Shown here piece after piece: positions 1 to 64,000 of a stretch of DNA of 64,000 bases. This DNA comes from a virus. The notes under the pieces are model-generated. The model worked only from the letters and a program-made list of their open reading frames with translations, had not been told where the DNA came from and made no database searches. Location of the stretch: IMG/VR virus record IMGVR_UViG_3300031334_000002, positions 16,106 to 80,105 of that record; one strand, given 5' to 3'. Numbering within the stretch: the stretch's first letter is position 1; each line of letters begins with the position of its first letter. The position numbers were made by a program, and so were the translations under genes.

Positions 1-1249
1 CCAACTCGTCATTCCAAAACTCTCTAGCAGCAGCCTCACGTTCCGCATCAGAAAGCTGTCCACCAAAAAGCTCTTTTAGTGTTTTATTAGCAAAGTTTCT
101 AGCATCATCTCTACGCTCAATAGCAAGTCTACTTCTAAACACGTCAGGTATAGGAAATCTAGTTCCTCCGGCTTCTCCAAAGCCTGTATCTGCTGCAACT
201 TCTGCTTGTAACTTTTCTAACTTTGCGATAGTATTTGATGCATTATTCATACCTGTAGCTGTAAATTTGTTATATTCTTTAGCGTAATCTTTATCTACGG
301 CTTTTTGTCCTTCAGTTAAGCCTTCTTCCTTCTTTTGTTTTTTATCTAATCTTTTATTTTTAGAAATCAACTCTTTATTTCTTAAATCTAAAGATTCTTT
401 CTGATAAGGAGTCATATTAGGGTCTTTCCCTAATCCTTGTAGTTTTGCTATATTGATAGTTTCATTGAGACTAGGAGCTGGTCCTGCATCAAATTGTTGA
501 GCTTTCAAAGCTACACTGTTTGGTGAGTATTTGTCAAAAGTAGAAGCTATTGAAGAAAGAGCTGACATATTATCAGCACTTGATTGTCTCTTATTGTATT
601 CTTCTTTTTCTCTTCGATAGTCCTCTATAAGCTTTTCTATATTATCAGGTTCTTTAGACATTAACCCTCCATCATCATAATCTTTAGCTGATTCTACTTC
701 AACTTTAGGGGCACTTCCTAAACCATTAAGTTTATTTTTTAAGTCTTCTAATTTTTTTAATTTATCCATTTCTTTTTCATCCTTTAATGGGATATTATTT
801 AACAAATCTAAATACTCAACTGCTTTTGTACCATATGCATCAGTAGGAACCTCTCCTGTTTTTAGCATTTTAGAAACACCCCCAGCTCCCACTAAATGAG
901 CCGCACCAACAAGTCCTGACTCTGATACTTTCCTTCCGTTAAAGTCCTTACCTATATAATCAGTAGCACCTTTATTTTTAAGATATTTTCGACTAAGTTT
1001 AATATGGTCATCCATAGCTTTTTCTTGGATTTCTGGGGAATTTAAAAAGTCTTCTTCTCTCTTTATTCCATCCTTTCCTGTCCAGTTACCTTTTTTATCC
1101 TTGTATCCAGTATCAACTAGGGCATCTTTACCAAACTGATACTTTCCAATATAGCCTAGAGTGTTCTTGGCTTTGTAATTGTTACTGGATTCTCTTTTAG
1201 CTAATATCTCTTTGTACTTTTGCAATGAAGCGGGGTCTCTTTTCTCCAT
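1..1249 (-). CDS. Virion protein with N-terminal lysozyme/transglycosylase-like domain (partial, continues past window start)
   Basis: The gene starts at ATG 1249 behind an AGAGGT ribosome site and is open to the window edge, so about 416 N-terminal residues are visible. Residues about 15-115 look like a soluble lytic transglycosylase/lysozyme-type domain: a likely catalytic Glu in KRESSNN, then GYIGKYQFG, and later GLVGAAHLVGAGGV, the pattern of phage peptidoglycan-hydrolysing virion proteins. The rest is charged, helical and rich in Lys and Glu. It lies last in the internal-virion-protein block, like T7 gp16, which also carries an N-terminal transglycosylase domain and helps the genome cross the cell wall. 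The role is inferred from motif and position; the C-terminal part is not visible. Confidence 0.72.
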   Translation of the reverse strand, partial: MEKRDPASLQKYKEILAKRESSNNYKAKNTLGYIGKYQFGKDALVDTGYKDKKGNWTGKDGIKREEDFLNSPEIQEKAMDDHIKLSRKYLKNKGATDYIGKDFNGRKVSESGLVGAAHLVGAGGVSKMLKTGEVPTDAYGTKAVEYLDLLNNIPLKDEKEMDKLKKLEDLKNKLNGLGSAPKVEVESAKDYDDGGLMSKEPDNIEKLIEDYRREKEEYNKRQSSADNMSALSSIASTFDKYSPNSVALKAQQFDAGPAPSLNETINIAKLQGLGKDPNMTPYQKESLDLRNKELISKNKRLDKKQKKEEGLTEGQKAVDKDYAKEYNKFTATGMNNASNTIAKLEKLQAEVAADTGFGEAGGTRFPIPDVFRSRLAIERRDDARNFANKTLKELFGGQLSDAEREAAAREFWNDEL

Positions 1250-1250
1250 T

Positions 1251-3113
1251 TTACCTCTTGCGTTTACTGAGCATAGACATAAGATCACCCATGCCACCTG
1301 TAGGTTCTTTAACAATTCTTTCATTCGGTAGATCCTCAATTTCTAGCTCACCTCTGGCTACTGCCATAAGATTTTCTTGTTGAGAAGGATTGACTTCTTT
1401 CGCACCTTCGTCTACCATTGTATCAGTTCTCATCTCACTTTTCAAACGCTTATAATCCATTAACATGTCGTTAATACGATCTTGTTGTTCCATGTTCAGT
1501 ACCATTTCGCCATCATTTATACGATCAGGTAAGTTATCCCCTGAAAAACTATCAGTACCTGAGTCTATAATAGTGCCTTCTCCTCCATCATTGTAAGCCA
1601 TTCCATTAGAAACTCCACCGTTATTATACTGATGTCCTTTTTCTATGTTTTTTATGATACTTTTATCCAGCTCATCTATTTGTTTCTTGTACTTATTTGC
1701 GTTATAGTAGTCTTCTCCCATTTGTTGTTTCAATTGAGTCTTACTGTCTATTAACTTCTTTAGGTTATCATCTGAGTATTTAGTCCCCCCATCAGCAGCA
1801 ATCAATCGTTGACTTCCTAAGCCAGATAAAGCTTTAGTATTAACTACAGGCGCATTAGATATGTTCACCTGTCTCGTTTGAGCTTTTGGTTTGTTTGATT
1901 GACCTGCAATAGCTGATAATGCTTCCATATTTAGATCTGATTTACCTTTTGGGGCTTCAGCCGGGTTAGCTTTAGGACTTCTACCGATTAGTTCTTCTAG
2001 ACCTGACATTAAAGTTCCTGCTGACTCTGCTGTGCTTCTTGTACCTCTTTCTCCGAACATTGCTTTTTTATACGGATCGTCACCGAACTTCTGATCGTTC
2101 ATGTAATCGGCTTCAGCTTGCCTACCGTCCATTTGATCTTTAGAAAGTCCTCCATCAGCAAAATTACCAGAGTTATTACTTTGCATACCTCCACCAACAG
2201 CTCCACCAAGTTGAGCACCAACTGAAGCTCCTTTTGCTCCTGTCCCCGACATTGCACCAATTCCTGCTCCTACTAATGTACCAATCATCCCCCCCGGTCC
2301 TTGACTTCTACTAACATTCTGGGCAGTCATATTAGCAATAGGTTGAGTTGCATTTACATAAGCACCGGCTTTTTGCATTTCATTGCCAAATTGTTGTTGT
2401 TGTAGATTACCTAAGTTACTGTACATTTGTTGTTGTTGTTGCGACCTTTGGTCCTCTTGTCCTTGTCTAAGATTTAGGTTTTGAGAATTTGTATTTTGTC
2501 TGTTCATTGCATTAAAAGCTGCAATCTGATCTCTAGCTGTTGCTGCTGTTGATTTTTCTCCATACTCCTGTGATCTCATTCCAGTAGATGCATTAGCTAC
2601 TTGTTGTAAAGCTGATCTTCTGGAAGCAGCTTGATCCATAGCGAGTCTATCGCCAGCCTCTGCTGCATTTTGTGCCGAATCTTGTGATGATTGTAGCCTA
2701 GCAATTAGTTCAGATCCTGAACCCCCCACACCACGTTGAGCCATGTCACTAAGTATTGATTTTTGTCTAGCTTGTTCGTTAGAATTTACTTCTCTCTGAA
2801 GTGATCTTCTTTGAGCCATGTCCTCTTCGGTTAACCCTGATTCAGCAGCTTCAGATAACCCTTCAAGAGCCTGCATTTGAGCGTCTTTTAACCTAGGGTC
2901 GATTTCGATGTCTTCTAAAGCAGAGTCTTCTCTATCTATATTTTGATATAGACCCATTAGTCCGGGACGTTCTGCTGCCATAGATCGAATGTAATCTTCC
3001 ATCTGATTATAGTCAGGTTCTGCTACGGCTTCTAGTTTTGCTCTAGCTGCTTTCTGTTCAGCTATAGCAGCGTTCATTGCCTGCACTTCAGCTTCATTAG
3101 TCTTTTTACCCAT
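1251..3113 (-). CDS. Internal virion (DNA-ejection) protein candidate, glycine-rich hydrophobic core
   Basis: This 620-residue protein is not recognised by family. Residues 1-240 are Ala/Gln/Glu-rich, helical and coiled-coil-like, with a Q5 run near 225. Residues about 275-312 form a Gly/Ala-rich hydrophobic stretch (GGMIGTLVGAGIGAMSG and following), which resembles the membrane-inserting segments of ejection proteins such as T7 gp14. The C-terminal half is polar with Asn/Gly stretches. It overlaps the acetyltransferase-like gene at its start and sits 1 base from the transglycosylase-domain gene, so they are probably co-translated. Minor structural protein is the safe reading; the ejection role is inferred from position and the Gly-rich segment. 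Confidence 0.55.
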   Translation of the reverse strand: MGKKTNEAEVQAMNAAIAEQKAARAKLEAVAEPDYNQMEDYIRSMAAERPGLMGLYQNIDREDSALEDIEIDPRLKDAQMQALEGLSEAAESGLTEEDMAQRRSLQREVNSNEQARQKSILSDMAQRGVGGSGSELIARLQSSQDSAQNAAEAGDRLAMDQAASRRSALQQVANASTGMRSQEYGEKSTAATARDQIAAFNAMNRQNTNSQNLNLRQGQEDQRSQQQQQMYSNLGNLQQQQFGNEMQKAGAYVNATQPIANMTAQNVSRSQGPGGMIGTLVGAGIGAMSGTGAKGASVGAQLGGAVGGGMQSNNSGNFADGGLSKDQMDGRQAEADYMNDQKFGDDPYKKAMFGERGTRSTAESAGTLMSGLEELIGRSPKANPAEAPKGKSDLNMEALSAIAGQSNKPKAQTRQVNISNAPVVNTKALSGLGSQRLIAADGGTKYSDDNLKKLIDSKTQLKQQMGEDYYNANKYKKQIDELDKSIIKNIEKGHQYNNGGVSNGMAYNDGGEGTIIDSGTDSFSGDNLPDRINDGEMVLNMEQQDRINDMLMDYKRLKSEMRTDTMVDEGAKEVNPSQQENLMAVARGELEIEDLPNERIVKEPTGGMGDLMSMLSKRKR

Positions 3114-3438
3114 TATTTAATTCCTTAACAAAATAGAGAAGTTCTTCATTATTTACTTGCGTGAATCCTGCAGATTCTATACCTTTTTTATTAACTTCCC
3201 AATTATTAGTTGTGGTATCTATTGTTGTTATTACTCTATTACAATTCATTCTTTTTGCTATTTTTATGGTCTGTTCTACTAGTTTTCTTGCGATTCCTGT
3301 TTTTCTCTTTTCAAAACAAACGAACATGTCCCTAAGATATAATGCGTCATCTATTTTTTTATATGTAACAAAAGAGTCCTTATCTTCAAAACAACCAAAA
3401 CCTTCACGTTCCATTATATAATCTGAATACAAACTCAT
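3106..3438 (-). CDS. GNAT-like acetyltransferase domain protein in the internal virion block
   Basis: This 110-residue protein has a GNAT-type acetyl-CoA binding signature: the loop RKTGIARKLVEQ (Q/R-x-x-G-x-G/A type) followed by a helix, after a strand in MFVCFEKRK. It then has a beta-strand with VITTIDTTTNN and a C-terminal GFTQVNNEELLYFVKEL, typical of the fold end. The start codon overlaps the stop of the upstream 766-aa gene (TAATG) and its own end overlaps the next gene, so it is embedded in the virion operon. It could be a true N-acetyltransferase that modifies a host or virion protein, or a GNAT-fold structural protein that has lost catalysis. The fold call is fair; the substrate is unknown. 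Confidence 0.55.
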   Translation of the reverse strand: MSLYSDYIMEREGFGCFEDKDSFVTYKKIDDALYLRDMFVCFEKRKTGIARKLVEQTIKIAKRMNCNRVITTIDTTTNNWEVNKKGIESAGFTQVNNEELLYFVKELNNG

Positions 3439-5738
3439 TATTGCCCAAGGGTTGTTTTAGCAGCATCACTTTGAACAAACGAACTTTCAGACTCGCCTCT
3501 TAGTGCGTTACTATTTCCAGCACTAAACATTTCATTGGCAGCTTGTGTTTTTTCTAGTGCAGAAATAACCGCATTTCTTATTCGATCAGCACTAACTGAT
3601 ACTCCATGTCTTCCATTTTGTCCCACATGGTTCCAATAAACAGCATCTCGTAGGAGACCGATAGCATTTGGATCTCCGTTAACAACGTCCTCTAAATTTA
3701 CATCAGTGTGGTTTGTACCTGTAAATCCTTTTTCTACTAATTGTTGGATATTGGATGATATTATACCAACATCGGGATCTTGTTGTTGTAGACTCGATTT
3801 TATTTCGTTTCGTGCTTGGTCTAGATTTTCAAATTGTTGTCCCGATCTTAACTTATCTTTAAATTGCATAACCGAGTTTCTATCGTTATTACTCAGCTCA
3901 CCTAAAGTCGTAGTTTGTTCTTGACCCTCACCTCTTAATTGACGAGCCATGATTTCATTTTCATTAAGAAACATTTCCTGATTATCTTTACCTGATAGAC
4001 GAGCTAGGGCTTGCGCCCTAGCCACATCTGTCAAGTTAGCTACGTCTTGGATACTATACTGAGTGGGATCATATTCATTTAGTAACGTAGCTGGGTCTAA
4101 ATTGTATCTTTCTTCACCTGTAATGCCTAGTATTTCTCTATCTTGAGCTGAGAGTCCTTGACCTGATTGTAATTTATCTTGTAGTTCTTTTATGTAACTA
4201 CCTTCTCCACTTTGAACTCTACTTTCTAGATCTTGCTGTAGCGTTTCGTTTGCTGTGTCTAGTCCTTGCTGTAATTCTTTTTGTAAATTCTCAGTTCCAA
4301 GTCTTAGTTCATCTTGACTAATCCTTCCTTGCTCGAAAGCATCTTTCAACATTCTTTGAGTGTTCTGTGCTTGATCTCTTAGACCCTGAACTAACGAAGA
4401 ACTTGCTTCTTTATTTCCACTTAATATCAAATTATCTAGAGTAGCTTGACCTGAAGTATACCCGCCTTGCTGACCAAAGTTTTGTCTTAGTAGGTTTCTT
4501 CTTCCTTCACTGGTATTAGATAGTTCCGCTGAACTAGAAAGTTCATCTGATTCTCGTTGCTGCGTGGTTAAATTAAGTATAGCATCATCAAACCTCTCAA
4601 CGCCAGTTCTTAGGTCATTAAATCTCTGAATGTCATCCTGAGTTAATTCTTGAGAAGCATTATCTATCTTTTCCTGAATAGCAGCCATTTCAGTTTGAAG
4701 TTGGTTTTTATTTTGGAATAATCTTTGTTGTTCTTGTGCTCTATTATATTCATCCTGAAGCTGGTCTAACTTGCCCCGCTGTGTTTGATTTTGACCTTGT
4801 GCTTCTTGTTGAGCGTTTAGGCTTTGTCTGTATTGTTGAAAAGAGTCTAAACGTCCAGTCAAAGTATTCAGTTCATCTATTAGTCCCGGATTACCTGTCC
4901 CTAGTTGTAGTTGTTCGTTTATTTGATTAACTCTAGTCTGATCTTGCTGTAAACTCTGATCTACAGCTTGAATCATGTTTTGATCTCCAGAAGCAAGTCC
5001 TTGTTGAACTTGTTCATTGTCGAAGTAAGTAGGGGTCACTCTTACGCCTTCTTGAAATCTATTATATGTCATTTGCTCACCAGACTGTACTGGTTGATTT
5101 AACTGTTGTCCAAAGTTCTGCGCCTGTTGATTAAAGTTTTGTTGTGCTTGATTGTAAGCCTGTTGTGATTGATCGTAAGCTATTTGTTCTGTAGCTTGGT
5201 TTTGTTTATTTTGATTTATATTTGCTGTTTGGTCTGTAAGATTGGGATTAAACTGATCATACCTCTGTTGTGTATCCGACTGTTGTTGCTGTAACATAGG
5301 GGTACTTTCTTGAATTTGAGCTTGTTGTATCGTTTGTTGACCAAAGTTCTGAGCCCCTTGTATCCTATTGCGGTTAGACTCGACCCTAGACATGAAATCG
5401 TTCTTTTGTTTACTTATTGCATTTTGAACGTTCTGGTTTTGCATTCCTGTATTTTTTTGAATGTTCTGGGACATATTCTGAGCCCCAGCTTTGTTTTGAT
5501 TAATATACTTTTGGATATTAGTGAACATACCTGAAGAGGCTTTCTTAGAAGCTCCTGAGGGTGCCTTGGGGGCAGTCTGGGTGTTAGTGTTACCGACAGT
5601 AGCACTTTGTGGTCCAGACACGTTTAAATCTTGATTCTGAGCTTGTGGTTGATTGTTTTGTTGGGTAGCGTTAGACTGAGGGGCAAGTATATCCATGCCC
5701 GACTTTTCGTTGTCGTCCTCTTTTGGTATGTAAGCCAT
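3438..5738 (-). CDS. Gln/Asn-rich coiled-coil virion protein
   Basis: This 766-residue protein is extremely rich in Gln and Asn, especially residues 20-340 with repeated QAQNFGQQ, NQQAQN and QSQQAYNQ type segments. Residues 340-620 look like long amphipathic coiled coil (heptad Leu/Ile with Gln/Glu). A Pro/Ser/Ala segment near residues 55-75 separates a short acidic N-terminus. It is preceded by a T7-like late promoter motif at 5754-5773 and followed by the GNAT-like gene with a TAATG overlap. Position suggests an internal or ejection protein packed in the capsid, as in other T7-order phages. No family is recognised. The low-complexity composition is prion-like. Confidence 0.5.
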   Translation of the reverse strand: MAYIPKEDDNEKSGMDILAPQSNATQQNNQPQAQNQDLNVSGPQSATVGNTNTQTAPKAPSGASKKASSGMFTNIQKYINQNKAGAQNMSQNIQKNTGMQNQNVQNAISKQKNDFMSRVESNRNRIQGAQNFGQQTIQQAQIQESTPMLQQQQSDTQQRYDQFNPNLTDQTANINQNKQNQATEQIAYDQSQQAYNQAQQNFNQQAQNFGQQLNQPVQSGEQMTYNRFQEGVRVTPTYFDNEQVQQGLASGDQNMIQAVDQSLQQDQTRVNQINEQLQLGTGNPGLIDELNTLTGRLDSFQQYRQSLNAQQEAQGQNQTQRGKLDQLQDEYNRAQEQQRLFQNKNQLQTEMAAIQEKIDNASQELTQDDIQRFNDLRTGVERFDDAILNLTTQQRESDELSSSAELSNTSEGRRNLLRQNFGQQGGYTSGQATLDNLILSGNKEASSSLVQGLRDQAQNTQRMLKDAFEQGRISQDELRLGTENLQKELQQGLDTANETLQQDLESRVQSGEGSYIKELQDKLQSGQGLSAQDREILGITGEERYNLDPATLLNEYDPTQYSIQDVANLTDVARAQALARLSGKDNQEMFLNENEIMARQLRGEGQEQTTTLGELSNNDRNSVMQFKDKLRSGQQFENLDQARNEIKSSLQQQDPDVGIISSNIQQLVEKGFTGTNHTDVNLEDVVNGDPNAIGLLRDAVYWNHVGQNGRHGVSVSADRIRNAVISALEKTQAANEMFSAGNSNALRGESESSFVQSDAAKTTLGQ

Positions 5739-5753
5739 TTAATCCTCGTATAA

Positions 5754-5773
5754 TATCCTATATCTAGTTGTTA
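5754..5773 (-). promoter_or_regulatory. T7-like phage RNA polymerase promoter motif
   Basis: Read on the minus strand it is TAACAACTAGATATAGGATA. It is one of six copies of the shared motif TAACAACTAGNWWYAGR, all on the minus strand. It lies 16 bases upstream of the ATG of the 766-aa gene. ACT at -10 to -8 and TATAGG around +1 line up with the T7 promoter core. Activity is inferred. Confidence 0.6.
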
Positions 5774-5780
5774 TTTCAAC

Positions 5781-6194
5781 CTAGTATATGACTTCACATA
5801 ACAGTTGAAAGCGGTTAGAAGCAGGTAAACCTGTAATTTTATTGACTTTATATAGTGAATTGCCCGTAGGTTCAAACGAAATGAAAGGTGAAGCATTAGG
5901 GAATACCGCCCTATTCGTAAGATTTTGAGCACTTAAAACAACAATACCTCTAATAGTATTTCCGGTTTCAGTTCTGAAAGTTATTGGATTTATTGAGTTT
6001 CCAGATCCATCTAATGTCACGTCTATCGTTATTAACTCTCTATTTATGTTGTCGTAGTCCAACCTACCATTAACAGTATCAACGGTCTGTGTCATAAAGT
6101 AATTAAATATTTCAGCAAACTTAGCTACTAACTCACGATCCTCTTCTTCAAAATCTTCTATCCTAAGTCTTTGCACATTTGATAGTCTAGTCAT
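5781..6194 (-). CDS. Small virion protein downstream of tail nozzle (unknown family)
   Basis: This 137-residue protein has no recognised family. The N-terminal third is acidic and helical (RIEDFEEEDRELVAKFAEIFNYF). The rest alternates hydrophobic and polar residues as in a beta-sandwich, ending in a strand (FQLLCEVIY). Its ATG overlaps the stop of the nozzle gene (TAATG), so it is translationally coupled to it, and a late promoter motif lies just after its end. Position between nozzle and internal virion proteins makes a tail-tip or fibre-attachment component likely, but that is inference from order only. Confidence 0.45.
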   Translation of the reverse strand: MTRLSNVQRLRIEDFEEEDRELVAKFAEIFNYFMTQTVDTVNGRLDYDNINRELITIDVTLDGSGNSINPITFRTETGNTIRGIVVLSAQNLTNRAVFPNASPFISFEPTGNSLYKVNKITGLPASNRFQLLCEVIY

Positions 6195-9100
6195 TATTTA
6201 TATGCCCTGTTACTAATCTGTCTAACCATTAAAGAAATTCCGTTTATCCTGACTATTTCCCTAGCATTAAGATGGTTAATTTGGACTGTCAAATATCGAC
6301 ACCTTTGCTTTTCAAGAGGTATTAAAGTTCTAAAAGGAACATCGTTACCTAAGCCTCCCCAAGTACCTGTACCCCAAAAAGGTGTACCCCATTCACCAAT
6401 TCCCAGTCCACTAAAATTAGTAGAGACGAAGGACGCAGATTGATCACTGGCGTAAGCTATAGACCCACCATAGAAAGCACTTTGGTCGAATAAGATTGTT
6501 CCTTGTCTTATTTGTTTTAGCAGTGTTGGGTCTCCAAAGTGTTCTGGGGCATATTGAACTTTTACTGGTATCCCTTTGAATATTGTTATAGAACCTTCCA
6601 CGAATGGCGTATCGAAAAGTCCAGTAAGTAAGTTGCCTTGAGTTGTCACGCTATCAACGACTACTTCATAAGAAACAAGAAGTGATACTTCTGAGTAATC
6701 TTTAAAAGAAGTACCTGAACTGACAATATTCAATTCTTGCATTAGGTCGTTGTATTGATCTTTTTGTGTTTCGATGTCATTACTGTATACAACAGGCGTA
6801 ACCGATATACCATCAGTAATTAATTTATCATTAATATCACCCAACGCATTACTAATCCTAGTACCTGCAGCGTATTGAATAGTCTGTTCGTAATTCGAAC
6901 TAGATACTCCGTTATCGATATCTAATTTTTGTAAGAGCCTTCTAATCACAGATAAGGTAACGTATTGATTTTGAAAAACTACATCACCTTTTTCTACTTC
7001 AGAAACTGTACTTACGCTTAATACATTAGAAGAAACTCCTGAAGGTAATAATGTTAAATTAAAATCTCTGTCAGAATAGTCTGTTCTGTTGTTGTTTTTA
7101 CGTTCCTGAGTTAGTGTATTTCTATCACCTGCTCCTATTATTAATTTATCATTTCTACTAGTTACCATACCACAAGTAGCGTCTATAATGAATCTAGTCC
7201 AAGTTCTAGTAAAAGAGTTAAACCTATAGCATTGTGTTGCCGTCGTATCCTCTTCATTCGTTGGTAACCACAAAAGATAACTTCTATCTGAACTGTATGA
7301 TACACCAAATGCTACAGTAGAAAAGTTAAACCTACTATTAACTACATTTTTTATTAAGTTCTCTATAGGTCTTGATATTACCTGTACTCCAGTGTCTGAA
7401 ATCCTAACAACACCTTCATCAGTAAGAGCATAGATAACATTATTTAACACAACAGCACTGTCAGGAGCTTTTAGCTCCGTAGACCCATCCAATAACCTCA
7501 CAGTGAAATTGGGAGCAGAGGTTCCAGATATGATATATATGCCGTCTTCCTTTAATGCGAATAAGTTATCTCTTAGAGGTAGTATTCTGAGTATCGGTTT
7601 GTCTTTAGGACCGATATCAATAAAATTAACTATAGGGACAGCCTCTGGTCTATTGCTTTTTGAGAAGTATATCCTATTGGGTTTTTCTTCATTATCAGAA
7701 AAGTTACTTCCTAAAAATACCTCTCCTTCATTGAGGGTGTCTGTTGTTGTTTCAAAAGGTATAGTAAAATTATTATTATTTATCTTAGTGATCAAAAACG
7801 ATCCTCTAATTATAGGACTTGAAGCTAAGTTTTCAACAAAAACAGTTTGACCTGTTGCATATCCATGACTGACGGATTCAATGTTAGTAGCTGTTCCTAA
7901 TGTGGTTGATGTTATAGTCTTTTCTAAATTTAAACTAGGGTCGAAACTAGGTTGTGTGTTTAGGTCTGATGTCGCTATGTAAAATGTATCATCTACTAAT
8001 GTTTTAGCTTCTAGCAAGATTATCCCCGGAACGTCGTTTGCTGAGGAAAGATAATAAGCATTAACTGGGGATAGACTATCTGCGTTAATAACTTTAACTA
8101 TACTTCTAGCAGTTTCATCTATACTTGCGGCAACTGATATTTGATTAGAAAGAAGAAATTCTTGCAAGCCAGTGTCTTCTCCATCCCCTTCTGTAGAAGG
8201 AGCAGAAAATACAAACCCTGTACTTTCTGAAACGGAATCCCTAGCGTTTTCAGTTACGATACCATTCTTAGACCATGTTATAGTCATAACTGAACCTAAA
8301 ACTGAAATTTCAAAATCACCGGTAGTAGCAAGTGCTGTTGCTATTTTTACTGCAATATCATCAGTAGAATCTCCACTATTATAACGGACCCTAACTGCTA
8401 TTTTATTATCGAATTCAGAATCAGTAGGTAGTGGGTCATTACCATCTTCGTCGAAATAAACAAAATACTTCCTCTGGTTTCTAGCTGAGTCGATTAACCA
8501 ACCTTTACCGCCTATTGTATTAGAGTTTACTTCTATATCTTGAACTTGAGTTTCACCTATCGCTGTGTATTTTCTTTTAACTTGGTCGTTAGCTATGATA
8601 AAATCAGAAACTCCAGATGTAAAAGAAAGAACAGAAACTAAGTTAAAAGTTAACTTATGAGTTGTTTTAGTATTTGAAAAAAACGTAGAACCATTAAAAA
8701 GTGCTATATCTTTTGCTACTGGAGGTCTAGAGTTCGCTTGAGTTATGCCTTCTCCAGATATAGGATTCGTGTATAAAAAAGCTGCTGAAGCTCTAAAATC
8801 CTCGGGTGTTATATCTTCAATTGTTACTTCGGTTAAGAGATCTCCGTTCGAATCTAGCGGATTTCCTTCGAATACTAAATTCATTTCGTCCCCCGGATCA
8901 ATATCATCAAGGGTTAATCCGTCAGGGACTGTTACTGAAGTAGTTCTGTATATTTGATAGAAATAGGTATTGTCTATTCCAGAAGGAACACTAAAATTAA
9001 CAGTTGTATTTGCAGAAGTTCCCTCTGTTACTGATCCTTGTTCTAAAACTGTAGTAGTAAAATTAGTAGCCGGTCCTCCTGATGTTTCGTAGTCAGCAAC

Positions 9101-9994
9101 GTCGTCTACGTTTTCTGCTTCTACTACCGAAACTTGAACTGCATTAGAACTAATCGATACTTCAAACTCAAATAAATTAGATATAGCGTCAGCTGTTTTA
9201 GATGCTGTAGTCAAGTTTGTTTGACCGGGACTTGATAAATTTATTTCAATACCAGTTTTTCCTAAGGTTTCTGCTGTCTGAGGTTCTTCATCCGTACCCG
9301 ATAACTGATACCAAATAAAATAATCATTTACGCTTGACGAAAAAGTAAAATACTCTGCGGTTGTAGGAACGGATGTGAATGTTATCTGAAAAGTCTCTGA
9401 AACCTCCACCGAGTTGCTTGTGTTAGTTAATACGAAACGTTCTGAAGGGTGTCCCAAGAGTAAATTACTATTGTTATCTTTTTTTCCCCACAAAACTCTA
9501 TATGCGGTTTTACTTTGAGGAGGAAGAAATCCGCTTTGATTAAACAATAAAGACGCCTCCAAAGATACTGCCCTAGGTACACCTGCTTCTTCTATCGAAT
9601 CAACAGTCACTTGGGAAGAGTTAACTGCTGATATCTTTTTAATGCCACTATTTTCTGTAAAGTAAAAATTACCGTTTGCTTCTAATGATTTTATTCTAAG
9701 ACCAGCTTTTAGTTCTTGATATGAACCAATAAAATCAGTAAAAACTCCAGAACCGTTATCATATTGTAGTTGATCGTTAAAGTGTCTAATAATTAAATCT
9801 TTATACTCACTAACTTGTTTCACTCGATCATCAATGTTAGGAAGATCATCACCAAACTCAGCTTGACCTCTTCTAATTTCGATAACATCATCTTCGTCTA
9901 TTATGATATTATTAGCAATATCCATGGCTCCATCAGGAACTGTCGTTTCATTTTTGTACGTGTACAGTCCTTTTGCGTTAAGTGTAAATGGCAT
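6194..9994 (-). CDS. Tail nozzle / tail tubular protein B-like
   Basis: This 1266-residue beta-rich protein would form the lower, DNA-conducting part of a short tail. The opening FTLNAKGLYTYKN, early IEIRRGQAEFGDDLP, and a C-terminal half with propeller-like strands (NLFALKEDGIYIISG, ALTDEGVVRIS, FNSFTRTWTRFI) match the style of podovirus nozzle proteins (T7 gp12 and relatives). It directly follows the adaptor gene with a TAATG overlap, the usual T7 gp11-gp12 order. It is longer than T7 gp12. The extra length includes two copies of a module seen near residues 225-330 and 505-605 (aromatic-rich strand, then a Gly/Asp-Pro loop, then an IAxxLA-like helix). That module recurs in the protein at 15762-16703. 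Confidence 0.75.
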   Translation of the reverse strand: MPFTLNAKGLYTYKNETTVPDGAMDIANNIIIDEDDVIEIRRGQAEFGDDLPNIDDRVKQVSEYKDLIIRHFNDQLQYDNGSGVFTDFIGSYQELKAGLRIKSLEANGNFYFTENSGIKKISAVNSSQVTVDSIEEAGVPRAVSLEASLLFNQSGFLPPQSKTAYRVLWGKKDNNSNLLLGHPSERFVLTNTSNSVEVSETFQITFTSVPTTAEYFTFSSSVNDYFIWYQLSGTDEEPQTAETLGKTGIEINLSSPGQTNLTTASKTADAISNLFEFEVSISSNAVQVSVVEAENVDDVADYETSGGPATNFTTTVLEQGSVTEGTSANTTVNFSVPSGIDNTYFYQIYRTTSVTVPDGLTLDDIDPGDEMNLVFEGNPLDSNGDLLTEVTIEDITPEDFRASAAFLYTNPISGEGITQANSRPPVAKDIALFNGSTFFSNTKTTHKLTFNLVSVLSFTSGVSDFIIANDQVKRKYTAIGETQVQDIEVNSNTIGGKGWLIDSARNQRKYFVYFDEDGNDPLPTDSEFDNKIAVRVRYNSGDSTDDIAVKIATALATTGDFEISVLGSVMTITWSKNGIVTENARDSVSESTGFVFSAPSTEGDGEDTGLQEFLLSNQISVAASIDETARSIVKVINADSLSPVNAYYLSSANDVPGIILLEAKTLVDDTFYIATSDLNTQPSFDPSLNLEKTITSTTLGTATNIESVSHGYATGQTVFVENLASSPIIRGSFLITKINNNNFTIPFETTTDTLNEGEVFLGSNFSDNEEKPNRIYFSKSNRPEAVPIVNFIDIGPKDKPILRILPLRDNLFALKEDGIYIISGTSAPNFTVRLLDGSTELKAPDSAVVLNNVIYALTDEGVVRISDTGVQVISRPIENLIKNVVNSRFNFSTVAFGVSYSSDRSYLLWLPTNEEDTTATQCYRFNSFTRTWTRFIIDATCGMVTSRNDKLIIGAGDRNTLTQERKNNNRTDYSDRDFNLTLLPSGVSSNVLSVSTVSEVEKGDVVFQNQYVTLSVIRRLLQKLDIDNGVSSSNYEQTIQYAAGTRISNALGDINDKLITDGISVTPVVYSNDIETQKDQYNDLMQELNIVSSGTSFKDYSEVSLLVSYEVVVDSVTTQGNLLTGLFDTPFVEGSITIFKGIPVKVQYAPEHFGDPTLLKQIRQGTILFDQSAFYGGSIAYASDQSASFVSTNFSGLGIGEWGTPFWGTGTWGGLGNDVPFRTLIPLEKQRCRYLTVQINHLNAREIVRINGISLMVRQISNRAYK

Positions 9995-10956
9995 TAGTTA
10001 CCTCTAAATTTGTTACGGTTTCCGTTTACTGCATCTCTAAGGGGACTATGGCGAGGCTTGATCTTTTGCGGAGCACCTTCCACTCTATTATCTATTAGGT
10101 TAGTTACTGCTTTTTCCATTTTCATAAGTTTTCTTGTTGCATTTGTTAAGCCTTCGGTGTCACCTAACGCTTGTAAACAAAGTAAAGCCCCTCGTTGAGC
10201 TAAGATTGCATGTAGTTCAGTTGGCATTTGGGGATATGGTGACTCTTCGGCTTGACATATGTAGTCTCCAGAAACTAAATCAGAAGGTAACATATCATTA
10301 TTAATAGTTACTGACTTAGTGTTCTTATTTATAGAGGTTGCTTGTATATCAAACTTTTTCAATTTATTAGGAGACTTACTACCTACTATGTCAAATAAAG
10401 GATTATTTGCAAAGGTATCAGGAAAGTTATCTATCGTTATAACCGTTTCTGTAGTTCCTTTTGTTATTCCTATAATTTTTCCTGTTTCTTTTACTAGAAC
10501 TAGATCGCTAGGTCTTAAATAGAAGTACATGCGTAATTTAGAATTAGGTTGAATAGACAATGAAGGAATAACTACGTTGTTGTTTTCTAAATAAAAAACC
10601 GATGCTTGATTTGTCGAATAAGAACTAGTGTAATCAGATATCTCTTCGAGACTAACTCTTGACAGTTCTGAAGGATTTCCAGCACTGTCAATGTATGCAA
10701 CATCTCTAAGTTTGTTACCTATTGAGCGATAAGGAATCTCATATTGAAAGGGAGCTTCAATATCTGCAGGTATTTCAACATAATTAACTAAATGTTCCTC
10801 GTGTTGTTCCAGCAAGTAAGGGAGAATCCCAGTACTAATCTCTTCGTTCAGTATCTCTAAAAAATCTTCTGACTCAAACGTAGATTGGTCGGTTGGTATC
10901 AGAGCGCGTCTTTTTAGTGATCTGATTAAATCATCAGATGTTAAGGGTTTAGCCAT
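9994..10956 (-). CDS. Head-to-tail adaptor / tail tubular protein A-like
   Basis: This 320-residue protein opens with a helical segment (TSDDLIRSLKRRALIP, then FLEILNEEISTGILPYLLEQHEEHLVNY) followed by a beta-rich middle. It ends with another helix (LHAILAQRGALLCLQALGDTEGLTNATRKLMKMEKA) and a basic tail with repeated Asn/Arg. This helix-beta-helix layout and its place immediately before the nozzle gene are those of podovirus adaptors (T7 gp11, P22 gp4 role), which join portal to nozzle. The stop overlaps the nozzle ATG. No single diagnostic motif exists for this family, so the call rests on architecture and order. Confidence 0.65.
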   Translation of the reverse strand: MAKPLTSDDLIRSLKRRALIPTDQSTFESEDFLEILNEEISTGILPYLLEQHEEHLVNYVEIPADIEAPFQYEIPYRSIGNKLRDVAYIDSAGNPSELSRVSLEEISDYTSSYSTNQASVFYLENNNVVIPSLSIQPNSKLRMYFYLRPSDLVLVKETGKIIGITKGTTETVITIDNFPDTFANNPLFDIVGSKSPNKLKKFDIQATSINKNTKSVTINNDMLPSDLVSGDYICQAEESPYPQMPTELHAILAQRGALLCLQALGDTEGLTNATRKLMKMEKAVTNLIDNRVEGAPQKIKPRHSPLRDAVNGNRNKFRGN

Positions 10957-10971
10957 TTTTTTATACCTTTA

Positions 10972-11208
10972 TTATTTAGATTTTTTCTTAGATTCCATTG
11001 CAGCCTTGATGAGGTCTTTCATGTCTCCAGACTTAATACTTTTTACTGTGTCTTCGGCAGCTTCTAGTCCTTCTTCTAGTCCTTCGGCATCATCGGCTAC
11101 CACTTTTACTGCCATTTTGCCTTTCAATTCTTCTGGCATCTCGCTTCTTTTCATTTCTGATTTCAAGGATTTAATAGCTTCTCTTCTAGCTTTATTGTTA
11201 TTTTTCAT
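10972..11208 (-). CDS. Small charged protein (unknown)
   Basis: This 78-residue protein is rich in Lys and Glu with an acidic middle (DDAEGLEEGLEAAED) flanked by basic ends. It is predicted all helical and has no known motif. It is preceded by a late promoter motif whose AGGAG end also serves as its ribosome binding site. It lies just before the tail adaptor gene and is probably transcribed with it. Confidence 0.55.
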   Translation of the reverse strand: MKNNNKARREAIKSLKSEMKRSEMPEELKGKMAVKVVADDAEGLEEGLEAAEDTVKSIKSGDMKDLIKAAMESKKKSK

Positions 11209-11707
11209 TGATTCTCCTATTTCTAGTTGTTATTAAACTTTCTATATCGTGCGGTTTTACTAAATCAGCGTCTAGGTCGTAATCTCCTAAGTGTTTAAAA
11301 ACATGAAGATATAATAATTCGGAACAATTTCTTCCTGTTTTCCAAGGGTTTTTAACCTTAACCCCAAAAACATTAAGTATATCTACCAACACTATTCCTA
11401 CATTTTGCATAACGCCATAAGGAGCACCTGCTTCCTCGTGGCATTCATTTCTAATTGTTAAGTACAATTCATCAGAAACCTCTATTATATATTCTTTAAC
11501 TATGTTGTGTTTTTTAATAAACTGCAACTCAGACATATAGTTTACCATTCCGTCTGAAGCTTGATAAAAAGTATCATACTTAAATATAGGACTGTCCATT
11601 CTAAGGGCAACGTGTGAATACTCTTTATTAGTCCAAAGTCTTATAAGCCAAGAACCTATAGCAAATTTCTTTTTGGACTTTGTAAATACTATGTTTAATT
11701 GTCTCAT
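11198..11707 (-). CDS. Permuted NlpC/P60 (YiiX-like) papain-fold protein
   Basis: This 169-residue protein shows the circularly permuted papain-like arrangement of YiiX-type proteins. An early His sits in NKEYSHVALRM (about residue 32), an acidic/polar position follows, and a late Cys sits in GRNCSELLYLHV (about residue 129). Family members are thiol hydrolases, amidases or acyltransferases acting on peptidoglycan or lipid-linked substrates. The TTG/ATG region overlaps the upstream gene, and a promoter motif for the next gene lies in its 3' end. In this setting it may cut peptide stems in the cell wall during entry or lysis; that is inference. There is no signal peptide. Confidence 0.6.
   Translation of the reverse strand: MRQLNIVFTKSKKKFAIGSWLIRLWTNKEYSHVALRMDSPIFKYDTFYQASDGMVNYMSELQFIKKHNIVKEYIIEVSDELYLTIRNECHEEAGAPYGVMQNVGIVLVDILNVFGVKVKNPWKTGRNCSELLYLHVFKHLGDYDLDADLVKPHDIESLITTRNRRINEK
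11212..11232 (-). promoter_or_regulatory. T7-like phage RNA polymerase promoter motif
   Basis: Minus strand reads TAACAACTAGAAATAGGAGA, a copy of the six-member motif. It overlaps the 3' end of the YiiX-like gene, and its AGGAG end is only a few bases from the ATG of the 78-aa gene. If transcription starts at the GG, the leader is very short. An element acting at the RNA level is therefore also possible here. Confidence 0.55.
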
Positions 11708-12333
11708 TTTACGTACGCTCTTACTGTTGCCTTTACGCCAACATCAGTGGTTCCGTTTGATGTATATTTTATTCTAATTATTAAACCTAAGAGGTTTGTT
11801 TCAGTAATGGCTTTGTTTTTTGCGTGAGCATATCCCACGGTGTTATCTGATTTATGTATATCAATAGGAATACTATCTAGGTATAAGTGGATATCCTGCC
11901 CTGATACTGGGTGAGCTATGCTCATTGATACAACGTCATCTCTATGAAAATCATACGCTATGAGGTGTCCGTCTTTTACAAATAAGTCTGATGTCACTGT
12001 ATAATCAAAGCTAGTGGTCGTTCCTGCTGTTGCTGTAAAGATAATGCCCTTATCGGACACCCTGTCTCCACCTTGGGGAATGACCTCTTCGTATTTAACT
12101 ACTGACTTGTCAGGTGCGGATGCTCCTGTGTGTGAGCTAAGTAATGCGACTAGCAAGGTCTCTTCTTCGGTTGATAAGGGTGCTTTAAAGTTTATATCTA
12201 AGTTATCGTTTGCCGCTGATACACTAGCTAATGCTATAGTTATAGAAGACTCTACGATCTCTTTGTTAAGTTGAACCATGTCTACTTTGTTATTTAAAGT
12301 AGCCAAAGAAATGTTGTAATTGTAATTAGTCAT
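11704..12333 (-). CDS. Virion/tail-associated beta protein (unknown)
   Basis: ATG 12333 is chosen because a GGAG site sits 6 bases before it; an in-frame TTG four codons upstream lacks one. The 209-residue product has a helical N-terminus (SLATLNNKVDMVQLNKEIVESS) followed by a beta-sandwich-like body ending TVRAYVK. It looks like a fibre or decoration domain. No family is recognised. It overlaps both neighbours by 4 bases (ATGA), so it belongs to the fibre operon. Confidence 0.5.
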   Translation of the reverse strand: MTNYNYNISLATLNNKVDMVQLNKEIVESSITIALASVSAANDNLDINFKAPLSTEEETLLVALLSSHTGASAPDKSVVKYEEVIPQGGDRVSDKGIIFTATAGTTTSFDYTVTSDLFVKDGHLIAYDFHRDDVVSMSIAHPVSGQDIHLYLDSIPIDIHKSDNTVGYAHAKNKAITETNLLGLIIRIKYTSNGTTDVGVKATVRAYVK

Positions 12334-13835
12334 TTTGTTCTCCAAACTTCTATGACACTTTCATACACTCTAGATTCCCTATTTGATCTTTCAGGTCTAA
12401 GTTGTAACGTAAAGGTGTGGTTTCCTACTGATAAGTTCTCAGCATAGTGTAGTAAATTGTTTTGTATTCTTTGATCTTCTCTGCTGTCTTTTGGTTCTAT
12501 CCTTAGTTCTTTGACTTCTACTCCGTCAAGTAATACTCTAACTAATATGTCGTTAGCTGTCGAGCCATGGCTCCAAAAGAAATCAGCGTTTAGCCTGTAT
12601 GTGTTAGTTCCAGTAGACTCTGTTACAGTAAAAGGTAGTTCATCATAAGTAACAAAGGAGTTTCCTGTAACAGTCACAGTTGCTATTCTCGTTGTACTGT
12701 CTGCGTCTCTTCCGAATACTACTGAATTTAGTTGTGTTTGCAGTTTTCCTATTGCAACAAGTATAGAATCCGATGCTGTTACTAGTGTTGTGTTCGCAAA
12801 GGATAATCCAGTTAAGATGGTTGACCTAACTGTTTCAGCAAAGTCGTTGATTGTTGACGATAGTTGAGTCCCTGTGTGATTAGATCTAGCTCGATTATTA
12901 GTATCCCTTACGTTCAGTTGTGCAGGAGTTTCATAGCCTTGCGGATTAGAGTTGTTGTACTTTAGGTTCAATGCTGTTTGTGTTGCTGTGGATATTGGTT
13001 TGTTTAAATCACTTGTGTTATCTACGTTTCCTAGACCTACATCTGTTTTGTCTAGTTGAGAGTTTACCCAAAATGATCCATTATATTGCAAAACTTCTCC
13101 AGTTGTCTGAGTCGGTACTTGAACATCAGTAAGCTCATCTAAGGTTAGGTTCATTAGTGTGCTTATTGGAACTTTAAACCAAGCACAAGGTCTAACGTCT
13201 ACTGCGCCTCCTCCAGTTACCGTTCTAAAGTTTACGACATCTCCTGCGATATATTGTACCGGAGCAGGCAATTCTACAAAACCCGAGTTATTAGATTGTA
13301 AACCTGTGGTTGCCACGTTTGTGTTGTTTTGAGTTACGGCTATTTCTGTGTTCGTTCCTGAAGTTTCAGCTTGATACGATACAGCAAACAATCTAGCATT
13401 TACTGGTATAGTTACGCCTATGTTTCCTGTTGATCCGTTTCCGAATGAAAACTCTAAACTATTATTAGCTAGTCCTCCGTTTTCTTCAGCCCATATAGCA
13501 AATATACCAAATTCGTTTGGAGTAACAGTTAACTCTTCTAGTGCGCTTCTTACGTCTTTTGAAACGAAACTAGAACTGTCTAATCTTACAGAATTTGCAA
13601 AATTAGGGAATGAAACGTAGTTAATTCCTTCTGTCGATGATAGGTCAGAAACGCCATCATTTACTACAACCTCTCCTGCGTTTATAAGAGGAGTTAATTC
13701 TAGTACGGAATCTACTGTTGCTAGAGATATGTAATCTTGTGCATTTATTTCTATTTCACCCAATGCTGGAATGTCTATTCCTAAAACATTAAGATCTATG
13801 ATGGTCCCCGTGGTGTTTTTTAATATCTTAGACAT
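12330..13835 (-). CDS. Tail fibre protein with VGLGNVDNTSD motif
   Basis: This 501-residue protein carries the classical phage tail-fibre segment KTDVGLGNVDNTSDLNKPIS followed by TATQTALNLK near residues 262-292, which marks trimeric receptor-binding fibres. Upstream is the VSKDVRSALEELT motif that recurs in other fibres of this window. The C-terminal 130 residues are a beta-rich head ending RVYESVIEVWRTK, probably the receptor or assembly domain. It lies in a run of overlapping minus-strand genes. The assignment to fibre is good; the receptor is unknown. Confidence 0.72.
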   Translation of the reverse strand: MSKILKNTTGTIIDLNVLGIDIPALGEIEINAQDYISLATVDSVLELTPLINAGEVVVNDGVSDLSSTEGINYVSFPNFANSVRLDSSSFVSKDVRSALEELTVTPNEFGIFAIWAEENGGLANNSLEFSFGNGSTGNIGVTIPVNARLFAVSYQAETSGTNTEIAVTQNNTNVATTGLQSNNSGFVELPAPVQYIAGDVVNFRTVTGGGAVDVRPCAWFKVPISTLMNLTLDELTDVQVPTQTTGEVLQYNGSFWVNSQLDKTDVGLGNVDNTSDLNKPISTATQTALNLKYNNSNPQGYETPAQLNVRDTNNRARSNHTGTQLSSTINDFAETVRSTILTGLSFANTTLVTASDSILVAIGKLQTQLNSVVFGRDADSTTRIATVTVTGNSFVTYDELPFTVTESTGTNTYRLNADFFWSHGSTANDILVRVLLDGVEVKELRIEPKDSREDQRIQNNLLHYAENLSVGNHTFTLQLRPERSNRESRVYESVIEVWRTK

Positions 13836-14311
13836 TAAGAATTACTCCCAGATAAGTTTATACCAACTACCACATTTTTAGCTGATCCTCCAGTTAGCCT
13901 AACCGCTAACTGCCTACCGGTAGTAACAGGTACTGATATTGTTCCACTATCTCCTACCTTAGACGACGTTACTGAGATTGTAGTTAGTATTGTTAAATTG
14001 GCGGAATCTCCCTCGTGTTCGTATATTGTGAGAGTATAAGTATTTAAGTTTTCAGTTGATATATAGATCCTAACAATATTTGCATTATTAAACGTGACAG
14101 CGCGACCCGATCTATTTGAAGAAACTCCTTCGTTACGGAGCCATGTATTTGCACTTATGTTACCAGATCTTCCCCATGAGAACCCCGGAGAAGCCGATGT
14201 TGCAACTTTAGTACTAAGTTCTTCAATAGCACCCTGTACATCATCGGAAGCAAATCCATTACTATCGTTATCAAAAGGAATAGATTCTGCAACCTGAGAT
14301 TTTTTTATCAT
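13835..14311 (-). CDS. Fibre-like small virion protein with DVQGAIEEL motif
   Basis: This 158-residue protein contains FASDDVQGAIEEL near residues 20-32. The same short helix motif appears in the three large fibres of this window and often marks fibre stalk joints. The remainder (GRAVTFNNANIVRIYIS, then TTGRQLAVRLTGGSAKN) is a beta-sandwich-type domain. It is translationally coupled to both neighbours. It is probably a fibre tip or adaptor protein; no named family is recognised. Confidence 0.55.
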   Translation of the reverse strand: MIKKSQVAESIPFDNDSNGFASDDVQGAIEELSTKVATSASPGFSWGRSGNISANTWLRNEGVSSNRSGRAVTFNNANIVRIYISTENLNTYTLTIYEHEGDSANLTILTTISVTSSKVGDSGTISVPVTTGRQLAVRLTGGSAKNVVVGINLSGSNS

Positions 14312-14613
14312 CCTAGATCCGTCACAACGACATCTACCGTTCCACTGTCAGTGATCATAAAAACCGATTGCCCTTTAATTGCAATTTCAATCCATTGTTT
14401 TTTTAAAAGAGGTTCTCCTGATGCAACCGTTAATCCCGTTGGACCAACGTATACAGTCTTTGTTCCCTTATTATAGATTCTAACAAATTCTCTTTCATCA
14501 ATGTTAGTTGTGGCTCCTATAGCCTCTACTTGAACAATACCTACCGAAATTACTTCTTGCTCATATAGATCAGAGTTAGTGTCATCAAATTCTCCAGATA
14601 CTTGTATGCTCAT
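14308..14613 (-). CDS. Small beta-rich virion protein (unknown)
   Basis: This 101-residue protein is nearly all predicted beta-strand (REFVRIYNKGTKTVYVGPTG, then EIAIKGQSVFMITDSG) and has no membrane segment or motif. The pattern IYNKGTKTVYVGPTG resembles capsid-decoration or fibre-associated beta domains, and a comparable LDNRAVFLGN strand pair occurs in the protein at 14991-15746. Coupled to the next gene by ATGA overlap. Function unknown. Confidence 0.5.
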   Translation of the reverse strand: MSIQVSGEFDDTNSDLYEQEVISVGIVQVEAIGATTNIDEREFVRIYNKGTKTVYVGPTGLTVASGEPLLKKQWIEIAIKGQSVFMITDSGTVDVVVTDLG

Positions 14614-14614
14614 T

Positions 14615-14932
14615 TTATTTTGTCCGTTTTCTTGTAGTTTTTGGTTTTTTTATTTTTTCTAATTCTTCTTTTAGAAGTTTGTTTTCTTGTTTTAATTCTT
14701 CTGCAAATTCAACTACTTTACTGTTTTCTTCTTTTACCGCCAAACAAAGCTCATCATAAGACATTTCTATTTGAAGTGCATTCGCTATTTTACTCTGCAA
14801 ATCCTGAACTAATTTAAAGGAATGATATGCTTTAGATACGTCTTCACAATCTAAATTATCTAATTTTACGTTTTGTGCTATTAATTTTAATAGATAACCA
14901 CTAACTAAATGATCCGACTTTACAAACTTCAT
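14615..14932 (-). CDS. Small coiled-coil protein (unknown)
   Basis: ATG 14932 is preferred over an in-frame GTG two codons upstream because GGAG lies 5 bases before it. The 105-residue protein is helical. Its last 45 residues form a Glu/Lys/Leu coiled coil ending in a basic tail (KKPKTTRKRTK). It is the first gene after the terminator at 14952-14981. It could be an assembly chaperone; nothing diagnostic is visible. Confidence 0.5.
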   Translation of the reverse strand: MKFVKSDHLVSGYLLKLIAQNVKLDNLDCEDVSKAYHSFKLVQDLQSKIANALQIEMSYDELCLAVKEENSKVVEFAEELKQENKLLKEELEKIKKPKTTRKRTK

Positions 14933-14951
14933 AAACACTCCGAGTTAAATT

Positions 14952-14981
14952 AAAAATAGGGGCATCTTCATAATACCCCTA
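14952..14981 (-). terminator. Intrinsic terminator after the 251-aa virion gene
   Basis: On the minus strand TAGGGG pairs with CCCCTA around a 13-base loop and is followed by TTTTTA. It lies 10 bases after the stop of the gene at 14991-15746 and would end or attenuate that transcript. Confidence 0.75.
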
Positions 14982-14990
14982 AAATTAAAA

Positions 14991-15746
14991 TTATGCAAGT
15001 TCTAAAATACGAATATCCGCAGTACCAGAAGCTGAAATTGCATGAAAGTCTAGTCCCGAACCGACTTTCAGTGTAATCGAACCTCTTGCTGGAACTCTAA
15101 TTCCGTTAGAGATCGTAACACTGGCGTTTCCAAGAAAAACGGCTCTATTATCTAGGTTTTGAATCGTTATCTCTTTCCTTTCGGTTAAAGCTGACGATAC
15201 TAACTGAGTTGCAACATTTGTAACACTTATTGCAGAAGTAGCAAACCCCGTTGCTGCTCTATCAACCACTTTAAGGTCTGTATTTGTTGACACTCCTGCT
15301 AAAGTGGTGCCGTCGCCAATTCTTAGTGAATCAAAGTTAGCCCCAGTGTGTTCAAGTTGAACGTTAAGGTCGCCAGCAGTAATTTGAATATCACCAGTAG
15401 CTGATGTTAGTTTCACAGGCAGAGGTTGGTTGTTTGCAGGTGTTATGCTGTCTTCGATAACTTCAACAACAGCGCCATCTAGTCTAAACTTAACCGGACT
15501 GTCCAGTGTAGCATTAACGTTAATAGAACCGTCAGCTTGGACATCTAATTCATCACCATCAGAATCAACTATAGAAATACCACCAGTAGATCCTGCTAAA
15601 TTAACATCGAGCGCTTGTACTGCTCCTGTTGTGTTTGTGTGCGTCAGTAATGTTCCGTCCGAAGAACGAAGATAAGCACCAACAGAATCACTATCTGCAA
15701 TTTCTGTTGGATCGAAAATTAATTGGTCTTTTCCAATTACACTCAT
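14991..15746 (-). CDS. Virion decoration/fibre-type protein
   Basis: This 251-residue beta-rich protein is built from short repeated strand motifs (LPVKLTSATGDIQITAGDL, then NVQLEHTGANFDSLRIGDG), a pattern common in phage structural proteins that decorate heads or fibres. Its C-terminal region (ITIQNLDNRAVFLGNASVTI) looks like a small beta-barrel. There is no signal peptide. It is followed by a strong terminator, so it may be made at a level distinct from the genes after it. The precise role is unknown. Confidence 0.55.
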   Translation of the reverse strand: MSVIGKDQLIFDPTEIADSDSVGAYLRSSDGTLLTHTNTTGAVQALDVNLAGSTGGISIVDSDGDELDVQADGSINVNATLDSPVKFRLDGAVVEVIEDSITPANNQPLPVKLTSATGDIQITAGDLNVQLEHTGANFDSLRIGDGTTLAGVSTNTDLKVVDRAATGFATSAISVTNVATQLVSSALTERKEITIQNLDNRAVFLGNASVTISNGIRVPARGSITLKVGSGLDFHAISASGTADIRILELA

Positions 15747-15761
15747 AAAACCTCCCTAAGG

Positions 15762-16703
15762 TTATGTCCAGTAAACCAATTCTACAGTTTTACCGGGTTT
15801 ATTTGTTTCAAAGAATATCGTAACGCTAGTTGTTAAAAGGTTATCTTCTGTATATATAATCGCCCTCTTTAATTCAAGAAAACTCCCTGCTGCGTCATAT
15901 TTTATTTTTAGTTTTGTATCGTTCTCTCTTACTTTTATAGTAAATTTTTTGGTATTATCAGGTAGTGCTATTGATTGTTCAGTATTAGCCAATAGCACCG
16001 TCAGGTTTACGATTGTTGGAGTTCTCGAACTTGATTCTAAAGTCACTTCAATAGGACTTGTATCTATAACCTCAAAGGTTTTTTCATAAGGATTATAAAC
16101 ATACTTAATGTCGTTTTGTTGAGGGAAATCGTAAGTCTTTACTAAACTTGAGATACCATCCTGTATTGTATCGAAATTAAACCCCGTATCAAAATCTGAA
16201 ATACTAGATTGACCTATTACTTCATTTTCTATTTGTATTTTATTACCAAGTAACATTTTAACATTAAACTCTGGTATGTTATTTAAAACGAGTTGACTTG
16301 CTAAGGCTGTAATTCCTGCAGGATCATTGAAAGCCACTGGCACTTCTATTCCTGTTCTACCGGGTATTTCAGGATCTACTCCTGTCCCTCCTACATTATA
16401 CCAAACATAAAATTGTTTTTCGTTCTGTCCCGAGTTAATAAGAAATGTTTTATTATTTAAACTTCCAGCAACATCAGCTAAAGTAGTTAAGTTATATATT
16501 CCTCTTTTTTCATCATAGTAAAAATCAGCACTTTCTACTGAGTCATTACCGTCGTAAGCTAAAACAACATGACTCCAATAAGATCCTACGATATTGTCAG
16601 TATCGATGACACGTAAAGCGTCCGCTTCTTGAGAGTGAACATTCTTTAAGACCCCTCCGGGGTCTAAGTTACTAGCATACTTCCTTGTTGGTCTACCTAC
16701 CAC
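15762..16703 (-). CDS. Virion protein with module shared with the tail nozzle
   Basis: GTG 16703 is chosen as start: it has AGAGGT 6 bases upstream, within the end of the preceding gene, and gives 313 residues. Near residues 90-190 it carries a module (KQFYVWYNVGGTGVDPEI, TGIEVPV, an IxALASQL helix, a late DTGFNF) that also occurs twice in the 1266-aa nozzle. The C-terminal third is a beta-sandwich ending VELVYWT. It is probably a fibre base or tail-attached protein that uses the same fold block as the nozzle. Confidence 0.52.
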   Translation of the reverse strand: MVGRPTRKYASNLDPGGVLKNVHSQEADALRVIDTDNIVGSYWSHVVLAYDGNDSVESADFYYDEKRGIYNLTTLADVAGSLNNKTFLINSGQNEKQFYVWYNVGGTGVDPEIPGRTGIEVPVAFNDPAGITALASQLVLNNIPEFNVKMLLGNKIQIENEVIGQSSISDFDTGFNFDTIQDGISSLVKTYDFPQQNDIKYVYNPYEKTFEVIDTSPIEVTLESSSRTPTIVNLTVLLANTEQSIALPDNTKKFTIKVRENDTKLKIKYDAAGSFLELKRAIIYTEDNLLTTSVTIFFETNKPGKTVELVYWT

Positions 16704-17379
16704 TATATACCTCTTTTGCCGAAAGCTGAATAGGATGATCAACTAAAGGGAAATATATTGAGAAAACATCACTCCAGTTTCCGTGAGTTCTTTTTATTAG
16801 AAAATCACAGACTAATCCTGCGAAACGCATACTTAAAAAATTACGCTTTAACATCTCGACTTTAACCCATGTTAAAAGTTTTCCAGAGGTATGAGGTCTA
16901 GATTTCATGCAAGCAATAATACAAGCTACTCCCAATAAAGGCAAGAGGAGTCCACCTATAATAGGACAGTTTACTGCTACGTACAAAACCCAGTCTCTCG
17001 GGTGTATCAATCTTACTTCTTTATCTTTAACGTTATTATAAAAAAACAACTTTTGATTCTTTATTTCAGCCATGATCTCTTTATGAAAAACCCAGTCTTC
17101 CCTGTAACTAATTAACATTATGGCAATCAATTGATCAGGAGACATATAAGTGTCTCTTTTGTGAGCAACTCCAAATTCAACGTGTGAGGGGTTTTGCATG
17201 AACAACCCTTGTCCTACCCTGCATTTTTCTATAGAACGCTTTAAAATAGCAATTCTGGCTCTCTGATCGTTACCTTTTCTCTCCTCTAAGAGTATATGTT
17301 GTAGAGTCCAGAGTAGTCCATTCTCAGCTCCACTTTCATCTGGTTTTGAATTTGTTAGTCCGTATTTATCTATAAACAT
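16693..17379 (-). CDS. Unknown protein with membrane hairpin in fibre operon
   Basis: This 228-residue protein is not recognised. Residues about 130-155 (WVLYVAVNCPIIGGLLLPLLGVACIIACM) are strongly hydrophobic, enough for one membrane span or a re-entrant hairpin. The N-terminal 125 residues are soluble and helical with conserved-looking GAENGLLWTLQHILLEER and SPDQLIAIMLIS. It overlaps the next gene by 11 bases and follows a large fibre. A membrane segment inside a fibre operon is unusual. It could be a lysis or host-membrane protein, or a minor virion component. Confidence 0.5.
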   Translation of the reverse strand: MFIDKYGLTNSKPDESGAENGLLWTLQHILLEERKGNDQRARIAILKRSIEKCRVGQGLFMQNPSHVEFGVAHKRDTYMSPDQLIAIMLISYREDWVFHKEIMAEIKNQKLFFYNNVKDKEVRLIHPRDWVLYVAVNCPIIGGLLLPLLGVACIIACMKSRPHTSGKLLTWVKVEMLKRNFLSMRFAGLVCDFLIKRTHGNWSDVFSIYFPLVDHPIQLSAKEVYSGR

Positions 17380-17388
17380 TATTATCCA

Positions 17389-18909
17389 TTATATATGAGT
17401 TACGAGTGCTCTAAATGACAATTCCGTAGATATGTGTCCTGTTATATCAGTAGAATCATACGTAACTTGACCATCGTTGTCTATGTCAAATGTTACCCCA
17501 GATAAGTCTCCCAAGCTGGAGTATGAGATTTCCCAGACACCACCACGATTGAGTCCTAAAATCTCGAATGCTTCAAATAGATCCAAAGTTGCATCTCTAC
17601 TTACTGATACTAAGGCTTTAAAAGACCTAACAACAAGTTTATCAAATAGTAAACCAGTCACATCAAGTCCACTTACGTTGTTTGCTCCTATAAAACTAGT
17701 TAGATCTATATCTCCACTAGCCTTGGCTAAAGATCCAGCAGGAGTTGCGTTGTTTATGTATGTCTTTATTGCGTCAACCGACGGAGCTTGATCTGTTTCG
17801 TTCCCTGTTGTGGAGTTCACCACTGCTGATGTTTTAGCCCGTGCATCTGTAAAATAAAGGTTAGCGATTCCTTCACTGAGACCATCAGTATCCTCGGCAG
17901 CAAAATCTATACCAAATAGCGAACTAAAATTAGAGATAGCTACTTTTTCATTGTCAACTTCTTCAATGGCATCCTGAACGTTGGTTGCTATGATGTCGCC
18001 TGCGGGAGTAAACGTAATCTCTGAAGCTTCGTCCTTAGTTAACACTGCAGTATCTACGTAATTTTTTACAGTTAGTGATGTTGGCACTTTCGTATCGTCT
18101 GCTGTAGAAAGAGTATCATCTAGATCAATAACTCCTGTTTTGAAATTATCTAACTCGATATTACTGACTGTATTACTATCTAGGTCTATAGTTTTATTGA
18201 GTAAGGATTGAGTATGGGTTGTCGTTGCAATTTCTCTTAGATCGCCAACTTCGCCCACTTTCATTTTAGAAGTAAGAGTTGAATCGAACCCCAAAGCAAC
18301 GTTAGTTGCATCCGACATTTCAACAGTTAGACCGGCAGTGCCTAAATCGGCAGAGACTTCAGTTCCTCCATCGTTTACTGTAATATTTGCATCAGAGACA
18401 TCTAAATTAGTCGAGTTTATTGAAGTTGTTGTTCCATTGACAGTGAGATCACCAGTTACAATCATGTCTTGAATGCCAGTAACATTGCCAGAATCGTCAA
18501 CAGTAATTGACGTTTGTTCCATGTCAACCCCAGTAGTTCCAACAGATTTTAATAATCTATTATCTGCAACTGGAGATATTCTGTTTACTTTTTCATCTAA
18601 TCCATCTTGTATTTTCTGAGAAGACCATAAAGTTGATGTTGTTGTTTGCGCGTCATCCTGTACTCTATGTTCTTCTATTTCAAAATTTAAAAGAAGGTCA
18701 TGGTCAATGACAGTTTCATCAACATCTAAAACTAGGGTCTCGTTGCCAAATGGGTTGCCTATTGATTTGGTTATTTTTCCTGATAACGCAGGTTGTATTT
18801 TATCATCTAAGAATCCAGAGCTACTATCAGAGATTCTAGTCTTAACTCGAATGTCAGTGCCACCTGTAGCTAATAGATCTATTCCAAGTCTTTTGTACGT
18901 GTTTGCCAT
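17389..18909 (-). CDS. Tail fibre / long stalk protein
   Basis: This 506-residue protein has repeating phage-fibre stalk signatures: TGDLTVNGTTTSINSTNLDV, SLLNKTIDLDSNTVSNIELD and FTPAGDIIATNVQDAIEEVD. These are typical of trimeric beta-helical shafts. The last 80 residues match the end of the 156-aa protein at 23728-24198 (both have GVxxDIxxxGQxTYxSxDxTxHxS, then FxA), so a common C-terminal cap domain is shared. It is in the fibre operon with 4-base spacing to the gene before. Confidence 0.68.
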   Translation of the reverse strand: MANTYKRLGIDLLATGGTDIRVKTRISDSSSGFLDDKIQPALSGKITKSIGNPFGNETLVLDVDETVIDHDLLLNFEIEEHRVQDDAQTTTSTLWSSQKIQDGLDEKVNRISPVADNRLLKSVGTTGVDMEQTSITVDDSGNVTGIQDMIVTGDLTVNGTTTSINSTNLDVSDANITVNDGGTEVSADLGTAGLTVEMSDATNVALGFDSTLTSKMKVGEVGDLREIATTTHTQSLLNKTIDLDSNTVSNIELDNFKTGVIDLDDTLSTADDTKVPTSLTVKNYVDTAVLTKDEASEITFTPAGDIIATNVQDAIEEVDNEKVAISNFSSLFGIDFAAEDTDGLSEGIANLYFTDARAKTSAVVNSTTGNETDQAPSVDAIKTYINNATPAGSLAKASGDIDLTSFIGANNVSGLDVTGLLFDKLVVRSFKALVSVSRDATLDLFEAFEILGLNRGGVWEISYSSLGDLSGVTFDIDNDGQVTYDSTDITGHISTELSFRALVTHI

Positions 18910-18912
18910 GTC

Positions 18913-19269
18913 CTAATGCCTCCGCTTACCTGAAAACTCAACTACTTCGATATCACACGAACCGCTATTAATAACAAAAGCAACTCTAATGTAATTAACA
19001 CCCATTTCAGAAACATCCCAAATATGAGTTCCTGTTGCATCGGTTACATTCTGAACAGACTCATCAATCCTAGAAAAACTTTGACCATTAGTTGAAACCT
19101 CTAGGTAAAGGTCCATATCAAGTCCTACTCCATTCAAATAATCAACTTGAACCGAAAACGTATTCTCAACACCAGATATATCATAATCTTCAGTTGTAGT
19201 GTCAGAACTAATAGATTCTGGACCTTCTAGTATTTTCTTTTTTACAATAGCGTCAAGAAAGTTACCCAT
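18913..19269 (-). CDS. Small virion protein upstream of large fibre (unknown)
   Basis: This 118-residue protein is predicted as a beta-sandwich (NTFSVQVDYLNGVGLDMDLYLE, then WDVSEMGVNYIRVAFVIN), resembling small carbohydrate- or fibre-binding virion domains. The ATG overlaps the stop of the small membrane protein (TAATG), and the fibre gene begins 4 bases after its end. No family is recognised. Confidence 0.5.
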   Translation of the reverse strand: MGNFLDAIVKKKILEGPESISSDTTTEDYDISGVENTFSVQVDYLNGVGLDMDLYLEVSTNGQSFSRIDESVQNVTDATGTHIWDVSEMGVNYIRVAFVINSGSCDIEVVEFSGKRRH

Positions 19270-19463
19270 TATGATTCCTTCTTAAGTTTTTTAGTGACAT
19301 AAGGCATCAAACTAACTAAGGCTAGTCCTATATCATTAGCCCCTAGTGCAGGGGTTACCATGATCTTCCCTAGCATTAATATTGCTGCGATATTTGAGAT
19401 AGACAGGTTATTTTCATTATCTAGTATTCTAAAAAACCTACCGACTCTTTTAATCTTTTCCAT
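19269..19463 (-). CDS. Small membrane protein, holin candidate
   Basis: This 64-residue protein has a basic N-terminus, then LSISNIAAILMLGKIMVTPA and a second apolar stretch NDIGLALVSLMPYV, then a Lys-rich C-terminus. Two short membrane segments and charged ends suit a class II holin or another small phage membrane protein, but holins cannot be named from composition alone. It is the first gene after the 190-base gap at 19464-19653. Confidence 0.45.
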   Translation of the reverse strand: MEKIKRVGRFFRILDNENNLSISNIAAILMLGKIMVTPALGANDIGLALVSLMPYVTKKLKKES

Positions 19464-19523
19464 ATGCGTATATTCCCTATTATCTATTAACCTTTGGTAT
19501 TTACTTATATTTTACATTTTCTT

Positions 19524-19606
19524 TTGACAACTCTTCTTTTTTTGTTATAATAAAAGACACGATGTGGTTGAGTATGCTAATTTCACTTTTGGTCACATTA
19601 GCTTTT
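19524..19606 (+). ncRNA. Possible small plus-strand RNA: consensus promoter plus short terminator-like hairpin
   Basis: Within the 19464-19653 gap, TTGACA (19524-19529) and TATAAT (19546-19551) lie 16 bases apart on the plus strand, against the direction of all neighbouring genes. About 25 bases after the expected start, GCTAAT and ATTAGC (19576-19602) can pair and are followed by TTTT. The transcript would be about 50 bases with no useful ORF. It may be an antisense or regulatory RNA. It could also be a chance promoter in AT-rich DNA. Confidence 0.35.
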
Positions 19607-19653
19607 CGACACATAGATTACAGTTTTATTGTACAGATGTGACACATTGTGGA

Positions 19654-20121
19654 TTATGTATAACTTTCATATCCGGGTATATGTCTAACGGATTCCACCC
19701 ACTTCTTCCACCCATCAAACTCCATCAGCTTACGTTCTAATTTACCCTTTTTTATATCTTCTGGTAAATTACGTAAATATTCTCTATACTTCCTATATTC
19801 TTTTCTCTTGTTAGAATCTAGAGGATTGTCAGCAAGTTGAGTCCAGTCGGTTTCTTTTAAAAGAACATCCCTGTCTTCTCTTAAACGTCTCAGCTCTAGT
19901 TTTAGTTTGTCTTCTTCACATGATATGCTTAAGTTTTCTAAAAGCTTTAAACGTTTTTCTGCTAACTTTTTATCTTCTTCTTCTAGTATATATTTCTTAA
20001 AGTACTCGTATGGTTGATACTGAGGAGCTGCTGTTACCAACAACTCCTCGATATCATCTAACGCCTCAAATCTTTTGGTCCACTCAGCAGTATCCAAGAC
20101 GTATTCCTTTATTCTTCCCAA
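19654..20121 (-). CDS. Tail fibre assembly chaperone-like protein
   Basis: This 155-residue helical protein has the C-terminal signature of the phage tail-assembly-chaperone group: RDVLLKETDWTQLADNPL followed by YRKYREYLRNLPEDIKKG. This matches the usual R-x-x-LL-x-x-TDW-x-x-x-xDxPL ... YRxxLRxxP pattern. Such proteins sit next to fibre genes and help the fibres fold or trimerise, which fits the large fibre at 20741-23716. Its start overlaps the Cys-rich gene by 13 bases. Confidence 0.62.
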   Translation of the reverse strand: MGRIKEYVLDTAEWTKRFEALDDIEELLVTAAPQYQPYEYFKKYILEEEDKKLAEKRLKLLENLSISCEEDKLKLELRRLREDRDVLLKETDWTQLADNPLDSNKRKEYRKYREYLRNLPEDIKKGKLERKLMEFDGWKKWVESVRHIPGYESYT

Positions 20122-20345
20122 CTAGACCATTTGTCTAGAGGGCATTTTTCTTGTCTGATTAAGCTCTTAGCTTTTATAAAACAAAAACACTCTCCACATT
20201 GTCCTGTAGCTTTTAGCCTAGGACACCCTGCGCAAATTGCTCTTCTTTCTTCTTTAACAGCTTCTGGTACAGATTGATCTACTCCAGTAGCTGCGTTCTT
20301 AGCAATAGTAAATAGTGACTTCATACCACCTTTAATCTTGCTCAT
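20109..20345 (-). CDS. Small Cys-rich zinc-binding protein
   Basis: This 78-residue protein carries six or more Cys in the pattern C-x2-C-P, then C-x2-C-x-C, then C-P-x-x-K-W (ICAGCPRL, QCGECFCF, KCPLDKWSSW). This is a layout seen in small phage proteins of unknown role that should bind one or two zinc ions. It overlaps the thioredoxin-like gene (14 bases) and the chaperone-like gene (13 bases), so the three are a tight unit. The role in fibre maturation is only suggested by context. Confidence 0.55.
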   Translation of the reverse strand: MSKIKGGMKSLFTIAKNAATGVDQSVPEAVKEERRAICAGCPRLKATGQCGECFCFIKAKSLIRQEKCPLDKWSSWEE

Positions 20346-20739
20346 TTAGTAAACCTCTCATTTGCTCAAGTAGAGGTTTTAGTTCTGTAGGGTTATTAGT
20401 TTTACCTAAGAACTCTTCGTCTTCTGGGTTAACAAAATAAAAAGAAGGAGCAGCGTAGATAGGCTCTAGTATGTCATTGCCTTCTTCGTCTTTTAGCACC
20501 TTTGAAAAAGGACGACCTGAGTGGTTTTTTAATACCTCACCTTTGTCGTCTTTTAAGTATTCTTTTGCAGGCTCTAACTCTGCATGAGCTATGTAAAGCT
20601 CAATCTTGTCTACAGGAAGAGATGCCTCAGTAAAGGTAAACTCTTTGTATTCGTTTTTTAGCTTCTCGAAAAGTAGCTTAGCTGCATCGCAAGCTCGACA
20701 CCCTTCTAGTTGATAAAAAACGACCTCCATGCTACTCAT
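20332..20739 (-). CDS. Thioredoxin/glutaredoxin-like protein with CxxC
   Basis: This 135-residue protein starts with a thioredoxin-fold strand and active-site motif: VVFYQLEGCRACDAAKLLFEKL, with Cys-Arg-Ala-Cys. A later AAPSFYFVNPEDEEFLG supplies the cis-Pro region and ends with a C-terminal helix. It is likely a small thiol oxidoreductase. An insert of about 35 charged residues between the first and second halves is larger than in ordinary glutaredoxins. The start may be ATG 20739 or ATG 20730; the former has GGTAAT before it. It lies directly after the 991-aa fibre gene. Confidence 0.62.
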   Translation of the reverse strand: MSSMEVVFYQLEGCRACDAAKLLFEKLKNEYKEFTFTEASLPVDKIELYIAHAELEPAKEYLKDDKGEVLKNHSGRPFSKVLKDEEGNDILEPIYAAPSFYFVNPEDEEFLGKTNNPTELKPLLEQMRGLLNEQD

Positions 20740-20740
20740 A

Positions 20741-23716
20741 TTACCTGACCTTTGTGATTTTTAACTGAGTATAAACTTCACTTACTCCAAAGTTTGAAGC
20801 GAGACCAAAGCCTGATGTTGACTGAGTTCTGCTACATCGGTGTTGAATTTCAAACACCTTAGCTACACTAATATTTAGTACTCCTTTGAATGGCGAGTTT
20901 GTCGGCATTGCCACGGAACTACTAGCATCATCTCCTCTAGCAGTACCGCCAATAATGCTATCAACTGAGTCTGTAATATTTCTAACTTTTGTTTTATGAA
21001 TGTTAACAAAATAAGCAGGGCCATATCCCTCAATGGTGTATTTGCCCGAATCTAAAGTAAGTTGATTTGAAGATAGCGACAAGAAATAACAGTCTCCCTC
21101 TAGGGTATTTATATCTCTAGTTCGCCACGCTCCTGATGTAAAGGTTCCCCCTGCGCTATCGTTTATCTTAACGTCTTTAACGTAGCAAGTAGGTTGATCA
21201 AGACCGTTAGGAAATACCATCGTTCTCTCGGTTTCTTTTATGTAGTCGGGTGCCATTTTCGTAATTGCGCAATGGTAGTTTCCGTCTACGTCAACATCGG
21301 AGCTGGCAATATATGTCCTTACGTCAAAGCCAGTTGTCGTTACATTTTTTATCTCTGCATTTACGTTCCCAAAATCATCACTTGTGCATCTTACAGATGG
21401 AATCTTTGTTAAGGATAACCCTGGGTATGCTATAGAGGTGCTTCCTGTGGCAGACCTAGATACTCCGAAGGTTCCGACAATGGACTCTTCGCTAATGACG
21501 GCTGTTCCATTATTCGTTACCCAAAAAGCAAAATCATTCTCCACGCTGCTAGAATCTGTGCGCCCCATTACCACTACACCTTGGGCTGAGTCTGACCAGC
21601 CTGCGATTGGTACTTCAAGCCAAAAGGTCTGAGCCTCACCTGTACCAAAAACCGTACCACCAGTTACGGGGGAAGTTTGTACCGTTGAAACTGTCCTGTC
21701 GCTTCTCCCAAGTTCAATAAACGAGTCGCCCTTTGTAGCCAAGAAATGGAGATATGTGTTTGAGTTACTTGCTCTTAATAGCCTTCCCGTAGGGACAACT
21801 AGAGCGGTTTCCCCTCCGACTGTTAAACCATTAGGTAGACCGAGCTGAAACAAACTTCCTGTAGGTGTACCAGTTGTAAAAGTCCCTCTTATTTTCATAT
21901 TAGAGCCACTTCTCATCCACTCGATTGCGACGAGGGAGGGGGTGCCTATACCTTGAAAGACTGGAGTATAGGACTCCCACTCCGAACTAGCATAAACATC
22001 TGTAGGGGCAAGAGGGTTAACCTTAAATTCGACGTCATCAATAGTCAACACTGCACCAATATTCTCAGTGATAACTTGAATACCATAACGCATTTCGGTA
22101 CAAGTTTCTGGTATATTAAATACCAATTCAGTAGGCTTAACTGTTGCATTTGCTCTTAGTGGAGCAGAGGCTATAACCGCAGAATTAGTTACATCGTATA
22201 CAATTAAATCTACTTCATTATTGTTACCAGTGTATGTAGAGGAGATGTTAACTCCTGCTAATTGTCCACGCTCTTTGATATCTACAGCAAAGGCAGGAAA
22301 AGCGAAATAGTCCATAGATGAACCAGCTACTTGAGTGTATTTTATACTACGATCTCCTTTTAAAGGAGATACTTCTTCGTTAACAGGACTCGCAGAGGCA
22401 ACTCCTCCACCAAGAAACGCTGCATCACTACCAGTGGTAGCATCAACAGCTTCTGTTTGTTCAAACCTCTCTACGTGGAATATATCAACTCCACCAACAC
22501 CAGAACCTCCGATTGAAATTAATTCAGCATCAACAACTTGGTACATTTGTTTTTCATCAGTTGCAAAGACAATTTGACCGTTTGAAGCACCAATAGCATA
22601 AACCTCTAAGTTTACTTTAGTATCTTGTTTTACATCACTTCTAATGGGCGTTTCTAAAGACGCGCCTTGTATCGTTTTACTTGTGAGTGTTTGCGAGTCG
22701 GTAGTTCCAACAACGTCGCCAGTTACACCGTGAACTCCAGAAGTATCTCCCGTATGAGATGTTAGGTCTGCGTTAGTAGCTCTGGTATCAATATCAGTTT
22801 GAAGTTCATTTACAGCTTCTTGCATATCAGTCGCAACTAAATTACCAGAAGGAACATTAGAAATAGCTGAAGCGTCATGAGCATCTACAGCATCCGACAA
22901 GTGATCAGATAACCCAGAAGCAGCATCAGAAGCAACAGTTTCGGTTGTGTCTAGTCTTCCCTCAACTTCATCAATGGCACCTTGAACTTGAGTAGCAGCA
23001 AGTCCTGATGTTGTATTAACATACTCTATGGCTGACGCAGCATGAGCGTCCGTAGCATCGGTTATGTGAGCGTCTAGTTGTCCAGATGTAGCTCTGGTAT
23101 CAATATCAGTTTGAAGTTCATTTAGAGCACCCTGAGCGTCTGTGGCAGCTAGGTTTCCTGAGGGGGTGTTTGTGATAGCGGAAGCTGCATGGGCGTCAGT
23201 TGCGTCAGCAATATGGTCATCTATATCAGATTGGGCAGAATCTCCAGATCCTTGAGCAGCAGCAGCACTGTTAGCAACGTTATCAAGAGCAGCTTGAACA
23301 TCAGTTCCAGCCACATTAGGATTTGTGTCATCAAAACTGATCTCTGAAGCGTCATCCTTGCCTGCGATAGCAGAAGCAACGTGAGTTCTAACTGCAGCAG
23401 CAGAGGGAAGTTCAGTATCAGTTCCTGCAACACTGATATCGGTAGTCAAAACTCCTGATTTTAGGTTGTCTACTTCTAGGTTAGACACTGTTGCAGTATC
23501 TGCGTCAATTGTAACTGAATTGTCTGCAGAACTTAGAGTTTTGTTACTTAGTGTTTGCGTTTGATCATTCGTGACAATCTCTCTTTCAGAGCCTTCAGTA
23601 AAAATCTTTTGTTTACTATCAGCAGAGTCGTTACGAATTTCACCTTCTTCTGTTGCAGCAGAAGTAGTAGGCTTTGTTATAACGCCTTTTGTGAATCTTT
23701 TCGATTTAATTGTCAT
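20741..23716 (-). CDS. Large tail fibre/spike with DAHAASAI repeats
   Basis: This 991-residue fibre is the largest receptor-type protein of the block. Residues about 95-340 contain three or four repeats of around 55 residues with HIxDAxDAHAASAI, then PSGNLAATDAQGALNELQ and DIDTRAT, a repeat type of phage shaft proteins. Residues 345-400 hold the usual LTSKTIQGA joint. Residues 400-570 look like a carbohydrate-binding beta-sandwich, and the rest like duplicated beta domains. Its start lies 11 bases after the stop of the 156-aa gene. It probably forms the main host-recognition trimer. Confidence 0.7.
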   Translation of the reverse strand: MTIKSKRFTKGVITKPTTSAATEEGEIRNDSADSKQKIFTEGSEREIVTNDQTQTLSNKTLSSADNSVTIDADTATVSNLEVDNLKSGVLTTDISVAGTDTELPSAAAVRTHVASAIAGKDDASEISFDDTNPNVAGTDVQAALDNVANSAAAAQGSGDSAQSDIDDHIADATDAHAASAITNTPSGNLAATDAQGALNELQTDIDTRATSGQLDAHITDATDAHAASAIEYVNTTSGLAATQVQGAIDEVEGRLDTTETVASDAASGLSDHLSDAVDAHDASAISNVPSGNLVATDMQEAVNELQTDIDTRATNADLTSHTGDTSGVHGVTGDVVGTTDSQTLTSKTIQGASLETPIRSDVKQDTKVNLEVYAIGASNGQIVFATDEKQMYQVVDAELISIGGSGVGGVDIFHVERFEQTEAVDATTGSDAAFLGGGVASASPVNEEVSPLKGDRSIKYTQVAGSSMDYFAFPAFAVDIKERGQLAGVNISSTYTGNNNEVDLIVYDVTNSAVIASAPLRANATVKPTELVFNIPETCTEMRYGIQVITENIGAVLTIDDVEFKVNPLAPTDVYASSEWESYTPVFQGIGTPSLVAIEWMRSGSNMKIRGTFTTGTPTGSLFQLGLPNGLTVGGETALVVPTGRLLRASNSNTYLHFLATKGDSFIELGRSDRTVSTVQTSPVTGGTVFGTGEAQTFWLEVPIAGWSDSAQGVVVMGRTDSSSVENDFAFWVTNNGTAVISEESIVGTFGVSRSATGSTSIAYPGLSLTKIPSVRCTSDDFGNVNAEIKNVTTTGFDVRTYIASSDVDVDGNYHCAITKMAPDYIKETERTMVFPNGLDQPTCYVKDVKINDSAGGTFTSGAWRTRDINTLEGDCYFLSLSSNQLTLDSGKYTIEGYGPAYFVNIHKTKVRNITDSVDSIIGGTARGDDASSSVAMPTNSPFKGVLNISVAKVFEIQHRCSRTQSTSGFGLASNFGVSEVYTQLKITKVR

Positions 23717-23727
23717 TTATTTCTCCG

Positions 23728-24198
23728 TTATAAATCTATTGTTTGGGCTTTAAAAAGTATCAATGATGAAACGTGATCAGTTAAGTCACTGGAAGTATAT
23801 GTGAATTGCCCACCTGAGGTTATATCTAGATTAACTCCAGTGTCATCACCAGTTGATTCGATACTAATTCTAAAATCAGCACCATTGAAATTTCCATATA
23901 TTGGACCAGATTCAGTAATAACGGAAGCTCCGCTATCAAAAGTTCTGATTACGAGATATTCAACATCTATATGTTGAACTTCACCTGTGTTAAATACTAA
24001 TCCGGGGATGTTTTGAGGAGTTATAGAATTGTTTGCTAGGTTTGCTGCACTTATCAATATATCATTTGGTCCTAAGAAATTGGCAAGAGCCGCTGTTACA
24101 CCTTCTGCCCATGCTGTGGCGTCTTCTCCGTGACCGTTACCTTCACCTTGAACTGGATAATTATATGTAGTATTACCTATTTGTAACTTGATTGACAT
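23728..24198 (-). CDS. Virion protein with fibre C-terminal cap domain
   Basis: This 156-residue protein starts with a short strand region (IKLQIGNTTYNYPV) and helix (WAEGVTAALANFLG). It ends in the cap domain shared with the 506-aa fibre (GVNLDITSGGQFTYTSSDLT, then ILFKAQTIDL). It is the first gene after the late promoter motif at 24214-24234, so it heads the fibre transcription unit. It probably connects fibres to the tail. Confidence 0.52.
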   Translation of the reverse strand: MSIKLQIGNTTYNYPVQGEGNGHGEDATAWAEGVTAALANFLGPNDILISAANLANNSITPQNIPGLVFNTGEVQHIDVEYLVIRTFDSGASVITESGPIYGNFNGADFRISIESTGDDTGVNLDITSGGQFTYTSSDLTDHVSSLILFKAQTIDL

Positions 24199-24213
24199 AG
24201 TGGACCTTTTAAT

Positions 24214-24234
24214 ATTCTCTAATACTAGTTGTTA
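24214..24234 (-). promoter_or_regulatory. T7-like phage RNA polymerase promoter motif
   Basis: Minus strand reads TAACAACTAGTATTAGAGAA, 16 bases before the ATG of the 156-aa virion gene and directly after the capsid terminator. It would restart transcription for the fibre block. Confidence 0.6.
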
Positions 24235-24243
24235 AATAATACG

Positions 24244-24272
24244 AAAAGAGGGGAACAGAACGCTCCCCTCTT
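24244..24272 (-). terminator. Strong intrinsic terminator after the capsid gene
   Basis: On the minus strand AAGAGGGGA and TCCCCTCTT form a 9-bp perfect stem with a 9-base loop, followed by TTTTC. It lies 25 bases after the capsid stop, as the T7 terminator Tphi follows the gene 10 capsid. Confidence 0.85.
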
Positions 24273-24297
24273 GAACTTGAATACAGGACGTATTCTA

Positions 24298-25545
24298 TTA
24301 TGATTTAATGAATGTGAGTAGTACTGTTTTACCGGGACAACAGGTAAATAACGCTTGATCTGTGTACATTCTCATTTCGTAACCGTTAAAACCTTCCATT
24401 AACTTAAGGAATTGACCGCCTAGACCCGGACGCTCATAAGTAACATCGGAAGAACCGATTCTCATGAAGTCTTTCTCACAGATCATGTAAGCATATCCTT
24501 CTTTACAGTAAATAGTAGAGCTGATGCGGATAGTACCGTTTTGAGCAGTAAACTCAAGTTCTTTTGAACCGTTTTTTAGTTTAGAATCAGAGTATGAACT
24601 ATCAAACTGTCTTTTAGCAACTTGCTCAGTAAGAAGGTTAGACCATGATTTAGGGTTACAAAGTAGAAGAACTTCTTCATCTGCAAGACCTTTTTCCATT
24701 GCTCTTGAGATACCAGATTCAACTTTAGCGAAAGAAAGAACAGCTTCGTTACCAGCAAAATCAGTACCAACTTCTACAACGTTACCTTTCCAGAGATTGT
24801 ATGCAGAAGCATCAATGTTGAAAAGTACACCAGTATTAGTGATGATTTTGTGAATACCAGCAAATTCGTTGTCTTTTGCACCTTTGTAAAAGATTACGTC
24901 AGTAGCAGCAACTGAAAGAGTTGTTAGATCTGTCCCAACTGTAACGGTTTTAGCGTCAAAGTCGTAAGAAACAACAGCAACTTCACCTCTAAGAGCACCA
25001 GCAGCACTATAAATTTGAATTGGCATATTTTCAGTACCAGACCAAATTCCTGCAGCCCATTCGTGATCTTCGATTTTTATTACATCATCACCAGCACCTT
25101 GTACTGCTTCGACTACACCAAGACCAACTTGACCGTACATAAGTTGTACTTCGAGTCTGCGAACGAATGATTTAAGCATATTTTCAACAATAAACTTAGT
25201 TTCTTGTACAAAAGCGCCTTTACTGTTGCTTGAACGAGAAGCGGCACCAACAGAAAGAAAAGATCTAAGGACCATTTCGTGACCTTTAATCTGGGCTCTT
25301 TTGTGAGTAGAAGCAACCGCTTGGTTAAGAGCAAAAGCTGTACCATCTTGTCCACCATAAGTGAAACCGTGCTCAAGACCTAAAGAAACAGGTTGAACGT
25401 AGTCAAGACCGTTTTGTTTCTCAGCTCCGATAAAAGCAATTGAGTTATAAAGTTTAACGCCTTCAGGAATGAGATCTACGATCTTATCAGCATAGATATC
25501 CTTAAAGTGTGCGTTAAGTGTTTGAAAATCGTTATTTTGTGGCAT
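24298..25545 (-). CDS. Major capsid protein
   Basis: This 415-residue protein lies directly after the scaffold-like gene and before the fibre block, where T7-order phages place the capsid gene. Its mixed alpha/beta composition, with an N-terminal helical arm (NDFQTLNAHFKDIYADKIVDLIPE), a long spine-like helix region (VQETKFIVENMLKSFVRRLEVQLMYG) and a C-terminal P-domain-like beta region, fits the HK97-type fold. It has its own late promoter motif 118 bases upstream and a strong terminator after it, the mark of the most abundant virion protein. Codon use is smoother (CTT, GCA, ACT rich) than its neighbours, in line with high expression. Confidence 0.82.
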   Translation of the reverse strand: MPQNNDFQTLNAHFKDIYADKIVDLIPEGVKLYNSIAFIGAEKQNGLDYVQPVSLGLEHGFTYGGQDGTAFALNQAVASTHKRAQIKGHEMVLRSFLSVGAASRSSNSKGAFVQETKFIVENMLKSFVRRLEVQLMYGQVGLGVVEAVQGAGDDVIKIEDHEWAAGIWSGTENMPIQIYSAAGALRGEVAVVSYDFDAKTVTVGTDLTTLSVAATDVIFYKGAKDNEFAGIHKIITNTGVLFNIDASAYNLWKGNVVEVGTDFAGNEAVLSFAKVESGISRAMEKGLADEEVLLLCNPKSWSNLLTEQVAKRQFDSSYSDSKLKNGSKELEFTAQNGTIRISSTIYCKEGYAYMICEKDFMRIGSSDVTYERPGLGGQFLKLMEGFNGYEMRMYTDQALFTCCPGKTVLLTFIKS

Positions 25546-25662
25546 TATTAATCTCCTAATAGATTTTTGTTTTAAAGTGTGTTATGATTAAATTGTCATA
25601 TTCACATGAGGGTATCTAACAATCCATTAAGGGTATGTATGAATCCTAGTTATGTTTCAATA

Positions 25663-25683
25663 ACTCTCTAATGCTAGTTGTTA
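25663..25683 (-). promoter_or_regulatory. T7-like promoter motif for the capsid gene
   Basis: Minus strand reads TAACAACTAGCATTAGAGAG. It sits in the 140-base gap between scaffold and capsid, leaving a leader of about 120 bases. Together with the terminator at 24244-24272 it defines a single-gene capsid unit. Confidence 0.65.
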
Positions 25684-25685
25684 AA

Positions 25686-26690
25686 TTATCGTCCTAAGTT
25701 CCTGAAAAAGTCAGAAGATCTAAGTTTTTCTTTTGAAGAATCTTCTGTTTTCGATACCTTAGCCGTTTCTTTTATTGTTTGCTTTGGGTTATTCTTTATA
25801 GAATCTACTCGACTTTTACGAAGTCTTTCGATATTCTTTTTACCAATAACTTCCTCCATCATAGTTTCTGGTGCGTTGTCTAGGAAACTTCTCATCTCTG
25901 CTCTAATTTCTTTTTCTACTTCAGGTATAATATCTGCAACAGTGATTCCGCTTGCATCATATCCATTCTCTTCAGCATAATCCATAGCATGTAACAGTGC
26001 ATCTGCAATCCTAGCCATAGTTTTTTGTGTCGGAGGTAAAGTACTGTTATCTTTTAATTCAGTAATGATTTCTTCTTCTAATTGCGCTCCAGCTTCTGCT
26101 ATTTTTTCTTGTTCTTCTTTGTCTTGTTGAGTTTTCTCAATTTCTTGAAGACGTTTGCGTGCTTGAGATAGTTCGATTTCCATCTTTTCTTTCTCTAGTT
26201 GATCTGGGGTTTTTTTCATTTCTTCAATTCGATCTTCGATGAATCTTTCATTAAGATCTTCTGGATCTAGACCTAGCTCTTTTAATACTTCCCAAGGATT
26301 AGATTGTAGTCGGGCAATTTCATTTTCATACGTTTTTTTTAATTTTGCAGCTTCTTGGGCTGTGTGATTAAAAGCTGCTGATTTTTGAAGTTCTTGTCGG
26401 ACGGCATCTTCATCCGAAAGATCAATCTCTCTTTCAATTGTTTTACCATTAACTTTTAATTGGAACTTACGTACCATTGATTTAACTTCTTCTTCCGAAG
26501 CACCATCTTCAATAGCCTCTGCCACTTCTTCTTGAAACTCTTCGGTAGTTTCTGCTTCAACTTCGGGTGAATCAACGATATCAGGTGAATCAACGATATT
26601 AGGTGAATCGTCAACAATTTCTAGATCTGTTGTTTCTTCTAAAACTTCCGTTACTTCTTCTGGTGCTGAATCTACTGCTTCATTCGACAT
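25686..26690 (-). CDS. Scaffolding protein-like
   Basis: This 334-residue protein is acidic at the N-terminus (Glu/Asp/Val-rich first 75 residues) with a long coiled coil around residues 160-215 (RKRLQEIEKTQQDKEEQEKI). The C-terminus is basic (KKNIERLRKSRVDSIKN, then SSDFFRNLGR). This acidic N-terminus, helical middle and basic capsid-binding tail is the usual plan of phage scaffolds. It lies between portal and capsid, exactly where scaffold is expected. Confidence 0.75.
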   Translation of the reverse strand: MSNEAVDSAPEEVTEVLEETTDLEIVDDSPNIVDSPDIVDSPEVEAETTEEFQEEVAEAIEDGASEEEVKSMVRKFQLKVNGKTIEREIDLSDEDAVRQELQKSAAFNHTAQEAAKLKKTYENEIARLQSNPWEVLKELGLDPEDLNERFIEDRIEEMKKTPDQLEKEKMEIELSQARKRLQEIEKTQQDKEEQEKIAEAGAQLEEEIITELKDNSTLPPTQKTMARIADALLHAMDYAEENGYDASGITVADIIPEVEKEIRAEMRSFLDNAPETMMEEVIGKKNIERLRKSRVDSIKNNPKQTIKETAKVSKTEDSSKEKLRSSDFFRNLGR

Positions 26691-26727
26691 AATCTTCTCC
26701 TATGTTACAATTTATATATGTAAACAT

Positions 26728-26752
26728 GTCTCAGCCGTTATTGGTATGAGAC
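26728..26752. other. Inverted repeat before scaffold gene
   Basis: GTCTCA and TGAGAC are separated by 13 bases in the 61-base gap before the scaffold start. No T-run follows on the minus strand, so a terminator is unlikely. It may be an RNA processing or mRNA stability hairpin. Confidence 0.3.
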
Positions 26753-27021
26753 TAAAATGCTGTGTTGTCGTCTTCGAATTTTCTTTGTTCTCTTAATTTT
26801 TTTAGTTTTTTTAATATCCTCTCTTCTTTTTTTGTGTCACCATCTTCTGATGCTTGGATTGAGTCTTTCGCTAATTTCTTCATAACAGACGTCATTGTTT
26901 TATCTCTTAGTTTTTCCAAAGCTTTTTTCCGAGCTGTATTGGGACTTTTTAATGATTCAGAACCATCTACTTCAACAACATCACTATCTAAATACGTCTT
27001 TACTCTCTTTTTATCTTTCAT
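26752..27021 (-). CDS. Small basic protein between portal and scaffold
   Basis: This 89-residue protein is rich in Lys/Arg/Glu and helical (TARKKALEKLRDKTMTSVMK, then ERILKKLKKLREQRKFED), with no motif. Its ATG overlaps the stop of the portal gene (TAATG). It may act in head assembly, by position only. Confidence 0.5.
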   Translation of the reverse strand: MKDKKRVKTYLDSDVVEVDGSESLKSPNTARKKALEKLRDKTMTSVMKKLAKDSIQASEDGDTKKEERILKKLKKLREQRKFEDDNTAF

Positions 27022-29087
27022 TAACCTACCTTTGGTGGTTGTGCAACTCTAGGCATCCCTGAGGTATTAGATGCTTGTTGGGACTCTGCTCCGGGGTTTC
27101 CCATTGCAGGAGAGGGTGCTTGATTAGGTTGAGGTGCTGCTGCATTATTAGGATTGACAGGACTACCTCCAACTGGAGCTAGAGGTTGTTCTCCTATTAT
27201 ACTAAGAAGATCTGGGTTAACTTGTCTCAACGCATCAACGTGCTCTTGGATATGAGCTAGTGCTCTTGTAACTAATTCGATGTCTAGTCGAGCATCGGGG
27301 TCAGCAAGTACAATTTTATGCTCTCTAATGTGTAAAGCATGATCGTCGGTATCAATTGCAATAACATCACTACTATCATCAACCAGTCTTTCGTTTTCTG
27401 CTTTTATTAATAACAGTTCGTCGTGTTGACCTTGGATCAAAGGTTCTAGTTTACCAGTATTAAGCACTGCGAAATATTCTTCTGGACTTTTTATTAGTCC
27501 CATTTGTAAAAGATTAGAAGCCATCTCTGCTCTACCGGCTGTCGTCTGGGAAAGAGGATTACCGGCATCAACCACAACTCTAGTGATACTATTAACATCA
27601 TCTCCGACAAATTCTTTCATCTTACTTCGATTAGATTTTCCTGCAATTTCGGCTATCCTAGGGACTTTTGCAAAATCCTGAATTAGCTTAATTAAGCCTG
27701 TACCGAGGTCTTCAATCAATTGGATATAAGATTGAGACAGACCTGAAAGAAACTGTAATGCTTGAGATTGAACTAATGCTAGTGCATTACCCGACCTCAG
27801 TGAAGCTTCAGGATTACCCCTTGCAACAGAGTTAACACCAGAAACCGTTTCCATTGCTCTCTCTATCATTTGTAGGAAGTTAAAGATTTCTCCGGGGGTC
27901 TGAGTTAAGTTTAATGAAGTAGGTGCACCTCCGTTTGGAGCCCCATCTACTGTGTTGTATTCGATAAAATTCATACCTTCTGCAACCTGAGAAACTTTAA
28001 CGTCATTACCTCTTGGACTTAAAATACTTTGAACTCCGTGCGCATTTTGGTTAGTGAGAATTGTAGAATATAATGTATTTACTGCATCCTGCATTGGAAG
28101 TAAATCAAACATTGAAGTATACCCATAAGGTGTACCTAATATGTCCGAAGGAGATATCCTATATATAGGCAGGTTTCTATAAGGCATGGGAGTATCCATA
28201 AGCGCGATATTAGTATCAACATAAAGAAGATACCTGCCCTCAGGAATGGACTCTGTTTTTTTATGAAAAAACTCATACACAGGAACTTCAACGGTATCAT
28301 CGATATACGACAACGTTGCGCGTATCCCACTTTGTTCTTGGTTTTTAGACTTTAGAGACATTATTTCTTCAGCTTTTTCTGGATATTTTGCCGCAATGTC
28401 GAATTTATTCTTAAACGTTCTAGTAAGAACCCAATCGTGGTTTTCTGCGCTTTCTTTTGTATTATCAAAAATAACATCATAAGGTGATAGGTTTTCAAAC
28501 TCAACATCACCTTGATATACTGGGAATGGTTTTAGAATACGACCATTCTCGTCAAGAGGGTTATCGTCTTCATCATAGTCAACTATTAGTTCTTCATCAA
28601 AGTCTATTGTATCGTATACTTCACCGCTAGTTGAGTTCCATTCCATTTTTATAAAACCCGAACCAAGAACGATAGCATACTCAACCGCTTTTTTAATAAA
28701 CCTTTCTAGTCGTTTTTCTCTCATATAGTATTCTAGGATGCCATGAGCGAGGTATGTTTGAACTTGAGATTTATGGTCGATATTAGATGATCGTGCTTGG
28801 AAAGCTGGTCGAGTTGATGTCACCATAACTAACATATGTTGAGCTATATTTCTAAAGTGATTAACCGCAATATTTACATACTCACCTTGCTCTCCTCCGA
28901 AAGTTATTTGATGTCCATCTCCACCATTATCAGTAAAATAGGCTCCATGATACGACATCCAGCTTCTTTTAATTTTTTCAAGGTATCTATTATGATATAG
29001 GTGATTAAACCAATTAGAACCTTTCTTTGATAAATATTCGACGGTTTTCTCTACTTTGTCTGCAGCAAAATATATTTCTGAACTCAT
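27021..29087 (-). CDS. Portal protein
   Basis: This 688-residue protein follows the terminase large subunit directly. It has portal-like features: a helical N-terminal crown region (KSQVQTYLAHGILEYYMREK), a beta-rich wing (TSGEVYDTIDFDEELIVDYD), a long stem/clip region (YGYTSMFDLLPMQDAVNTLY), and SVARGNPEASLRSGNALALV, a segment typical of podovirus portals. A Pro/Asn/Gln-rich tail of about 60 residues closes it. Portals form the dodecameric entry ring for DNA. AGGAG of the promoter motif at 29091-29111 also supplies its ribosome site. Confidence 0.83.
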   Translation of the reverse strand: MSSEIYFAADKVEKTVEYLSKKGSNWFNHLYHNRYLEKIKRSWMSYHGAYFTDNGGDGHQITFGGEQGEYVNIAVNHFRNIAQHMLVMVTSTRPAFQARSSNIDHKSQVQTYLAHGILEYYMREKRLERFIKKAVEYAIVLGSGFIKMEWNSTSGEVYDTIDFDEELIVDYDEDDNPLDENGRILKPFPVYQGDVEFENLSPYDVIFDNTKESAENHDWVLTRTFKNKFDIAAKYPEKAEEIMSLKSKNQEQSGIRATLSYIDDTVEVPVYEFFHKKTESIPEGRYLLYVDTNIALMDTPMPYRNLPIYRISPSDILGTPYGYTSMFDLLPMQDAVNTLYSTILTNQNAHGVQSILSPRGNDVKVSQVAEGMNFIEYNTVDGAPNGGAPTSLNLTQTPGEIFNFLQMIERAMETVSGVNSVARGNPEASLRSGNALALVQSQALQFLSGLSQSYIQLIEDLGTGLIKLIQDFAKVPRIAEIAGKSNRSKMKEFVGDDVNSITRVVVDAGNPLSQTTAGRAEMASNLLQMGLIKSPEEYFAVLNTGKLEPLIQGQHDELLLIKAENERLVDDSSDVIAIDTDDHALHIREHKIVLADPDARLDIELVTRALAHIQEHVDALRQVNPDLLSIIGEQPLAPVGGSPVNPNNAAAPQPNQAPSPAMGNPGAESQQASNTSGMPRVAQPPKVG

Positions 29088-29090
29088 ATT

Positions 29091-29111
29091 ATCTCCTGTT
29101 TCTAGTTGTTA
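29091..29111 (-). promoter_or_regulatory. T7-like phage RNA polymerase promoter motif
   Basis: Minus strand reads TAACAACTAGAAACAGGAGA. It overlaps the terminase stop codon and ends in the ribosome site of the portal gene. The T to C change at the -2 equivalent makes this the most divergent copy. Confidence 0.55.
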
Positions 29112-30590
29112 CTTTTTCCGATTCATCACTGAGTTCATAAAAGTTTGTTGACTAGTTTGTTTATTTCCTAAGTGTGATTGGTAAACATTACTTCCTGATA
29201 ATTCGAAATACCCTTCTGGATAGGGATTTTTTTCAGGTTGCAAATTTCTAACGAGATACACGAGCGCATCAAGTAAATCTGAGTGATTAGCTTTAATATT
29301 CTTATTTTTATTTCCTTTATTTCTAGCAAATTCTTTTCTATTAGGTTTCCATTTAGCATTGCGAATATGTTCTATTAAATTAACACATCGGGGATGGATC
29401 TCTATCTCACCACGTTTAAACATCATCCTAACCATGTTCACTTTATCTTCTTTTCCGTCTTTTTTTGTAGCTTTAAATCTGATATCATGGTTAGCAAGAA
29501 GGTCGTTTATGAGAAGTGGTAAGTTATTATCAATAATTCTCATGTAAGGTTTTTTTACTTCGCCAGTATACGGGTTTGTGTATACTGAGGATTCTTTTCT
29601 AACTATACAATTAGCTATATCGTCAGTGGTTAATGCTCTTTGTCCTTCTCCACCAAGAACACCTTCATCTACTATTACTAGTTTTTTTCTAAGGTAATCA
29701 AAATAACCAAAAACTATTCCAGTTAAATCGACAACTGCCGGATCGCACGACACGTACCCATCGTAGTAAACTGGAATTTCTACCTCTTTGAGTATATCTT
29801 TTTCAAGATCGGACCACTCAGGAATAACCATTAAAGAACTATATGTATTACTCTTAAGAAGGTATTCTCTTTGGTATTCTGGATCTTCCTCTCCTAGAGG
29901 GTATCTGGCTATAATTTTTTCTCTAACTTTATCATTAATTAACGGATTCGAGTATATATCGTACTCAACAAGCCAACCTTTGGATCTATAAACATCAACA
30001 AAGTTAGTTAAAAAAGGATGATCAGGTTCTTTAGAGGGAGTTGATGCTATTATCATTTTACCATTAGTAGTTGTCATGGTAGGTAATAGAATAGAGTTAA
30101 CTATGTACATCATGTCGTTATAAGGAAAAAACCCACCTTCGTCACATAATATTAAATGTATAGTCTTTCCTCTTGCCGCTTCTGCATGTCCACCATCAGC
30201 ACCAGCCATCATAATAATAGAACCGTTGGGGTATACAAATTCTTTATCTGCGATTTTATGTTCAGGTTTAAGGTATTCAGGACAATCTTTATGTATTGTT
30301 CTCATTTGTTCTTTAGCGACTGCTGCTGCCATGTTTTTTTTAGGAAACATTAATAGAACTTTTGTGTTCGGGTTTTTTTGACAATACTCTGCAGCAATTA
30401 AACACATGGTATAACTTTTTCCTGTTTGTCTCGAACATAAGAAAACGGTAATGTCGTGAGGCGAGTCGTACACTTTATCGCGCATTTCTTTTTGTATTCC
30501 TTTTAGCTTATACGACAAATCTCCAATTTCCCAGAGTTTCGCTATTGCTTGTTCTTTAGATAATGTCTTTTTTCCACGTTTGGTTGTCAT
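29109..30590 (-). CDS. terL: Terminase large subunit
   Basis: This 493-residue DNA packaging motor has a Walker A-type motif CSRQTGKS at residues 52-59, Walker B with catalytic Glu in IHLILCDEGG (Asp150-Glu151), and a coupling-type motif with IIASTPSKEP near residue 180. The C-terminal RNase H-like nuclease begins with YVSCDPAVVDLTG (first catalytic Asp) and ends with SDLLDALVYLVRNL. The length is usual for terminases. It pumps DNA through the portal with ATP and cuts concatemers. The candidate small subunit lies 35 bases upstream. Confidence 0.93.
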   Translation of the reverse strand: MTTKRGKKTLSKEQAIAKLWEIGDLSYKLKGIQKEMRDKVYDSPHDITVFLCSRQTGKSYTMCLIAAEYCQKNPNTKVLLMFPKKNMAAAVAKEQMRTIHKDCPEYLKPEHKIADKEFVYPNGSIIMMAGADGGHAEAARGKTIHLILCDEGGFFPYNDMMYIVNSILLPTMTTTNGKMIIASTPSKEPDHPFLTNFVDVYRSKGWLVEYDIYSNPLINDKVREKIIARYPLGEEDPEYQREYLLKSNTYSSLMVIPEWSDLEKDILKEVEIPVYYDGYVSCDPAVVDLTGIVFGYFDYLRKKLVIVDEGVLGGEGQRALTTDDIANCIVRKESSVYTNPYTGEVKKPYMRIIDNNLPLLINDLLANHDIRFKATKKDGKEDKVNMVRMMFKRGEIEIHPRCVNLIEHIRNAKWKPNRKEFARNKGNKNKNIKANHSDLLDALVYLVRNLQPEKNPYPEGYFELSGSNVYQSHLGNKQTSQQTFMNSVMNRKK

Positions 30591-30625
30591 TTGTTCCGTC
30601 GAATTTATTAGATTTACTGTTATTT

Positions 30626-30973
30626 TTAACTTTTTGCTATTTTGATCAGATCTTTAACTTGGGCTTTAGTTTTGGTTTTAGCTTTCTTTTTAGGTTGACC
30701 TCCCCTAATAAGGTTCAAGTCTTTCACTAGAGTGTCGAATATTTTAGCTTGTTCTTGGTCGAAAGCCATTCCTTCAGATTGTTCCTTTAATCTACCTATC
30801 TGAGAGATACATATATATTCCTCATCTGACATTTCAGGTATATCATCTATGTCTAGGTCATTATCTCTTATAATCTGTTCATACTTGTAGATTTCTTTTT
30901 CTAATTCGGAAATTTTTTTTCTTAAAGCTTCATTCTCAAATCCACTTTCCATTCCTAGTATATCATCTGACAT
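30626..30973 (-). CDS. Terminase small subunit candidate
   Basis: This 115-residue protein sits immediately before terL. It has an N-terminal coiled coil (ALRKKISELEKEIYKYEQII), an acidic linker, a helical core (YICISQIGRLKEQSEG, then DQEQAKIFDTLVKDLNLIRG) and a basic C-terminal tail. The core resembles short proteins found beside terL in many phages, and the size and position suit a small terminase. No clear helix-turn-helix is visible, so the call is tentative. Confidence 0.5.
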   Translation of the reverse strand: MSDDILGMESGFENEALRKKISELEKEIYKYEQIIRDNDLDIDDIPEMSDEEYICISQIGRLKEQSEGMAFDQEQAKIFDTLVKDLNLIRGGQPKKKAKTKTKAQVKDLIKIAKS

Positions 30974-31241
30974 TCTTTCTCCTAATCTCTCTAGTAAGTT
31001 TCACGCCAAGTCCCATTGCTTGGATGACTCGACGAACTCTTTCTTTTAGGTATCTAATGTCTTTGGTTTGAGATACCCCTCTCCTAACTATGTTTCCATT
31101 ACCCATATTAACGATCTCGAATTTCATACCTTCAGGGTAGAGTCTAATGGTATAACGTGCTCCGGTTACTTGTGATAATATAACCCCAGATACGAGTCTT
31201 TCATTTTTCTGGTCTTTAAAGTATCTTATTCTAGTTTTCAT
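30963..31241 (-). CDS. Small basic protein (unknown)
   Basis: This 92-residue Arg/Lys-rich protein has strands (YTIRLYPEGMKFEIVNMGNG) followed by a C-terminal basic helix (YLKERVRRVIQAMGLGVKLT), so it may bind nucleic acid. It overlaps the terminase small-subunit candidate by 11 bases. No named family is recognised. Confidence 0.5.
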   Translation of the reverse strand: MKTRIRYFKDQKNERLVSGVILSQVTGARYTIRLYPEGMKFEIVNMGNGNIVRRGVSQTKDIRYLKERVRRVIQAMGLGVKLTREIRRKNVR

Positions 31242-31305
31242 TAAGTCCTCTTGTCAAAAACATTTATTTACTTCCTGTAAATTGTTTTTGCCTACGGCAT
31301 CCTGC

Positions 31306-31656
31306 CTAAAAGCGCATTCCACCTTTAGTTTCGATAGTTTTACTAATTTCACGTTTTGTGTATTCTTGATCTGTTAAGAACTTCTTAAGTTTTAAGGCTG
31401 CAATGTCATTTTCTTTTTTTAAGGCAGCGATTTCGGAATCTTCCAAAATAGGCTTTTTAAGGTCAAGCTCTTTATCAAGGATACGAAATTTTCTTAAGTC
31501 CTTACGGTGTAGATGTGACAACACCTTAGGGACTACCATCAAAAGAGATAGGACACCTAAAACGAGAGCTTCTTGGAATGTAATTGGATGTAATACTGAT
31601 TTAGAACAAATAAATAATAAATAGGCTACAAATAAGCCTAACGGAAGGTGTTTCAT
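31306..31656 (-). CDS. Membrane protein with coiled-coil tail (lysis-type candidate)
   Basis: ATG 31656 is chosen because CAGGAG stands 7 bases before it, giving 116 residues. Two hydrophobic segments (PLGLFVAYLLFICSKSVL and EALVLGVLSLLMVVPKVL) are followed by a charged helical tail with a coiled coil (IAALKKENDIAALKLKKFL). In T7 the holin and spanin genes flank the terminase genes, so a holin- or spanin-like role is possible. Composition alone does not prove it. Confidence 0.48.
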   Translation of the reverse strand: MKHLPLGLFVAYLLFICSKSVLHPITFQEALVLGVLSLLMVVPKVLSHLHRKDLRKFRILDKELDLKKPILEDSEIAALKKENDIAALKLKKFLTDQEYTKREISKTIETKGGMRF

Positions 31657-31703
31657 TTTTTCACTCCTGAAGTAAGTCCAGTAAACCAGCAATTAAGTAT
31701 TGT

Positions 31704-31940
31704 TTACTTTTTCTTTTTAAGTAGTTTTTTTAATTTATCATATTTGACACCACCACATGCGTAAGTGTCATTATCTTCTCTTTCTTTTCTTTTTTTGTTG
31801 GCAGCATCAATGGCTTTTGCCCGAGCTATGTCAGTTGGGTCCATTCCTTCGTAATTTCTTTCATAAGGATCTTTCTCGCCAGTTTCTTTTCTTCTTCTTT
31901 TTTTAGAGAGCAATTTAGCTCCCATAGCTTTCCAATCCAT
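31704..31940 (-). CDS. Small Lys-rich protein, first late gene
   Basis: This 78-residue protein is dominated by Lys/Arg/Glu with a single CGGVKYDKLKK segment near the end. No motif is recognised. It is the first minus-strand gene after the divergent intergenic region and is preceded by a late promoter motif about 50 bases upstream. Confidence 0.5.
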   Translation of the reverse strand: MDWKAMGAKLLSKKRRRKETGEKDPYERNYEGMDPTDIARAKAIDAANKKRKEREDNDTYACGGVKYDKLKKLLKKKK

Positions 31941-31987
31941 ATGTTGACTCTCCCAAGTATATATGCTATTCTTATTTTGACGTATTA

Positions 31988-32008
31988 ATAACCTATATCT
32001 AGTTGTTA
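31988..32008 (-). promoter_or_regulatory. T7-like promoter motif at the head of the late region
   Basis: Minus strand reads TAACAACTAGATATAGGTTAT. It is in the divergent gap 31941-32217 and drives toward the terminase operon. It has the best match to the T7 core, with ACT and TATAGG in the same spacing as in the T7 promoter. Confidence 0.65.
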
Positions 32009-32013
32009 AATTT

Positions 32014-32161
32014 ATGAAAAACTACCTATTTAAATCTAAAGTTCTTTTCCCTTTGTCCTTCTGAAGAGGAGTATTGGGTAGATGCGGAGATTATTGTTGA
32101 TGAATTAGCCTACATGATTTTATCTCAATGGGAAGTAGGGTCATCTAGAGCAGTTTGGTAG
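32014..32161 (+). pseudogene. Possible frameshifted small ORF in the divergent region
   Basis: ATG 32014 opens 16 codons ending in TGA. From the same stretch, another frame reads a protein-like sequence (PSEEEYWVDAEIIVDELAYM and following) to TAG at 32161. A single-base shift in the CTTTTCCCTTTG run would join them into about 49 residues. It could be a decayed gene, a sequencing indel, or chance. Confidence 0.3.
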
Positions 32162-32217
32162 GTTGAGAACAATAATTCTCTATATTTTAGGTTTAATGTT
32201 ACAATTAAGGAGTCAAT

Positions 32218-32442
32218 ATGGGGTTATCTGGAGCAGTCTGTCCGGCAAATAGGTCTAAAAACATTCTAAAAGACCTTCAATACATAAAAGAAACCTATGT
32301 TGAGTACTTTTTAGGTGGAAATGAGAGTGGTTTGCGTGAAGCTAGTGATCTTTTTTCTAAGATTGAAAAGTATATAGTAGAAATCTCAGCAGAAAGGAAA
32401 GTACTAGATGCTAAATTGGCTGAAGAAATTAAAAAATCTTAA
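32218..32442 (+). CDS. Small helical protein, first plus-strand gene (unknown)
   Basis: This 74-residue protein has AAGGAG before ATG. It is helical with alternating charge (ILKDLQYIKETYVEYFLGGN, then KIEKYIVEISAERKVL). No motif is recognised. It begins the plus-strand run, but no convincing promoter is visible in the 60 bases before it. Confidence 0.5.
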   Translation: MGLSGAVCPANRSKNILKDLQYIKETYVEYFLGGNESGLREASDLFSKIEKYIVEISAERKVLDAKLAEEIKKS

Positions 32443-32530
32443 AATTTGGTGTTATTTTGGGTTTCATAGATGGGTAAAGATTAAAAAGGAGTTGATTTGT
32501 TCAAAATGTGGAAAGATTGTACTATTCTAA
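32408..32530 (+). CDS. Small zinc-finger peptide, GFHRW...CSKCGK type
   Basis: This 40-residue ORF in another frame overlaps the end of the 74-aa gene and the start of the 95-aa gene. It has a basic helix then YFGFHRWVKIKKELICSKCG, in which His and two or three Cys can bind zinc. A similar 42-residue peptide occurs at 59256-59384 (GHNW, then CSRCG). The shared pattern supports both being real, in spite of their small size. Confidence 0.45.
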   Translation: MLNWLKKLKNLKIWCYFGFHRWVKIKKELICSKCGKIVLF

Positions 32531-32784
32531 TAGGTCTTTCACTGCCTCCCGTACTTTTTATTTGCTTTTGTTTGTATTTTATAGTACCTTCTTACAGAGT
32601 TGGTGATTGTTTATTGCTAAATGATAACAATAAGTTGTACAGAGTTACTGGTTTCAGACTAGACCGCTATATTTTGAACGAAAAGATAAAATTAAATTAT
32701 AGAATGGTAGATAATAGCTCTAAAAAAGTAAAATGTACCATTTCTGTAAAAGATAAATATATGTTAGATAAGGACTTTAAATGA
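32497..32784 (+). CDS. Small membrane-anchored protein (unknown)
   Basis: Start is TTG 32497 (GGAG 5 bases before) or ATG 32506. About 95 residues: a strong N-terminal membrane segment (CTILIGLSLPPVLFICFCLY, then FIVPS), followed by a small beta-rich outer domain (GDCLLLNDNNKLYRVTGFRL). It is probably anchored in the inner membrane with the domain in the periplasm. Followed immediately by a 28-residue membrane peptide gene. Confidence 0.5.
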   Translation: MFKMWKDCTILIGLSLPPVLFICFCLYFIVPSYRVGDCLLLNDNNKLYRVTGFRLDRYILNEKIKLNYRMVDNSSKKVKCTISVKDKYMLDKDFK

Positions 32785-32867
32785 GAAAAGTGTTTGATAG
32801 CATTGCTATAATTCTAATAGGTTGGAGTTTAGGTACATTAATTACACACTTAGTATTAGGAGTTTAG
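32781..32867 (+). CDS. 28-residue membrane peptide (putative)
   Basis: The ATGA overlap with the previous stop supports translation. The product has one hydrophobic span (SIAIILIGWSLGTLITHLVL) and little else. Function unknown. Confidence 0.35.
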   Translation: MRKVFDSIAIILIGWSLGTLITHLVLGV

Positions 32868-32868
32868 T

Positions 32869-33045
32869 ATGTATTGTGCTATATTAACTTTGTTGTTGGT
32901 TAACGGACAGAATTGGACATTTGAAGACCTGAATGATATGGAGTATCAGGCAATCAAATGTAATACCAGAGGGTTAGGTTGTTTAAGTAAGGTTACGAAA
33001 AAGAGTGAATACGAAATAGAATACACTTGTGAGGTAAAAAGATGA
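32869..33045 (+). CDS. Small secreted-type Cys protein, paralogue A
   Basis: This 58-residue protein begins with a hydrophobic, signal-like segment (YCAILTLLLVNGQNWTFEDL). It has two or three further Cys (KCNTRGLGCLSK, EYTCEVK). The gene at 33281-33460 encodes a clear relative: both share an LLLxxxNGQxWTFxDL opening, then C-x6-9-C and a final C. The gene ends in ATGA with the next gene. Probably periplasmic; function unknown. Confidence 0.5.
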   Translation: MYCAILTLLLVNGQNWTFEDLNDMEYQAIKCNTRGLGCLSKVTKKSEYEIEYTCEVKR

Positions 33046-33284
33046 GTAATTATACGTTTTTATTAGAAAATGAAAATAGAAGACTAAGAAAGTCAGTTAA
33101 AAAAGAAGTTGAAGACAACCATAATCAATTATTTGATAGAATTGACTTTTTAAATGACAAAATTATCGAAGCAATCGGTTGGATGCACGCTGAAGCTTGT
33201 GTTGCTGTAGACAAAGGGGAAGATATTAGAAATATATCAATCCCAGATTTAATAGATAGAGCAAAAAGGGATTTAGAGTTGTGA
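33042..33284 (+). CDS. Small helical protein (unknown)
   Basis: This 80-residue protein is coiled-coil-like (FLLENENRRLRKSVKKEVED) with a second helix (IIEAIGWMHAEACVAVDKGE). No motif is recognised. It lies between the two Cys-protein paralogues and is coupled to both (ATGA before, GTGA after). Confidence 0.5.
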   Translation: MSNYTFLLENENRRLRKSVKKEVEDNHNQLFDRIDFLNDKIIEAIGWMHAEACVAVDKGEDIRNISIPDLIDRAKRDLEL

Positions 33285-33460
33285 TCTGTACGGTACTGTT
33301 GTTAGTTCTACTAAATGGTCAAACATGGACCTTCAAAGACCTGACTAATATCAGAGCTTCTGCTAAATCTTGCCAAAGAGAATATAAACAATGCTTAGGT
33401 AAGTTTGTGAAAAAGGGTAATAGGAATTACTATGCAGAATGTAAAAATAAAAGTAAGTAA
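33281..33460 (+). CDS. Small secreted-type Cys protein, paralogue B
   Basis: GTG start in a GTGA overlap; 59 residues. The opening ICTVLLLVLLNGQTWTFKDL is followed by KSCQREYKQCLGKFVKKGN and a last AECKN. It is clearly related to the 58-residue protein at 32869-33045 in hydrophobic N-terminus, NGQxWTF motif and Cys spacing. A local duplication with an unrelated gene between the copies is the simplest explanation. Confidence 0.5.
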   Translation: MICTVLLLVLLNGQTWTFKDLTNIRASAKSCQREYKQCLGKFVKKGNRNYYAECKNKSK

Positions 33461-33707
33461 ATATAAAAGAGAGATAGAAGAATACTACATGTATGAAGAT
33501 ATTTTTTGTACTAACTGTGGAGAAAAAGGACACGTTTATAGTCGGCTAGGTAATGAATGTTACTACCAAGGGGCAACTTATTATTGTATTAATTGTAGTA
33601 GCGTGGCAATGGAACCTTGCTTCCATAAAACCGAAAATGACGAATCTATCATTGCTTTGAAGAAGACATTAGAGAAGGCTTTAGAGCTTGACAAGAAAGA
33701 GGACTAG
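33432..33707 (+). CDS. Small zinc-ribbon protein
   Basis: About 91 residues from ATG 33432 (AGGAAT before it), overlapping the previous gene by 29 bases; ATG 33489 is an alternative. Two Cys pairs (IFCTNCGEKGH and YYCINCSSVAMEPCFH) form a zinc ribbon, then a C-terminal acidic helix. Probably a small nucleic-acid- or protein-binding adaptor. Confidence 0.5.
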   Translation: MQNVKIKVSKYKREIEEYYMYEDIFCTNCGEKGHVYSRLGNECYYQGATYYCINCSSVAMEPCFHKTENDESIIALKKTLEKALELDKKED

Positions 33708-33776
33708 GGATAGTATAGGTTTAGCCCATGGGAGGGCTTAGAGAAAGGATGAGAGCTTCTGGGGGAGGAGTTAGTA

Positions 33777-33911
33777 ATGGAGACTACGTTTACAATAAAA
33801 TTAGACCATGAAGGGTTTTTTATTGCAAGAAATGTGACAGTTATGTCACCCCCTACAAGATTAACCGAAGAACAATTAATGGAGCTAAACGTTGACGTTG
33901 TATATATTTAA
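33777..33911 (+). CDS. 44-residue protein with strong ribosome site (unknown)
   Basis: GGGGGAGGAG lies 7 bases before ATG 33777, one of the best ribosome sites in the window. The product has strands (TFTIKLDHEGFFIARNVTVM), then SPPTRLTEEQLMELNVDVVY. No family is recognised. Confidence 0.42.
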   Translation: METTFTIKLDHEGFFIARNVTVMSPPTRLTEEQLMELNVDVVYI

Positions 33912-33938
33912 TACTATAAGACAAGCGATCTACCAAAA

Positions 33939-34168
33939 ATGCTTCCTGAATGTTCCAAGCTAAGTTTAAACGGAACTAAAGATTACAAAGTACACACGCT
34001 AACCCAGAGAACCGATCGTCTTAGAGGGTGTAGGTTTTATTTGTCGATTGTTTTTGGTTTAATGAAACGTGCGAAGAAATAATCCGTATCACCAAAAGGG
34101 ACACTAAAGTTCAAGCTATTGATTGTTGGTCTGGAGAATGGGGTGATGTGTGTAACATACAGTATTAA
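33939..34168 (+). pseudogene. Possible frameshifted ORF before the palindrome array
   Basis: ATG 33939 opens 47 codons with a protein-like beginning (MLPECSKLSLNGTKDYKVHT). A second frame across the end reads VDCFWFNETCEEIIRITKRD and on to TAA at 34168. One frame shift near 34030 would join them into about 76 residues. No ribosome site is obvious. Decay, sequencing indel, or chance remain open. Confidence 0.28.
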
Positions 34169-34248
34169 GTCTAGGTAAGTATATATATTGTTAGAGAGTC
34201 TCCTATAAATCACCCAACCCAAATGTCCCTCACCCCCCACCACCCCCC

Positions 34249-34284
34249 TTGGCATGGAACTTGCAGATGCAATAAACGTGCCAG
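34249..34284. repeat. Nested palindrome, copy 1 (sigma54-like half-sites)
   Basis: The order is TTGGCA, 6 bases, TTGCA, GA, TGCAA, 6 bases, TGCCAG. Outer and inner arms are each inverted repeats around the same centre. The left half TGGCATGGAACTTGCA matches the sigma54 consensus TGGCA-N6-TTGCA with the correct 10-base GG-to-GC spacing. The right half does so on the minus strand. Confidence 0.65.
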
Positions 34285-34292
34285 TGTTCTAG

Positions 34293-34328
34293 CTGGCATG
34301 GAACTTGCAGTAGCAATAATTGTACCAG
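34293..34328. repeat. Nested palindrome, copy 2
   Basis: CTGGCA, TGGAAC, TTGCA, GT, AGCAA, TAATTG, TACCAG. The left half is identical to copy 1 over 16 bases. The right half has two changes (AGCAA, TACCAG), so symmetry is slightly weaker. It starts 44 bases after copy 1. Confidence 0.6.
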
Positions 34329-34361
34329 AGCTACCCCTTGCAAGTAACGGACCAAGAAGAC

Positions 34362-34397
34362 TTGGCAACCTACTTGCAGATGCAATAGTTGTGCCAA
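34362..34397. repeat. Nested palindrome, copy 3
   Basis: TTGGCA, ACCTAC, TTGCA, GA, TGCAA, TAGTTG, TGCCAA: both arms are perfect. Spacer bases differ from copy 1 while the arms are kept, which suggests selection on the arms. It starts 69 bases after copy 2. Confidence 0.65.
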
Positions 34398-34403
34398 CCT
34401 TCT

Positions 34404-34459
34404 AAGATAGTTCTTGACACATAATAGTTTGATTACCCAAACAAAGATAGTTCTTGACA
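34404..34459 (+). repeat. 16-base direct repeat
   Basis: AAGATAGTTCTTGACA occurs at 34404-34419 and 34444-34459, 40 bases apart. Each copy ends in TTGACA, but no good -10 lies 16-18 bases beyond either, so these look like protein-binding sites rather than promoters. Confidence 0.5.
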
Positions 34460-34670
34460 AACCTTTTAGTATGCAAGATCTATGCCATTAATACCTTGTC
34501 AAGTGTTAATATTCTGACACCCATTGTATAAACATTTTACATATCTATCAGGATAACAGAATGACCGCTCTAAGCTATCCTAACGTTACCCCTAGTCAGT
34601 ACATGGAAAGTTATTTTAAATGGATTCTAGAGGTAATCTGAGCTGCCACAGATTGTTGGTATTAGGTCTA

Positions 34671-34686
34671 TGGCATGTTTCTTGCA
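34671..34686 (+). promoter_or_regulatory. Isolated sigma54-like promoter site
   Basis: TGGCATGTTTCTTGCA fits the -24/-12 consensus with correct spacing. No right-hand palindrome arm follows. It is about 95 bases before the ATG of the 87-aa gene, and the sigma70-like promoter at 34719 lies between. Host sigma54 use is a hypothesis. Confidence 0.4.
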
Positions 34687-34718
34687 ATACCTTCTTATAG
34701 TGTATATAAAAATAGTGC

Positions 34719-34746
34719 TTGTAATAAATGACACATGGTGTATACT
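34719..34746 (+). promoter_or_regulatory. Sigma70-like promoter with ACACATGGTGT element
   Basis: TTGTAA, 16 bases, TATACT. The spacer holds ACACATGGTGT, with ACAC and GTGT arms overlapping the extended -10. The 41-base block from AAAATAGTGC to TATA is almost repeated at 35045-35080. Confidence 0.65.
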
Positions 34747-34780
34747 GGTTATATAGAAATAAACAACAAAGGAATTAAAT

Positions 34781-35044
34781 ATGACTAAGTGTCCAAGTAT
34801 TTTAACTCACCTATTAAGCGTTTATAAATCAGCCAATGATGAGGGAGCTGCTTACAGAACATTAAAGGCTTGTGTATTCACTAATAATCAGCCAGTCAAT
34901 ATAGTGTCAGCGATGACGGCGATTAGAGACATTCAATGTATGATTAGATTAGATAGGTGTCATGCTGTAGAATTAGAGTATTGTATCAGATACTTTTCAG
35001 AAGTAACGGCATATAGTGCGATTGAAATAAATCAGCGATTATAA
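34781..35044 (+). CDS. Small helical early protein (unknown)
   Basis: This 87-residue protein follows AAGGAA before ATG. It is all helical with four Cys (KCPS, KACV, IQCMIR, DRCHA and EYCIRYF region) but not in zinc-ribbon spacing. It has its own promoter at 34719-34746. No family is recognised; it may be an early host-takeover protein. Confidence 0.5.
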   Translation: MTKCPSILTHLLSVYKSANDEGAAYRTLKACVFTNNQPVNIVSAMTAIRDIQCMIRLDRCHAVELEYCIRYFSEVTAYSAIEINQRL

Positions 35045-35053
35045 AAATAGTGC

Positions 35054-35081
35054 TTGTAATAAATGACACATGGTGTATAAT
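35054..35081 (+). promoter_or_regulatory. Sigma70-like promoter with ACACATGGTGT element
   Basis: TTGTAA, 16 bases, TATAAT, with the same ACACATGGTGT spacer element as 34719-34746. It lies right after the stop of the 87-aa gene. Confidence 0.7.
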
Positions 35082-35112
35082 GAAGTATAGAAACAAACAA
35101 CAAAGGGAACTT

Positions 35113-35379
35113 ATGAACTTAGACACTACACTTATAGAAAATTTAGAGCTGATAGACAAAAAGAGAGTAGGTCAGGAATTTGAAATGATTTCAAAGCATG
35201 GTAACGCATACAGGTTTAGTCTTATTTTTAATAGTCGTGGTAACTATGGCTATATAATTGAAAGGCAAAACGGAATTACAGGAAAATACCATTTTGAAAC
35301 TTCTAGCGGATACCTAACAAGTAGGTCTCACCTATATCAATGCGTGGAGTCTCAAGTATTTTACCACTATGAACTTTAA
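35113..35379 (+). CDS. Small early protein (unknown)
   Basis: ATG 35113 is used because the promoter ends at 35081 and AAGGGAAC precedes this ATG; an upstream in-frame start would lie inside the promoter. The 88-residue product has a beta-rich middle (EFEMISKHGNAYRFSLIFNS, then YGYIIERQNGITGKYHF). No motif is recognised. Confidence 0.5.
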   Translation: MNLDTTLIENLELIDKKRVGQEFEMISKHGNAYRFSLIFNSRGNYGYIIERQNGITGKYHFETSSGYLTSRSHLYQCVESQVFYHYEL

Positions 35380-35382
35380 TAC

Positions 35383-35410
35383 TTTTTAATTATGACACAT
35401 GGTGTATAAT
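35383..35410 (+). promoter_or_regulatory. Sigma70-like promoter with ACACATGGTGT element
   Basis: TTTTTA, 16 bases, TATAAT, with the identical TGACACATGGTGTATAAT block. The -35 is weak. Confidence 0.58.
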
Positions 35411-35451
35411 GAGCTGATTTACTAGAGTGTAACAAAGATAGGGGGTAACTA

Positions 35452-35712
35452 ATGATTTACTTTGTGCAATTACTAAAAGCTGTTAAAGATAAAAGAATGT
35501 TAGCAATGATGCTAAATGATATTCAGTGGGAAGTGGAGGAGCTAGGTTACACTGGTCTAGAGAGTGAACTAATAAATGAATTATTGTCTAGTCATTTTGG
35601 TGTCGAGATAGAATGCCCTAATCAACTAGATATGTTAACTAAGTGGGTACTCAATAATCAAGGTCTCATCAATACAAAGGCTGAAGAACTAGTGAAATCA
35701 TATAACCTGTAA
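35452..35712 (+). CDS. Small acidic helical early protein (unknown)
   Basis: This 86-residue protein (AGGGGGTAACTA before ATG) is acidic and helical (MLNDIQWEVEELGYTGLESE, then ECPNQLDMLTKWVLNNQGLI). No motif is recognised. It is followed by a strong terminator, closing a three-gene set with similar promoters. Confidence 0.5.
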   Translation: MIYFVQLLKAVKDKRMLAMMLNDIQWEVEELGYTGLESELINELLSSHFGVEIECPNQLDMLTKWVLNNQGLINTKAEELVKSYNL

Positions 35713-35738
35713 ACTAGGTAACATTTAAAAGATCATAG

Positions 35739-35762
35739 CCCCTAGAAATAGGGGTTTTTTTT
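35739..35762 (+). terminator. Intrinsic terminator
   Basis: CCCCTA, GAAA loop, TAGGGG, then eight T. It is 27 bases after the stop of the 86-aa gene and is the clearest plus-strand terminator in the window. Confidence 0.85.
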
Positions 35763-36469
35763 GGTTAAAATAGTTATTGACAAACAGTGGCACTTGTGCA
35801 TACAGGGGATAGTTGCAATGACCTAAAACTGCTGGAAGAACTGGACCTAATATTGACTGAGATAGAGGTAAGTGGTTGATATCAAAGGGGTTTTATGGCA
35901 GCCTTCTTTGGTATACCCTATACACTACTTTTAAGCTGTATAACCTAATTCGCTATCAGCTAGTAACCTTAAGCACTCTTTATTGTAATGTTTGGAAGTT
36001 TTATAGATAAGAAAAATGTTGGTGACTACATGGTTACTCTGTACTACCAGTTGTTAAATGTTGACTTACGCATTTAGTTAAATGGCGAATTTCTAGGATA
36101 GGAGACCTAAGAGGATGTAATAGATATTAAAGCACGGTCGTACTTACGCACAACTAAGTTGTTGATTACTGGTGAGCGTAAACAGATTCCAAGTACTTAC
36201 AAAATGTAATTTGGTGGAAAGATTTTCAGGTATTAAAATAATAATTCAATTATAGCCTATTATTAAATAGTTATAATAAATTATTTTCTTTACACGAGGT
36301 GTTATTTTTGCTATTATAGTTATAGGGAAACAAAACAAGGGATTAAAGCAATGAACCAACTAAACGAAGATTATATCTTTGAAGTGAGGAAAAAATGAAG
36401 TGGACTTAGACAATTATACCGCAAAAGGTCAATGTTAAAAAATACTTCACTTTCGGGGAGAAAATAGTA
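35763..36469. other. 707-base gap with only tiny ORFs
   Basis: There is no supported gene. A 15-codon ORF (36351-36398) with AAGGGAT-like ribosome site follows the promoter at 36289 and could be a leader peptide. A run rich in A/T from 36230 to 36290 could melt easily. A degenerate copy of the late promoter motif lies near 36040 on the minus strand. Confidence 0.4.
36289..36317 (+). promoter_or_regulatory. Sigma70-like promoter
   Basis: TTTACA, 17 bases, TATTAT, upstream of the 130-aa gene at 36470 with a leader of about 145 bases. It carries GAGGTGTTA rather than the ACAC/GTGT element. Confidence 0.5.
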
Positions 36470-36862
36470 ATGAAAATAGAAATAACACCTAAACAATTAT
36501 ACTTGATAGAACTAATTAATGAGAAGCGGGGTAAAAGAAATAAGTTATTAGCTAGTCAGTCTTCCATAGACTATTACACTAAGTGGTGGGCTGATTACGC
36601 TCTAGAAATAATAGAAGAGCTAGGAGACTTTGATTTTAGTGGGGTAGAGGTAGAGATAACAGATAGCACTAGTTCAAATTGTTATCGTTCAGAAAATTAT
36701 AAAGTAACATCTCCTAGAAAGCTAGAATCAAGAGACCTAGATATACTTAGAGCTTATGATACTTTTATGGGAGGTCAGGAGGTGGGAAAGTTATACCGAG
36801 AGGAGGAGATAAACGGAAAATTTGTCTATAATCTAAAATCGGTATGTGATAGTTCAGACTAA
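36470..36862 (+). CDS. Unknown early protein, 130 aa
   Basis: The protein has a helical N-terminus (TPKQLYLIELINEKRGKRNK), a WWADYALEIIEELGDFDFSG middle and a C-terminal part with RKLESRDLDILRAYDTFMGG. No known motif is recognised. It stands alone between two promoters, in the same small-gene region as other presumed host-takeover genes. Confidence 0.5.
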   Translation: MKIEITPKQLYLIELINEKRGKRNKLLASQSSIDYYTKWWADYALEIIEELGDFDFSGVEVEITDSTSSNCYRSENYKVTSPRKLESRDLDILRAYDTFMGGQEVGKLYREEEINGKFVYNLKSVCDSSD

Positions 36863-36895
36863 ACAAAATTATTAGAATAGTGGTTTATTTTTTAA

Positions 36896-36924
36896 TTGAC
36901 ATACTGTATTAAATAATGTATACT
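36896..36924 (+). promoter_or_regulatory. Sigma70-like promoter
   Basis: TTGACA, 17 bases, TATACT. It drives the set of three small ORFs at 36964-37339. Confidence 0.68.
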
Positions 36925-36963
36925 AATTTTAGAAGGTAATAAATGATTCAAAAAGGAGACAGC

Positions 36964-37116
36964 ATGACTATTACTAAACAAATATCAGTTATCATTAGAA
37001 TTCTAAACAATTCTAGATTACACACTTGCCCTTGTGGATTTCAATGTATGCCTATGATTGTCAGTGGTAATAAGTTTACGTGTCCAGAATGTGAAAATGA
37101 AAGCGAGATTCAATAA
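36964..37116 (+). CDS. Small zinc-ribbon protein
   Basis: ATG 36964 has AAAGGAG 5 bases before it; an in-frame ATG at 36943 is less well placed. The 50-residue product has a basic amphipathic N-terminus and a ribbon HTCPCGFQC, then KFTCPECENE. It ends in TAATG with the next gene. Confidence 0.5.
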   Translation: MTITKQISVIIRILNNSRLHTCPCGFQCMPMIVSGNKFTCPECENESEIQ

Positions 37117-37205
37117 TGATAGAATTATTTGTATACATTAACGGCTTTGTTATTGTAACAATAATCGGTATTGATATGTTGATGAATAGTAAAAGGAGAA
37201 GATAG
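37116..37205 (+). CDS. 29-residue membrane peptide (putative)
   Basis: TAATG overlap with the previous gene. One hydrophobic span (ELFVYINGFVIVTIIGIDML) is followed by a basic tail. Function unknown. Confidence 0.35.
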   Translation: MIELFVYINGFVIVTIIGIDMLMNSKRRR

Positions 37206-37339
37206 TGAAATATGTAATTGCGCCACATAAAGGATACTGGGCAGTATGGGAAGATGTTGACAATTGGAAGAAGTGTAACCCTATTAGTGATCTTTATGTG
37301 GATTATATGGGAGCATTCCAATGGTTATTAACAAAATAG
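37205..37339 (+). CDS. 44-residue protein (unknown)
   Basis: GTG start in a TAGTG overlap, with AAAGGAGAAG before it. The product is rich in Trp and Tyr (APHKGYWAVWEDVDNWKKCN) and resembles small cofactor- or protein-binding beta domains, but no family is recognised. Confidence 0.38.
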   Translation: MKYVIAPHKGYWAVWEDVDNWKKCNPISDLYVDYMGAFQWLLTK

Positions 37340-37342
37340 TTA

Positions 37343-37371
37343 TTGACGCAGTGTATAAAGTATGATATAAT
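37343..37371 (+). promoter_or_regulatory. Sigma70-like promoter
   Basis: TTGACG, 17 bases, TATAAT. The spacer begins with GCAGTGTATA, a half of the shared ACAC/GTGT element. It serves the DUF2786-type gene. Confidence 0.7.
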
Positions 37372-37399
37372 TATGTATAACCTAAAAAAGAGGACAATC

Positions 37400-38047
37400 A
37401 TGGAAAAATCAATACTCGAAAAAATACAAAAACTTTTAAAACTAGCCGAGTCGTCAAATGAGAATGAAGCAAAACTAGCAATGACTAAAGCGCAGGACCT
37501 CATGTTGAGACATAATATCAGTATGCGTAGCGTTGAAAACCATGATAGTGAATATATCAATGAAACTTCAGACACTTTTAAAAGAAAGCCCGAAAATTCG
37601 GACTATATCAATAACATTTTAAGAAAATACTTTTTTATTGAGATAGTAACATCTAAAAGACATGGGGGTTCATTTTTTAATTATATAGGTGAAAAAAATA
37701 ACGTTAATACGGCTATTTATATGAGAAACTTTATAACTGATACTTTTAAAAGGTTGTGGTTAGACTACAAAAAAGAGACTGGGGTAAGTGTTAGGTCTAA
37801 AAGTTCTTTCATGTATGGATTACATCAAGGTTTTTGTGAGAAGTTAGAAGAACAACGACAAAACGTAGAGCAAGAAACAGGACTAGTACTTGTAAACGAC
37901 CAAAAAGCAACCAACAAAATGAATGAATTATTTTCTAAATTGTCAAAGGGTAGGGCTTCAAAAACTACTATTAGGGATTGTCAAGCTGTTAATAGTGGTG
38001 TAAGACAAGGTAAAAAGATTACAATATCAGCAGGTGCACTAAAATAG
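37400..38047 (+). CDS. DUF2786-domain protein
   Basis: ATG 37400 follows AAGAGGA. Residues 1-40 (ILEKIQKLLKLAESSNENEA, then KLAMTKAQDLMLRHNISM) match the N-terminal DUF2786 helix pattern (KIxKLLxLAxSxNxxEAxxAxxKAxxLMxxH). The 215-residue protein continues with a region that often accompanies it in phages. The domain is widespread in phages and prophages but has no firm function. The C-terminal part is basic (KGRASKTTIRDCQAVNSGVR) and could bind nucleic acid. Confidence 0.65.
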   Translation: MEKSILEKIQKLLKLAESSNENEAKLAMTKAQDLMLRHNISMRSVENHDSEYINETSDTFKRKPENSDYINNILRKYFFIEIVTSKRHGGSFFNYIGEKNNVNTAIYMRNFITDTFKRLWLDYKKETGVSVRSKSSFMYGLHQGFCEKLEEQRQNVEQETGLVLVNDQKATNKMNELFSKLSKGRASKTTIRDCQAVNSGVRQGKKITISAGALK

Positions 38048-38050
38048 TTA

Positions 38051-38080
38051 TTGACATACTATAACACACTGTGTTATACT
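38051..38080 (+). promoter_or_regulatory. Sigma70-like promoter with ACAC/GTGT element
   Basis: TTGACA, 18 bases, TATACT. The spacer has ACACACTGTGT. Confidence 0.65.
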
Positions 38081-38098
38081 TAGGTAAGGGAGTAAAAG

Positions 38099-38569
38099 GT
38101 GAACTACAAAAGAAAAGACATTGATCTAGCTTATAGTAATATTAGAACTATTATTGATAAGCTCATGATACGATATCAGGTTAATTTTAAGCCCTCTAGT
38201 AATGCTCCTAGTACTTACAAGGCTATGCGCTCTAAAAGAGACGAGAACGGCTATTTCGTTGTTTACAACGGTGGTGATCATGGACTACTAGGTGAGGACT
38301 ATAATATTAAGTTTAGAGCCCTACATGACTTTATGCATTACAAGCATAATTTAAGTTTTAAATTTGAAGATGAAAGAAAATTGTCCGATATAACAATGAT
38401 AACTTTTAGTGAAATGGCATGGGGTGAACTAAACATTACAGCTTGGCAGACTCATTGCATTCGACAAGTTATAGATAGGGAAATAAGAGGACAAATTGAT
38501 TATTTTGAAACAAGAGGTCACTATGTACCTAATCAAAGTGTGTTTATTTTAGACCACTTCAACTTATAA
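38099..38569 (+). CDS. Unknown protein with HDFMHY motif
   Basis: GTG 38099 is the start, with AGTAAAAGG before it. The 156-residue protein contains RALHDFMHYKHNLSF near residues 81-95, and a later His (WQTHCIRQV). An H-x3-H pair plus a distal His could bind a metal, so a hydrolase is possible. VYNGGDHGLLGEDYNIKF precedes it. I do not recognise a named family. It has its own promoter. Confidence 0.5.
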   Translation: MNYKRKDIDLAYSNIRTIIDKLMIRYQVNFKPSSNAPSTYKAMRSKRDENGYFVVYNGGDHGLLGEDYNIKFRALHDFMHYKHNLSFKFEDERKLSDITMITFSEMAWGELNITAWQTHCIRQVIDREIRGQIDYFETRGHYVPNQSVFILDHFNL

Positions 38570-38584
38570 ACAAAAGGAATTTAC

Positions 38585-39070
38585 ATGAAAAAACTAATCG
38601 CATTGGCTACTCTAGTTTTACTAACAAGTTGCGGGAAAGACATTTCAGTTATTGAAACTTTTAAAACTCAAGATTTCGAAGGTTTCTATTTTTGCGACAA
38701 TCAATCAAGTTTAGAATTACTAGTTGATTTTAACAATAGAGTGACATTTGAAACAAGCGGTCAATCTCTTAATACCGTTAATCCAGTTAACGACACACTA
38801 GGGACACATCCAACAATTGGAGAAAGGGATTTATTGATGGCTAACAATAAACTAATAGTTACACCTAGAAACTACAACTATAATTCAGCCACACACGATA
38901 TCGAAGAGGACATTGGTGGGTCCGACATCAATGGTAACAGACGCACGGACTTAGAGGTAGTTTTGGTTAAAGAAAAGGAAGTGAACATTACTATCAGCAT
39001 TTTTGCTAATGCTGTAAATTCAAATGTCAATAATGTTGTAGTAAAAAGAACAATTAATTGTAAAAAATAA
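38585..39070 (+). CDS. Lipoprotein (unknown)
   Basis: This 161-residue protein has a clear lipoprotein signal: basic MKKL, hydrophobic IALATLVLL and lipobox LTSC with Cys at about residue 16. The mature part is beta-rich. It would be lipid-anchored in the periplasm of a Gram-negative host. A surface- or receptor-blocking (superinfection exclusion) role is possible but unproven. Confidence 0.6.
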   Translation: MKKLIALATLVLLTSCGKDISVIETFKTQDFEGFYFCDNQSSLELLVDFNNRVTFETSGQSLNTVNPVNDTLGTHPTIGERDLLMANNKLIVTPRNYNYNSATHDIEEDIGGSDINGNRRTDLEVVLVKEKEVNITISIFANAVNSNVNNVVVKRTINCKK

Positions 39071-39071
39071 G

Positions 39072-39099
39072 TTGACAATAATAACGCATAGTGTATAAT
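39072..39099 (+). promoter_or_regulatory. Sigma70-like promoter with degenerate ACAC/GTGT element
   Basis: TTGACA, 16 bases, TATAAT. The spacer ends ACGCATAGTG, a variant of ACACATGGTG. Confidence 0.7.
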
Positions 39100-39125
39100 T
39101 AAAGTAAGTCAAAAAGGGGGTATTT

Positions 39126-39320
39126 ATGGCATCACAAAATTATCTAAATACTCAAGAAGGTGAAACTACGGAATTGGTTCAAATTTTCCTACCTACCATA
39201 GATACCCCCCCTTCTATTTCTCGTTTACATGAGCTGAGGATGACGAAAAGAGTAATGGACAAAGTAAAGAAACAAAGCGAAACATTTTATAGATATAACG
39301 ACAAGGAGAATGTAGCATGA
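39126..39320 (+). CDS. Small protein (unknown)
   Basis: This 64-residue protein (AAAAAGGGGG before ATG) has a Pro-rich middle (IFLPTIDTPPSISRLHELRM) and a basic helix. No motif is recognised. Coupled by ATGA to the next ORF. Confidence 0.45.
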   Translation: MASQNYLNTQEGETTELVQIFLPTIDTPPSISRLHELRMTKRVMDKVKKQSETFYRYNDKENVA

Positions 39321-39418
39321 AAGGATTAAATAGTCAGAATTTTTTCTATTTAGGATTACTAATTGGTTTATCTATTTTAATAATTATGCAGGAGCTACTG
39401 GAATGGTTTATTGGATAA
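39317..39418 (+). CDS. 33-residue membrane peptide (putative)
   Basis: ATGA overlap. A hydrophobic span (FFYLGLLIGLSILIIMQELL) is followed by WFIG. A second tiny membrane ORF (39403-39471, 22 codons, with CAGGAG before it) overlaps its end. Confidence 0.35.
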   Translation: MKGLNSQNFFYLGLLIGLSILIIMQELLEWFIG

Positions 39419-39483
39419 CAAAACATTTAATTTTATTGTACTTTTTAATTTTTATAATCAATCAAGCTTAATAGGAGCATAAC

Positions 39484-40125
39484 ATGGCAGATAAAAAAGG
39501 GAACACTGGTTACAGGAACACTGGTTACAGGAACACTGGTGACATGAACACTGGTAACTATAACAATGGTGACAGTAACACTGGTAGCTGTAACACTGGT
39601 TACAGGAACACTGGTAACATGAACACTGGTAACATGAACACTGGTAGCTGGAACACTGGTAACATGAACACTGGTAGCTGGAACACTGGTAACTGGAACA
39701 CTGGTAACTATAACACTGGTAGCTGTAACACAACAACACCTAATGTTAGATTATTTAACAAAGAAACAGACTGGAAATTTACGGGGACGAAGTACGCATC
39801 TTTTTTGAATAAAATTTATAAATACCAATGTAATCTTTGTAGGTGGGTATATAGTAAAGACATGACACTTGAAGAGAAAAGGGACCATAAGACACACGAA
39901 ACTACAGGAGGTTATTTAAAAGTGTTAAAATCTAAATACAACGAAAAAGAAGTCTCAAAAGAGGACATTGATTACTTTGAAAGTCTTCCTAACTTTTGTC
40001 CTAAGATACTAGAGGAGACTACTGGAATTGTATTAAATAAAACCAAAACAATAGAAATTGACGGAGAGACCATTGAAATTAGTCTAGATAGTTTTAATCA
40101 ATTAAAGAAAAGTTTACTTAAATAG
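39484..40125 (+). CDS. NTGxx pentapeptide-repeat protein, copy 1
   Basis: This 213-residue protein has MADKKG, then 15 repeats of Asn-Thr-Gly-x-x (residues 7-81), then a C-terminal domain of about 130 residues with WVYSKDMTLEEKRDHK, TTGGYLKVLKS and ESLPNFCPKILEE. The repeats resemble the NxGxx pentapeptide-2 class (PF01469-like), which folds as a right-handed beta-helix. A paralogue at 53499-54182 has the same plan. The repeat DNA is nearly perfect in 15-base units, so repeat number should change easily by slippage or recombination. Function unknown. Confidence 0.65.
   Translation: MADKKGNTGYRNTGYRNTGDMNTGNYNNGDSNTGSCNTGYRNTGNMNTGNMNTGSWNTGNMNTGSWNTGNWNTGNYNTGSCNTTTPNVRLFNKETDWKFTGTKYASFLNKIYKYQCNLCRWVYSKDMTLEEKRDHKTHETTGGYLKVLKSKYNEKEVSKEDIDYFESLPNFCPKILEETTGIVLNKTKTIEIDGETIEISLDSFNQLKKSLLK
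39502..39732 (+). repeat. Tandem 15-base repeat inside the NTGxx gene, copy 1
   Basis: Fifteen units of AACACTGGT plus 6 variable bases; the variable codons spell YR, DM, NY, DS, SC, NM, SW and NW in recurring order. Confidence 0.9.
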
Positions 40126-40135
40126 GAGAAGGACT

Positions 40136-40546
40136 ATGCGTCAAGTTGTATTTACAGAATTTTTTATCTTTTCAGCACATAAAAAGGGACTCTCGGTAAA
40201 CGAGAATCATAAGAGGTCTAGAGAGCTTTGGAATGTTTTAACAGATTTAGGTGTCAACTTTGTTAACGTGGGAGGATGTTATAAAGACGATAAACAACAA
40301 TCAATTATGTTACTAGACGGGAATGAGGAAACTGTAAAAGAGCTATGCGGCTTATATGATCAAGAAAGCTACTTGCATAGAAGTGCGGATAACTCCGTTT
40401 TACTTAAAATGTTAGAAGGGGAAATTATAGAGTTAGGAGAACCATTGGTAATAACTCAAAATGAACTAAACGATTTTGAAAGTTACACAATTTTACCTCA
40501 AAAAAATGGCACTAATCTGTATTTTACTTTTAAAAAGGTACAATAA
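40136..40546 (+). CDS. DUF3293-like protein (tentative)
   Basis: This 136-residue protein contains FFIFSAHKKGLSVNENHKRS, a leucine-rich helix, a YKDDKQQSIMLLDGNEETVK block and LYDQESYLHR. This order (NEN, helix, Gly-Tyr-Lys..Ser, helix, QxSxL) is close to the DUF3293 pattern, which has no known function. Identification is tentative. It follows the NTGxx gene by 10 bases and precedes a promoter. Confidence 0.42.
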   Translation: MRQVVFTEFFIFSAHKKGLSVNENHKRSRELWNVLTDLGVNFVNVGGCYKDDKQQSIMLLDGNEETVKELCGLYDQESYLHRSADNSVLLKMLEGEIIELGEPLVITQNELNDFESYTILPQKNGTNLYFTFKKVQ

Positions 40547-40549
40547 AGG

Positions 40550-40578
40550 TTGACAAGTAATGACACATAGTGTATACT
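40550..40578 (+). promoter_or_regulatory. Sigma70-like promoter with ACACATAGTGT element
   Basis: TTGACA, 17 bases, TATACT. The spacer carries TGACACATAGTG. The downstream TTAGGTAAGGGAG is the same as after the promoter at 38051. Confidence 0.75.
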
Positions 40579-40596
40579 TAGGTAAGGGAGATGAGA

Positions 40597-41145
40597 ATGA
40601 ACTACAGCAAGAACATTGAAAATATCTTTAAGCAAGCAAAACCTTATCAGATCGCTCAAGGCAAAAATTGGTATAGACAAGCTAATGCGTTTTGTGAAGA
40701 AATTTCACAAAGTCATAATTTGCCTACTTGGAAAGTGGCGTTAATTGTTTCTGCATTGTCACCTAGAAATAAATGGCATAGAAATAAACTAGACGCTATC
40801 AATCTAATTGAAAAACAATTAGACGGGAAGTATTCAACTTTTAATTCTAATAGAGATAAGGCTATCAATATTCTAGGTTGTGAGAATATATTACAAGGGC
40901 TATCTCTACTAGGTAAAGGTAAGAAAACACGAGCTTTCTTTTTTAACATCTATAACCCAAAAAGTAAGGTTGTTTGCGTAGACTCGTGGGCGTGTAGGAT
41001 AGCTGGACATCCAAAAGACTCACCTACTCCTAAGCAATATGACGTTATAAGTGACGCATATAAAAAGGTAGCAAGTAAGTTTAACATGACGGCTAGTGAA
41101 TTACAGGCAATTACTTGGTGTGTATTTAGAGGAGCTGCGGCATGA
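40597..41145 (+). CDS. Phage protein of the helical DNA-lyase-like group (tentative)
   Basis: ATG 40597 is used because GGGAG lies 6 bases before it. The 182-residue protein has ALIVSALSPRNKWHRNK, then GKGKKTRAFFFNIYNPKSKV and VCVDSWACRIAG, then LQAITWCVFRGAAA. This pattern (ALSP..W..N, K..xF..N, VxVDxWaxR, QAxxWxxxR) is common in phages. It may relate to HhH-GPD-type DNA glycosylase folds, since a helix plus a late Asp (VDSW) are in comparable positions. The call is tentative; the enzyme role is unproven. Confidence 0.5.
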   Translation: MNYSKNIENIFKQAKPYQIAQGKNWYRQANAFCEEISQSHNLPTWKVALIVSALSPRNKWHRNKLDAINLIEKQLDGKYSTFNSNRDKAINILGCENILQGLSLLGKGKKTRAFFFNIYNPKSKVVCVDSWACRIAGHPKDSPTPKQYDVISDAYKKVASKFNMTASELQAITWCVFRGAAA

Positions 41146-41267
41146 TGATATTTTTAACATGTAACGATTGTAACGAAGAGGTAGAGGTCTATTGTGATGG
41201 TGACGGTCCTATGATGTGTCCAGAGTGTATGAGTATTGATAACTTTAGTGAGGTGGATTATGAATAA
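41142..41267 (+). CDS. 41-residue zinc-ribbon peptide
   Basis: ATGA overlap with the gene before. Two Cys pairs (LTCNDCNEEVEV and MMCPECMSID) make a minimal zinc ribbon. The end overlaps the next start. Confidence 0.45.
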   Translation: MMIFLTCNDCNEEVEVYCDGDGPMMCPECMSIDNFSEVDYE

Positions 41268-41523
41268 ACGAGAACAATTAAAAAAAGAATTAAAAGGTAA
41301 ATTTTTTACAGTAGTATTCACTAAGAAAAACGGCACACTTAGGAAAATGAATGCAAGACTTGGTGTTACTAAACATTTAAAAGGTGGCAGTAAGTCTTTT
41401 AATGACGCTGATTTTAATTATCTAACAGTCTTTGACCTACAAAAGAAAGCTTATAGAACTGTAAACCTAAACACTGTAAAAAAGATAACCTGTAAAAAAG
41501 ACTTGACGCATCTTGTTAATTAG
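41260..41523 (+). CDS. SH3-like beta-barrel phage protein (WYL_2-like)
   Basis: ATG 41260 has GAGGTGG before it. The 87-residue product (KGKFFTVVFTKKNGTLRKMN, then RLGVTKHLKGG, LTVFDLQKKAYRTVNLNTVK) matches small phage proteins annotated as SH3 beta-barrel/WYL_2-like. Likely an RNA- or protein-binding barrel. The promoter at 41503-41531 lies in its last codons. Confidence 0.6.
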   Translation: MNKREQLKKELKGKFFTVVFTKKNGTLRKMNARLGVTKHLKGGSKSFNDADFNYLTVFDLQKKAYRTVNLNTVKKITCKKDLTHLVN

Positions 41524-41531
41524 GATATAAT
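41503..41531 (+). promoter_or_regulatory. Sigma70-like promoter
   Basis: TTGACG, 17 bases, TATAAT, overlapping the end of the SH3-like gene. It drives the small gene and the rIIA/rIIB-like pair. Confidence 0.68.
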
Positions 41532-41548
41532 ATAAATAGGAGGTAATT

Positions 41549-41755
41549 ATGAACTTAAACGAAAAAGATTTTAAATTAATTATCAAAAGCTTAGAACTTC
41601 TTACAAAAGAAGCCGACAGTCAAAAAAGCAAACAATACATAGTAGAACTTAGGGATTACTTTTCGAATGCGCTTTGTGATATGTTACCCCTAGAAACAAC
41701 TAAAGAAGATTGTCCAGACTATAATAGACTAACAGTAGAGGAGAGTAACAAATGA
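41549..41755 (+). CDS. Small acidic protein before rIIA-like gene (unknown)
   Basis: This 68-residue protein (AGGAGG before ATG) is helical and acidic (KLIIKSLELLTKEADSQKSK). No motif is recognised. It ends in an ATGA overlap with the rIIA-like gene and is likely co-translated. Confidence 0.5.
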   Translation: MNLNEKDFKLIIKSLELLTKEADSQKSKQYIVELRDYFSNALCDMLPLETTKEDCPDYNRLTVEESNK

Positions 41756-43716
41756 AATACCAAACTTCAGAAAATAAACTAATACAGTCACAGAAAACTA
41801 TGTCGGTAGAGTTGAGCCTTAATGACACAAAAAAGGCTATTGAACTTCTTTACTCTCAATACAGAAATCCAATTAGAACTACCGTACAGGAAATTGTATC
41901 CAATGCTTTTGATGCGATGACGCAATCTGGCAAGGAAAATGTGCCTATAAAAATACAAGTACCTAACGAAATAAATGACTTTATGTTTGGTGTTAGGGAT
42001 TACGGCAATAGTATGGATGATCATACTATAAAAACAGTTTATATGAGAGTAAACGCTACGACAAAAGGCGCAAGTAACAATCAAATAGGAGGATTTGGTA
42101 TTGGCTCTAAGACACCTTGGAGTTACACCGACACGTTTATATTGAAAACCTTTTTAAATGGAGTAGAGACTCATTACGTGCTTGTTAAGGGTAGAAATAC
42201 AGTGCAAATAGGTTACAAAGGTGAGACTGAAGAAGATAATGGCACTGAGGTACTTTTTAAAACTAAAAGACAAGACGTTGATTCATTTAAGTCTGCCATT
42301 AGTCGAATTAGTTTGCTAGCTAAGACTAAACCACAAGTAAATGGACACGTTAGAAATAAAGTGCTTAACAAAATCGAAGCTTCTAGTAACATATTTTTGA
42401 TTGACAATTACATTGATTCCGAGATCTCTAAGGTTTTTGTGAGTATGGGAGGAGTTTTGTATAGAATATGTCGTAATGATTTCCCACTACCTTTAATAGG
42501 TCAAATAACTACAGGACTAAAAAATTGTAATCTCATTATAACCTTACCTATTGGATCATTGATGCCACTACAGACAAGGGAGGGGTTATTCACACAAGGA
42601 GACGAGGGACAAAATAACAAAACAATACTAAAAAAAATCCTAAAATCCACTTATGATAAATTAGTAGCCCTAGAGACAAAAGAAAAAAGTAAAATTGTTG
42701 ATATAGAGACCGCAATAAACTATAATGCGACGGCTAAATTTACCTTAGAACATAAAGAGTTTTCTTTTGGTAAAGTAAAGGTAAATTGTAGAAATCAAAT
42801 TGACGTATCAGAGTTCAAGGTAAAAAACCTATTTAGCATTATTACAAGGAAAAGGAAGCGTTATGGACAAGGCAAAAATTTGACTGCAAGAAAAGATACT
42901 CAAAATTGGATTACCATAGGAGAGAAAACCGTCATGTTTAGTGAAGTTTCACCCAATATAGCTAAACTAAATAAAAGACTTTGCGAGATTACATATAAAG
43001 AAGACGTTGTTGTTCTTGAAAAACATTTATTTGAAAACCAAGAAACTTACGAAATGCTTAAACTTCAATTAAAAGCGATTGATGTTCTCAAGATCGAAGT
43101 GCCTAAGGTAACTAGAACTTTATCCAGTAGTTACAAGAGAGATAGTAATGAGGTTGTTTTATATAATTATGACAATAGCAGATCACATAGCGTATACCTT
43201 GACGAAGGGTTTAAATCTCCGACCATCATAAGAAAAAAAGGTGACAACAATGGTATATTTACAGCTAAACATTTAGGTGTACTTGGTTATGACGTTTATT
43301 ATGTTGCACCTTCTAACTTTAAGAAATTTAAAGGTGTTAGTAATGTATTTAATGATTCGGACGTAAATGACCTAACACCATTAAGAAAGGAGTATGTTAT
43401 ATGTTTTGCTAACAGGGTAACTAAAAATATTCAACTACAATGGGACTCTGAAAAAATAGAGCTATTACCTGAAAATAAGAGAATCTTATTTAAAACTAAA
43501 ACGACTACATTAGATCATTATAATTTCTACGGAATAGAAAAGCTACTAAAAACGAATAAATTCGATAAAGAAATGAGAAGGGAGATAAAAAGAAAAATAA
43601 GAGCTTTCAATTTAGAAAAAAAATTACCTTTAGTTGGGGTAGTAGAATCTTATGACATTGATGGTCAAATAGCTACAGAATTAAAAACCTACATAAACAA
43701 TAAATTGGGAGAATAG
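41752..43716 (+). CDS. rIIA-like GHKL ATPase
   Basis: This 654-residue protein has a GHKL (Hsp90/MutL-type) ATPase N-terminus: QEIVSNAFDAM at residues 46-56 with the N-box Asn51, DYGNSM at 83-88 (G1 box), and GGFGIGSKTPW at 113-123 (G2). These and the following rIIB-like gene fit T4 rIIA, an inner-membrane-associated protein that affects lysis timing and exclusion of superinfecting phage. Homologues occur in many phages outside T4. The C-terminal half is basic with no motif. It is directly followed by the rIIB-like gene, as in T4. Confidence 0.8.
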   Translation: MKYQTSENKLIQSQKTMSVELSLNDTKKAIELLYSQYRNPIRTTVQEIVSNAFDAMTQSGKENVPIKIQVPNEINDFMFGVRDYGNSMDDHTIKTVYMRVNATTKGASNNQIGGFGIGSKTPWSYTDTFILKTFLNGVETHYVLVKGRNTVQIGYKGETEEDNGTEVLFKTKRQDVDSFKSAISRISLLAKTKPQVNGHVRNKVLNKIEASSNIFLIDNYIDSEISKVFVSMGGVLYRICRNDFPLPLIGQITTGLKNCNLIITLPIGSLMPLQTREGLFTQGDEGQNNKTILKKILKSTYDKLVALETKEKSKIVDIETAINYNATAKFTLEHKEFSFGKVKVNCRNQIDVSEFKVKNLFSIITRKRKRYGQGKNLTARKDTQNWITIGEKTVMFSEVSPNIAKLNKRLCEITYKEDVVVLEKHLFENQETYEMLKLQLKAIDVLKIEVPKVTRTLSSSYKRDSNEVVLYNYDNSRSHSVYLDEGFKSPTIIRKKGDNNGIFTAKHLGVLGYDVYYVAPSNFKKFKGVSNVFNDSDVNDLTPLRKEYVICFANRVTKNIQLQWDSEKIELLPENKRILFKTKTTTLDHYNFYGIEKLLKTNKFDKEMRREIKRKIRAFNLEKKLPLVGVVESYDIDGQIATELKTYINNKLGE

Positions 43717-43717
43717 C

Positions 43718-44482
43718 ATGCCAACTGTATTTATTACAAATAAAACTATGACAGTTATTAACAAAGGTAAAATAGAAATAGTAGATTTGAATACTGATCT
43801 AGGTAAGGAATGTTTAATTGCATATCAAGATGATGACATTGATGATATTATTTTTATGATAAACGAAGATAAAATTTTAGGAGATGATGTAGAAGAATCA
43901 ACAACCGGAAACATATTAATAGAAGGGGTAGAGTTAGAAGTTGACCTAGCTAACAAAGTTCGACAATTTAAAAACGAAAACGTTCCTTTTGATCACCTTC
44001 TAAAGTTCGCGGAAAGGGTAAAAGATAACCCCTCTTTTAACAGTAGGAAGATGCTGTATAAGTTTTTAGAACATAACGGTCATCCTATCACAAAAACAGG
44101 GACTTTTCTTGCTTATAAAAAGGTTACGCATGATTTTAAGGATTTACATACTAAATCTTTTGATAATTCAATTGGTAACGTAGTAGAGATGGATAGGAAT
44201 CTAGTAGATGATAATCCGAATAATACCTGTTCTAGTGGGTTACATGTTGCATCTTTTGGGTATGCAAAAGACTTCGGAAATGGTAAGCTACTCTTAGTAG
44301 AGGTTGCTCCAGAGGACGTAGTCAGCGTTCCAGTAGACTACAAAGGCACAAAGATGAGAACTTCTAGGTACACCGTGTTAAGTGAAGTTAACGAAGAATT
44401 AGACGGTCTAATAGTGGAGGATCGCGACGAATCATTTGAAGAAGATTGGAGTATTGACTATGATGGTAGTTTGTATTGGTGA
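43718..44482 (+). CDS. rIIB-like protein
   Basis: This 254-residue protein has the rIIB signature in its last 120 residues: TGTFLAYKKVTHDFKDLHTK, then SFDNSIGNVVEMDRNLVDDN, TCSSGLHVASFGYAKDFG, and a final VPVDYKGTKMRTSRYTVL. The N-terminal half is acidic. It starts 1 base after the rIIA-like stop region with GGGAG before ATG. T4 rIIB is the partner of rIIA. A possible interpretation is a shared role in lysis control or exclusion. Confidence 0.85.
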   Translation: MPTVFITNKTMTVINKGKIEIVDLNTDLGKECLIAYQDDDIDDIIFMINEDKILGDDVEESTTGNILIEGVELEVDLANKVRQFKNENVPFDHLLKFAERVKDNPSFNSRKMLYKFLEHNGHPITKTGTFLAYKKVTHDFKDLHTKSFDNSIGNVVEMDRNLVDDNPNNTCSSGLHVASFGYAKDFGNGKLLLVEVAPEDVVSVPVDYKGTKMRTSRYTVLSEVNEELDGLIVEDRDESFEEDWSIDYDGSLYW

Positions 44483-44491
44483 GGAGTAGAA

Positions 44492-44635
44492 ATGAAATGG
44501 ATATTTTTAATTGTCACAATTAGTACTTTAGCTAGCGAGGTCTGTTACGAAGTGACTTGCACAAGAGTAACTAATGGTGTAACTTTATACACAACAGCAT
44601 GTAACTACTGTCCGATAGGTTGGACACAAGAATAG
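44492..44635 (+). CDS. Small secreted Cys protein
   Basis: This 47-residue protein has an N-terminal signal-like segment (KWIFLIVTISTLASEV) and four later Cys (VCYEVTCTR, TACNYCPIG). It is likely exported to the periplasm and disulfide-bonded. It is similar in kind, not in sequence, to the paralogues at 32869 and 33281. Confidence 0.45.
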   Translation: MKWIFLIVTISTLASEVCYEVTCTRVTNGVTLYTTACNYCPIGWTQE

Positions 44636-44642
44636 GAGAGAT

Positions 44643-44867
44643 ATGAGAACTTTTAAGAAATACGCTAACAGAAAGCTTTATAGCACTCAGGATAGTAAGT
44701 ATGTAAACCTTACTCAATTGTACAATGAAGTAAAAGGCGGAGTGACCGTTATCGTTACTGAAAATAAGACTGGTAGGGATGTTACACTAGAGACTCTAAA
44801 ACAGGCTGTAATGCGTTGTAAACCTATGAGCTTAGATAGTGTAGAAGAATTAATTAGAAACGATTAG
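44643..44867 (+). CDS. PhaR-type (PHB_acc_N) DNA-binding domain protein
   Basis: This 74-residue protein matches the N-terminal domain of PhaR: FKKYANRKLYSTQDSKYVNL, then TQLYNEVKGGVTVIVTENKT and GRDVTLETLKQAV. This is the KKYANRRLYDTxxSxYVTL ... TGxDxT pattern of polyhydroxyalkanoate granule regulators that bind DNA and PHB. The full bacterial protein has a C-terminal PHB-binding region which is absent here, so this is only the DNA-binding part. It may have been taken from a host and could repress or retune host storage genes or phage promoters. Confidence 0.72.
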   Translation: MRTFKKYANRKLYSTQDSKYVNLTQLYNEVKGGVTVIVTENKTGRDVTLETLKQAVMRCKPMSLDSVEELIRND

Positions 44868-44875
44868 GAGGCATA

Positions 44876-45103
44876 ATGAAGTACGCTGAGAGCACATTGA
44901 TGTTACAGTCTATATTAGATAAACTCATTATGGACCATAATGTGGATACTGAACTAAGAGCTGACATTGATGGATATCAAGTTGCTATGTTTGATTATGA
45001 AACTCAAGAAATGTTGGCTAGTTTTAGTGGTGAGGATGAAAAAGAACTAATAGTTAACATGGCACTAGGTAATTTCATTGGCAGAAGAAGACTTTCATGG
45101 TAG
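44876..45103 (+). CDS. Small protein (unknown)
   Basis: This 75-residue protein has AGGAGGC before ATG. It is mostly acidic with helix (LMLQSILDKLIMDHNVDTEL) and strand (DIDGYQVAMFDYETQEMLAS). No motif is recognised. It overlaps the membrane gene after it by 7 bases. Confidence 0.5.
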   Translation: MKYAESTLMLQSILDKLIMDHNVDTELRADIDGYQVAMFDYETQEMLASFSGEDEKELIVNMALGNFIGRRRLSW

Positions 45104-45294
45104 TGTTATATGTGTTTTTACTTGTAGTACTTTCTTGGTTATTTTCGGTTCATCATGTGGAAAGAGCACATAAGATAGTGGAAAGGTGTAGGATAGAAAG
45201 AACATCTAGGTATAGAAAGTTAAAAAAAGAATTGTTTATAGAAAGAGAACATGTTAAACTACTAGTGAGTTCAGCAGCAAGGAGAGTGAAGTGA
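45097..45294 (+). CDS. Small membrane protein with basic tail
   Basis: This 65-residue protein has a strong N-terminal membrane span (VVLYVFLLVVLSWLFSV), then a long Arg/Lys-rich helix (ERCRIERTSRYRKLKKELFI). The layout resembles an inner-membrane spanin or a small membrane regulator. Not assignable further. GTGA overlap with the next gene. Confidence 0.48.
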   Translation: MVVLYVFLLVVLSWLFSVHHVERAHKIVERCRIERTSRYRKLKKELFIEREHVKLLVSSAARRVK

Positions 45295-46178
45295 TAACAA
45301 TAAGAACTCAGAGAGAATGGGATGAGCTACCAGAATTGTTCGATGAGTTTACCGTGATTGAAATAAGGTCGGAAGAATGGGTTAAGATAAGAAAGACACC
45401 TGAAAACTCTCGTGTTGAGGCATGGGGCTCTTCTCGTGTTGAGGCAAGGGGCTCTTCTCGTGTTGAGGCAAGGGGCTCTTCTCGTGTTGAGGCATGGGGT
45501 TCTTCTCATGTTGAGGCATGGGGTTTTTCTCGTGTTGTGGCATGGGGCTCTTCTCGTGTTACGGCATGGGGCTCTTCTGTTTGTGATAACGGGTCAACAA
45601 ACACTCAAATTCAAGCAGGAGACAATTCTACACTATATCTAAATGTCGAGCCGGCACACTTTAAGGCTGAAGACACGGTAAATATTATCAGGGAGTTTAT
45701 TTCGCCTTCTTTCGAGCGGTGGCTGAGTCGTGGTTGGGTTGTTGCCGACGGTATTAGACAAAAATTGGTCAGCAAAAAATCCCTTGGCAACATTACAATT
45801 TACACCACTGAGGATTTTTGGGGCGAGACTTTTTACGTCGCACAGCTTGGTGATAAGTTCGCACACGCAAATTCTATTGAAGAAGCAAAAAATGACCTTA
45901 GGTACAAAATTTCTGACAGAGATAAGTCACACTACGAAAGCTGGACGCTCGAAACCAGCGCAAAGGTAGACGATATGATTGAGGCGTATAGAGTAATAAC
46001 CGGTGCGTGTTCGACTGGCACGAAAATGTTTTGTGAAGGACGCGAGCTGAAGGATGACTACACGGTTAAAGAGGTGATTGATTTAACTAAAGGACAATAT
46101 GCAAGCGAACAGTTTTCGCAGTTTTTTAAGAGCAAGCAAGGAGAGTTTTTAGCTAAGATTAATGGAGGTGAGAAATGA
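45291..46178 (+). CDS. RVEAWGSS-repeat protein
   Basis: GTG start in a GTGA overlap; 295 residues. Residues 41-96 are seven copies of an 8-residue repeat R/H-V-x-A-W/R-G-S/F-S, then a strand region (TNTQIQAGDNSTLYLNVE), as in small beta-helix proteins. Residues 130-295 form another domain with RGWVVADGIRQKLVSKKSLG, EDFWGETFYVAQLGDKFAH, a Cys region TGACSTGTKMFCEG and ending SQFFKSKQGEFLAKI. Base composition from about 45640 to 46110 is visibly richer in G and C than the surroundings, suggesting recent transfer. Function unknown. Confidence 0.55.
   Translation: MITIRTQREWDELPELFDEFTVIEIRSEEWVKIRKTPENSRVEAWGSSRVEARGSSRVEARGSSRVEAWGSSHVEAWGFSRVVAWGSSRVTAWGSSVCDNGSTNTQIQAGDNSTLYLNVEPAHFKAEDTVNIIREFISPSFERWLSRGWVVADGIRQKLVSKKSLGNITIYTTEDFWGETFYVAQLGDKFAHANSIEEAKNDLRYKISDRDKSHYESWTLETSAKVDDMIEAYRVITGACSTGTKMFCEGRELKDDYTVKEVIDLTKGQYASEQFSQFFKSKQGEFLAKINGGEK
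45411..45578 (+). repeat. Tandem 24-base repeat inside the RVEAWGSS gene
   Basis: Seven copies of a unit like CGTGTTGAGGCATGGGGCTC plus TTCT, with most differences in the codons for Trp/Arg and Glu/Val/Thr. Confidence 0.85.
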
Positions 46179-46363
46179 AATACTTAATATTACTATTGTT
46201 TATGGGGTGCGCAACACCAAGACCTGAGGTAACTACACCAAAACAAATAGTATTCAAAAGTAAGCAGGTCCGAATTATGGAATGTCTACAATTCGTAAAG
46301 TCAATGGAAAGTGATGATAAATTTGCAGGTGAGTTCTGTAGAGGTATCTACAAGGAGGATTAG
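46175..46363 (+). CDS. Small lipoprotein (unknown)
   Basis: This 62-residue protein has a short lipoprotein signal (KYLILLLFMGC) with Cys about residue 11, then a Pro/Thr segment and a helical C-terminus with two more Cys (MECLQFVKS, EFCRGI). Likely periplasmic and possibly a partner of the small membrane protein at 45097, like an outer spanin; that is speculative. ATGA overlap with the repeat gene. Confidence 0.5.
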   Translation: MKYLILLLFMGCATPRPEVTTPKQIVFKSKQVRIMECLQFVKSMESDDKFAGEFCRGIYKED

Positions 46364-46950
46364 TGTACGTATGTCAATGTGATCCAAGTAAGGATGACGC
46401 TTTAGAAGCAGTGGGTTCTTTTAGACAGGTGGAAGTAGATGGTGAAGGGATATGTAATGAGTGTGGGTATTATGCATTATTCACTACCACCTTTCAGGGA
46501 TCTGCCATGAGAGGAATGTTCGATTCACAAGGATGTACTATTTTTACGAGCAATAAATTGTTTACTTATTTTGAAAACATTAGACACATAGAGTCAAAGT
46601 ATCAACTTTATAAGATTAGAAAAGGACTCTCGGAAAATGGATACTATAATGGTAAAAATTACACTGTCATCCTAGGTCATAAAAATGAACTACCTGAAGA
46701 GTTAAAATTTAGTGAACCTAAACCTATATACGTTTTTAAAACTACAGGAAGCTTTGAAGGAGTATACGATACCCAAAAAGCGGTAACAGATGGCACTGGT
46801 GTATCAAAAGAGATCGTAAGGAAATGCTTAAAAGACGGTCAGTGGAAAACTAAGAAAGGGTTTATTATTACTTATAATAAAAACCTAAACGTACAAGAAC
46901 ATCTTAAAAATATAAAAAAATTAAGGGACCAAGAAGAAATCGATTACTAA
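46363..46950 (+). CDS. Unknown protein with N-terminal Cys motif and NUMOD1-like C-terminus
   Basis: GTG start right at the previous stop; 195 residues. The N-terminus has CQC and ICNECGYY, enough for a zinc site. The C-terminal 70 residues (YDTQKAVTDGTGVSKEIVRK, then CLKDGQWKTKKGFIITY) follow the NUMOD1/helix-turn-helix pattern seen at the end of homing endonucleases. No nuclease core is visible. It might be a decayed homing protein or a DNA-binding adaptor. Confidence 0.48.
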   Translation: MYVCQCDPSKDDALEAVGSFRQVEVDGEGICNECGYYALFTTTFQGSAMRGMFDSQGCTIFTSNKLFTYFENIRHIESKYQLYKIRKGLSENGYYNGKNYTVILGHKNELPEELKFSEPKPIYVFKTTGSFEGVYDTQKAVTDGTGVSKEIVRKCLKDGQWKTKKGFIITYNKNLNVQEHLKNIKKLRDQEEIDY

Positions 46951-46960
46951 AGGTGATAGA

Positions 46961-47188
46961 ATGTTTAAAATAGAAGACGTATATTTTGATGAACTAGATT
47001 ATTTTTTTAACTACGAGTTTGATTTTCCTAATGATGAAACTTTTCCACTAGATAATAAACAGAAAGAGATTGACACAGGGTATTGTTCATGTAATAATAG
47101 GAAAGAGACTAAGGTTCTAATTATGAACGAAGTTGTATATGTATGTAAAAAAGCCGATGGTGGCTGTGGTCGAGAAATAAAAAAATGA
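46961..47188 (+). CDS. Small acidic protein with Cys-rich C-terminus
   Basis: This 75-residue protein has an acidic, aromatic N-terminal half (IEDVYFDELDYFFNYEFDF) and a zinc-type C-terminus (GYCSCNNRKETKV, then YVCKKADGGCGREIKK). Unknown family. Overlaps the PRPP-synthetase-like gene by 4 bases. Confidence 0.48.
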   Translation: MFKIEDVYFDELDYFFNYEFDFPNDETFPLDNKQKEIDTGYCSCNNRKETKVLIMNEVVYVCKKADGGCGREIKK

Positions 47189-47955
47189 TATACTTAGAAA
47201 ACCAACCAGTGGATGTTACTATATTTCCTGATAAAACCTCTCAAGTATGGAATGTTAATGAACAATGTTTAGCCTCAATAAAAAACTTTACTAATGGCGC
47301 TCAGTGTACCGTTACTTGGTCTTTTGAAAGTGAGGGTGAATTTCTTCATCTTGCTCAATTAAAAGATCTACTAGATAGCGAAGGTATTTCGTCTATACTA
47401 AATATACCAACGTTACCCTATGCTAGACAAGATAAGGAGATTAACAATAAAGAAACGTTTGCACTTAGAACTTTTGCTAAATTATTAAATACTCTAAAAT
47501 TTAAAAGAGTCTATTCAAAAGACGTACATAATATAAAATTAACGGAAAGTCTAATAGACAACTTCGCTAACATAGCTGCCGACCCTTCTATCAATATGGT
47601 ATTTGATAGAGTAAAAGCTGATATGATATGTTTTCCTGACGAGGGAGCTAAACTTAGGTATAACCTAAAAAAAGAGAGCTGTTATGGTATCAAAAAACGA
47701 TGTCCTGAAACAGGGTATATAGAAGGGTATAATTTCGTTGGTGAAGTTAGAGGTAAGATTATTCTGATCTGTGATGATCTTGTTGATGGCGGTATGACAT
47801 TTATAAAATGTACTGAGAAATTACTACAAGGGGGGGCGAAAGAGGTTTACTTATATGCCAGTCATGGTATATTTAGTAAAGGAACTAACGTTCTTTTTGA
47901 TGCAGGAATTAGTAGAATTTTTACAAAGGAAGGAGAAATAAATGAAAGGTCTTAA
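47185..47955 (+). CDS. PRPP-synthetase-like kinase (Adps candidate, NAD+ repair)
   Basis: This 256-residue protein keeps the main features of ribose-phosphate pyrophosphokinases: LPYARQDKE at 77-85 (ATP-binding flag region), SKDVHN at 111-116, FPDEGAKLRY at 150-159, and a PRPP loop CDDLVDGGMTF at 196-206 followed by ASHGIFSKG. It is shorter than bacterial Prs (about 310 residues). With the transferase gene next to it (14-base overlap) it forms a two-gene NAD unit. Phage versions of this pair include classical NAD+ salvage and the NARP1 counter-defence. In NARP1 the kinase (Adps) makes ADP-ribose pyrophosphate and the transferase (Namat) adds nicotinamide. Which substrate this enzyme prefers cannot be read from the sequence. 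Confidence 0.78.
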   Translation: MIYLENQPVDVTIFPDKTSQVWNVNEQCLASIKNFTNGAQCTVTWSFESEGEFLHLAQLKDLLDSEGISSILNIPTLPYARQDKEINNKETFALRTFAKLLNTLKFKRVYSKDVHNIKLTESLIDNFANIAADPSINMVFDRVKADMICFPDEGAKLRYNLKKESCYGIKKRCPETGYIEGYNFVGEVRGKIILICDDLVDGGMTFIKCTEKLLQGGAKEVYLYASHGIFSKGTNVLFDAGISRIFTKEGEINERS

Positions 47956-50380
47956 TGCGATGTTATTAGCTGATTTTTATAAGCTAGCTCATCGTCGCCA
48001 GTATCCAGAGGGGACAGAATATGTATTCTCCACTTGGACTCCACGATCAGGAAAACATTTACCCAACTCAGAACATGCTGTTTGTTTTGGTATTCAAGGA
48101 TTCGTTAAAGAATTTCTAATTGACTTTTTTAATGAGAGTTTTTTCAGTAAAGACAAGCAAGAAATAGTAAAAGAGTACAAAAGATTCGTAAGTGCTACAT
48201 TATTAGTTAAAGACCCAGAAACTGATCATATCGAAGATCTTCACGATCTAGGTTATTTACCTATCCTTGTTAAATCGTTAGAGGAGGGCACTAGAGTTCC
48301 TTTCCGAGTTCCCATGATGACCATTGAGAACACTGATCCTAGATTCTTCTGGTTGACTAATTATCTAGAAACCCTAGCTTCATGTAATCTATGGAAACCT
48401 TCAACAACTGCAACTATTTCTTTAATGTATCGAGAAATCTTGAACAAGTATGCTATGGAGACAACGGGCTCTATGGAGGGCGTAGAGTTCCAAGGGCATG
48501 ATTTTAGTATGAGAGGGATGAGTGGTATGGAAGATGCTGCTAGAGCTGGTACCGGGCATCTTCTGAGCTTTGTAGGCACTGATACTATACCTGCTATCCA
48601 ATATTTAGAACAATACTATAATACTGACGTTACAAAAGAACTTGTAGGATGTTCAGTTCCTGCTTCAGAGCATTCTGTGATGTCATCAGGTTCGAAAGAA
48701 GGAGAGTTTGAAACTTACAGAAGATTGATTGAAGACGTACATCCTACTGGAATTGTTTCACTTGTTTCTGATACTTGGAATCTATGGCATGTAATAACTG
48801 ACACTCTTCCTAAACTTAAAGATAAGATTATGACTAGAGACGGTGGACCTGACAGTTTAGATAAAGTCGTCATCAGACCCGACTGCTACGATGACCAAAC
48901 TAAGATTATGACGGAAAGAGGGTGGGTTTTCTTTGATGACTTACGACCTGAAGATAAAGTAGCGCAGGTTTTAGATGATGGATCTCGGGAGTATATTAAA
49001 CCAACTAAAGTAGTAAAACAAAGATATGAAGGACCTATGGTTAGTTTTAAGGATCATTTTGGTAAAATGGATTTGATTGTTACCCCCAACCATAGAATGA
49101 TTTTTAATAAAAAAGGAACTGAGTTTGTTCAACTAGCTGAAGATTTCACTCAAGGGTATCATGGTAAAAACATAGTTAGAAGTTCACCAACAAAAGACCT
49201 CAATGAATTTATCAGTCCTATGGATAGATTAAAGATAGCATTTCAGGCTGACGGTAGTTACCAAACAGGCAAGACTGATAGAATTAGGTTTAGCTTTTCT
49301 AAAGAGAGGAAAATAAAAAGACTATCTAATATCCTCGATCAGTTAAACTATGAATATAAAATAAACAACTTAGGTGGCGGGAGCGTTGAATTTAAAGTCA
49401 ACACTGTTGTTGAATTAAGTAAAGACTTCAATTGGGTAAACACGGTTAATCCTTGTTCTAATTGGTGTAAGCAATTCATAAACGAACTATCTCATTGGGA
49501 TGCAACTATTAGAAATGAAGGTAGAATAAAGTTCGATACAACAAACGAAAATGTCATAGGAGTCGTTGAGGAAATCGCATTATGTTCTGGTTATGGGGTT
49601 TTGGTTTGTGAAAAAGAAGATAATAGAAAAGAACATTTTTCTAAGGTATACACTGCTCATATATTAAAGAATAATGAAATCGGTGGACAGTCTATAAAAA
49701 AAGAAACTATAGAAAAGTATAATGGATTTGTTCATTGTGTACAAGTGCCAACTGGTAAGATTTTAGTAAAAAGGAACAGATGTACTGCGGTTTGTGGTAA
49801 CAGTGGCGACCCTGTAGACATCCTTTGTGGAACATATAAAGAAGGTCATATATTACCAAAATCTCTACCAGAGCATAAAGGAGTGGTAGAACTTCTATGG
49901 GACATTTTTGGAGGAACTGTAAATGAACAAGGCTACAAAGTTCTAGACTCTCACATTGGAGCTATCTACGGAGACTCTATCACCCCTGAGAGATGTACAC
50001 AGATTTGTGAAAGGTTGAAAGCTAAAGGTTTTGCTTCAACCAATGTTGTCTTCGGTATCGGTTCTTATACTTACCAATACATAACCAGAGATTCTTTAGG
50101 CTTTGCTATGAAAGCTACTTCCGTTACTATTAACGGAAAAAAACAAGCTATCTTCAAAGATCCAATTACAGATGATGGGACAAAGAAATCAGCTAAGGGT
50201 AGAGTTGTGGTGCTTGAGGACGAGGAGAACGGTATCCATTATGTAGATAGTAGTATGTATAACAGTAGTGAATTGAACCTATTATCACAATCTGACCTGT
50301 TGACACCTATTTTTGAAAATGGTAAACTCTTAAAAGAGACATCATTGGTAGAAGTGAGGAGTAGGTTAAATGATAACTAA
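47942..50380 (+). CDS. Nicotinamide phosphoribosyltransferase-like enzyme interrupted by an intein (Namat candidate)
   Basis: The 812-residue translation has exteins of 314 and 192 residues (506 together, near the 491 of human NAMPT) around a 306-residue intein. The extein keeps HDFSMRG (residues 186-192, matching human Phe193/Arg196), FVGTDT (the Asp that favours nicotinamide), PASEHSV with catalytic His244, and RPD at 312-314, continuing after the intein as SGDP. So the RPDSG(D/N)P active-site loop is split exactly after the catalytic Asp (human Asp313), and splicing must occur for activity. It would form NMN from nicotinamide and PRPP or, with an Adps-type partner, NAD+ from ADPR-PP. A macro-domain gene follows with an 11-base overlap. 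Confidence 0.88.
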   Translation: MKGLNAMLLADFYKLAHRRQYPEGTEYVFSTWTPRSGKHLPNSEHAVCFGIQGFVKEFLIDFFNESFFSKDKQEIVKEYKRFVSATLLVKDPETDHIEDLHDLGYLPILVKSLEEGTRVPFRVPMMTIENTDPRFFWLTNYLETLASCNLWKPSTTATISLMYREILNKYAMETTGSMEGVEFQGHDFSMRGMSGMEDAARAGTGHLLSFVGTDTIPAIQYLEQYYNTDVTKELVGCSVPASEHSVMSSGSKEGEFETYRRLIEDVHPTGIVSLVSDTWNLWHVITDTLPKLKDKIMTRDGGPDSLDKVVIRPDCYDDQTKIMTERGWVFFDDLRPEDKVAQVLDDGSREYIKPTKVVKQRYEGPMVSFKDHFGKMDLIVTPNHRMIFNKKGTEFVQLAEDFTQGYHGKNIVRSSPTKDLNEFISPMDRLKIAFQADGSYQTGKTDRIRFSFSKERKIKRLSNILDQLNYEYKINNLGGGSVEFKVNTVVELSKDFNWVNTVNPCSNWCKQFINELSHWDATIRNEGRIKFDTTNENVIGVVEEIALCSGYGVLVCEKEDNRKEHFSKVYTAHILKNNEIGGQSIKKETIEKYNGFVHCVQVPTGKILVKRNRCTAVCGNSGDPVDILCGTYKEGHILPKSLPEHKGVVELLWDIFGGTVNEQGYKVLDSHIGAIYGDSITPERCTQICERLKAKGFASTNVVFGIGSYTYQYITRDSLGFAMKATSVTINGKKQAIFKDPITDDGTKKSAKGRVVVLEDEENGIHYVDSSMYNSSELNLLSQSDLLTPIFENGKLLKETSLVEVRSRLNDN
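48884..49801 (+). mobile_element. Intein with LAGLIDADG endonuclease in the NAMPT-like gene
   Basis: This 306-residue in-frame insert starts with Cys1 (CYDDQTKIMTERGW) and has block B with TPNHRM (Thr67, His70). It ends with a block F/G region CVQVPTGKILVKRNRC and a last CGN before Ser+1. The residue before the final Asn is Gly rather than the usual His, a known variant. A LAGLIDADG-type first motif is seen in KIAFQADGSY (about residues 117-126) and a weaker second in INELSHWDATI, so it probably spreads by homing. Insertion is at the enzyme's catalytic loop, the conserved type of site inteins favour. Confidence 0.88.
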
Positions 50381-50825
50381 ACACATCAAGGGTGACGTTA
50401 GAGACACAGAACTTAACTTCATGGCTCACGGTGTAAACTGTCAGAATGTCATGGGTAGTGGGGTAGCTAGAGCTTTATTTGAAAGATACCCAGAAGTAAA
50501 AAGCGAATACCACCGTTACCTTTCTCTAGATGATGAAGTATTTGGTAGTGCTCATAGACTAGGAGAAGTGCAACTTGTTGATGTTGGATCTGATAAAACC
50601 GTGCTTAACATGTTCACACAGAATAACTACGGAGGTGACGGTAGTAGGTATGTTAATTATGATGCTATATTTAATTGTTTCATTTTCGTTAATAACGTGC
50701 TAAAGTTACCTAAATTGGCAATACCTAAGATAGGATGTGGGCTTGCTGGAGGTAGTTGGAATCTAGTTGAAGCTATTATAAATGAGTGTACACCAGATAC
50801 TGAGGTATGGGTTTATGAGTATTGA
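50370..50825 (+). CDS. Macro-domain (ADP-ribose-binding) protein
   Basis: This 151-residue protein has the whole macro fold pattern: KGDV at 7-10, HGVNCQNVMGSGVARAL at 20-36 (adenosine/ribose loop), and IPKIGCGLAGGSW near 118-130 (phosphate loop with GxGxGG). It is closest in style to Poa1p/TARG1-type domains that hydrolyse ADP-ribose 1-phosphate or remove ADP-ribose from proteins or DNA. Being in the NAD island, it may recycle ADPR for the kinase or undo ADP-ribosylation by host defence toxins such as DarT. It overlaps the NAMPT-like gene by 11 bases. Confidence 0.85.
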   Translation: MITKHIKGDVRDTELNFMAHGVNCQNVMGSGVARALFERYPEVKSEYHRYLSLDDEVFGSAHRLGEVQLVDVGSDKTVLNMFTQNNYGGDGSRYVNYDAIFNCFIFVNNVLKLPKLAIPKIGCGLAGGSWNLVEAIINECTPDTEVWVYEY

Positions 50826-51327
50826 TTGGTCTAAATCTCATTGTGGCGTCATGTTATGTTCTTTTGACGAAACCATAAGAATGATGCCAGAAGTGAAACC
50901 TATTCTAGACGATCTTATAGGTAAACTCGAACTAGATATTAGTGAATGTGTCGTTGATGTAAAAGTTCACATGTTGATGCCGGATGAATACCCCTGTATA
51001 CCTAACTGGCATAGAGATTTTATACCTAGGAATACTAAATTACACAAATTACATAAAAATATCAGTAATCAAAAAATGTACTTGTGGATAAGCGGAGAAC
51101 CGAAGACTGAATGGAAAAAAGAACCAAAAAAACTATCAGGAGAGTATGATTGGGTTGAATTTACGCAACGAGATGTTCACAGAGGAGTTAAATCAACGAA
51201 ACATACATGGAGGTGTTTTATTAGAGTTATACCTAAAGACTTCATTCACCCAACAACAACTAATGTTGGTCAACTTAGAAGACATTCGCAGGTTTACATT
51301 GACGATCCTGATAGGTTCAATTGGTGA
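50815..51327 (+). CDS. 2-oxoglutarate/Fe(II)-oxygenase-like protein (tentative)
   Basis: ATG 50815 is chosen (GAGGTATGGGTTT before it); 170 residues, 11 bases inside the macro gene. IPNWHRDFIPR carries an H-x-D pair, and QRDVHRG with a later WRCFIRV carries the distal His and Arg, the order of 2OG/Fe(II) oxygenases or phytanoyl-type hydroxylases. MYLWISGEPKTEW between them is typical of this phage family. The substrate is unknown. Confidence 0.5.
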   Translation: MSIDWSKSHCGVMLCSFDETIRMMPEVKPILDDLIGKLELDISECVVDVKVHMLMPDEYPCIPNWHRDFIPRNTKLHKLHKNISNQKMYLWISGEPKTEWKKEPKKLSGEYDWVEFTQRDVHRGVKSTKHTWRCFIRVIPKDFIHPTTTNVGQLRRHSQVYIDDPDRFNW

Positions 51328-51494
51328 ATTATAATATTTGGAGATTCATATGGGACAGTTTTGACTTGTTTTACAGTATTACAGGATTGAGAGCGCAAGT
51401 TCCAATTGAATATTTTTATCCTAATTTATGTCAGTGGTTATTTGCAAAAATGACAGGAATAAAAGGGGTCAGGGTTGAAAAGAAATCCTTGTAA
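51324..51494 (+). CDS. 56-residue protein (unknown)
   Basis: GTG in a GTGA overlap. Aromatic and basic (NYNIWRFIWDSFDLFYSITG, then FYPNLCQWLFAKMTGIKG). No motif or convincing membrane segment. It ends 20 bases inside the HNH gene. Confidence 0.4.
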   Translation: MNYNIWRFIWDSFDLFYSITGLRAQVPIEYFYPNLCQWLFAKMTGIKGVRVEKKSL

Positions 51495-51816
51495 TAGAGA
51501 TAGAGTGTGTTTTCATGGTTACACCGTTCTCAGAGATGGAACCGTTCTAAGCAAAAAAGGTCAACCTATGAAGTTTGAGAAAAGAATGAGAAGAGGTAAC
51601 GACGGTAAGTTTGACTTGTGTGTTAGGTTAAGATATCGTGGCAAGAGCAAGAAGTGGACTTTGCAAAGGCTAATTGCTGCATGTTTTCTTGGTCCAATAG
51701 ATGGATATGAAATCAATCACATAGACCGTGATCCTACAAATTGTCATGTTAATAACTTAGAGAGACTCACGCCTTCTGAAAACCAGAAACATTGGAGAGA
51801 TGATGAGAAGTCCTGA
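51475..51816 (+). CDS. HNH homing endonuclease
   Basis: TTG 51475 with AGGGG before it is the only usable start. The 113-residue protein has a beta DNA-grip region (GYTVLRDGTVLSKKGQ) and a late HNH core: YEINHIDRDPTNCHVNNLER, that is, H-x-D then N-x-x-x-N-L. A basic WTLQRLIAACFLG helix sits between. It stands alone between intact genes, so it is a free-standing homing nuclease. Confidence 0.82.
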   Translation: MKRNPCNRDRVCFHGYTVLRDGTVLSKKGQPMKFEKRMRRGNDGKFDLCVRLRYRGKSKKWTLQRLIAACFLGPIDGYEINHIDRDPTNCHVNNLERLTPSENQKHWRDDEKS

Positions 51817-52066
51817 CTATATATACACTTGGAGTTATTACTCAGAAAAACAAAAAGCAGTAAATACTGTTATTAAAAGATATAAACTACCAATGTCTTT
51901 CGGAATCTCAGAATATGTGAATACTAGTAATGATTCTATTATTGATTATTTAATGAATAGATTAAACTATGCACAAAGTGAAGAATGTGGAGAAGCCGCC
52001 AACTCTGGCGTTTATAATGCACAAAAGGCTATTGAATTACTAAACACACTAAAAGGTATATTATGA
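51800..52066 (+). CDS. Small protein (unknown)
   Basis: This 88-residue protein has TTGGAGAG before the start. Helical; NSGVYNAQKAIELLNTLKGI at the end and YYSEKQKAVNTVIKRYKLPM near the start. No family is recognised. ATGA overlap with the nuclease gene and 17 bases inside the HNH gene. Confidence 0.48.
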   Translation: MMRSPDYIYTWSYYSEKQKAVNTVIKRYKLPMSFGISEYVNTSNDSIIDYLMNRLNYAQSEECGEAANSGVYNAQKAIELLNTLKGIL

Positions 52067-53103
52067 AGATCAGTCATTCAGCAAAAGAAACATTCTTACA
52101 ATGTGGTGAGAAATATCGACTCCACTACCAAGAACGACTTAGGTCTAAGATATATCCTTCGTTCTTTCTATTAGGAGGGGCATTTGACGAAGCCTTGAAT
52201 TGTCTTTTACTAAGTAAAAAGAGACCTGAAAATTTTACAGAAGAAGAGAGACTTCTCTTCGAACAAGATCCTTATGTGGTATTAGACAATGAACTGACTA
52301 CTCAAGTTTTCAATGGGGAAACGATATATGTTCCGACTTTCATATACGCTAAGTATTTTAGTAAAGACTTTGATGTAAGTTTAATAGAAGATGAAGACCT
52401 AATGTTAATCAATTCAACAGCCGAACGTACAGGTTATAACAGCCTCACTGCGGGGTCCTGTGAAGAGTTCATACTAACATGTAGGAATGAGATTAAAACG
52501 TCTAAGAGGCTCGATGACGACGCTCAGGTGCTTTATAACCTTATCAACTGGTGTACTTGCAGAAGAAGACTTAGATATCTATTGGAAATGTACGAGAAAG
52601 ATGTTCTACCTTTAGTACATGAGGTTTTTGCTGTACAAAAGAAAGTAGAACTTTCAGCAGGCGACCACACTCTAATAGGATATATTGATGTGGTCTTGAG
52701 TTATGTTGACGAACCTGATGTTGTTTATGTTACTGATAATAAGTTAGCAAGTAAAGGATACCCCGATAACGCAATTGATGATGCTGTACAATTAGCTACA
52801 TACTGTGAACATGAGGAAACAAATAAGGCTTCTTTTATTGTCACAGAGAAACCACTAAGAAAGAGAGACCCTAGGCATAGGATACAAATACTAAAAGGCG
52901 AGATAACTGAAGAATTGTTTGAGAAAACGTTTGACGAGTTCGGAGAAGTGGTATATTCTGTAGAGAATGGCGAGTTTGAGAAGACTGGTATGGATGGAAG
53001 TAGACAAGAGTGTTTTAGTTTTGGTCAGAGATGTCAATTTTATAATACATGCAGAGGTGAACCTGAGAAGGATTTTTTAATTAAACTAGAAGGTAATAAA
53101 TGA
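52063..53103 (+). CDS. PD-(D/E)XK nuclease (Cas4/RecB-like)
   Basis: This 346-residue protein starts as RecB/Cas4-type nucleases do: SHSAKETFLQCGEKYRLHYQ (Cys14), with a conserved helix including GGAFDEALN. The catalytic part is GYIDVVLSYVDEPDVV followed by YVTDNKLASKGYP, giving the D-xn-D/E-x-K order. Three late Cys in CFSFGQRCQFYNTC with Cys14 can hold an iron-sulfur cluster, as in Cas4/AddB. It likely trims DNA ends for recombination with the ERF annealing protein downstream. Confidence 0.82.
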   Translation: MKISHSAKETFLQCGEKYRLHYQERLRSKIYPSFFLLGGAFDEALNCLLLSKKRPENFTEEERLLFEQDPYVVLDNELTTQVFNGETIYVPTFIYAKYFSKDFDVSLIEDEDLMLINSTAERTGYNSLTAGSCEEFILTCRNEIKTSKRLDDDAQVLYNLINWCTCRRRLRYLLEMYEKDVLPLVHEVFAVQKKVELSAGDHTLIGYIDVVLSYVDEPDVVYVTDNKLASKGYPDNAIDDAVQLATYCEHEETNKASFIVTEKPLRKRDPRHRIQILKGEITEELFEKTFDEFGEVVYSVENGEFEKTGMDGSRQECFSFGQRCQFYNTCRGEPEKDFLIKLEGNK

Positions 53104-53276
53104 TCATAAAGGATAAAGACGAACAAGAATTTAAAGATATGATGGATAGTTGTCTAGAGAGTGTTAATGGAGAAGGACAAATTAAAAGAGTCGAATTTGA
53201 CATAGACAGTAAAGAAGTTAAATTTGTCTTCAAACTTTCCGAATACGAAGGTTGTCTAACTTTTTTGGAGTATTAA
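53100..53276 (+). CDS. 58-residue acidic protein (unknown)
   Basis: ATGA overlap with the nuclease gene, TAATG with the next. Acidic and helical, then beta (KRVEFDIDSKEVKFVFKLSE). No family is recognised; a nuclease partner is possible. Confidence 0.4.
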   Translation: MIIKDKDEQEFKDMMDSCLESVNGEGQIKRVEFDIDSKEVKFVFKLSEYEGCLTFLEY

Positions 53277-53509
53277 TGAACATTCGGGATAAAAAATTAT
53301 TAATTCAACATGGTTATGGTTTATACATATATACGATCAGTGAAATAGACGATATCTATAGTAAAGACAACGAAGCAGATATTTCTTTTCTTTTGCCCAA
53401 AAACGGATTGTTTTTTGAAGAAGTAAAAATAAGAAATAGAAATCATTTTTTTCAGTATATAGATGAATTACAATTAGAATTAAATAAAGGAAACAATGAT
53501 GGCAGATAA
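53276..53509 (+). CDS. Small protein (unknown)
   Basis: ATG 53276 in a TAATG overlap; 77 residues. Beta-rich start (KKLLIQHGYGLYIYTISEID), acidic middle, then a helix. No family is recognised. The NTGxx gene begins in its last codons. Confidence 0.45.
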   Translation: MNIRDKKLLIQHGYGLYIYTISEIDDIYSKDNEADISFLLPKNGLFFEEVKIRNRNHFFQYIDELQLELNKGNNDGR

Positions 53510-54182
53510 AAAAGGGAACACTGGTTACAGGAACACTGGTAGCTGGAACACTGGTTACAGGAACACTGGTGACATGAACACTGGTAACTATAACAATGGT
53601 GACAGTAACACTGGTAGCTGTAACACTGGTAGCCGGAACACTGGTAACTATAACAATGGTGACAGTAACACTGGTAGCTGTAACACTGGTTACAGGAACA
53701 CTGGTAACATGAACACTGGTAACATGAACACTGGTAGCTGGAACACTGGTAACTGGAACACTGGTAACTGGAACACTGGTGACTGGAACACTGGTGACCT
53801 AAATACTACCAAACCTACCGTTAGGCTTTTTAATAAAGATAGCGGATTAGAGTTTAATGGAGAAGTTCACATTAAAATTAGAAACACTGTAAGTAGTTAT
53901 CAAAAAATGCTAGGTGAATGGGTCTATGAAAAAAACATGACTGACCAAGAGAAGACTGATAATCCTACATATAAAACTACTGGAGGATACTTAAAAGTAA
54001 ACAAAAGTGTTTACAACGGCAAAAAGGTAACGAAGGAGCATATATGTTTTCTAGAATCTTTGCCTAATTTTTGTCCTAAGATTCTAAAGGAATGTACTGG
54101 TATTGACTTAGAAGAAAAAACATGTAACAATAAAATTGTTGAAATTGATGGCAAAAAATACAAGCTTATGGAGTTAAAATGA
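53499..54182 (+). CDS. NTGxx pentapeptide-repeat protein, copy 2
   Basis: ATG 53499 is used to match the MADKKG start of copy 1 (an ATG 3 bases upstream is also usable). About 227 residues: 19 NTGxx repeats, then the same C-terminal domain as copy 1 (LGEWVYEKNMTDQEKTDN, TTGGYLKVNKS, ESLPNFCPKILKE). About 14 kb separates the two copies. The C-terminal half differs in many positions, so the duplication is old, while the repeat DNA remains almost identical. Confidence 0.65.
   Translation: MADKKGNTGYRNTGSWNTGYRNTGDMNTGNYNNGDSNTGSCNTGSRNTGNYNNGDSNTGSCNTGYRNTGNMNTGNMNTGSWNTGNWNTGNWNTGDWNTGDLNTTKPTVRLFNKDSGLEFNGEVHIKIRNTVSSYQKMLGEWVYEKNMTDQEKTDNPTYKTTGGYLKVNKSVYNGKKVTKEHICFLESLPNFCPKILKECTGIDLEEKTCNNKIVEIDGKKYKLMELK
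53517..53801 (+). repeat. Tandem 15-base repeat inside the NTGxx gene, copy 2
   Basis: Nineteen units of AACACTGGT plus 6 variable bases. A block of units (TNY NN DS, NT SC) is itself duplicated inside the array. Confidence 0.9.
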
Positions 54183-54484
54183 ATAAGAAGGAATTAGAAG
54201 AACATAACAAAGCACTTAGATCTAAACTGGATGAAGTCCAGAAAGATCTAGACGCCTATAAGAATGAAGAGAAGGTCTTAGGTTTATTAGACGAAGAAGC
54301 TGTTGGTGCTTTTTTTGATGATGAGGAAAGAATGTGGAATTTAGTTACCTTAGGTTACAATAAGGACACAGGTGAGGCTAAAGTAGAAAAGATAGAAAAA
54401 GTAAGTCAAGACTTTGCTATGTTAGATTATAGAATTAAACAATTCGTAGCAGAGAATATCAATTTAAAAAACCTTAGGAGGTAA
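54179..54484 (+). CDS. Small coiled-coil protein (unknown)
   Basis: ATGA overlap; 101 residues. N-terminal coiled coil (EHNKALRSKLDEVQKDLDAY), then AVGAFFDDEERMWNLVTLGY and a basic end. No family is recognised. Two bases separate it from the next gene. Confidence 0.48.
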   Translation: MNKKELEEHNKALRSKLDEVQKDLDAYKNEEKVLGLLDEEAVGAFFDDEERMWNLVTLGYNKDTGEAKVEKIEKVSQDFAMLDYRIKQFVAENINLKNLRR

Positions 54485-54486
54485 TT

Positions 54487-54921
54487 ATGGAACTAAAGGA
54501 TTTAGGGAGGTTCGCAGTAGATGCGGCTCCTCACGCAACAGGAAGAATGATGGTCACTGTAACCCAGTTAGCAGAAAGTAAGCTAGATGGTGGCAATCAA
54601 CGATCTTTGTCAGCTATTAATGTGACTTCGGGCGGTAAAAATGAATCTGCTGCTACAGAAAACGGAATCAAACTAGCACTAAAGAGATTAACTGACCTAA
54701 AAGGTAAGTCTGAAATTGTAAAACTAGGCGTTGTGAGCTTGGAAGAGAACAAGAAAGACAACACTTTTGAGAGTGTGGTCCAGCTTGGTTTTTTTGATAA
54801 ATCTAATGACGGTGCTGATCTTATTAAGAAAAAATGTCTAGGATTTGGTAGTGGTAAAACAGCAGATGCTGCTGAAGAGGCTGCTATTAAAAGCGCTCTT
54901 AGTTTAATGGGAGAGAAGTAG
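54487..54921 (+). CDS. Unknown protein beside ERF (DNA-recombination context)
   Basis: This 144-residue protein (TTAGGAGG before ATG) has a beta middle (KSEIVKLGVVSLEENKKDNT) and a C-terminal helix after KKCLGFGSGKTADAAEEAAI. The end resembles the DAVKxAxTDALKRA-like helix of RAD52/ERF-type annealing proteins, but only weakly. The next gene, ERF, starts at once after the stop. A helper of single-strand annealing is possible. Confidence 0.45.
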   Translation: MELKDLGRFAVDAAPHATGRMMVTVTQLAESKLDGGNQRSLSAINVTSGGKNESAATENGIKLALKRLTDLKGKSEIVKLGVVSLEENKKDNTFESVVQLGFFDKSNDGADLIKKKCLGFGSGKTADAAEEAAIKSALSLMGEK

Positions 54922-55488
54922 ATGGAAGACGTAAAAAATACAGAGACAAAATTAATTTCAGTGGTAATGTCGAACAATATTGCAGATATTGCGACTGCAT
55001 TATCGAAAGCTCAATCTGAACTAGACTCTGCTAAAAAAGACAGCTCTGGCTATGGATACAATTATTCAGATTTAGCATCTGTTATAAATACATCAAAACC
55101 AGTATTAGCAAAACACAATTTATCAGTTGTACAATTAGTAGGCAAACAAACAGAAACTCAAGTTGAAGTTACTACAATCTTAGCCCACAGTTCAGGTCAG
55201 TTTTTTAAGTCGATTGCAACTTTACCTGTTATCGAGATGAAAGGTTGCAACAAGGCACAAGGTGCCGGGGCTTCGTTGAGTTATCTTAGACGCTATGCAT
55301 ACCAATCAATTATCGGTCAACCGAGTGAAGATAATGATGGGAGTAGTGAAAATAAAAAACCAGCAACCTCTTCTAATTTTAAGAAGAAAGAGGAACCTAA
55401 GAAAGCCGCTAAAAAAGAAGCTACTGCTAAAAAGCCTAACTTTAGAAAGAAAGCTGTAACTACCGAAACAAGTAGTGGAGGTCTTTAA
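54922..55488 (+). CDS. erf: ERF-family single-strand annealing protein
   Basis: This 188-residue protein has the ERF pattern: YGYNYSDLASVINTSKPVLA, then NLSVVQLV, ILAHSSGQFFKSIATLP, and AQGAGASLSYLRRYAYQSII near residues 110-129 with GQPSEDNDG. The C-terminus is a basic Lys/Ala tail. ERF anneals single strands for phage recombination and circularisation. It likely works with the PD-(D/E)XK nuclease upstream. The next gene overlaps (TAATG). Confidence 0.88.
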   Translation: MEDVKNTETKLISVVMSNNIADIATALSKAQSELDSAKKDSSGYGYNYSDLASVINTSKPVLAKHNLSVVQLVGKQTETQVEVTTILAHSSGQFFKSIATLPVIEMKGCNKAQGAGASLSYLRRYAYQSIIGQPSEDNDGSSENKKPATSSNFKKKEEPKKAAKKEATAKKPNFRKKAVTTETSSGGL

Positions 55489-55820
55489 TGGATAAAGCAG
55501 AAGAACTTGCATCAAAAATGGACGTTGATTATTTTAACCGTCTATTACAAGACCAAGTTAGAGATTTTAATAACCTAATAGCCAAGAAAAAGAAAATGCT
55601 ATCAAAAGGAGAGCTATTTCAACTAACAAAGGCGTTAGTTAATTACCCTGATACTACAGGTATCTTAAAAACAGAGAATTTAAAAGACCTAATAGAACTT
55701 GGGGTAGCAGCAAAAGAATCATATCTAGCATTAACGGTACAGATGTTAATTGAACAAGGACAAAAAGTACAAAAAGAGAGCGACAATAAATTCGTTCCAG
55801 AAGGAGAGAGTAATGAGTAA
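55488..55820 (+). CDS. Small helical protein after ERF (unknown)
   Basis: This 110-residue, all-helical protein (KMDVDYFNRLLQDQVRDFNN, KALVNYPDTTGILKTENLKD). No family is recognised. TAATG overlap with ERF, and its last codons hold the next start. Probably part of the recombination/replication operon. Confidence 0.5.
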   Translation: MDKAEELASKMDVDYFNRLLQDQVRDFNNLIAKKKKMLSKGELFQLTKALVNYPDTTGILKTENLKDLIELGVAAKESYLALTVQMLIEQGQKVQKESDNKFVPEGESNE

Positions 55821-56055
55821 GAAGTATTTAGATTTTGCATCAATTTTAGAAGGCAAACCTGAAAATGGAGGGGGCTTCTACATTAAGGTTAACTCAGCAG
55901 TGACACTTAAAGAAGGTGAAATTGTTTACGTTGATAAACCTGCTGATAAAATCAACAAACTAGTTGAACTAGGATTTATTGATGAAGCAGAAGCTGAGTC
56001 TAGAATCGAAAGGGTTCCTAGCTTTATTAAGTACACGTTGACAAAGAAAAACTAA
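55813..56055 (+). CDS. Small protein (unknown)
   Basis: ATG 55813 with GGAGAG before it; 80 residues. The middle holds YIKVNSAVTLKEGEIVYVDK, strands typical of small OB/SH3-like barrels, so a ssDNA-binding role is possible. The end is basic (PSFIKYTLTKKN). The tRNA gene follows 62 bases later. Confidence 0.48.
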   Translation: MSKKYLDFASILEGKPENGGGFYIKVNSAVTLKEGEIVYVDKPADKINKLVELGFIDEAEAESRIERVPSFIKYTLTKKN

Positions 56056-56117
56056 TACCCCCTCTCTTCTTTCGAGATTAGAGTTGCCCTGAGTACTGGC
56101 ATAAAAAGACTCACCAT

Positions 56118-56190
56118 TAGGGGCTAGTTTAATCGGTTGGAATACTAGATTGTGAATCTGGAGACGGGAGTTTGATTCTCCCACCCCTGA
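56118..56190 (+). tRNA. tRNA-His (GUG), degenerate acceptor
   Basis: The cloverleaf reads: acceptor TAGGGGC/ACCCCTG (one C-A mismatch, one U-G pair), D arm GTTT/GAAT, anticodon stem CTAGA/TCTGG around loop TTGTGAA (anticodon GTG), variable loop AGAC, and T arm GGGAG/CTCCC with loop TTTGATT. The usual TTC is TTT in the T loop. Position 73 is A, there is no encoded CCA (CCG follows), and the extra 5' G typical of tRNA-His is missing. It could supply His decoding, or be partly degraded. Confidence 0.68.
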
Positions 56191-56208
56191 CCGTTACTGG
56201 GAGGTAAA

Positions 56209-56430
56209 ATGTCTATTAAATACAAAATGAGGGACTACCGTGCCAGTATAAAAGGTCTAGTAAAGGCTTATGAAAAAAAGGGACTGGAAGGTGTTCAAAT
56301 GTACTGTGTTGTTTCATTTATCCCAGTTGCAGTAGCCTATACTTACCTACTAAGAACACACAAAGACGAGAAGATGAAAGAATGTTTAGAAGGTGTAATT
56401 AAATTTTATAAATGCGAGGTAATCGACTAA
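56209..56430 (+). CDS. Small protein before primase-helicase (unknown)
   Basis: This 73-residue protein (GGGAGG before ATG) is helical with one apolar stretch (MYCVVSFIPVAVAYTYLLRT). No family is recognised. The last base is shared with the next ATG (TAATG). Confidence 0.48.
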   Translation: MSIKYKMRDYRASIKGLVKAYEKKGLEGVQMYCVVSFIPVAVAYTYLLRTHKDEKMKECLEGVIKFYKCEVID

Positions 56431-58439
56431 TGGAAAAACGATTTTACAGGATATGCGAAACTTTAACCGATTACGGAAAATATGTCCCATATGATGAAGA
56501 TATATTCAAACACGTAAACCAAAGTAAACCATTCTATCAAAGTATTTACACCTATAACGAAGAACAAGTAAAAGCTGCCAAAGAAATGATTGAAGTTACC
56601 AAGAATAACAAAACAATAACAAGACCCAGAGGTATCGTTGGCGTAACTGATGTTCTATCTAAAAGACTAGTATGGGACTTCGACAGCGATGAAATAGAGA
56701 ATGCACAAAAAGATACACAACAATTAGTAGACAAACTTCAGGAGAACGGAATTTCTGAAGATTATATTGGCATTTACTTCTCAGGAAGGAAAGGATTCCA
56801 TGTAGAAATCGAGACTGACACTTTTTTAACGCCTCAACAGTTTAAAAGCATTACCTCCCATTTTGCTCAAGATCTCGAAACTTTTGACTCAGTAGTGGCT
56901 AATCCTGCAAGGATTTTCCGCATAGCTTACACAAAGCACAACTCTACTGAATTCTACAAAACTCGACTATCTCTTCAAGAGTTAAACGAGTCCTCAGTAC
57001 AGCAAGTACTGGAAATTGCCAAAGAAGCATACCAGCCAGAAGGGGTGGAGGAATTATCTTTAACTCCATCTCTTCTGGCATTTGGTAAAGAGGAAGAGAA
57101 ACCAAAGAAGCAAAAACCTAATTTGTTAGATAGGTTAAACAAGTATACTAACGGCATACATGAGGGAGATTTTAGTCTAGACCTAACAAAGAAGCCTCCT
57201 TATTTATCTAATTGGAAGTATGCAATATCACAGGGTTTATACCTTGCAGGTAGTAAACATCAAGCAAGGATGATATTGGCTGCAACCTACAAAGGACTGG
57301 GTAAGGAAAAACAAGAAGCATACTACCTACTAAAATCTGCAGCAGATATGCAAGCTATTAGGTTTAATGAAGAGAGAACGCCTAAAGAGATGATGTGGAG
57401 TGCTATTGAAGATGTCTACTGTGAGATGTGGAATGGAGGAACTTACTCAGAAGATAATTTTCCAAAAGAAATCACTAAATACTTAGAGGAATTAGAGATC
57501 CCTAGGTTCTCTGATGTAGAGATAGATGAAGACCTTATCGTTAACGTCTCCGAAGGATTTGATAACTTTTATGACTATGCAACTAAGATTGATGAAAACC
57601 GACTAAATTTTGGCATTCCATCCCTTGACAATATCTTAAAACCACAAAAAGGACATTTAATTGGATTGTTAGCTGGTCCGGGGGTGGGGAAAACTAGTCT
57701 TGCTCTAGAATTGCTTTCTAACACATCTAAAGACGGTTGTAAGAGTTTCTTTGGTTCTTATGATATGAACAGTAACATTTTGTTCCAAAAGCTCTTACAA
57801 AGGGAAACAACATTCACTGATGATGAAATTTATGACGTTTACCGAAGGGGCGATCAAGAACAGATTGATAAATTTAAACTTATTCTAGAAAAACATTACG
57901 AAAACGTAACTTTTTGTTTTAAAGTCGGTCAGAGCATTGGGGACTTAAAAAGATCTATCGCACAAAAGGAACAGACTTTAGGGGAAAAAATAGGACTAGT
58001 TGTTGTTGATTATATTGAGTTAATATTATCTGATAAATCCGACTCAACACAAGCCTCGGCTGAAGCTGCTCAAGGGTTGAGAGAAATAGCCAACTCAGGT
58101 AAGGTCGTAGTAGTGTTACTTCAACCTAATAAAATGAGCAGTAAACCTGACGAAGCTCCTAAAAGCTATAACGCAGCAAAAGGATCATCAGCTATTCCTC
58201 AAGCTGCAACATCTATGATGGGGTGCTTTAGACCTGGATATAATCCAGAAGATACCTCAATGGATAAATTCTTTGGCGTTGCTATATTAAAGAACAGAAT
58301 GGGACCGCTTGGCACTTGTTATTTTGATTGGGTTGGAGCTAGAGGTAAAATCACAGAATTAGAAGACATCCAAAAACAAGAACTATCTGAGTTTCTTGAA
58401 ATGAAGAAAGCAAATAACACAGAGGATCATGGACTATGA
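56430..58439 (+). CDS. Primase-helicase (AEP-type primase plus DnaB/RecA-like helicase)
   Basis: ATG 56430 is chosen (TAATG overlap, GAGGTAA site); an in-frame ATG 18 bases upstream is less well placed. The 669-residue product joins two enzymes. Residues about 75-190 have VWDFDSDE (Asp83, Asp85 metal pair) and YFSGRKGFHVEIE, marks of the archaeo-eukaryotic primase family. Residues about 395-640 have Walker A LAGPGVGKTSLAL (near 415-423) and Walker B LVVVDYIEL, as in DnaB-type replicative helicases. The linker carries no zinc finger. It would open DNA and lay primers for the family B polymerase. Confidence 0.85.
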   Translation: MEKRFYRICETLTDYGKYVPYDEDIFKHVNQSKPFYQSIYTYNEEQVKAAKEMIEVTKNNKTITRPRGIVGVTDVLSKRLVWDFDSDEIENAQKDTQQLVDKLQENGISEDYIGIYFSGRKGFHVEIETDTFLTPQQFKSITSHFAQDLETFDSVVANPARIFRIAYTKHNSTEFYKTRLSLQELNESSVQQVLEIAKEAYQPEGVEELSLTPSLLAFGKEEEKPKKQKPNLLDRLNKYTNGIHEGDFSLDLTKKPPYLSNWKYAISQGLYLAGSKHQARMILAATYKGLGKEKQEAYYLLKSAADMQAIRFNEERTPKEMMWSAIEDVYCEMWNGGTYSEDNFPKEITKYLEELEIPRFSDVEIDEDLIVNVSEGFDNFYDYATKIDENRLNFGIPSLDNILKPQKGHLIGLLAGPGVGKTSLALELLSNTSKDGCKSFFGSYDMNSNILFQKLLQRETTFTDDEIYDVYRRGDQEQIDKFKLILEKHYENVTFCFKVGQSIGDLKRSIAQKEQTLGEKIGLVVVDYIELILSDKSDSTQASAEAAQGLREIANSGKVVVVLLQPNKMSSKPDEAPKSYNAAKGSSAIPQAATSMMGCFRPGYNPEDTSMDKFFGVAILKNRMGPLGTCYFDWVGARGKITELEDIQKQELSEFLEMKKANNTEDHGL

Positions 58440-58630
58440 ATAACGTTGTAAATTTATTACACAAAGACGAAGAAGACTCGACAAATGAAACTCAACATGT
58501 TAATATTGATTTACTGGACAACGGATACGTTGTTCACGTAACTACTGAGGCTAATGAGAGCAAGTTGGTATTTTCTTACAATGAACGAGTAGAAATGATG
58601 AAATATCTTGAGGAGGTATTGGGCGTATGA
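58436..58630 (+). CDS. Small acidic protein (unknown)
   Basis: ATGA overlap with the helicase and with thyX. 64 residues, acidic, beta then helix (YVVHVTTEANESKLVFSYNE). No family is recognised. May be a helicase or ThyX accessory by context only. Confidence 0.42.
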   Translation: MNNVVNLLHKDEEDSTNETQHVNIDLLDNGYVVHVTTEANESKLVFSYNERVEMMKYLEEVLGV

Positions 58631-59259
58631 TTAAAGTGCAATATGTAGACCATATGGGAGATGACCTGCGAGTTGTAAACTCTGCAAGAATCTCTATGGG
58701 GAAATCAACAGACATTTTAGAGAAGAAAGATGAGAAACTTATAAAATACCTAGCAGATCATTCACATATGACACCTTTTGAACATAATATCCTCACAGTT
58801 ATCATTGAATGTCCTTTGGATATCAGAACTCAATTGATTCGACACAGAACATTCAGCTTCAATGAAGTGAGTAGGAGATATACGTCAGAGGATATCGAAT
58901 TGTTTACTGAATCTAAGTTCAGGAAGCAACATAAATCTTCCAAGCAATGTTCAGATGGAGAACTTTCAGATGAAGACCAATTGAAAGCTCAGGTTATTGA
59001 ACAAGATATACATAGAAAATGTATGGACGCTTTTCAGGCTCTCCTTGATATCGGAGTATCCAGAGAGCAGGCTAGGAGAAAGTTGCCTATTGGGATGATG
59101 ACTAAATTCTACATGACGGGGAACCTGAGAAACTGGTCACACTTTTTAAAACTAAGATTGGATAGTCATGCCCAAGAGGAAGCTCAAATTGTGGCTAGAC
59201 AAGTTAGGGATATCCTAGTTGACAAGTTCCCTTTTTCTGGTAAGTTGTTACTAAAGTGA
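58627..59259 (+). CDS. thyX: Flavin-dependent thymidylate synthase ThyX
   Basis: This 210-residue protein carries the ThyX motif RHRTFSFNEVSRRY at 72-85 (RHRxxSxNxxSxR), and HSHMTPFEHN (46-54). The C-terminal RRKLPIGMMTKFYMTGNLRN and WSHFLKLRLDSHAQEE complete the FAD/dUMP sites. It methylates dUMP using FAD and methylene-tetrahydrofolate. With a likely dUTPase near the window end it would raise dTTP for this AT-rich genome. Confidence 0.94.
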   Translation: MIKVQYVDHMGDDLRVVNSARISMGKSTDILEKKDEKLIKYLADHSHMTPFEHNILTVIIECPLDIRTQLIRHRTFSFNEVSRRYTSEDIELFTESKFRKQHKSSKQCSDGELSDEDQLKAQVIEQDIHRKCMDAFQALLDIGVSREQARRKLPIGMMTKFYMTGNLRNWSHFLKLRLDSHAQEEAQIVARQVRDILVDKFPFSGKLLLK

Positions 59260-59384
59260 TTGACAATATCATAACTTCTGTTAAAATATTATTATGTTCG
59301 ATAGTTGGTCACAATTGGGAACATTTTAAGAATAGTGCAGTCTGTTCCAGATGTGGACTAATTTTAACTAAGGTTAAAAAATGA
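59256..59384 (+). CDS. Small zinc-finger peptide, GHNW...CSRCG type
   Basis: GTG in a GTGA overlap with thyX and ATGA with the next gene; 42 residues. The part CSIVGHNWEHFKNSAVCSRC, then GLILTKVKK, holds a His and two to four Cys for zinc. It is similar to the peptide at 32408-32530. Both overlaps support translation. Confidence 0.5.
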   Translation: MIDNIITSVKILLCSIVGHNWEHFKNSAVCSRCGLILTKVKK

Positions 59385-59710
59385 AACTAACAGAAATTGA
59401 ATACTATAGACTAACAGTAGTCCTTCTTGAAAAAAAGCTAACTTACAATGATATGTTAACGTGGCTAGAAACCAAAGACCTAAAACTTAACGGTATACCT
59501 AGGGCTTTAATTGGAATAGGAGAAGGTGAAAGGGTCATAGAAAGGATTCGAGAAATGACAAACACTTGTTACGCATGTAAAATTAATTGCGGAAACGATA
59601 ACTGTTTTACCAATCGAGATAACCCTAAATATTACATATTCGATAATGACAGAGAGGACATTCAATTACTAGAAAAACTACGAAAACAAAAGAAAGCTGG
59701 AAATGAGTAA
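59381..59710 (+). CDS. Unknown 109-aa protein with Cys-rich middle
   Basis: Helical start (IEYYRLTVVLLEKKLTYNDM), then NTCYACKINCGNDNCFTNRD with five Cys, and a charged end. The Cys set (C-x2-C-x3-C-x4-C) may bind zinc. No family is recognised. Coupled to the genes on both sides. Confidence 0.48.
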   Translation: MKLTEIEYYRLTVVLLEKKLTYNDMLTWLETKDLKLNGIPRALIGIGEGERVIERIREMTNTCYACKINCGNDNCFTNRDNPKYYIFDNDREDIQLLEKLRKQKKAGNE

Positions 59711-59840
59711 ACTCGAAAAGTGTATCATAAAAAACGATCGGATACGTAAGATACAAAGTCTAGTTGACTGGACTATGTGTATTATATTTATAACAAGTAC
59801 TATTTCATTATGGGTACTTATCATATCAACGGTTCTATGA
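59703..59840 (+). CDS. 45-residue tail-anchored membrane peptide
   Basis: The start lies inside the preceding stop region and the stop overlaps the next ATG (ATGA). The N-terminus is basic, then a membrane span (MCIIFITSTISLWVLIISTV) runs to the end. It could be a small partner of the SemiSWEET-like protein it is coupled to. Confidence 0.42.
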   Translation: MSKLEKCIIKNDRIRKIQSLVDWTMCIIFITSTISLWVLIISTVL

Positions 59841-60139
59841 CCTCCGTATTAGGAGCTGTAGGCTCTCTTCTCCTTGCCCTATGCGCCCTACCAGAAGTAA
59901 TTTCAAGTATCCGTAAGGGCTATTGTGGAGCCTCTAATGGGTTGTTATTTACATGGCTGCTAGGGGAATGTCTAACCTTAGCGTACGTATACTTAACCTC
60001 AAAAGATATTTTCCTCTTGCTAAACTATGGAACTAATGTTATCTTAATCTTGGTGCTAGTTTTTTACAAAACTAAGCCGGTGAAGTTTCAACCTAACAAA
60101 ACGATTAGTAATTTCCTAGCTCTAAAGGAGCGTAAATGA
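59837..60139 (+). CDS. SemiSWEET/PQ-loop-like small membrane transporter
   Basis: ATG 59837 (ATGA overlap) gives 100 residues; an upstream in-frame GTG is less likely. Three membrane segments are visible: TSVLGAVGSLLLALCALPEV, GLLFTWLLGECLTLAYVYL, and YGTNVILILVLVFYK. The first carries LPEV in the place of the PQ motif, with SIRKGYCGASNGL after it, as in SemiSWEET half-transporters (about 90 residues, which dimerise). It may move a sugar or a small solute across the inner membrane. A phage copy is unusual. Confidence 0.62.
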   Translation: MTSVLGAVGSLLLALCALPEVISSIRKGYCGASNGLLFTWLLGECLTLAYVYLTSKDIFLLLNYGTNVILILVLVFYKTKPVKFQPNKTISNFLALKERK

Positions 60140-60522
60140 CAATAGATTGTCCCGTATGTGATCATAACTTTGAACCTGAAACTGACGCAGAAGGGAAATG
60201 TTACTGTCCTAGCTGTGGGACTGGTATGATGTTACTCAATTCTTCTACTGGAGGTTTTGATTATACTAATGATTTTTCTGACTGTTACCTTGAATCGGCT
60301 ATCATAGAGAATGAAGTCAAGAACATAGATGATACTCACTTAGAGGATGAAATAGCTCAAGAGATGGCAATAGGAACTTACATGAAAGGTACTGAGTGTA
60401 TATTTCAAGAAATGTCTAGTGTGGGTTATATGGCATATGATACCAGAAAGAAAGCTGAAGGTGTGTATATATTAATGCATAGTAGATTATGGTTTAAGGG
60501 GTTTAAAAATGAACATCATTGA
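60136..60522 (+). CDS. Zinc-ribbon protein
   Basis: ATGA overlap; 128 residues. N-terminal DCPVCDHNFEPETDAEGKCY, then CPSCGTGM, is a clear C2-C2 zinc ribbon. The rest is acidic and helical (DDTHLEDEIAQEMAIGTYMK). Unknown function; a transcription or protein adaptor is possible. Confidence 0.55.
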   Translation: MTIDCPVCDHNFEPETDAEGKCYCPSCGTGMMLLNSSTGGFDYTNDFSDCYLESAIIENEVKNIDDTHLEDEIAQEMAIGTYMKGTECIFQEMSSVGYMAYDTRKKAEGVYILMHSRLWFKGFKNEHH

Positions 60523-60914
60523 AACTGACGAATTTGAGGAGTACTGAAAAGACTTTAACCAAGAATCACATACTGGTTTACCTATTTTTACTGAAGGCGA
60601 CAAGGTTCTTGCTAAAGAAATCTGGGATCACCAAGAAAGTAAAACTTGGAAAGAAGTGACAGAACTAGGTAGTTGTTATGTCGAGATGGAAAAAGAACAA
60701 CAAAAGAAAATCGACGAGCTAGAAAAAGAGATTTATTGGTTTAATCAGATATTATCAGGTCACATTAAAAGATGTTGTTGAAAAGCTCACTCAAGTCACC
60801 AAAGAGAATGTTGCACGGAAGACTTGTCTGGAATTCTACATAAACGAAAATACAGATATCATCGCAGTAAAAGCTATACAATGTGAAGAGAAAATAAAAA
60901 AGGACAAAAAATGA
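60509..60914 (+). pseudogene. Interrupted gene (internal TGA plus frame change)
   Basis: ATG 60509 overlaps the zinc-ribbon gene and opens 12 codons, then TGA (60545-60547) interrupts a frame that otherwise continues for about 80 codons with protein-like text (HTGLPIFTEGDKVLAKEIWD). That frame closes near 60780. A second frame (DVVEKLTQVTKENVARKTCL and on) takes over and ends in an ATGA overlap with the next gene at 60914. The expected whole product is about 134 residues. Two lesions suggest decay; assembly errors are the alternative. Confidence 0.5.
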
Positions 60915-61339
60915 GAATTATTAGGATAGGTATATTATTAAGTATAGCTATATTTGCTATCCATTTTAATAGTTGTGGGACTCCCGTAAACAAAAACGTA
61001 AAAGACAAAGTTAAATCATTTGAAGAATTAACTGGGAGAAAGATCACTAGTCGCATACGTTTCGCTAACCTAAAAGGTAGAACTGTTGGATTATGTATCT
61101 ACGGTCTAAATCACGTATACCTTGATAAGGTATATTACGACTCGGCAAGTGATATACAAAGAACTGCTCTTATTTACCACGAATTGGGACATTGTGAATG
61201 CTTATCAGGTCATGTAGACCCTAAAGAATTTTCTTTTTGTCCTGATAGCATTATGAATGCCACTACCACAACAGACTGGTGTAACCGAATTAAGTGGAAT
61301 CAATACAAAACAGACCTAAGGAAAAGATGTCAGAAATAA
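60911..61339 (+). CDS. Lipoprotein with HExxH metalloprotease motif
   Basis: This 142-residue protein has a signal with lipobox FNSC (Cys about residue 22) and the zinc-protease motif HELGHCECLSGH near residues 96-107, matching HExxHxxxxxH (the metzincin-type third His). ASDIQRTALIYHELGHC precedes it, and CPDSIMNATTTTDW follows, containing SIMN in the place of the metzincin Met-turn. Likely an anchored periplasmic or outer-membrane protease, which could cut envelope proteins. Overlaps the polymerase start by 13 bases. Confidence 0.68.
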   Translation: MRIIRIGILLSIAIFAIHFNSCGTPVNKNVKDKVKSFEELTGRKITSRIRFANLKGRTVGLCIYGLNHVYLDKVYYDSASDIQRTALIYHELGHCECLSGHVDPKEFSFCPDSIMNATTTTDWCNRIKWNQYKTDLRKRCQK

Positions 61340-63780
61340 TATTTGGCAAAGATAAAACAAAAGGCATAGTTGCAGCCGAAGTTGTTGAAGATTATGTCGT
61401 TTGTTTAACTAACGAAGAGGATCAAATTTACTTTCCATTAATCTATTGGGTTCTTACTAGGTTTCCTACAAAAAACTCCCAGCCTTTAACAGGTAAGAAT
61501 CATTACCGACATATCGTCACATTCGATAATAGGAAAGAATGGCAACTCTTTCTCAAAAAAGCAAGATCTAAACGTGTTGACTTCTACACTATATATAATG
61601 AAATTGAATCCGCAATGCTCTATTATGGGTTCACCTTTTTCAAGGATATTAAAATTGAAGAGGTTTCTGTTCTTTCTTTTGATATTGAGGCTAATGGTCT
61701 TGTTCGAGATCATACCTCTGAAACTTTCGTTATAACTAATACCTACAGAAATAGAAAGGGTGAAACATCCAAGAAACAATTTATACTTGATGATCGTGGT
61801 CAGGAATTAATGATTGCTGAATGGTGTGATTGGGTTAGAGAAGTAGACCCTGACTTTATCACAGGTCATAACATAAACGGATACGATTTACCCTACTTAG
61901 AGCACTGTTCAGGAAATGGTCTTAAATTAGGTAGGGATGATAGTTACATTTCATTCCGTGACAGAAGCTCTAATTACCGAGTAGACGGCTCTCAAACTTG
62001 GGAGTATAATAAGATAACATGCTATGGTCGTGGAGTGATTGACGGTATGTTTCTAGCTGTTAAACACGACATTGGTAGGAACTATCCAAGCTGGGGTTTG
62101 AAAACTATTGCTGAGTATGAAGGTTTTGTTAGTGAAGATCGTCAGTTTTACGATGCAAGTCTTATTGGTAAAAACTGGCACATACCTGAAGAAAGAGAAA
62201 AGATTATTAATTACTGTGAAGACGATTCTGATGATTCATTGAAAGTCTTCGACCTGATGGCTCCATCGTTCTTCTATATGTGTCAATCCATACCTAAACC
62301 GTTCCAACTAGTAACTGAATCTGCATCTGGTAGTTGGTTAAATGCTATACTAGTTAGGTCTTATCTACAAAAAGGACATTCAATACCTAAGGCTAGCGAA
62401 AAGGAATACGTTGGTGGGGGTATGAGTTGGGGAAATCCCGGTTTATACACTAACGTATCTAAATGGGATGCTGCTTCATTCTACCCTAGCACAATTCTTG
62501 CTTTTAATCTCTATGATAGAAAGAAAGATCCTGACGGACATTATTATGAAATGATCGAATACTTTACCAATAAAAGATTTGAACAGAAAGCAAAATATAA
62601 AGAAACAGGTGATAAATATTACGATGATATGCAAGCCTCAAGCAAAGTTTTTATAAATTCCGGTTATGGGCTGATGGGAACTAGCGGTCTGAATTTTAAT
62701 AATTTTAGCATAGCTCAAGAGATTACTAAGTGTTGTCGGAAAGGTTTACAAAAATGTATAGTCTGGGCAACAGGGAAAAATGTTAACGAATGGTGGGGTG
62801 TAGATGAAAAACTATACAAAATCATAGAATTTCCTAAAGCTGACATGTGGAAAATGACTAAAAAATATGAAGAATTCATTGAAGTGATCGAGGACGGAGA
62901 AATAATTAAAGCATGGGTTCCTAAAGGAAAAACAGGAAAAGATTGGAAAGTTTGTTATAAACACAGTAAAGCTGCCAAGCAAGATTATCCCAACTTTGAT
63001 CACATTGACACAATGGCTAAAGTTAAATTCGATGAGATGAACAGACACGATTGGGTCTTAGTAAATATTGATACTGACGCTCTTGCCTTCGCTAAAAAAG
63101 ACGGATCTGAGTTTACAAAAGAACAGAATAAATACATTGAAGAATGTATAAATAATATAATGTATTCAAGATGGGAAGCTGATGGCGAGTTTGATAAGTT
63201 CTTGGTAGTTAAGGCTAAGAATTATGTAATGCAAGAGAAAGGAGAAACTAAATATAAATACAAAGGAAGCAGTTTAACGGACCAAAAGAAAGAACCAGCT
63301 CTCATAGAACTACTTCAGGTCATGATAGATAAGATAATGCACAGTAGACCAGACGAGTTGTCAGAAGTATATAACGACTATATTCGAGAAGTTAAAGAAA
63401 TTAAAGACATATTTCGATGGTCGGTTAAGAAAAGCGTAACTTCTTCAGTTCTTAACCCTGAACGAGCCAACGAACAAAAGGTTTTAGACGCTCTCACTGG
63501 ACTAGAAGTTCAAGAAGGAGATAAATATTACATGTTTTCTGATATCGATGGTCAGATTCAGCAAGTTCAAAAAGGAGAGCTTGTGTTTCTGAAAAGCGGA
63601 AAACCTAAAATGATCGATAATCGAATACTCCGACTTGCTGAAAATTATGCAGGTTCTTATGATTTACTTCACTACCTAGAAAGAGTCTATAAGACTGTAG
63701 ATATTTTAAATACAGTTGTTGACATGGATCTTTTTACGAAGTATAGTAAAAGCAAGTTAAAACTATTGGAGGAATTATGA
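61327..63780 (+). CDS. Family B DNA polymerase
   Basis: ATG 61327 is used (AAGGAAAAG before it); 817 residues. Exonuclease motifs: SFDIEANG (Asp119, Glu121), GHNINGYDLPYL, and YCEDDSDDS. Polymerase motif A: KWDAASFYPS (Asp near 380). Motif B: KVFINSGYGLMG. Motif C: NIDTDALAF (Asp582, Asp584), where the usual DTDS is DTDA. Proofreading residues look intact. No TPR1/TPR2 protein-priming inserts are evident, so this is an RNA-primed B polymerase served by the primase-helicase. Confidence 0.92.
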   Translation: MSEIIFGKDKTKGIVAAEVVEDYVVCLTNEEDQIYFPLIYWVLTRFPTKNSQPLTGKNHYRHIVTFDNRKEWQLFLKKARSKRVDFYTIYNEIESAMLYYGFTFFKDIKIEEVSVLSFDIEANGLVRDHTSETFVITNTYRNRKGETSKKQFILDDRGQELMIAEWCDWVREVDPDFITGHNINGYDLPYLEHCSGNGLKLGRDDSYISFRDRSSNYRVDGSQTWEYNKITCYGRGVIDGMFLAVKHDIGRNYPSWGLKTIAEYEGFVSEDRQFYDASLIGKNWHIPEEREKIINYCEDDSDDSLKVFDLMAPSFFYMCQSIPKPFQLVTESASGSWLNAILVRSYLQKGHSIPKASEKEYVGGGMSWGNPGLYTNVSKWDAASFYPSTILAFNLYDRKKDPDGHYYEMIEYFTNKRFEQKAKYKETGDKYYDDMQASSKVFINSGYGLMGTSGLNFNNFSIAQEITKCCRKGLQKCIVWATGKNVNEWWGVDEKLYKIIEFPKADMWKMTKKYEEFIEVIEDGEIIKAWVPKGKTGKDWKVCYKHSKAAKQDYPNFDHIDTMAKVKFDEMNRHDWVLVNIDTDALAFAKKDGSEFTKEQNKYIEECINNIMYSRWEADGEFDKFLVVKAKNYVMQEKGETKYKYKGSSLTDQKKEPALIELLQVMIDKIMHSRPDELSEVYNDYIREVKEIKDIFRWSVKKSVTSSVLNPERANEQKVLDALTGLEVQEGDKYYMFSDIDGQIQQVQKGELVFLKSGKPKMIDNRILRLAENYAGSYDLLHYLERVYKTVDILNTVVDMDLFTKYSKSKLKLLEEL

Positions 63781-63964
63781 CAAAGGAAAATACTAAATTA
63801 GAAAAGATAACAAAATATCTGTTAGAGGAAATAAAAATTCAGAAGATTATTATCTCTTAGAAAAAGGATCTGAAATAGCGAAATTAGCAAAGGGGGATTT
63901 GGACATGTGTGAAATAAAAGACATCCTAAAAGAAGTTTACAACAAGGGTAAAAATGAAAACTAA
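63777..63964 (+). pseudogene. Apparently frameshifted small gene between polymerase and dUTPase
   Basis: ATG 63777 in an ATGA overlap with the polymerase opens 27 codons to TAG 63860. From around the AAATAAAAATT run another frame reads NSEDYYLLEKGSEIAKLAKG and on to TAA 63964, in an overlap with the next start. One indel in the A-run would give about 62 residues. A sequencing error is as likely as decay. Confidence 0.45.
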
Positions 63965-64000
63965 ATTTAAGAAACTATCACCAGATGCAACAATCCCACA
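63954..64000 (+). CDS. dut: dUTPase start (partial, window end)
   Basis: Only 15 residues are visible: MKTKFKKLSPDATIP. The KFKKLxPDAxxP pattern is the usual N-terminus of trimeric dUTPases. A dUTPase fits with ThyX and the polymerase nearby. The call depends on this short match. Confidence 0.55.
   Translation, partial: MKTKFKKLSPDATIP

What the first reader, a model, noticed from the sequence alone, without database searches (positions are those of the whole stretch)
47185..50825. NAD/ADP-ribose island: kinase, nicotinamide transferase and macro domain in one overlapping operon
Three overlapping genes encode a PRPP-synthetase-like kinase, a NAMPT-like transferase and a macro-domain protein. 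Phages that carry a Prs-like plus NAMPT-like pair can rebuild NAD+ after host defences destroy it (NARP1: ADPR to ADPR-PP to NAD+). Here the third gene, a macro domain, could release or recycle ADP-ribose, or reverse ADP-ribosylation toxins such as DarT. This would make a counter-defence with both NAD repair and de-ADP-ribosylation arms. The motifs are seen in the sequence; the combined role is inferred.
Basis: partly seen in the sequence, partly recalled or inferred. Interest (0 to 1): 0.9.

Follow-up and report, generated by a model that had tools for sequence, protein, structure and literature searches.

The report
Phage NAD repair operon with intein
A phage carries a known two-enzyme pathway that rebuilds NAD+ after bacterial defences destroy it, next to a third gene that probably frees ADP-ribose to feed it; the second enzyme is interrupted in its active site by a self-splicing element, so it should work only after that element cuts itself out.

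Summary
The three overlapping genes are real. The spliced 506-aa protein scores 593 bits to phage-type entries in the PDB against 236 for the best other NAMPT, has the published Namat signature (GSYTYQYITRD) and 17 of 20 NAD+-contact residues. The kinase is outside cellular Prs and has the loop seen next to Namat genes. NARP1 is well supported by sequence; activity is untested.

The macro domain is a frequent NARP1 neighbour: 11 of 25 macros in 50 records lie within 200 bp of the pair, 1.0 expected (10 of 24 without the window's near-copy); 30 further records added two near-copies. DarG's catalytic lysine is Gln here, so DarT reversal is not supported. Poa1p-like release of ADP-ribose to feed NARP1 is the best reading but unproven, and a 2025 paper on phage Adele already proposed it. 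Inteins sit at the same site in Stab20, Tr1 and L003; Stab23 has one beside the catalytic His.

Verdict: known kind, with a splicing-dependent variant.

The parts
47185..47955 (+). Adps-like kinase (Prs fold, 256 aa); predicted to make ADP-ribose pyrophosphate from ADP-ribose and ATP
   Evidence: ORF, 7 families; tree outside the 6 cellular Prs; loop CDDLVDGGMTF where those 6 read DT[GA]GT or DSGGT; AF2 model pLDDT 94.8, the 50 Foldseek hits listed are PRPP synthetases
47942..50380 (+). Namat precursor ORF (812 aa) holding an intein
   Evidence: Namat signature GSYTYQYITRD (L002, whose protein is identical; definition from PMC12774641)
47942..48883 (+). N-extein of Namat (aa 1-314), ending ...VIRPD
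48884..49801 (+). Intein, 306 aa (aa 315-620): Cys1, TPNH block, two LAGLIDADG-like motifs (LKIAFQADGSY, ELSHWDAT; named by eye), C-terminal CGN before Ser+1
   Evidence: Pfam Intein_splicing and Hint_2, both weak, phrog_12229 E 1.5e-29; same site and 306-309 aa in L003, Stab20, Tr1; coordinates
49802..50380 (+). C-extein of Namat (aa 621-812), starting SGDPVDILCG
50370..50825 (+). Macro domain protein (151 aa), Poa1p/TARG1/DarG-like fold; predicted to release ADP-ribose from 1''-linked derivatives
   Evidence: PF01661; AF2 model pLDDT 93.2; VIA-align Z 22.0 to 2fg1, 19.2 to Poa1p 6lfr, DarG 5m3e and TARG1 4j5r
50782..51327 (+). Overlapping downstream gene of unknown function (phrog_1843, 181 aa), possibly in the same transcript; membership in the system unproven
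   Evidence: a homologue (E 3e-10) overlaps the end of Namat in L060

Best explanation
The locus is a phage NARP1 counter-defence operon with an ADP-ribose-handling accessory gene. Host NADases break NAD+ to nicotinamide and ADP-ribose. The kinase (Adps) adds a pyrophosphate to ADP-ribose. Namat joins ADP-ribose pyrophosphate to nicotinamide and restores NAD+. In this phage Namat is made as a precursor, presumably inactive, whose intein must splice out before the RPDSGDP motif is whole, so the last step depends on protein splicing. The macro protein most likely cleaves 1''-substituted ADP-ribose (ADP-ribose-1''-phosphate, acyl-ADP-ribose or an immune ADP-ribose conjugate) to free ADP-ribose, which feeds Adps. 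Shown by sequence: gene order, family membership, motifs, intein and its position, macro neighbourhood. Inferred: every catalytic step, splicing, and the macro substrate. My odds: NARP1 identity 0.9, intein that must splice for activity 0.8, macro as ADP-ribose supplier 0.45.
For: Namat: phmmer 593 bits to 9w5x/9w5w and 495 to 9ke8, against at most 236 for the other NAMPT-type entries (these three are titled 'nicotinamide phosphoribosyltransferase' in the PDB, and that they are phage Namats is inferred). Signature GSXphiXphiXphiTRD is met. 17 of 20 NAD+-contact residues of SPbetaL1 Namat are identical, the others being R40K, A362S and F392Y; a His is kept at SPbetaL1 position 245, which I take as the catalytic His. 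Adps: the 6 cellular Prs form one group at 100/100 on a branch of 2.26 that excludes the window. The loop differs from all 6 cellular Prs and resembles phage kinases beside Namat. 79 of the 80 Namat loci have an Adps-like ORF in the fetched stretch (in the exception, L060, Namat lies at the very start of the stretch), and 76 of 80 carry the Namat motif. Macro: within 200 bp of the pair in 11 of 25 macro hits from 50 records, 1.0 expected, P 8e-10 with the A2 profile; 8 of 21, 0.8 expected, P 5e-7 with Pfam. Without L002, the window's near-copy, and without L018, a near-copy of L017, it is 9 of 23, 0.9 expected, P 9e-8. The other 30 records add 2 macros, in near-copies of two counted records. 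Poa1p His23 and Asn26 correspond to H20 and N23. Published precedent for a third NARP1 gene that supplies ADP-ribose: RyDEP in phage DyoEdafos (PMC13232231, passages).
Against: No activity was tested. The window kinase is not in the same supported group as the biochemically tested SPbetaL1 Adps; their join is weak (73/97), so ADP-ribose specificity of the kinase is inferred. The kinase model matches PRPP synthetases in the PDB, and none of the 31 PDB sequence hits is named Adps, so no solved Adps was compared. Poa1p Ser30 is V27, Gly33 is S30 and Phe152 is A126 here (alignment, numbering inferred from a 3-residue offset), so Poa1p-like catalysis is uncertain; 7 of 31 macros lack the His, the adjacent L017 and L018 among them. 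8 of 25 macros lie more than 10 kb from NARP1, Pfam finds one more far one (L020), and 53 of 80 Namat records show no macro with the A2 profile (many records may be fragments), so the macro is not required. Clustering Namats at 70% identity leaves 7 clusters with an adjacent macro out of 16, and at 60% 2 of 3, so the P values overstate independence. On the macro tree the adjacent label is only weakly clustered and its changes may be gains or losses. The intein ends in Gly-Asn, not His-Asn.
Confidence: 0.5

Rival explanations
1. NARP1 plus a macro protein that binds or degrades a TIR-made immune signal (for example His-ADPR), so that the operon blocks signalling and repairs NAD+ separately.
For: [quoted passage not shown] RyDEP, another gene in a NARP1 operon, cleaves 2'cADPR and 3'cADPR; Iyer et al. 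argued that phage macros mainly target soluble ADP-ribose derivatives (PMC9503650 passages).
Against: The closest relatives that the ThsA paper lists are MacroD-like and MacroH2A-like domains, while this one is nearest to Poa1p, TARG1 and DarG; no evidence for signal binding here.
Confidence: 0.25
2. NARP1 plus a DarG-like de-ADP-ribosylase that reverses DarT damage on phage DNA.
For: PADLOC DarG E 5e-14, NF048014 DarG E 2e-11 but 44 bits against a cut-off of 250; fold Z 19.2 to DarG 5m3e.
Against: The residue aligned with the DarG catalytic Lys (position recalled, alignment) is Gln84; 0 of 12 NARP1-adjacent macros have Lys there, and the only 2 Lys among the 31 macros compared are in non-adjacent ones. 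No DarG C-terminal part. A known anti-DarT factor of phage ICP1 is thought to block the toxin directly (PMC11481870 passages).
Confidence: 0.07
3. Housekeeping-type PRPP synthesis plus NAMPT, a metabolic gene pair that makes NMN, with the macro gene unrelated.
For: GenBank records annotate such pairs this way; Namat keeps some PRPP activity in vitro (PMC12774641).
Against: Namat signature and contacts, altered kinase loop, non-random macro position.
Confidence: 0.05
4. The intein insertion has inactivated this copy of Namat, so the operon is decaying.
For: Penultimate residue is Gly, not the common His; no splicing data.
Against: Long uninterrupted frame, intact extein contacts, four related inteins at one site all ending GN|S with intact frames, and the splice-junction residues Cys1, Asn306 and Ser+1 are kept.
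Confidence: 0.08

Closest known systems
NARP1 (Adps plus Namat) of Bacillus phage SPbetaL1
   Same: Gene order Adps then Namat, Namat signature, 17 of 20 NAD+-contact residues, catalytic core (PMC12774641 results parts 1 and 2 of 3 read; phage Bas63, also named there, was not compared)
   Different: SPbetaL1 Namat has no intein and no macro ORF was found in its 6,384-base stretch; here Namat has an intein and a macro gene overlaps its end
NARP1 plus downstream macro gene in Pseudomonas phage Adele, and the same order by annotation in pakpunavirus JG004
   Same: Adps, Namat and a macro gene close downstream; ADP-ribose release for NARP1 already proposed (PMC12846349 passages; JG004 order, its Namat motif not checked)
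   Different: Here the macro overlaps Namat by 11 bases with no gene between, and Namat carries an intein; Poa1p Gly33, kept in Adele, is Ser here
RyDEP within the NARP1 operon of mycobacteriophage DyoEdafos
   Same: Third gene in a NARP1 operon whose product, ADP-ribose, is shown to feed NARP1 (PMC13232231 passages)
   Different: RyR-domain glycosidase, another protein family; the macro activity is untested
Intein-bearing 'nicotinamide phosphoribosyltransferase' of Staphylococcus phage Stab20 and Citrobacter phage Tr1
   Same: Intein at the identical RPD|SGDP site, 307 and 309 aa
   Different: Other phage groups; no macro ORF was found in the fetched stretches; Stab23 has a related intein (37% identity) at another site, SIPA|TEHS
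Poa1p, yeast ADP-ribose-1''-phosphatase
   Same: Fold (Z 19.2, rmsd 2.0, 145 aligned); His23 and Asn26 kept
   Different: Ser30, Gly33 and Phe152 positions differ; 23% identity

Membership tests
NARP1 | Namat signature GSXphiXphiXphiTRD | tested here: met
   GSYTYQYITRD; definition in PMC12774641
NARP1 | Namat catalytic and NAD+-contact residues | tested here: met
   17 of 20 identical to SPbetaL1, including R306 and D308; R40K, A362S, F392Y; His at position 245
NARP1 | Kinase distinct from housekeeping Prs | tested here: met
   6 cellular Prs form one 100/100 group without the window; loop differs
NARP1 | Adps and Namat adjacent in one operon | tested here: met
   14-base overlap, same strand
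NARP1 | Makes ADPR-PP and then NAD+ from nicotinamide | not testable with these tools
   needs enzymes
Intein (Hint plus LAGLIDADG) | Cys1, TxxH block, C-terminal Asn, Ser/Thr/Cys at +1 (features recalled) | tested here: met
   Cys1, TPNH, GN|S; Pfam Intein_splicing E 4e-4 and Hint_2 E 5e-3, both below gathering scores
Intein (Hint plus LAGLIDADG) | Penultimate His (common, not defining; recalled) | tested here: not met
   Gly in all four inteins at this site; Gly also in the Stab23 intein
Intein (Hint plus LAGLIDADG) | Splices | not testable with these tools
   needs expression
DarG antitoxin | Catalytic Lys of the macro part | tested here: not met
   Gln84 at the aligned position; that this Lys is catalytic is recalled
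DarG antitoxin | C-terminal DarT-blocking domain | tested here: not met
   protein is 151 aa; NF048014 matched only at positions 3-147 of 338
DarG antitoxin | DarT partner gene | not tested
   no DarT search was run on the record
Poa1p-like ADP-ribose-1''-phosphatase | Fold | tested here: met
   Z 19.2 to 6lfr; DarG and TARG1 tie, so the fold does not single out Poa1p
Poa1p-like ADP-ribose-1''-phosphatase | Residues His23, Asn26, Ser30, Gly33 listed for Poa1p in PMC12846349 | tested here: inconclusive
   His and Asn kept, Ser30 is V27, Gly33 is S30 (residue list)
Poa1p-like ADP-ribose-1''-phosphatase | Hydrolyses ADP-ribose-1''-phosphate | not testable with these tools
   needs enzyme

The most novel reading that the evidence does not exclude
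The operon extends NARP1 to defences or toxins that do not make free ADP-ribose: the macro enzyme turns ADP-ribose-1''-phosphate (the product of RES-type NAD+ phosphorylases) or other 1''-linked ADP-ribose into the NARP1 substrate. In addition, the active-site intein works as a switch that lets NAD+ rebuilding start only under particular infection conditions.
Probability: 0.12. Interest if true: 0.75.

Novelty: new variant of a known kind. Interest (0 to 1): 0.45.

Why it matters
NARP1 is a recently described way for phages to undo NAD+ depletion. Macro genes next to it, in two gene orders and at more than chance frequency, suggest that the supply of ADP-ribose limits the pathway, or that several NAD+-derived products have to be handled. 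That is directly testable with three small enzymes. Inteins at two active-site positions of Namat, in phages of different host groups, give ready-made systems in which NAD+ rebuilding should depend on protein splicing.

Tried and rejected
Housekeeping Prs plus NAMPT: rejected on the Namat signature, contacts and tree. DarT reversal: not supported by the Lys to Gln change. Searches of viral contigs with the single macro or kinase protein found one record each, the one that L002 also comes from; relatives came through Namat (best 80 of 110 kept). Megablast of window 40000-64000 against 50,697 phage records gave no match. The Pfam scan of 28 genes from between Adps and Namat did not identify the largest cluster (12 members by BLAST); it was called HAD-like by eye (DYDDTVF) and from one weak hit, and PHROGs names the family of the two members scanned 'phosphoheptose isomerase'. 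Rfam at gathering score found only tRNAs in the window and in L065, no intron. A paper search for Poa1p with H23A returned nothing.

NAMPT intein in print: (intein with three spellings of the enzyme) list 10 different papers. I saw passages of five of them (PMC7824862, PMC5618024, PMC5259590, PMC5107563, PMC7344957 with 12 of 13 places shown), none of which places an intein in this enzyme; PMC7344957 places an HNH element in it. I did not open PMC3185647, PMC7685451, PMC3706429, PMC5526547 or PMC9769974, so a published report may exist there. (intein, 'Staphylococcus phage', NadV; two of three terms) lists 12 papers, of which I saw passages in PMC5618024, PMC6022877 and PMC9503650. The Stab23 GenBank entry notes a Hint domain in this gene, so depositors had seen it.

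The kinase tree used 37 of the 79 kinase loci, chosen by me, plus 10 named phage and 6 cellular rows. One partial, stop-bearing macro match in G037 was left out of the count. Of the 11 phage records that cover at least 80% of the precursor, I looked at three (Stab20, Tr1, Stab23).

Full report
What is there. The window is bases 16106-80105 of an 80,105-base virus record. It carries phage genes (terminase, head protein, RIIA and RIIB-like proteins, DnaB-like helicase, DNA polymerase). They are a Prs-like kinase, a NAMPT-like transferase and a macro domain.

The transferase is Namat, and it carries an intein. The ORF is 812 aa. Pfam and PHROGs matches split into two transferase parts with an intein between them. 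The insertion lies between VIRPD and SGDP, residues 315-620, bases 48884-49801. In SPbetaL1 numbering, Arg306 and Asp308 of this motif contact the product ribose, and R306A cut NAD+ production about 11-fold (PMC12774641, results parts 1 and 2 of 3 read). The uncut precursor should therefore be inactive; this is inference. The intein has Cys1, a TPNH block, two LAGLIDADG-like motifs (named by eye) and a CGN|S end. Besides L002, an IMG/VR record with the identical protein, the IMG/VR record L003 (with its near-copy L004), Staphylococcus phage Stab20 and Citrobacter phage Tr1 have inteins at the same site. The phage collection holds 2,033 records with a match to this ORF, of which 11 cover at least 80% of it. 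I looked at three of the 11. One, Staphylococcus phage Stab23, has its intein at another place, SIPA|TEHS, beside the catalytic-His motif, 37% identical.

After removal of the intein, the protein has the Namat signature GSYTYQYITRD and 17 of the 20 NAD+-contact residues that the paper lists for SPbetaL1 Namat (R40K, A362S, F392Y). Its best solved relatives score 593 and 495 bits, against at most 236 for other NAMPT-type entries. Of the 80 Namat loci in viral contigs, 76 carry the motif. Of the other four, L043 and L066 are incomplete in the fetched stretch, L065 has the motif in a separate second ORF (GSYTYNYVTRD) and L076 lacks it at full length.

The kinase is Adps-like. A tree of 53 kinases puts 6 cellular Prs in one 100/100 group on a branch of 2.26, without the window protein. 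The window lies in a 17-row group (100/94) of kinases that sit beside Namat. The tested SPbetaL1 Adps is in another group, and the join of the two is weak (73/97). Two phage kinases annotated as prs (L094, L095), both beside Namat-motif partners, fall next to cellular Prs. In the ribose-phosphate loop, the cellular Prs read DT[GA]GT or DSGGT, while the window reads DGGMTF and SPbetaL1 Adps reads SSFGGTF. The AF2 model (pLDDT 94.8) is of the Prs fold. So the kinase is not housekeeping Prs; that it takes ADP-ribose is inferred from its neighbour and loop.

The macro gene belongs to the neighbourhood. Within the fetched stretches, 19 of the 80 viral loci have a macro ORF. In whole records, a profile of these macros found 25 in 50 records and 2 in the other 30; Pfam's own model found 21 and 2, one of them (L020) not in the first list. 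For the 50 records, 11 of 25 macros lie within 200 bp of the Adps-Namat span (1.0 expected, P 8e-10), or 8 of 21 by the Pfam model (0.8 expected, P 5e-7). Without L002, the window's near-copy, it is 10 of 24 (0.9 expected, P 7e-9), and without L018 as well 9 of 23 (0.9 expected, P 9e-8). The 2 in the other 30 records lie in L004 and L050, near-copies of L003 and L049. The test treats records as independent; at 70% Namat identity the 25 fall into 16 clusters, 7 with an adjacent macro, and at 60% into 3, 2 with one. Two orders occur: macro after Namat (window, L005, L007, L041, L054) and macro between Adps and Namat (L015, L017, L018, L038, L049, L050, L072). A named phage, Pseudomonas phage JG004, has a macro with one gene between it and the annotated transferase. 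Adjacent macros are not one clade: starred branches force at least 4 changes, which may be gains or losses, and 42 of 500 shuffles of the label are as clustered.

What the macro may do. The AF2 model (pLDDT 93.2) matches Bacteroides 2fg1 (Z 22.0), then DarG, Poa1p and TARG1 at a tie (Z 19.2). The DarG catalytic Lys position is Gln84, and no NARP1-adjacent macro (0 of 12, JG004 included) has Lys there, while 2 of the other 19 have. This speaks against DNA de-ADP-ribosylation. The His and Asn of Poa1p are kept (H20, N23) but Ser30, Gly33 and Phe152 are not. Position 20 is His in 24 of 31 macros; the adjacent L017 and L018 have Gln. Known bacterial sources of ADP-ribose-1''-phosphate are RES toxins such as NatT and MbcT (PMC11535050 and PMC8883491 passages). 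The NatT authors, however, found no sign of a phage-defence role. RyDEP, a different protein inside a NARP1 operon, turns 2'cADPR into ADP-ribose that NARP1 enzymes use (PMC13232231 passages). That makes an ADP-ribose supplier the most natural role for a third NARP1 gene.

What is known already. The Adele paper (PMC12846349 passages) names Adps, Namat and a downstream macro gene, and proposes release of ADP-ribose for NARP1. The idea is therefore in print as speculation. A search for NARP1 with 'macro domain' gave one paper, whose passages discuss the two separately; it did not list the Adele paper, whose text does not hold the word NARP1. For an intein in this enzyme, I saw none in the passages read, but five listed papers were not opened (see Tried and rejected), and the Stab23 GenBank entry notes a Hint domain. 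An HNH element in the gene is published for phage CB7 (PMC7344957 passages).

Verdict. NARP1 with a macro neighbour is a known kind. The window adds a Namat interrupted at its active site by an intein, and this study adds counts for the macro link. The two-arm model with DarT reversal is not supported.

Noticed in passing
L011, L012, L016, L020, L021, L030, L053, L073, L078, L079, L080, L081 (between Adps and Namat): A second small gene family (DYDDTVF motif, HAD-like by eye and one weak Pfam hit; phrog_1238 for the two members scanned) sits between Adps and Namat in 12 loci, the same slot that macro genes take elsewhere. It may be another NARP1 accessory.
   Followed up: partly
L116 1498-3936 (Staphylococcus phage Stab23): Namat with a related intein at a different active-site position, SIPA|TEHS, next to the catalytic His motif.
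   Followed up: partly
L065 3121-5447 and L066 1232-2736: Namat ORFs are broken or end early close to HNH-like (L065, minus strand) or GIY-YIG-like (L066) ORFs, so Namat may be a target of several kinds of mobile element. The labels are by eye.
   Followed up: partly
L020 5556-5972, L055 5579-5974, L044 5343-5807: Nucleoside 2-deoxyribosyltransferase-like genes lie between Adps and Namat (3 of 28 scanned genes match PF15891; that these are the three is my guess from their sequences).
   Followed up: no
window 50782-51327: Unknown gene (phrog_1843) overlaps the macro gene by 44 bases; a homologue overlaps the end of Namat in L060.
   Followed up: partly
window 45291-46178 and 53496-54182: Two proteins with strong short repeats (RVEAWGSS-like and NTGxxNTG-like); the first matches phrog_15773 of unknown function.
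   Followed up: no
window about 32000: Gene direction and GC skew switch here, from mainly minus-strand genes to plus-strand genes.
   Followed up: no
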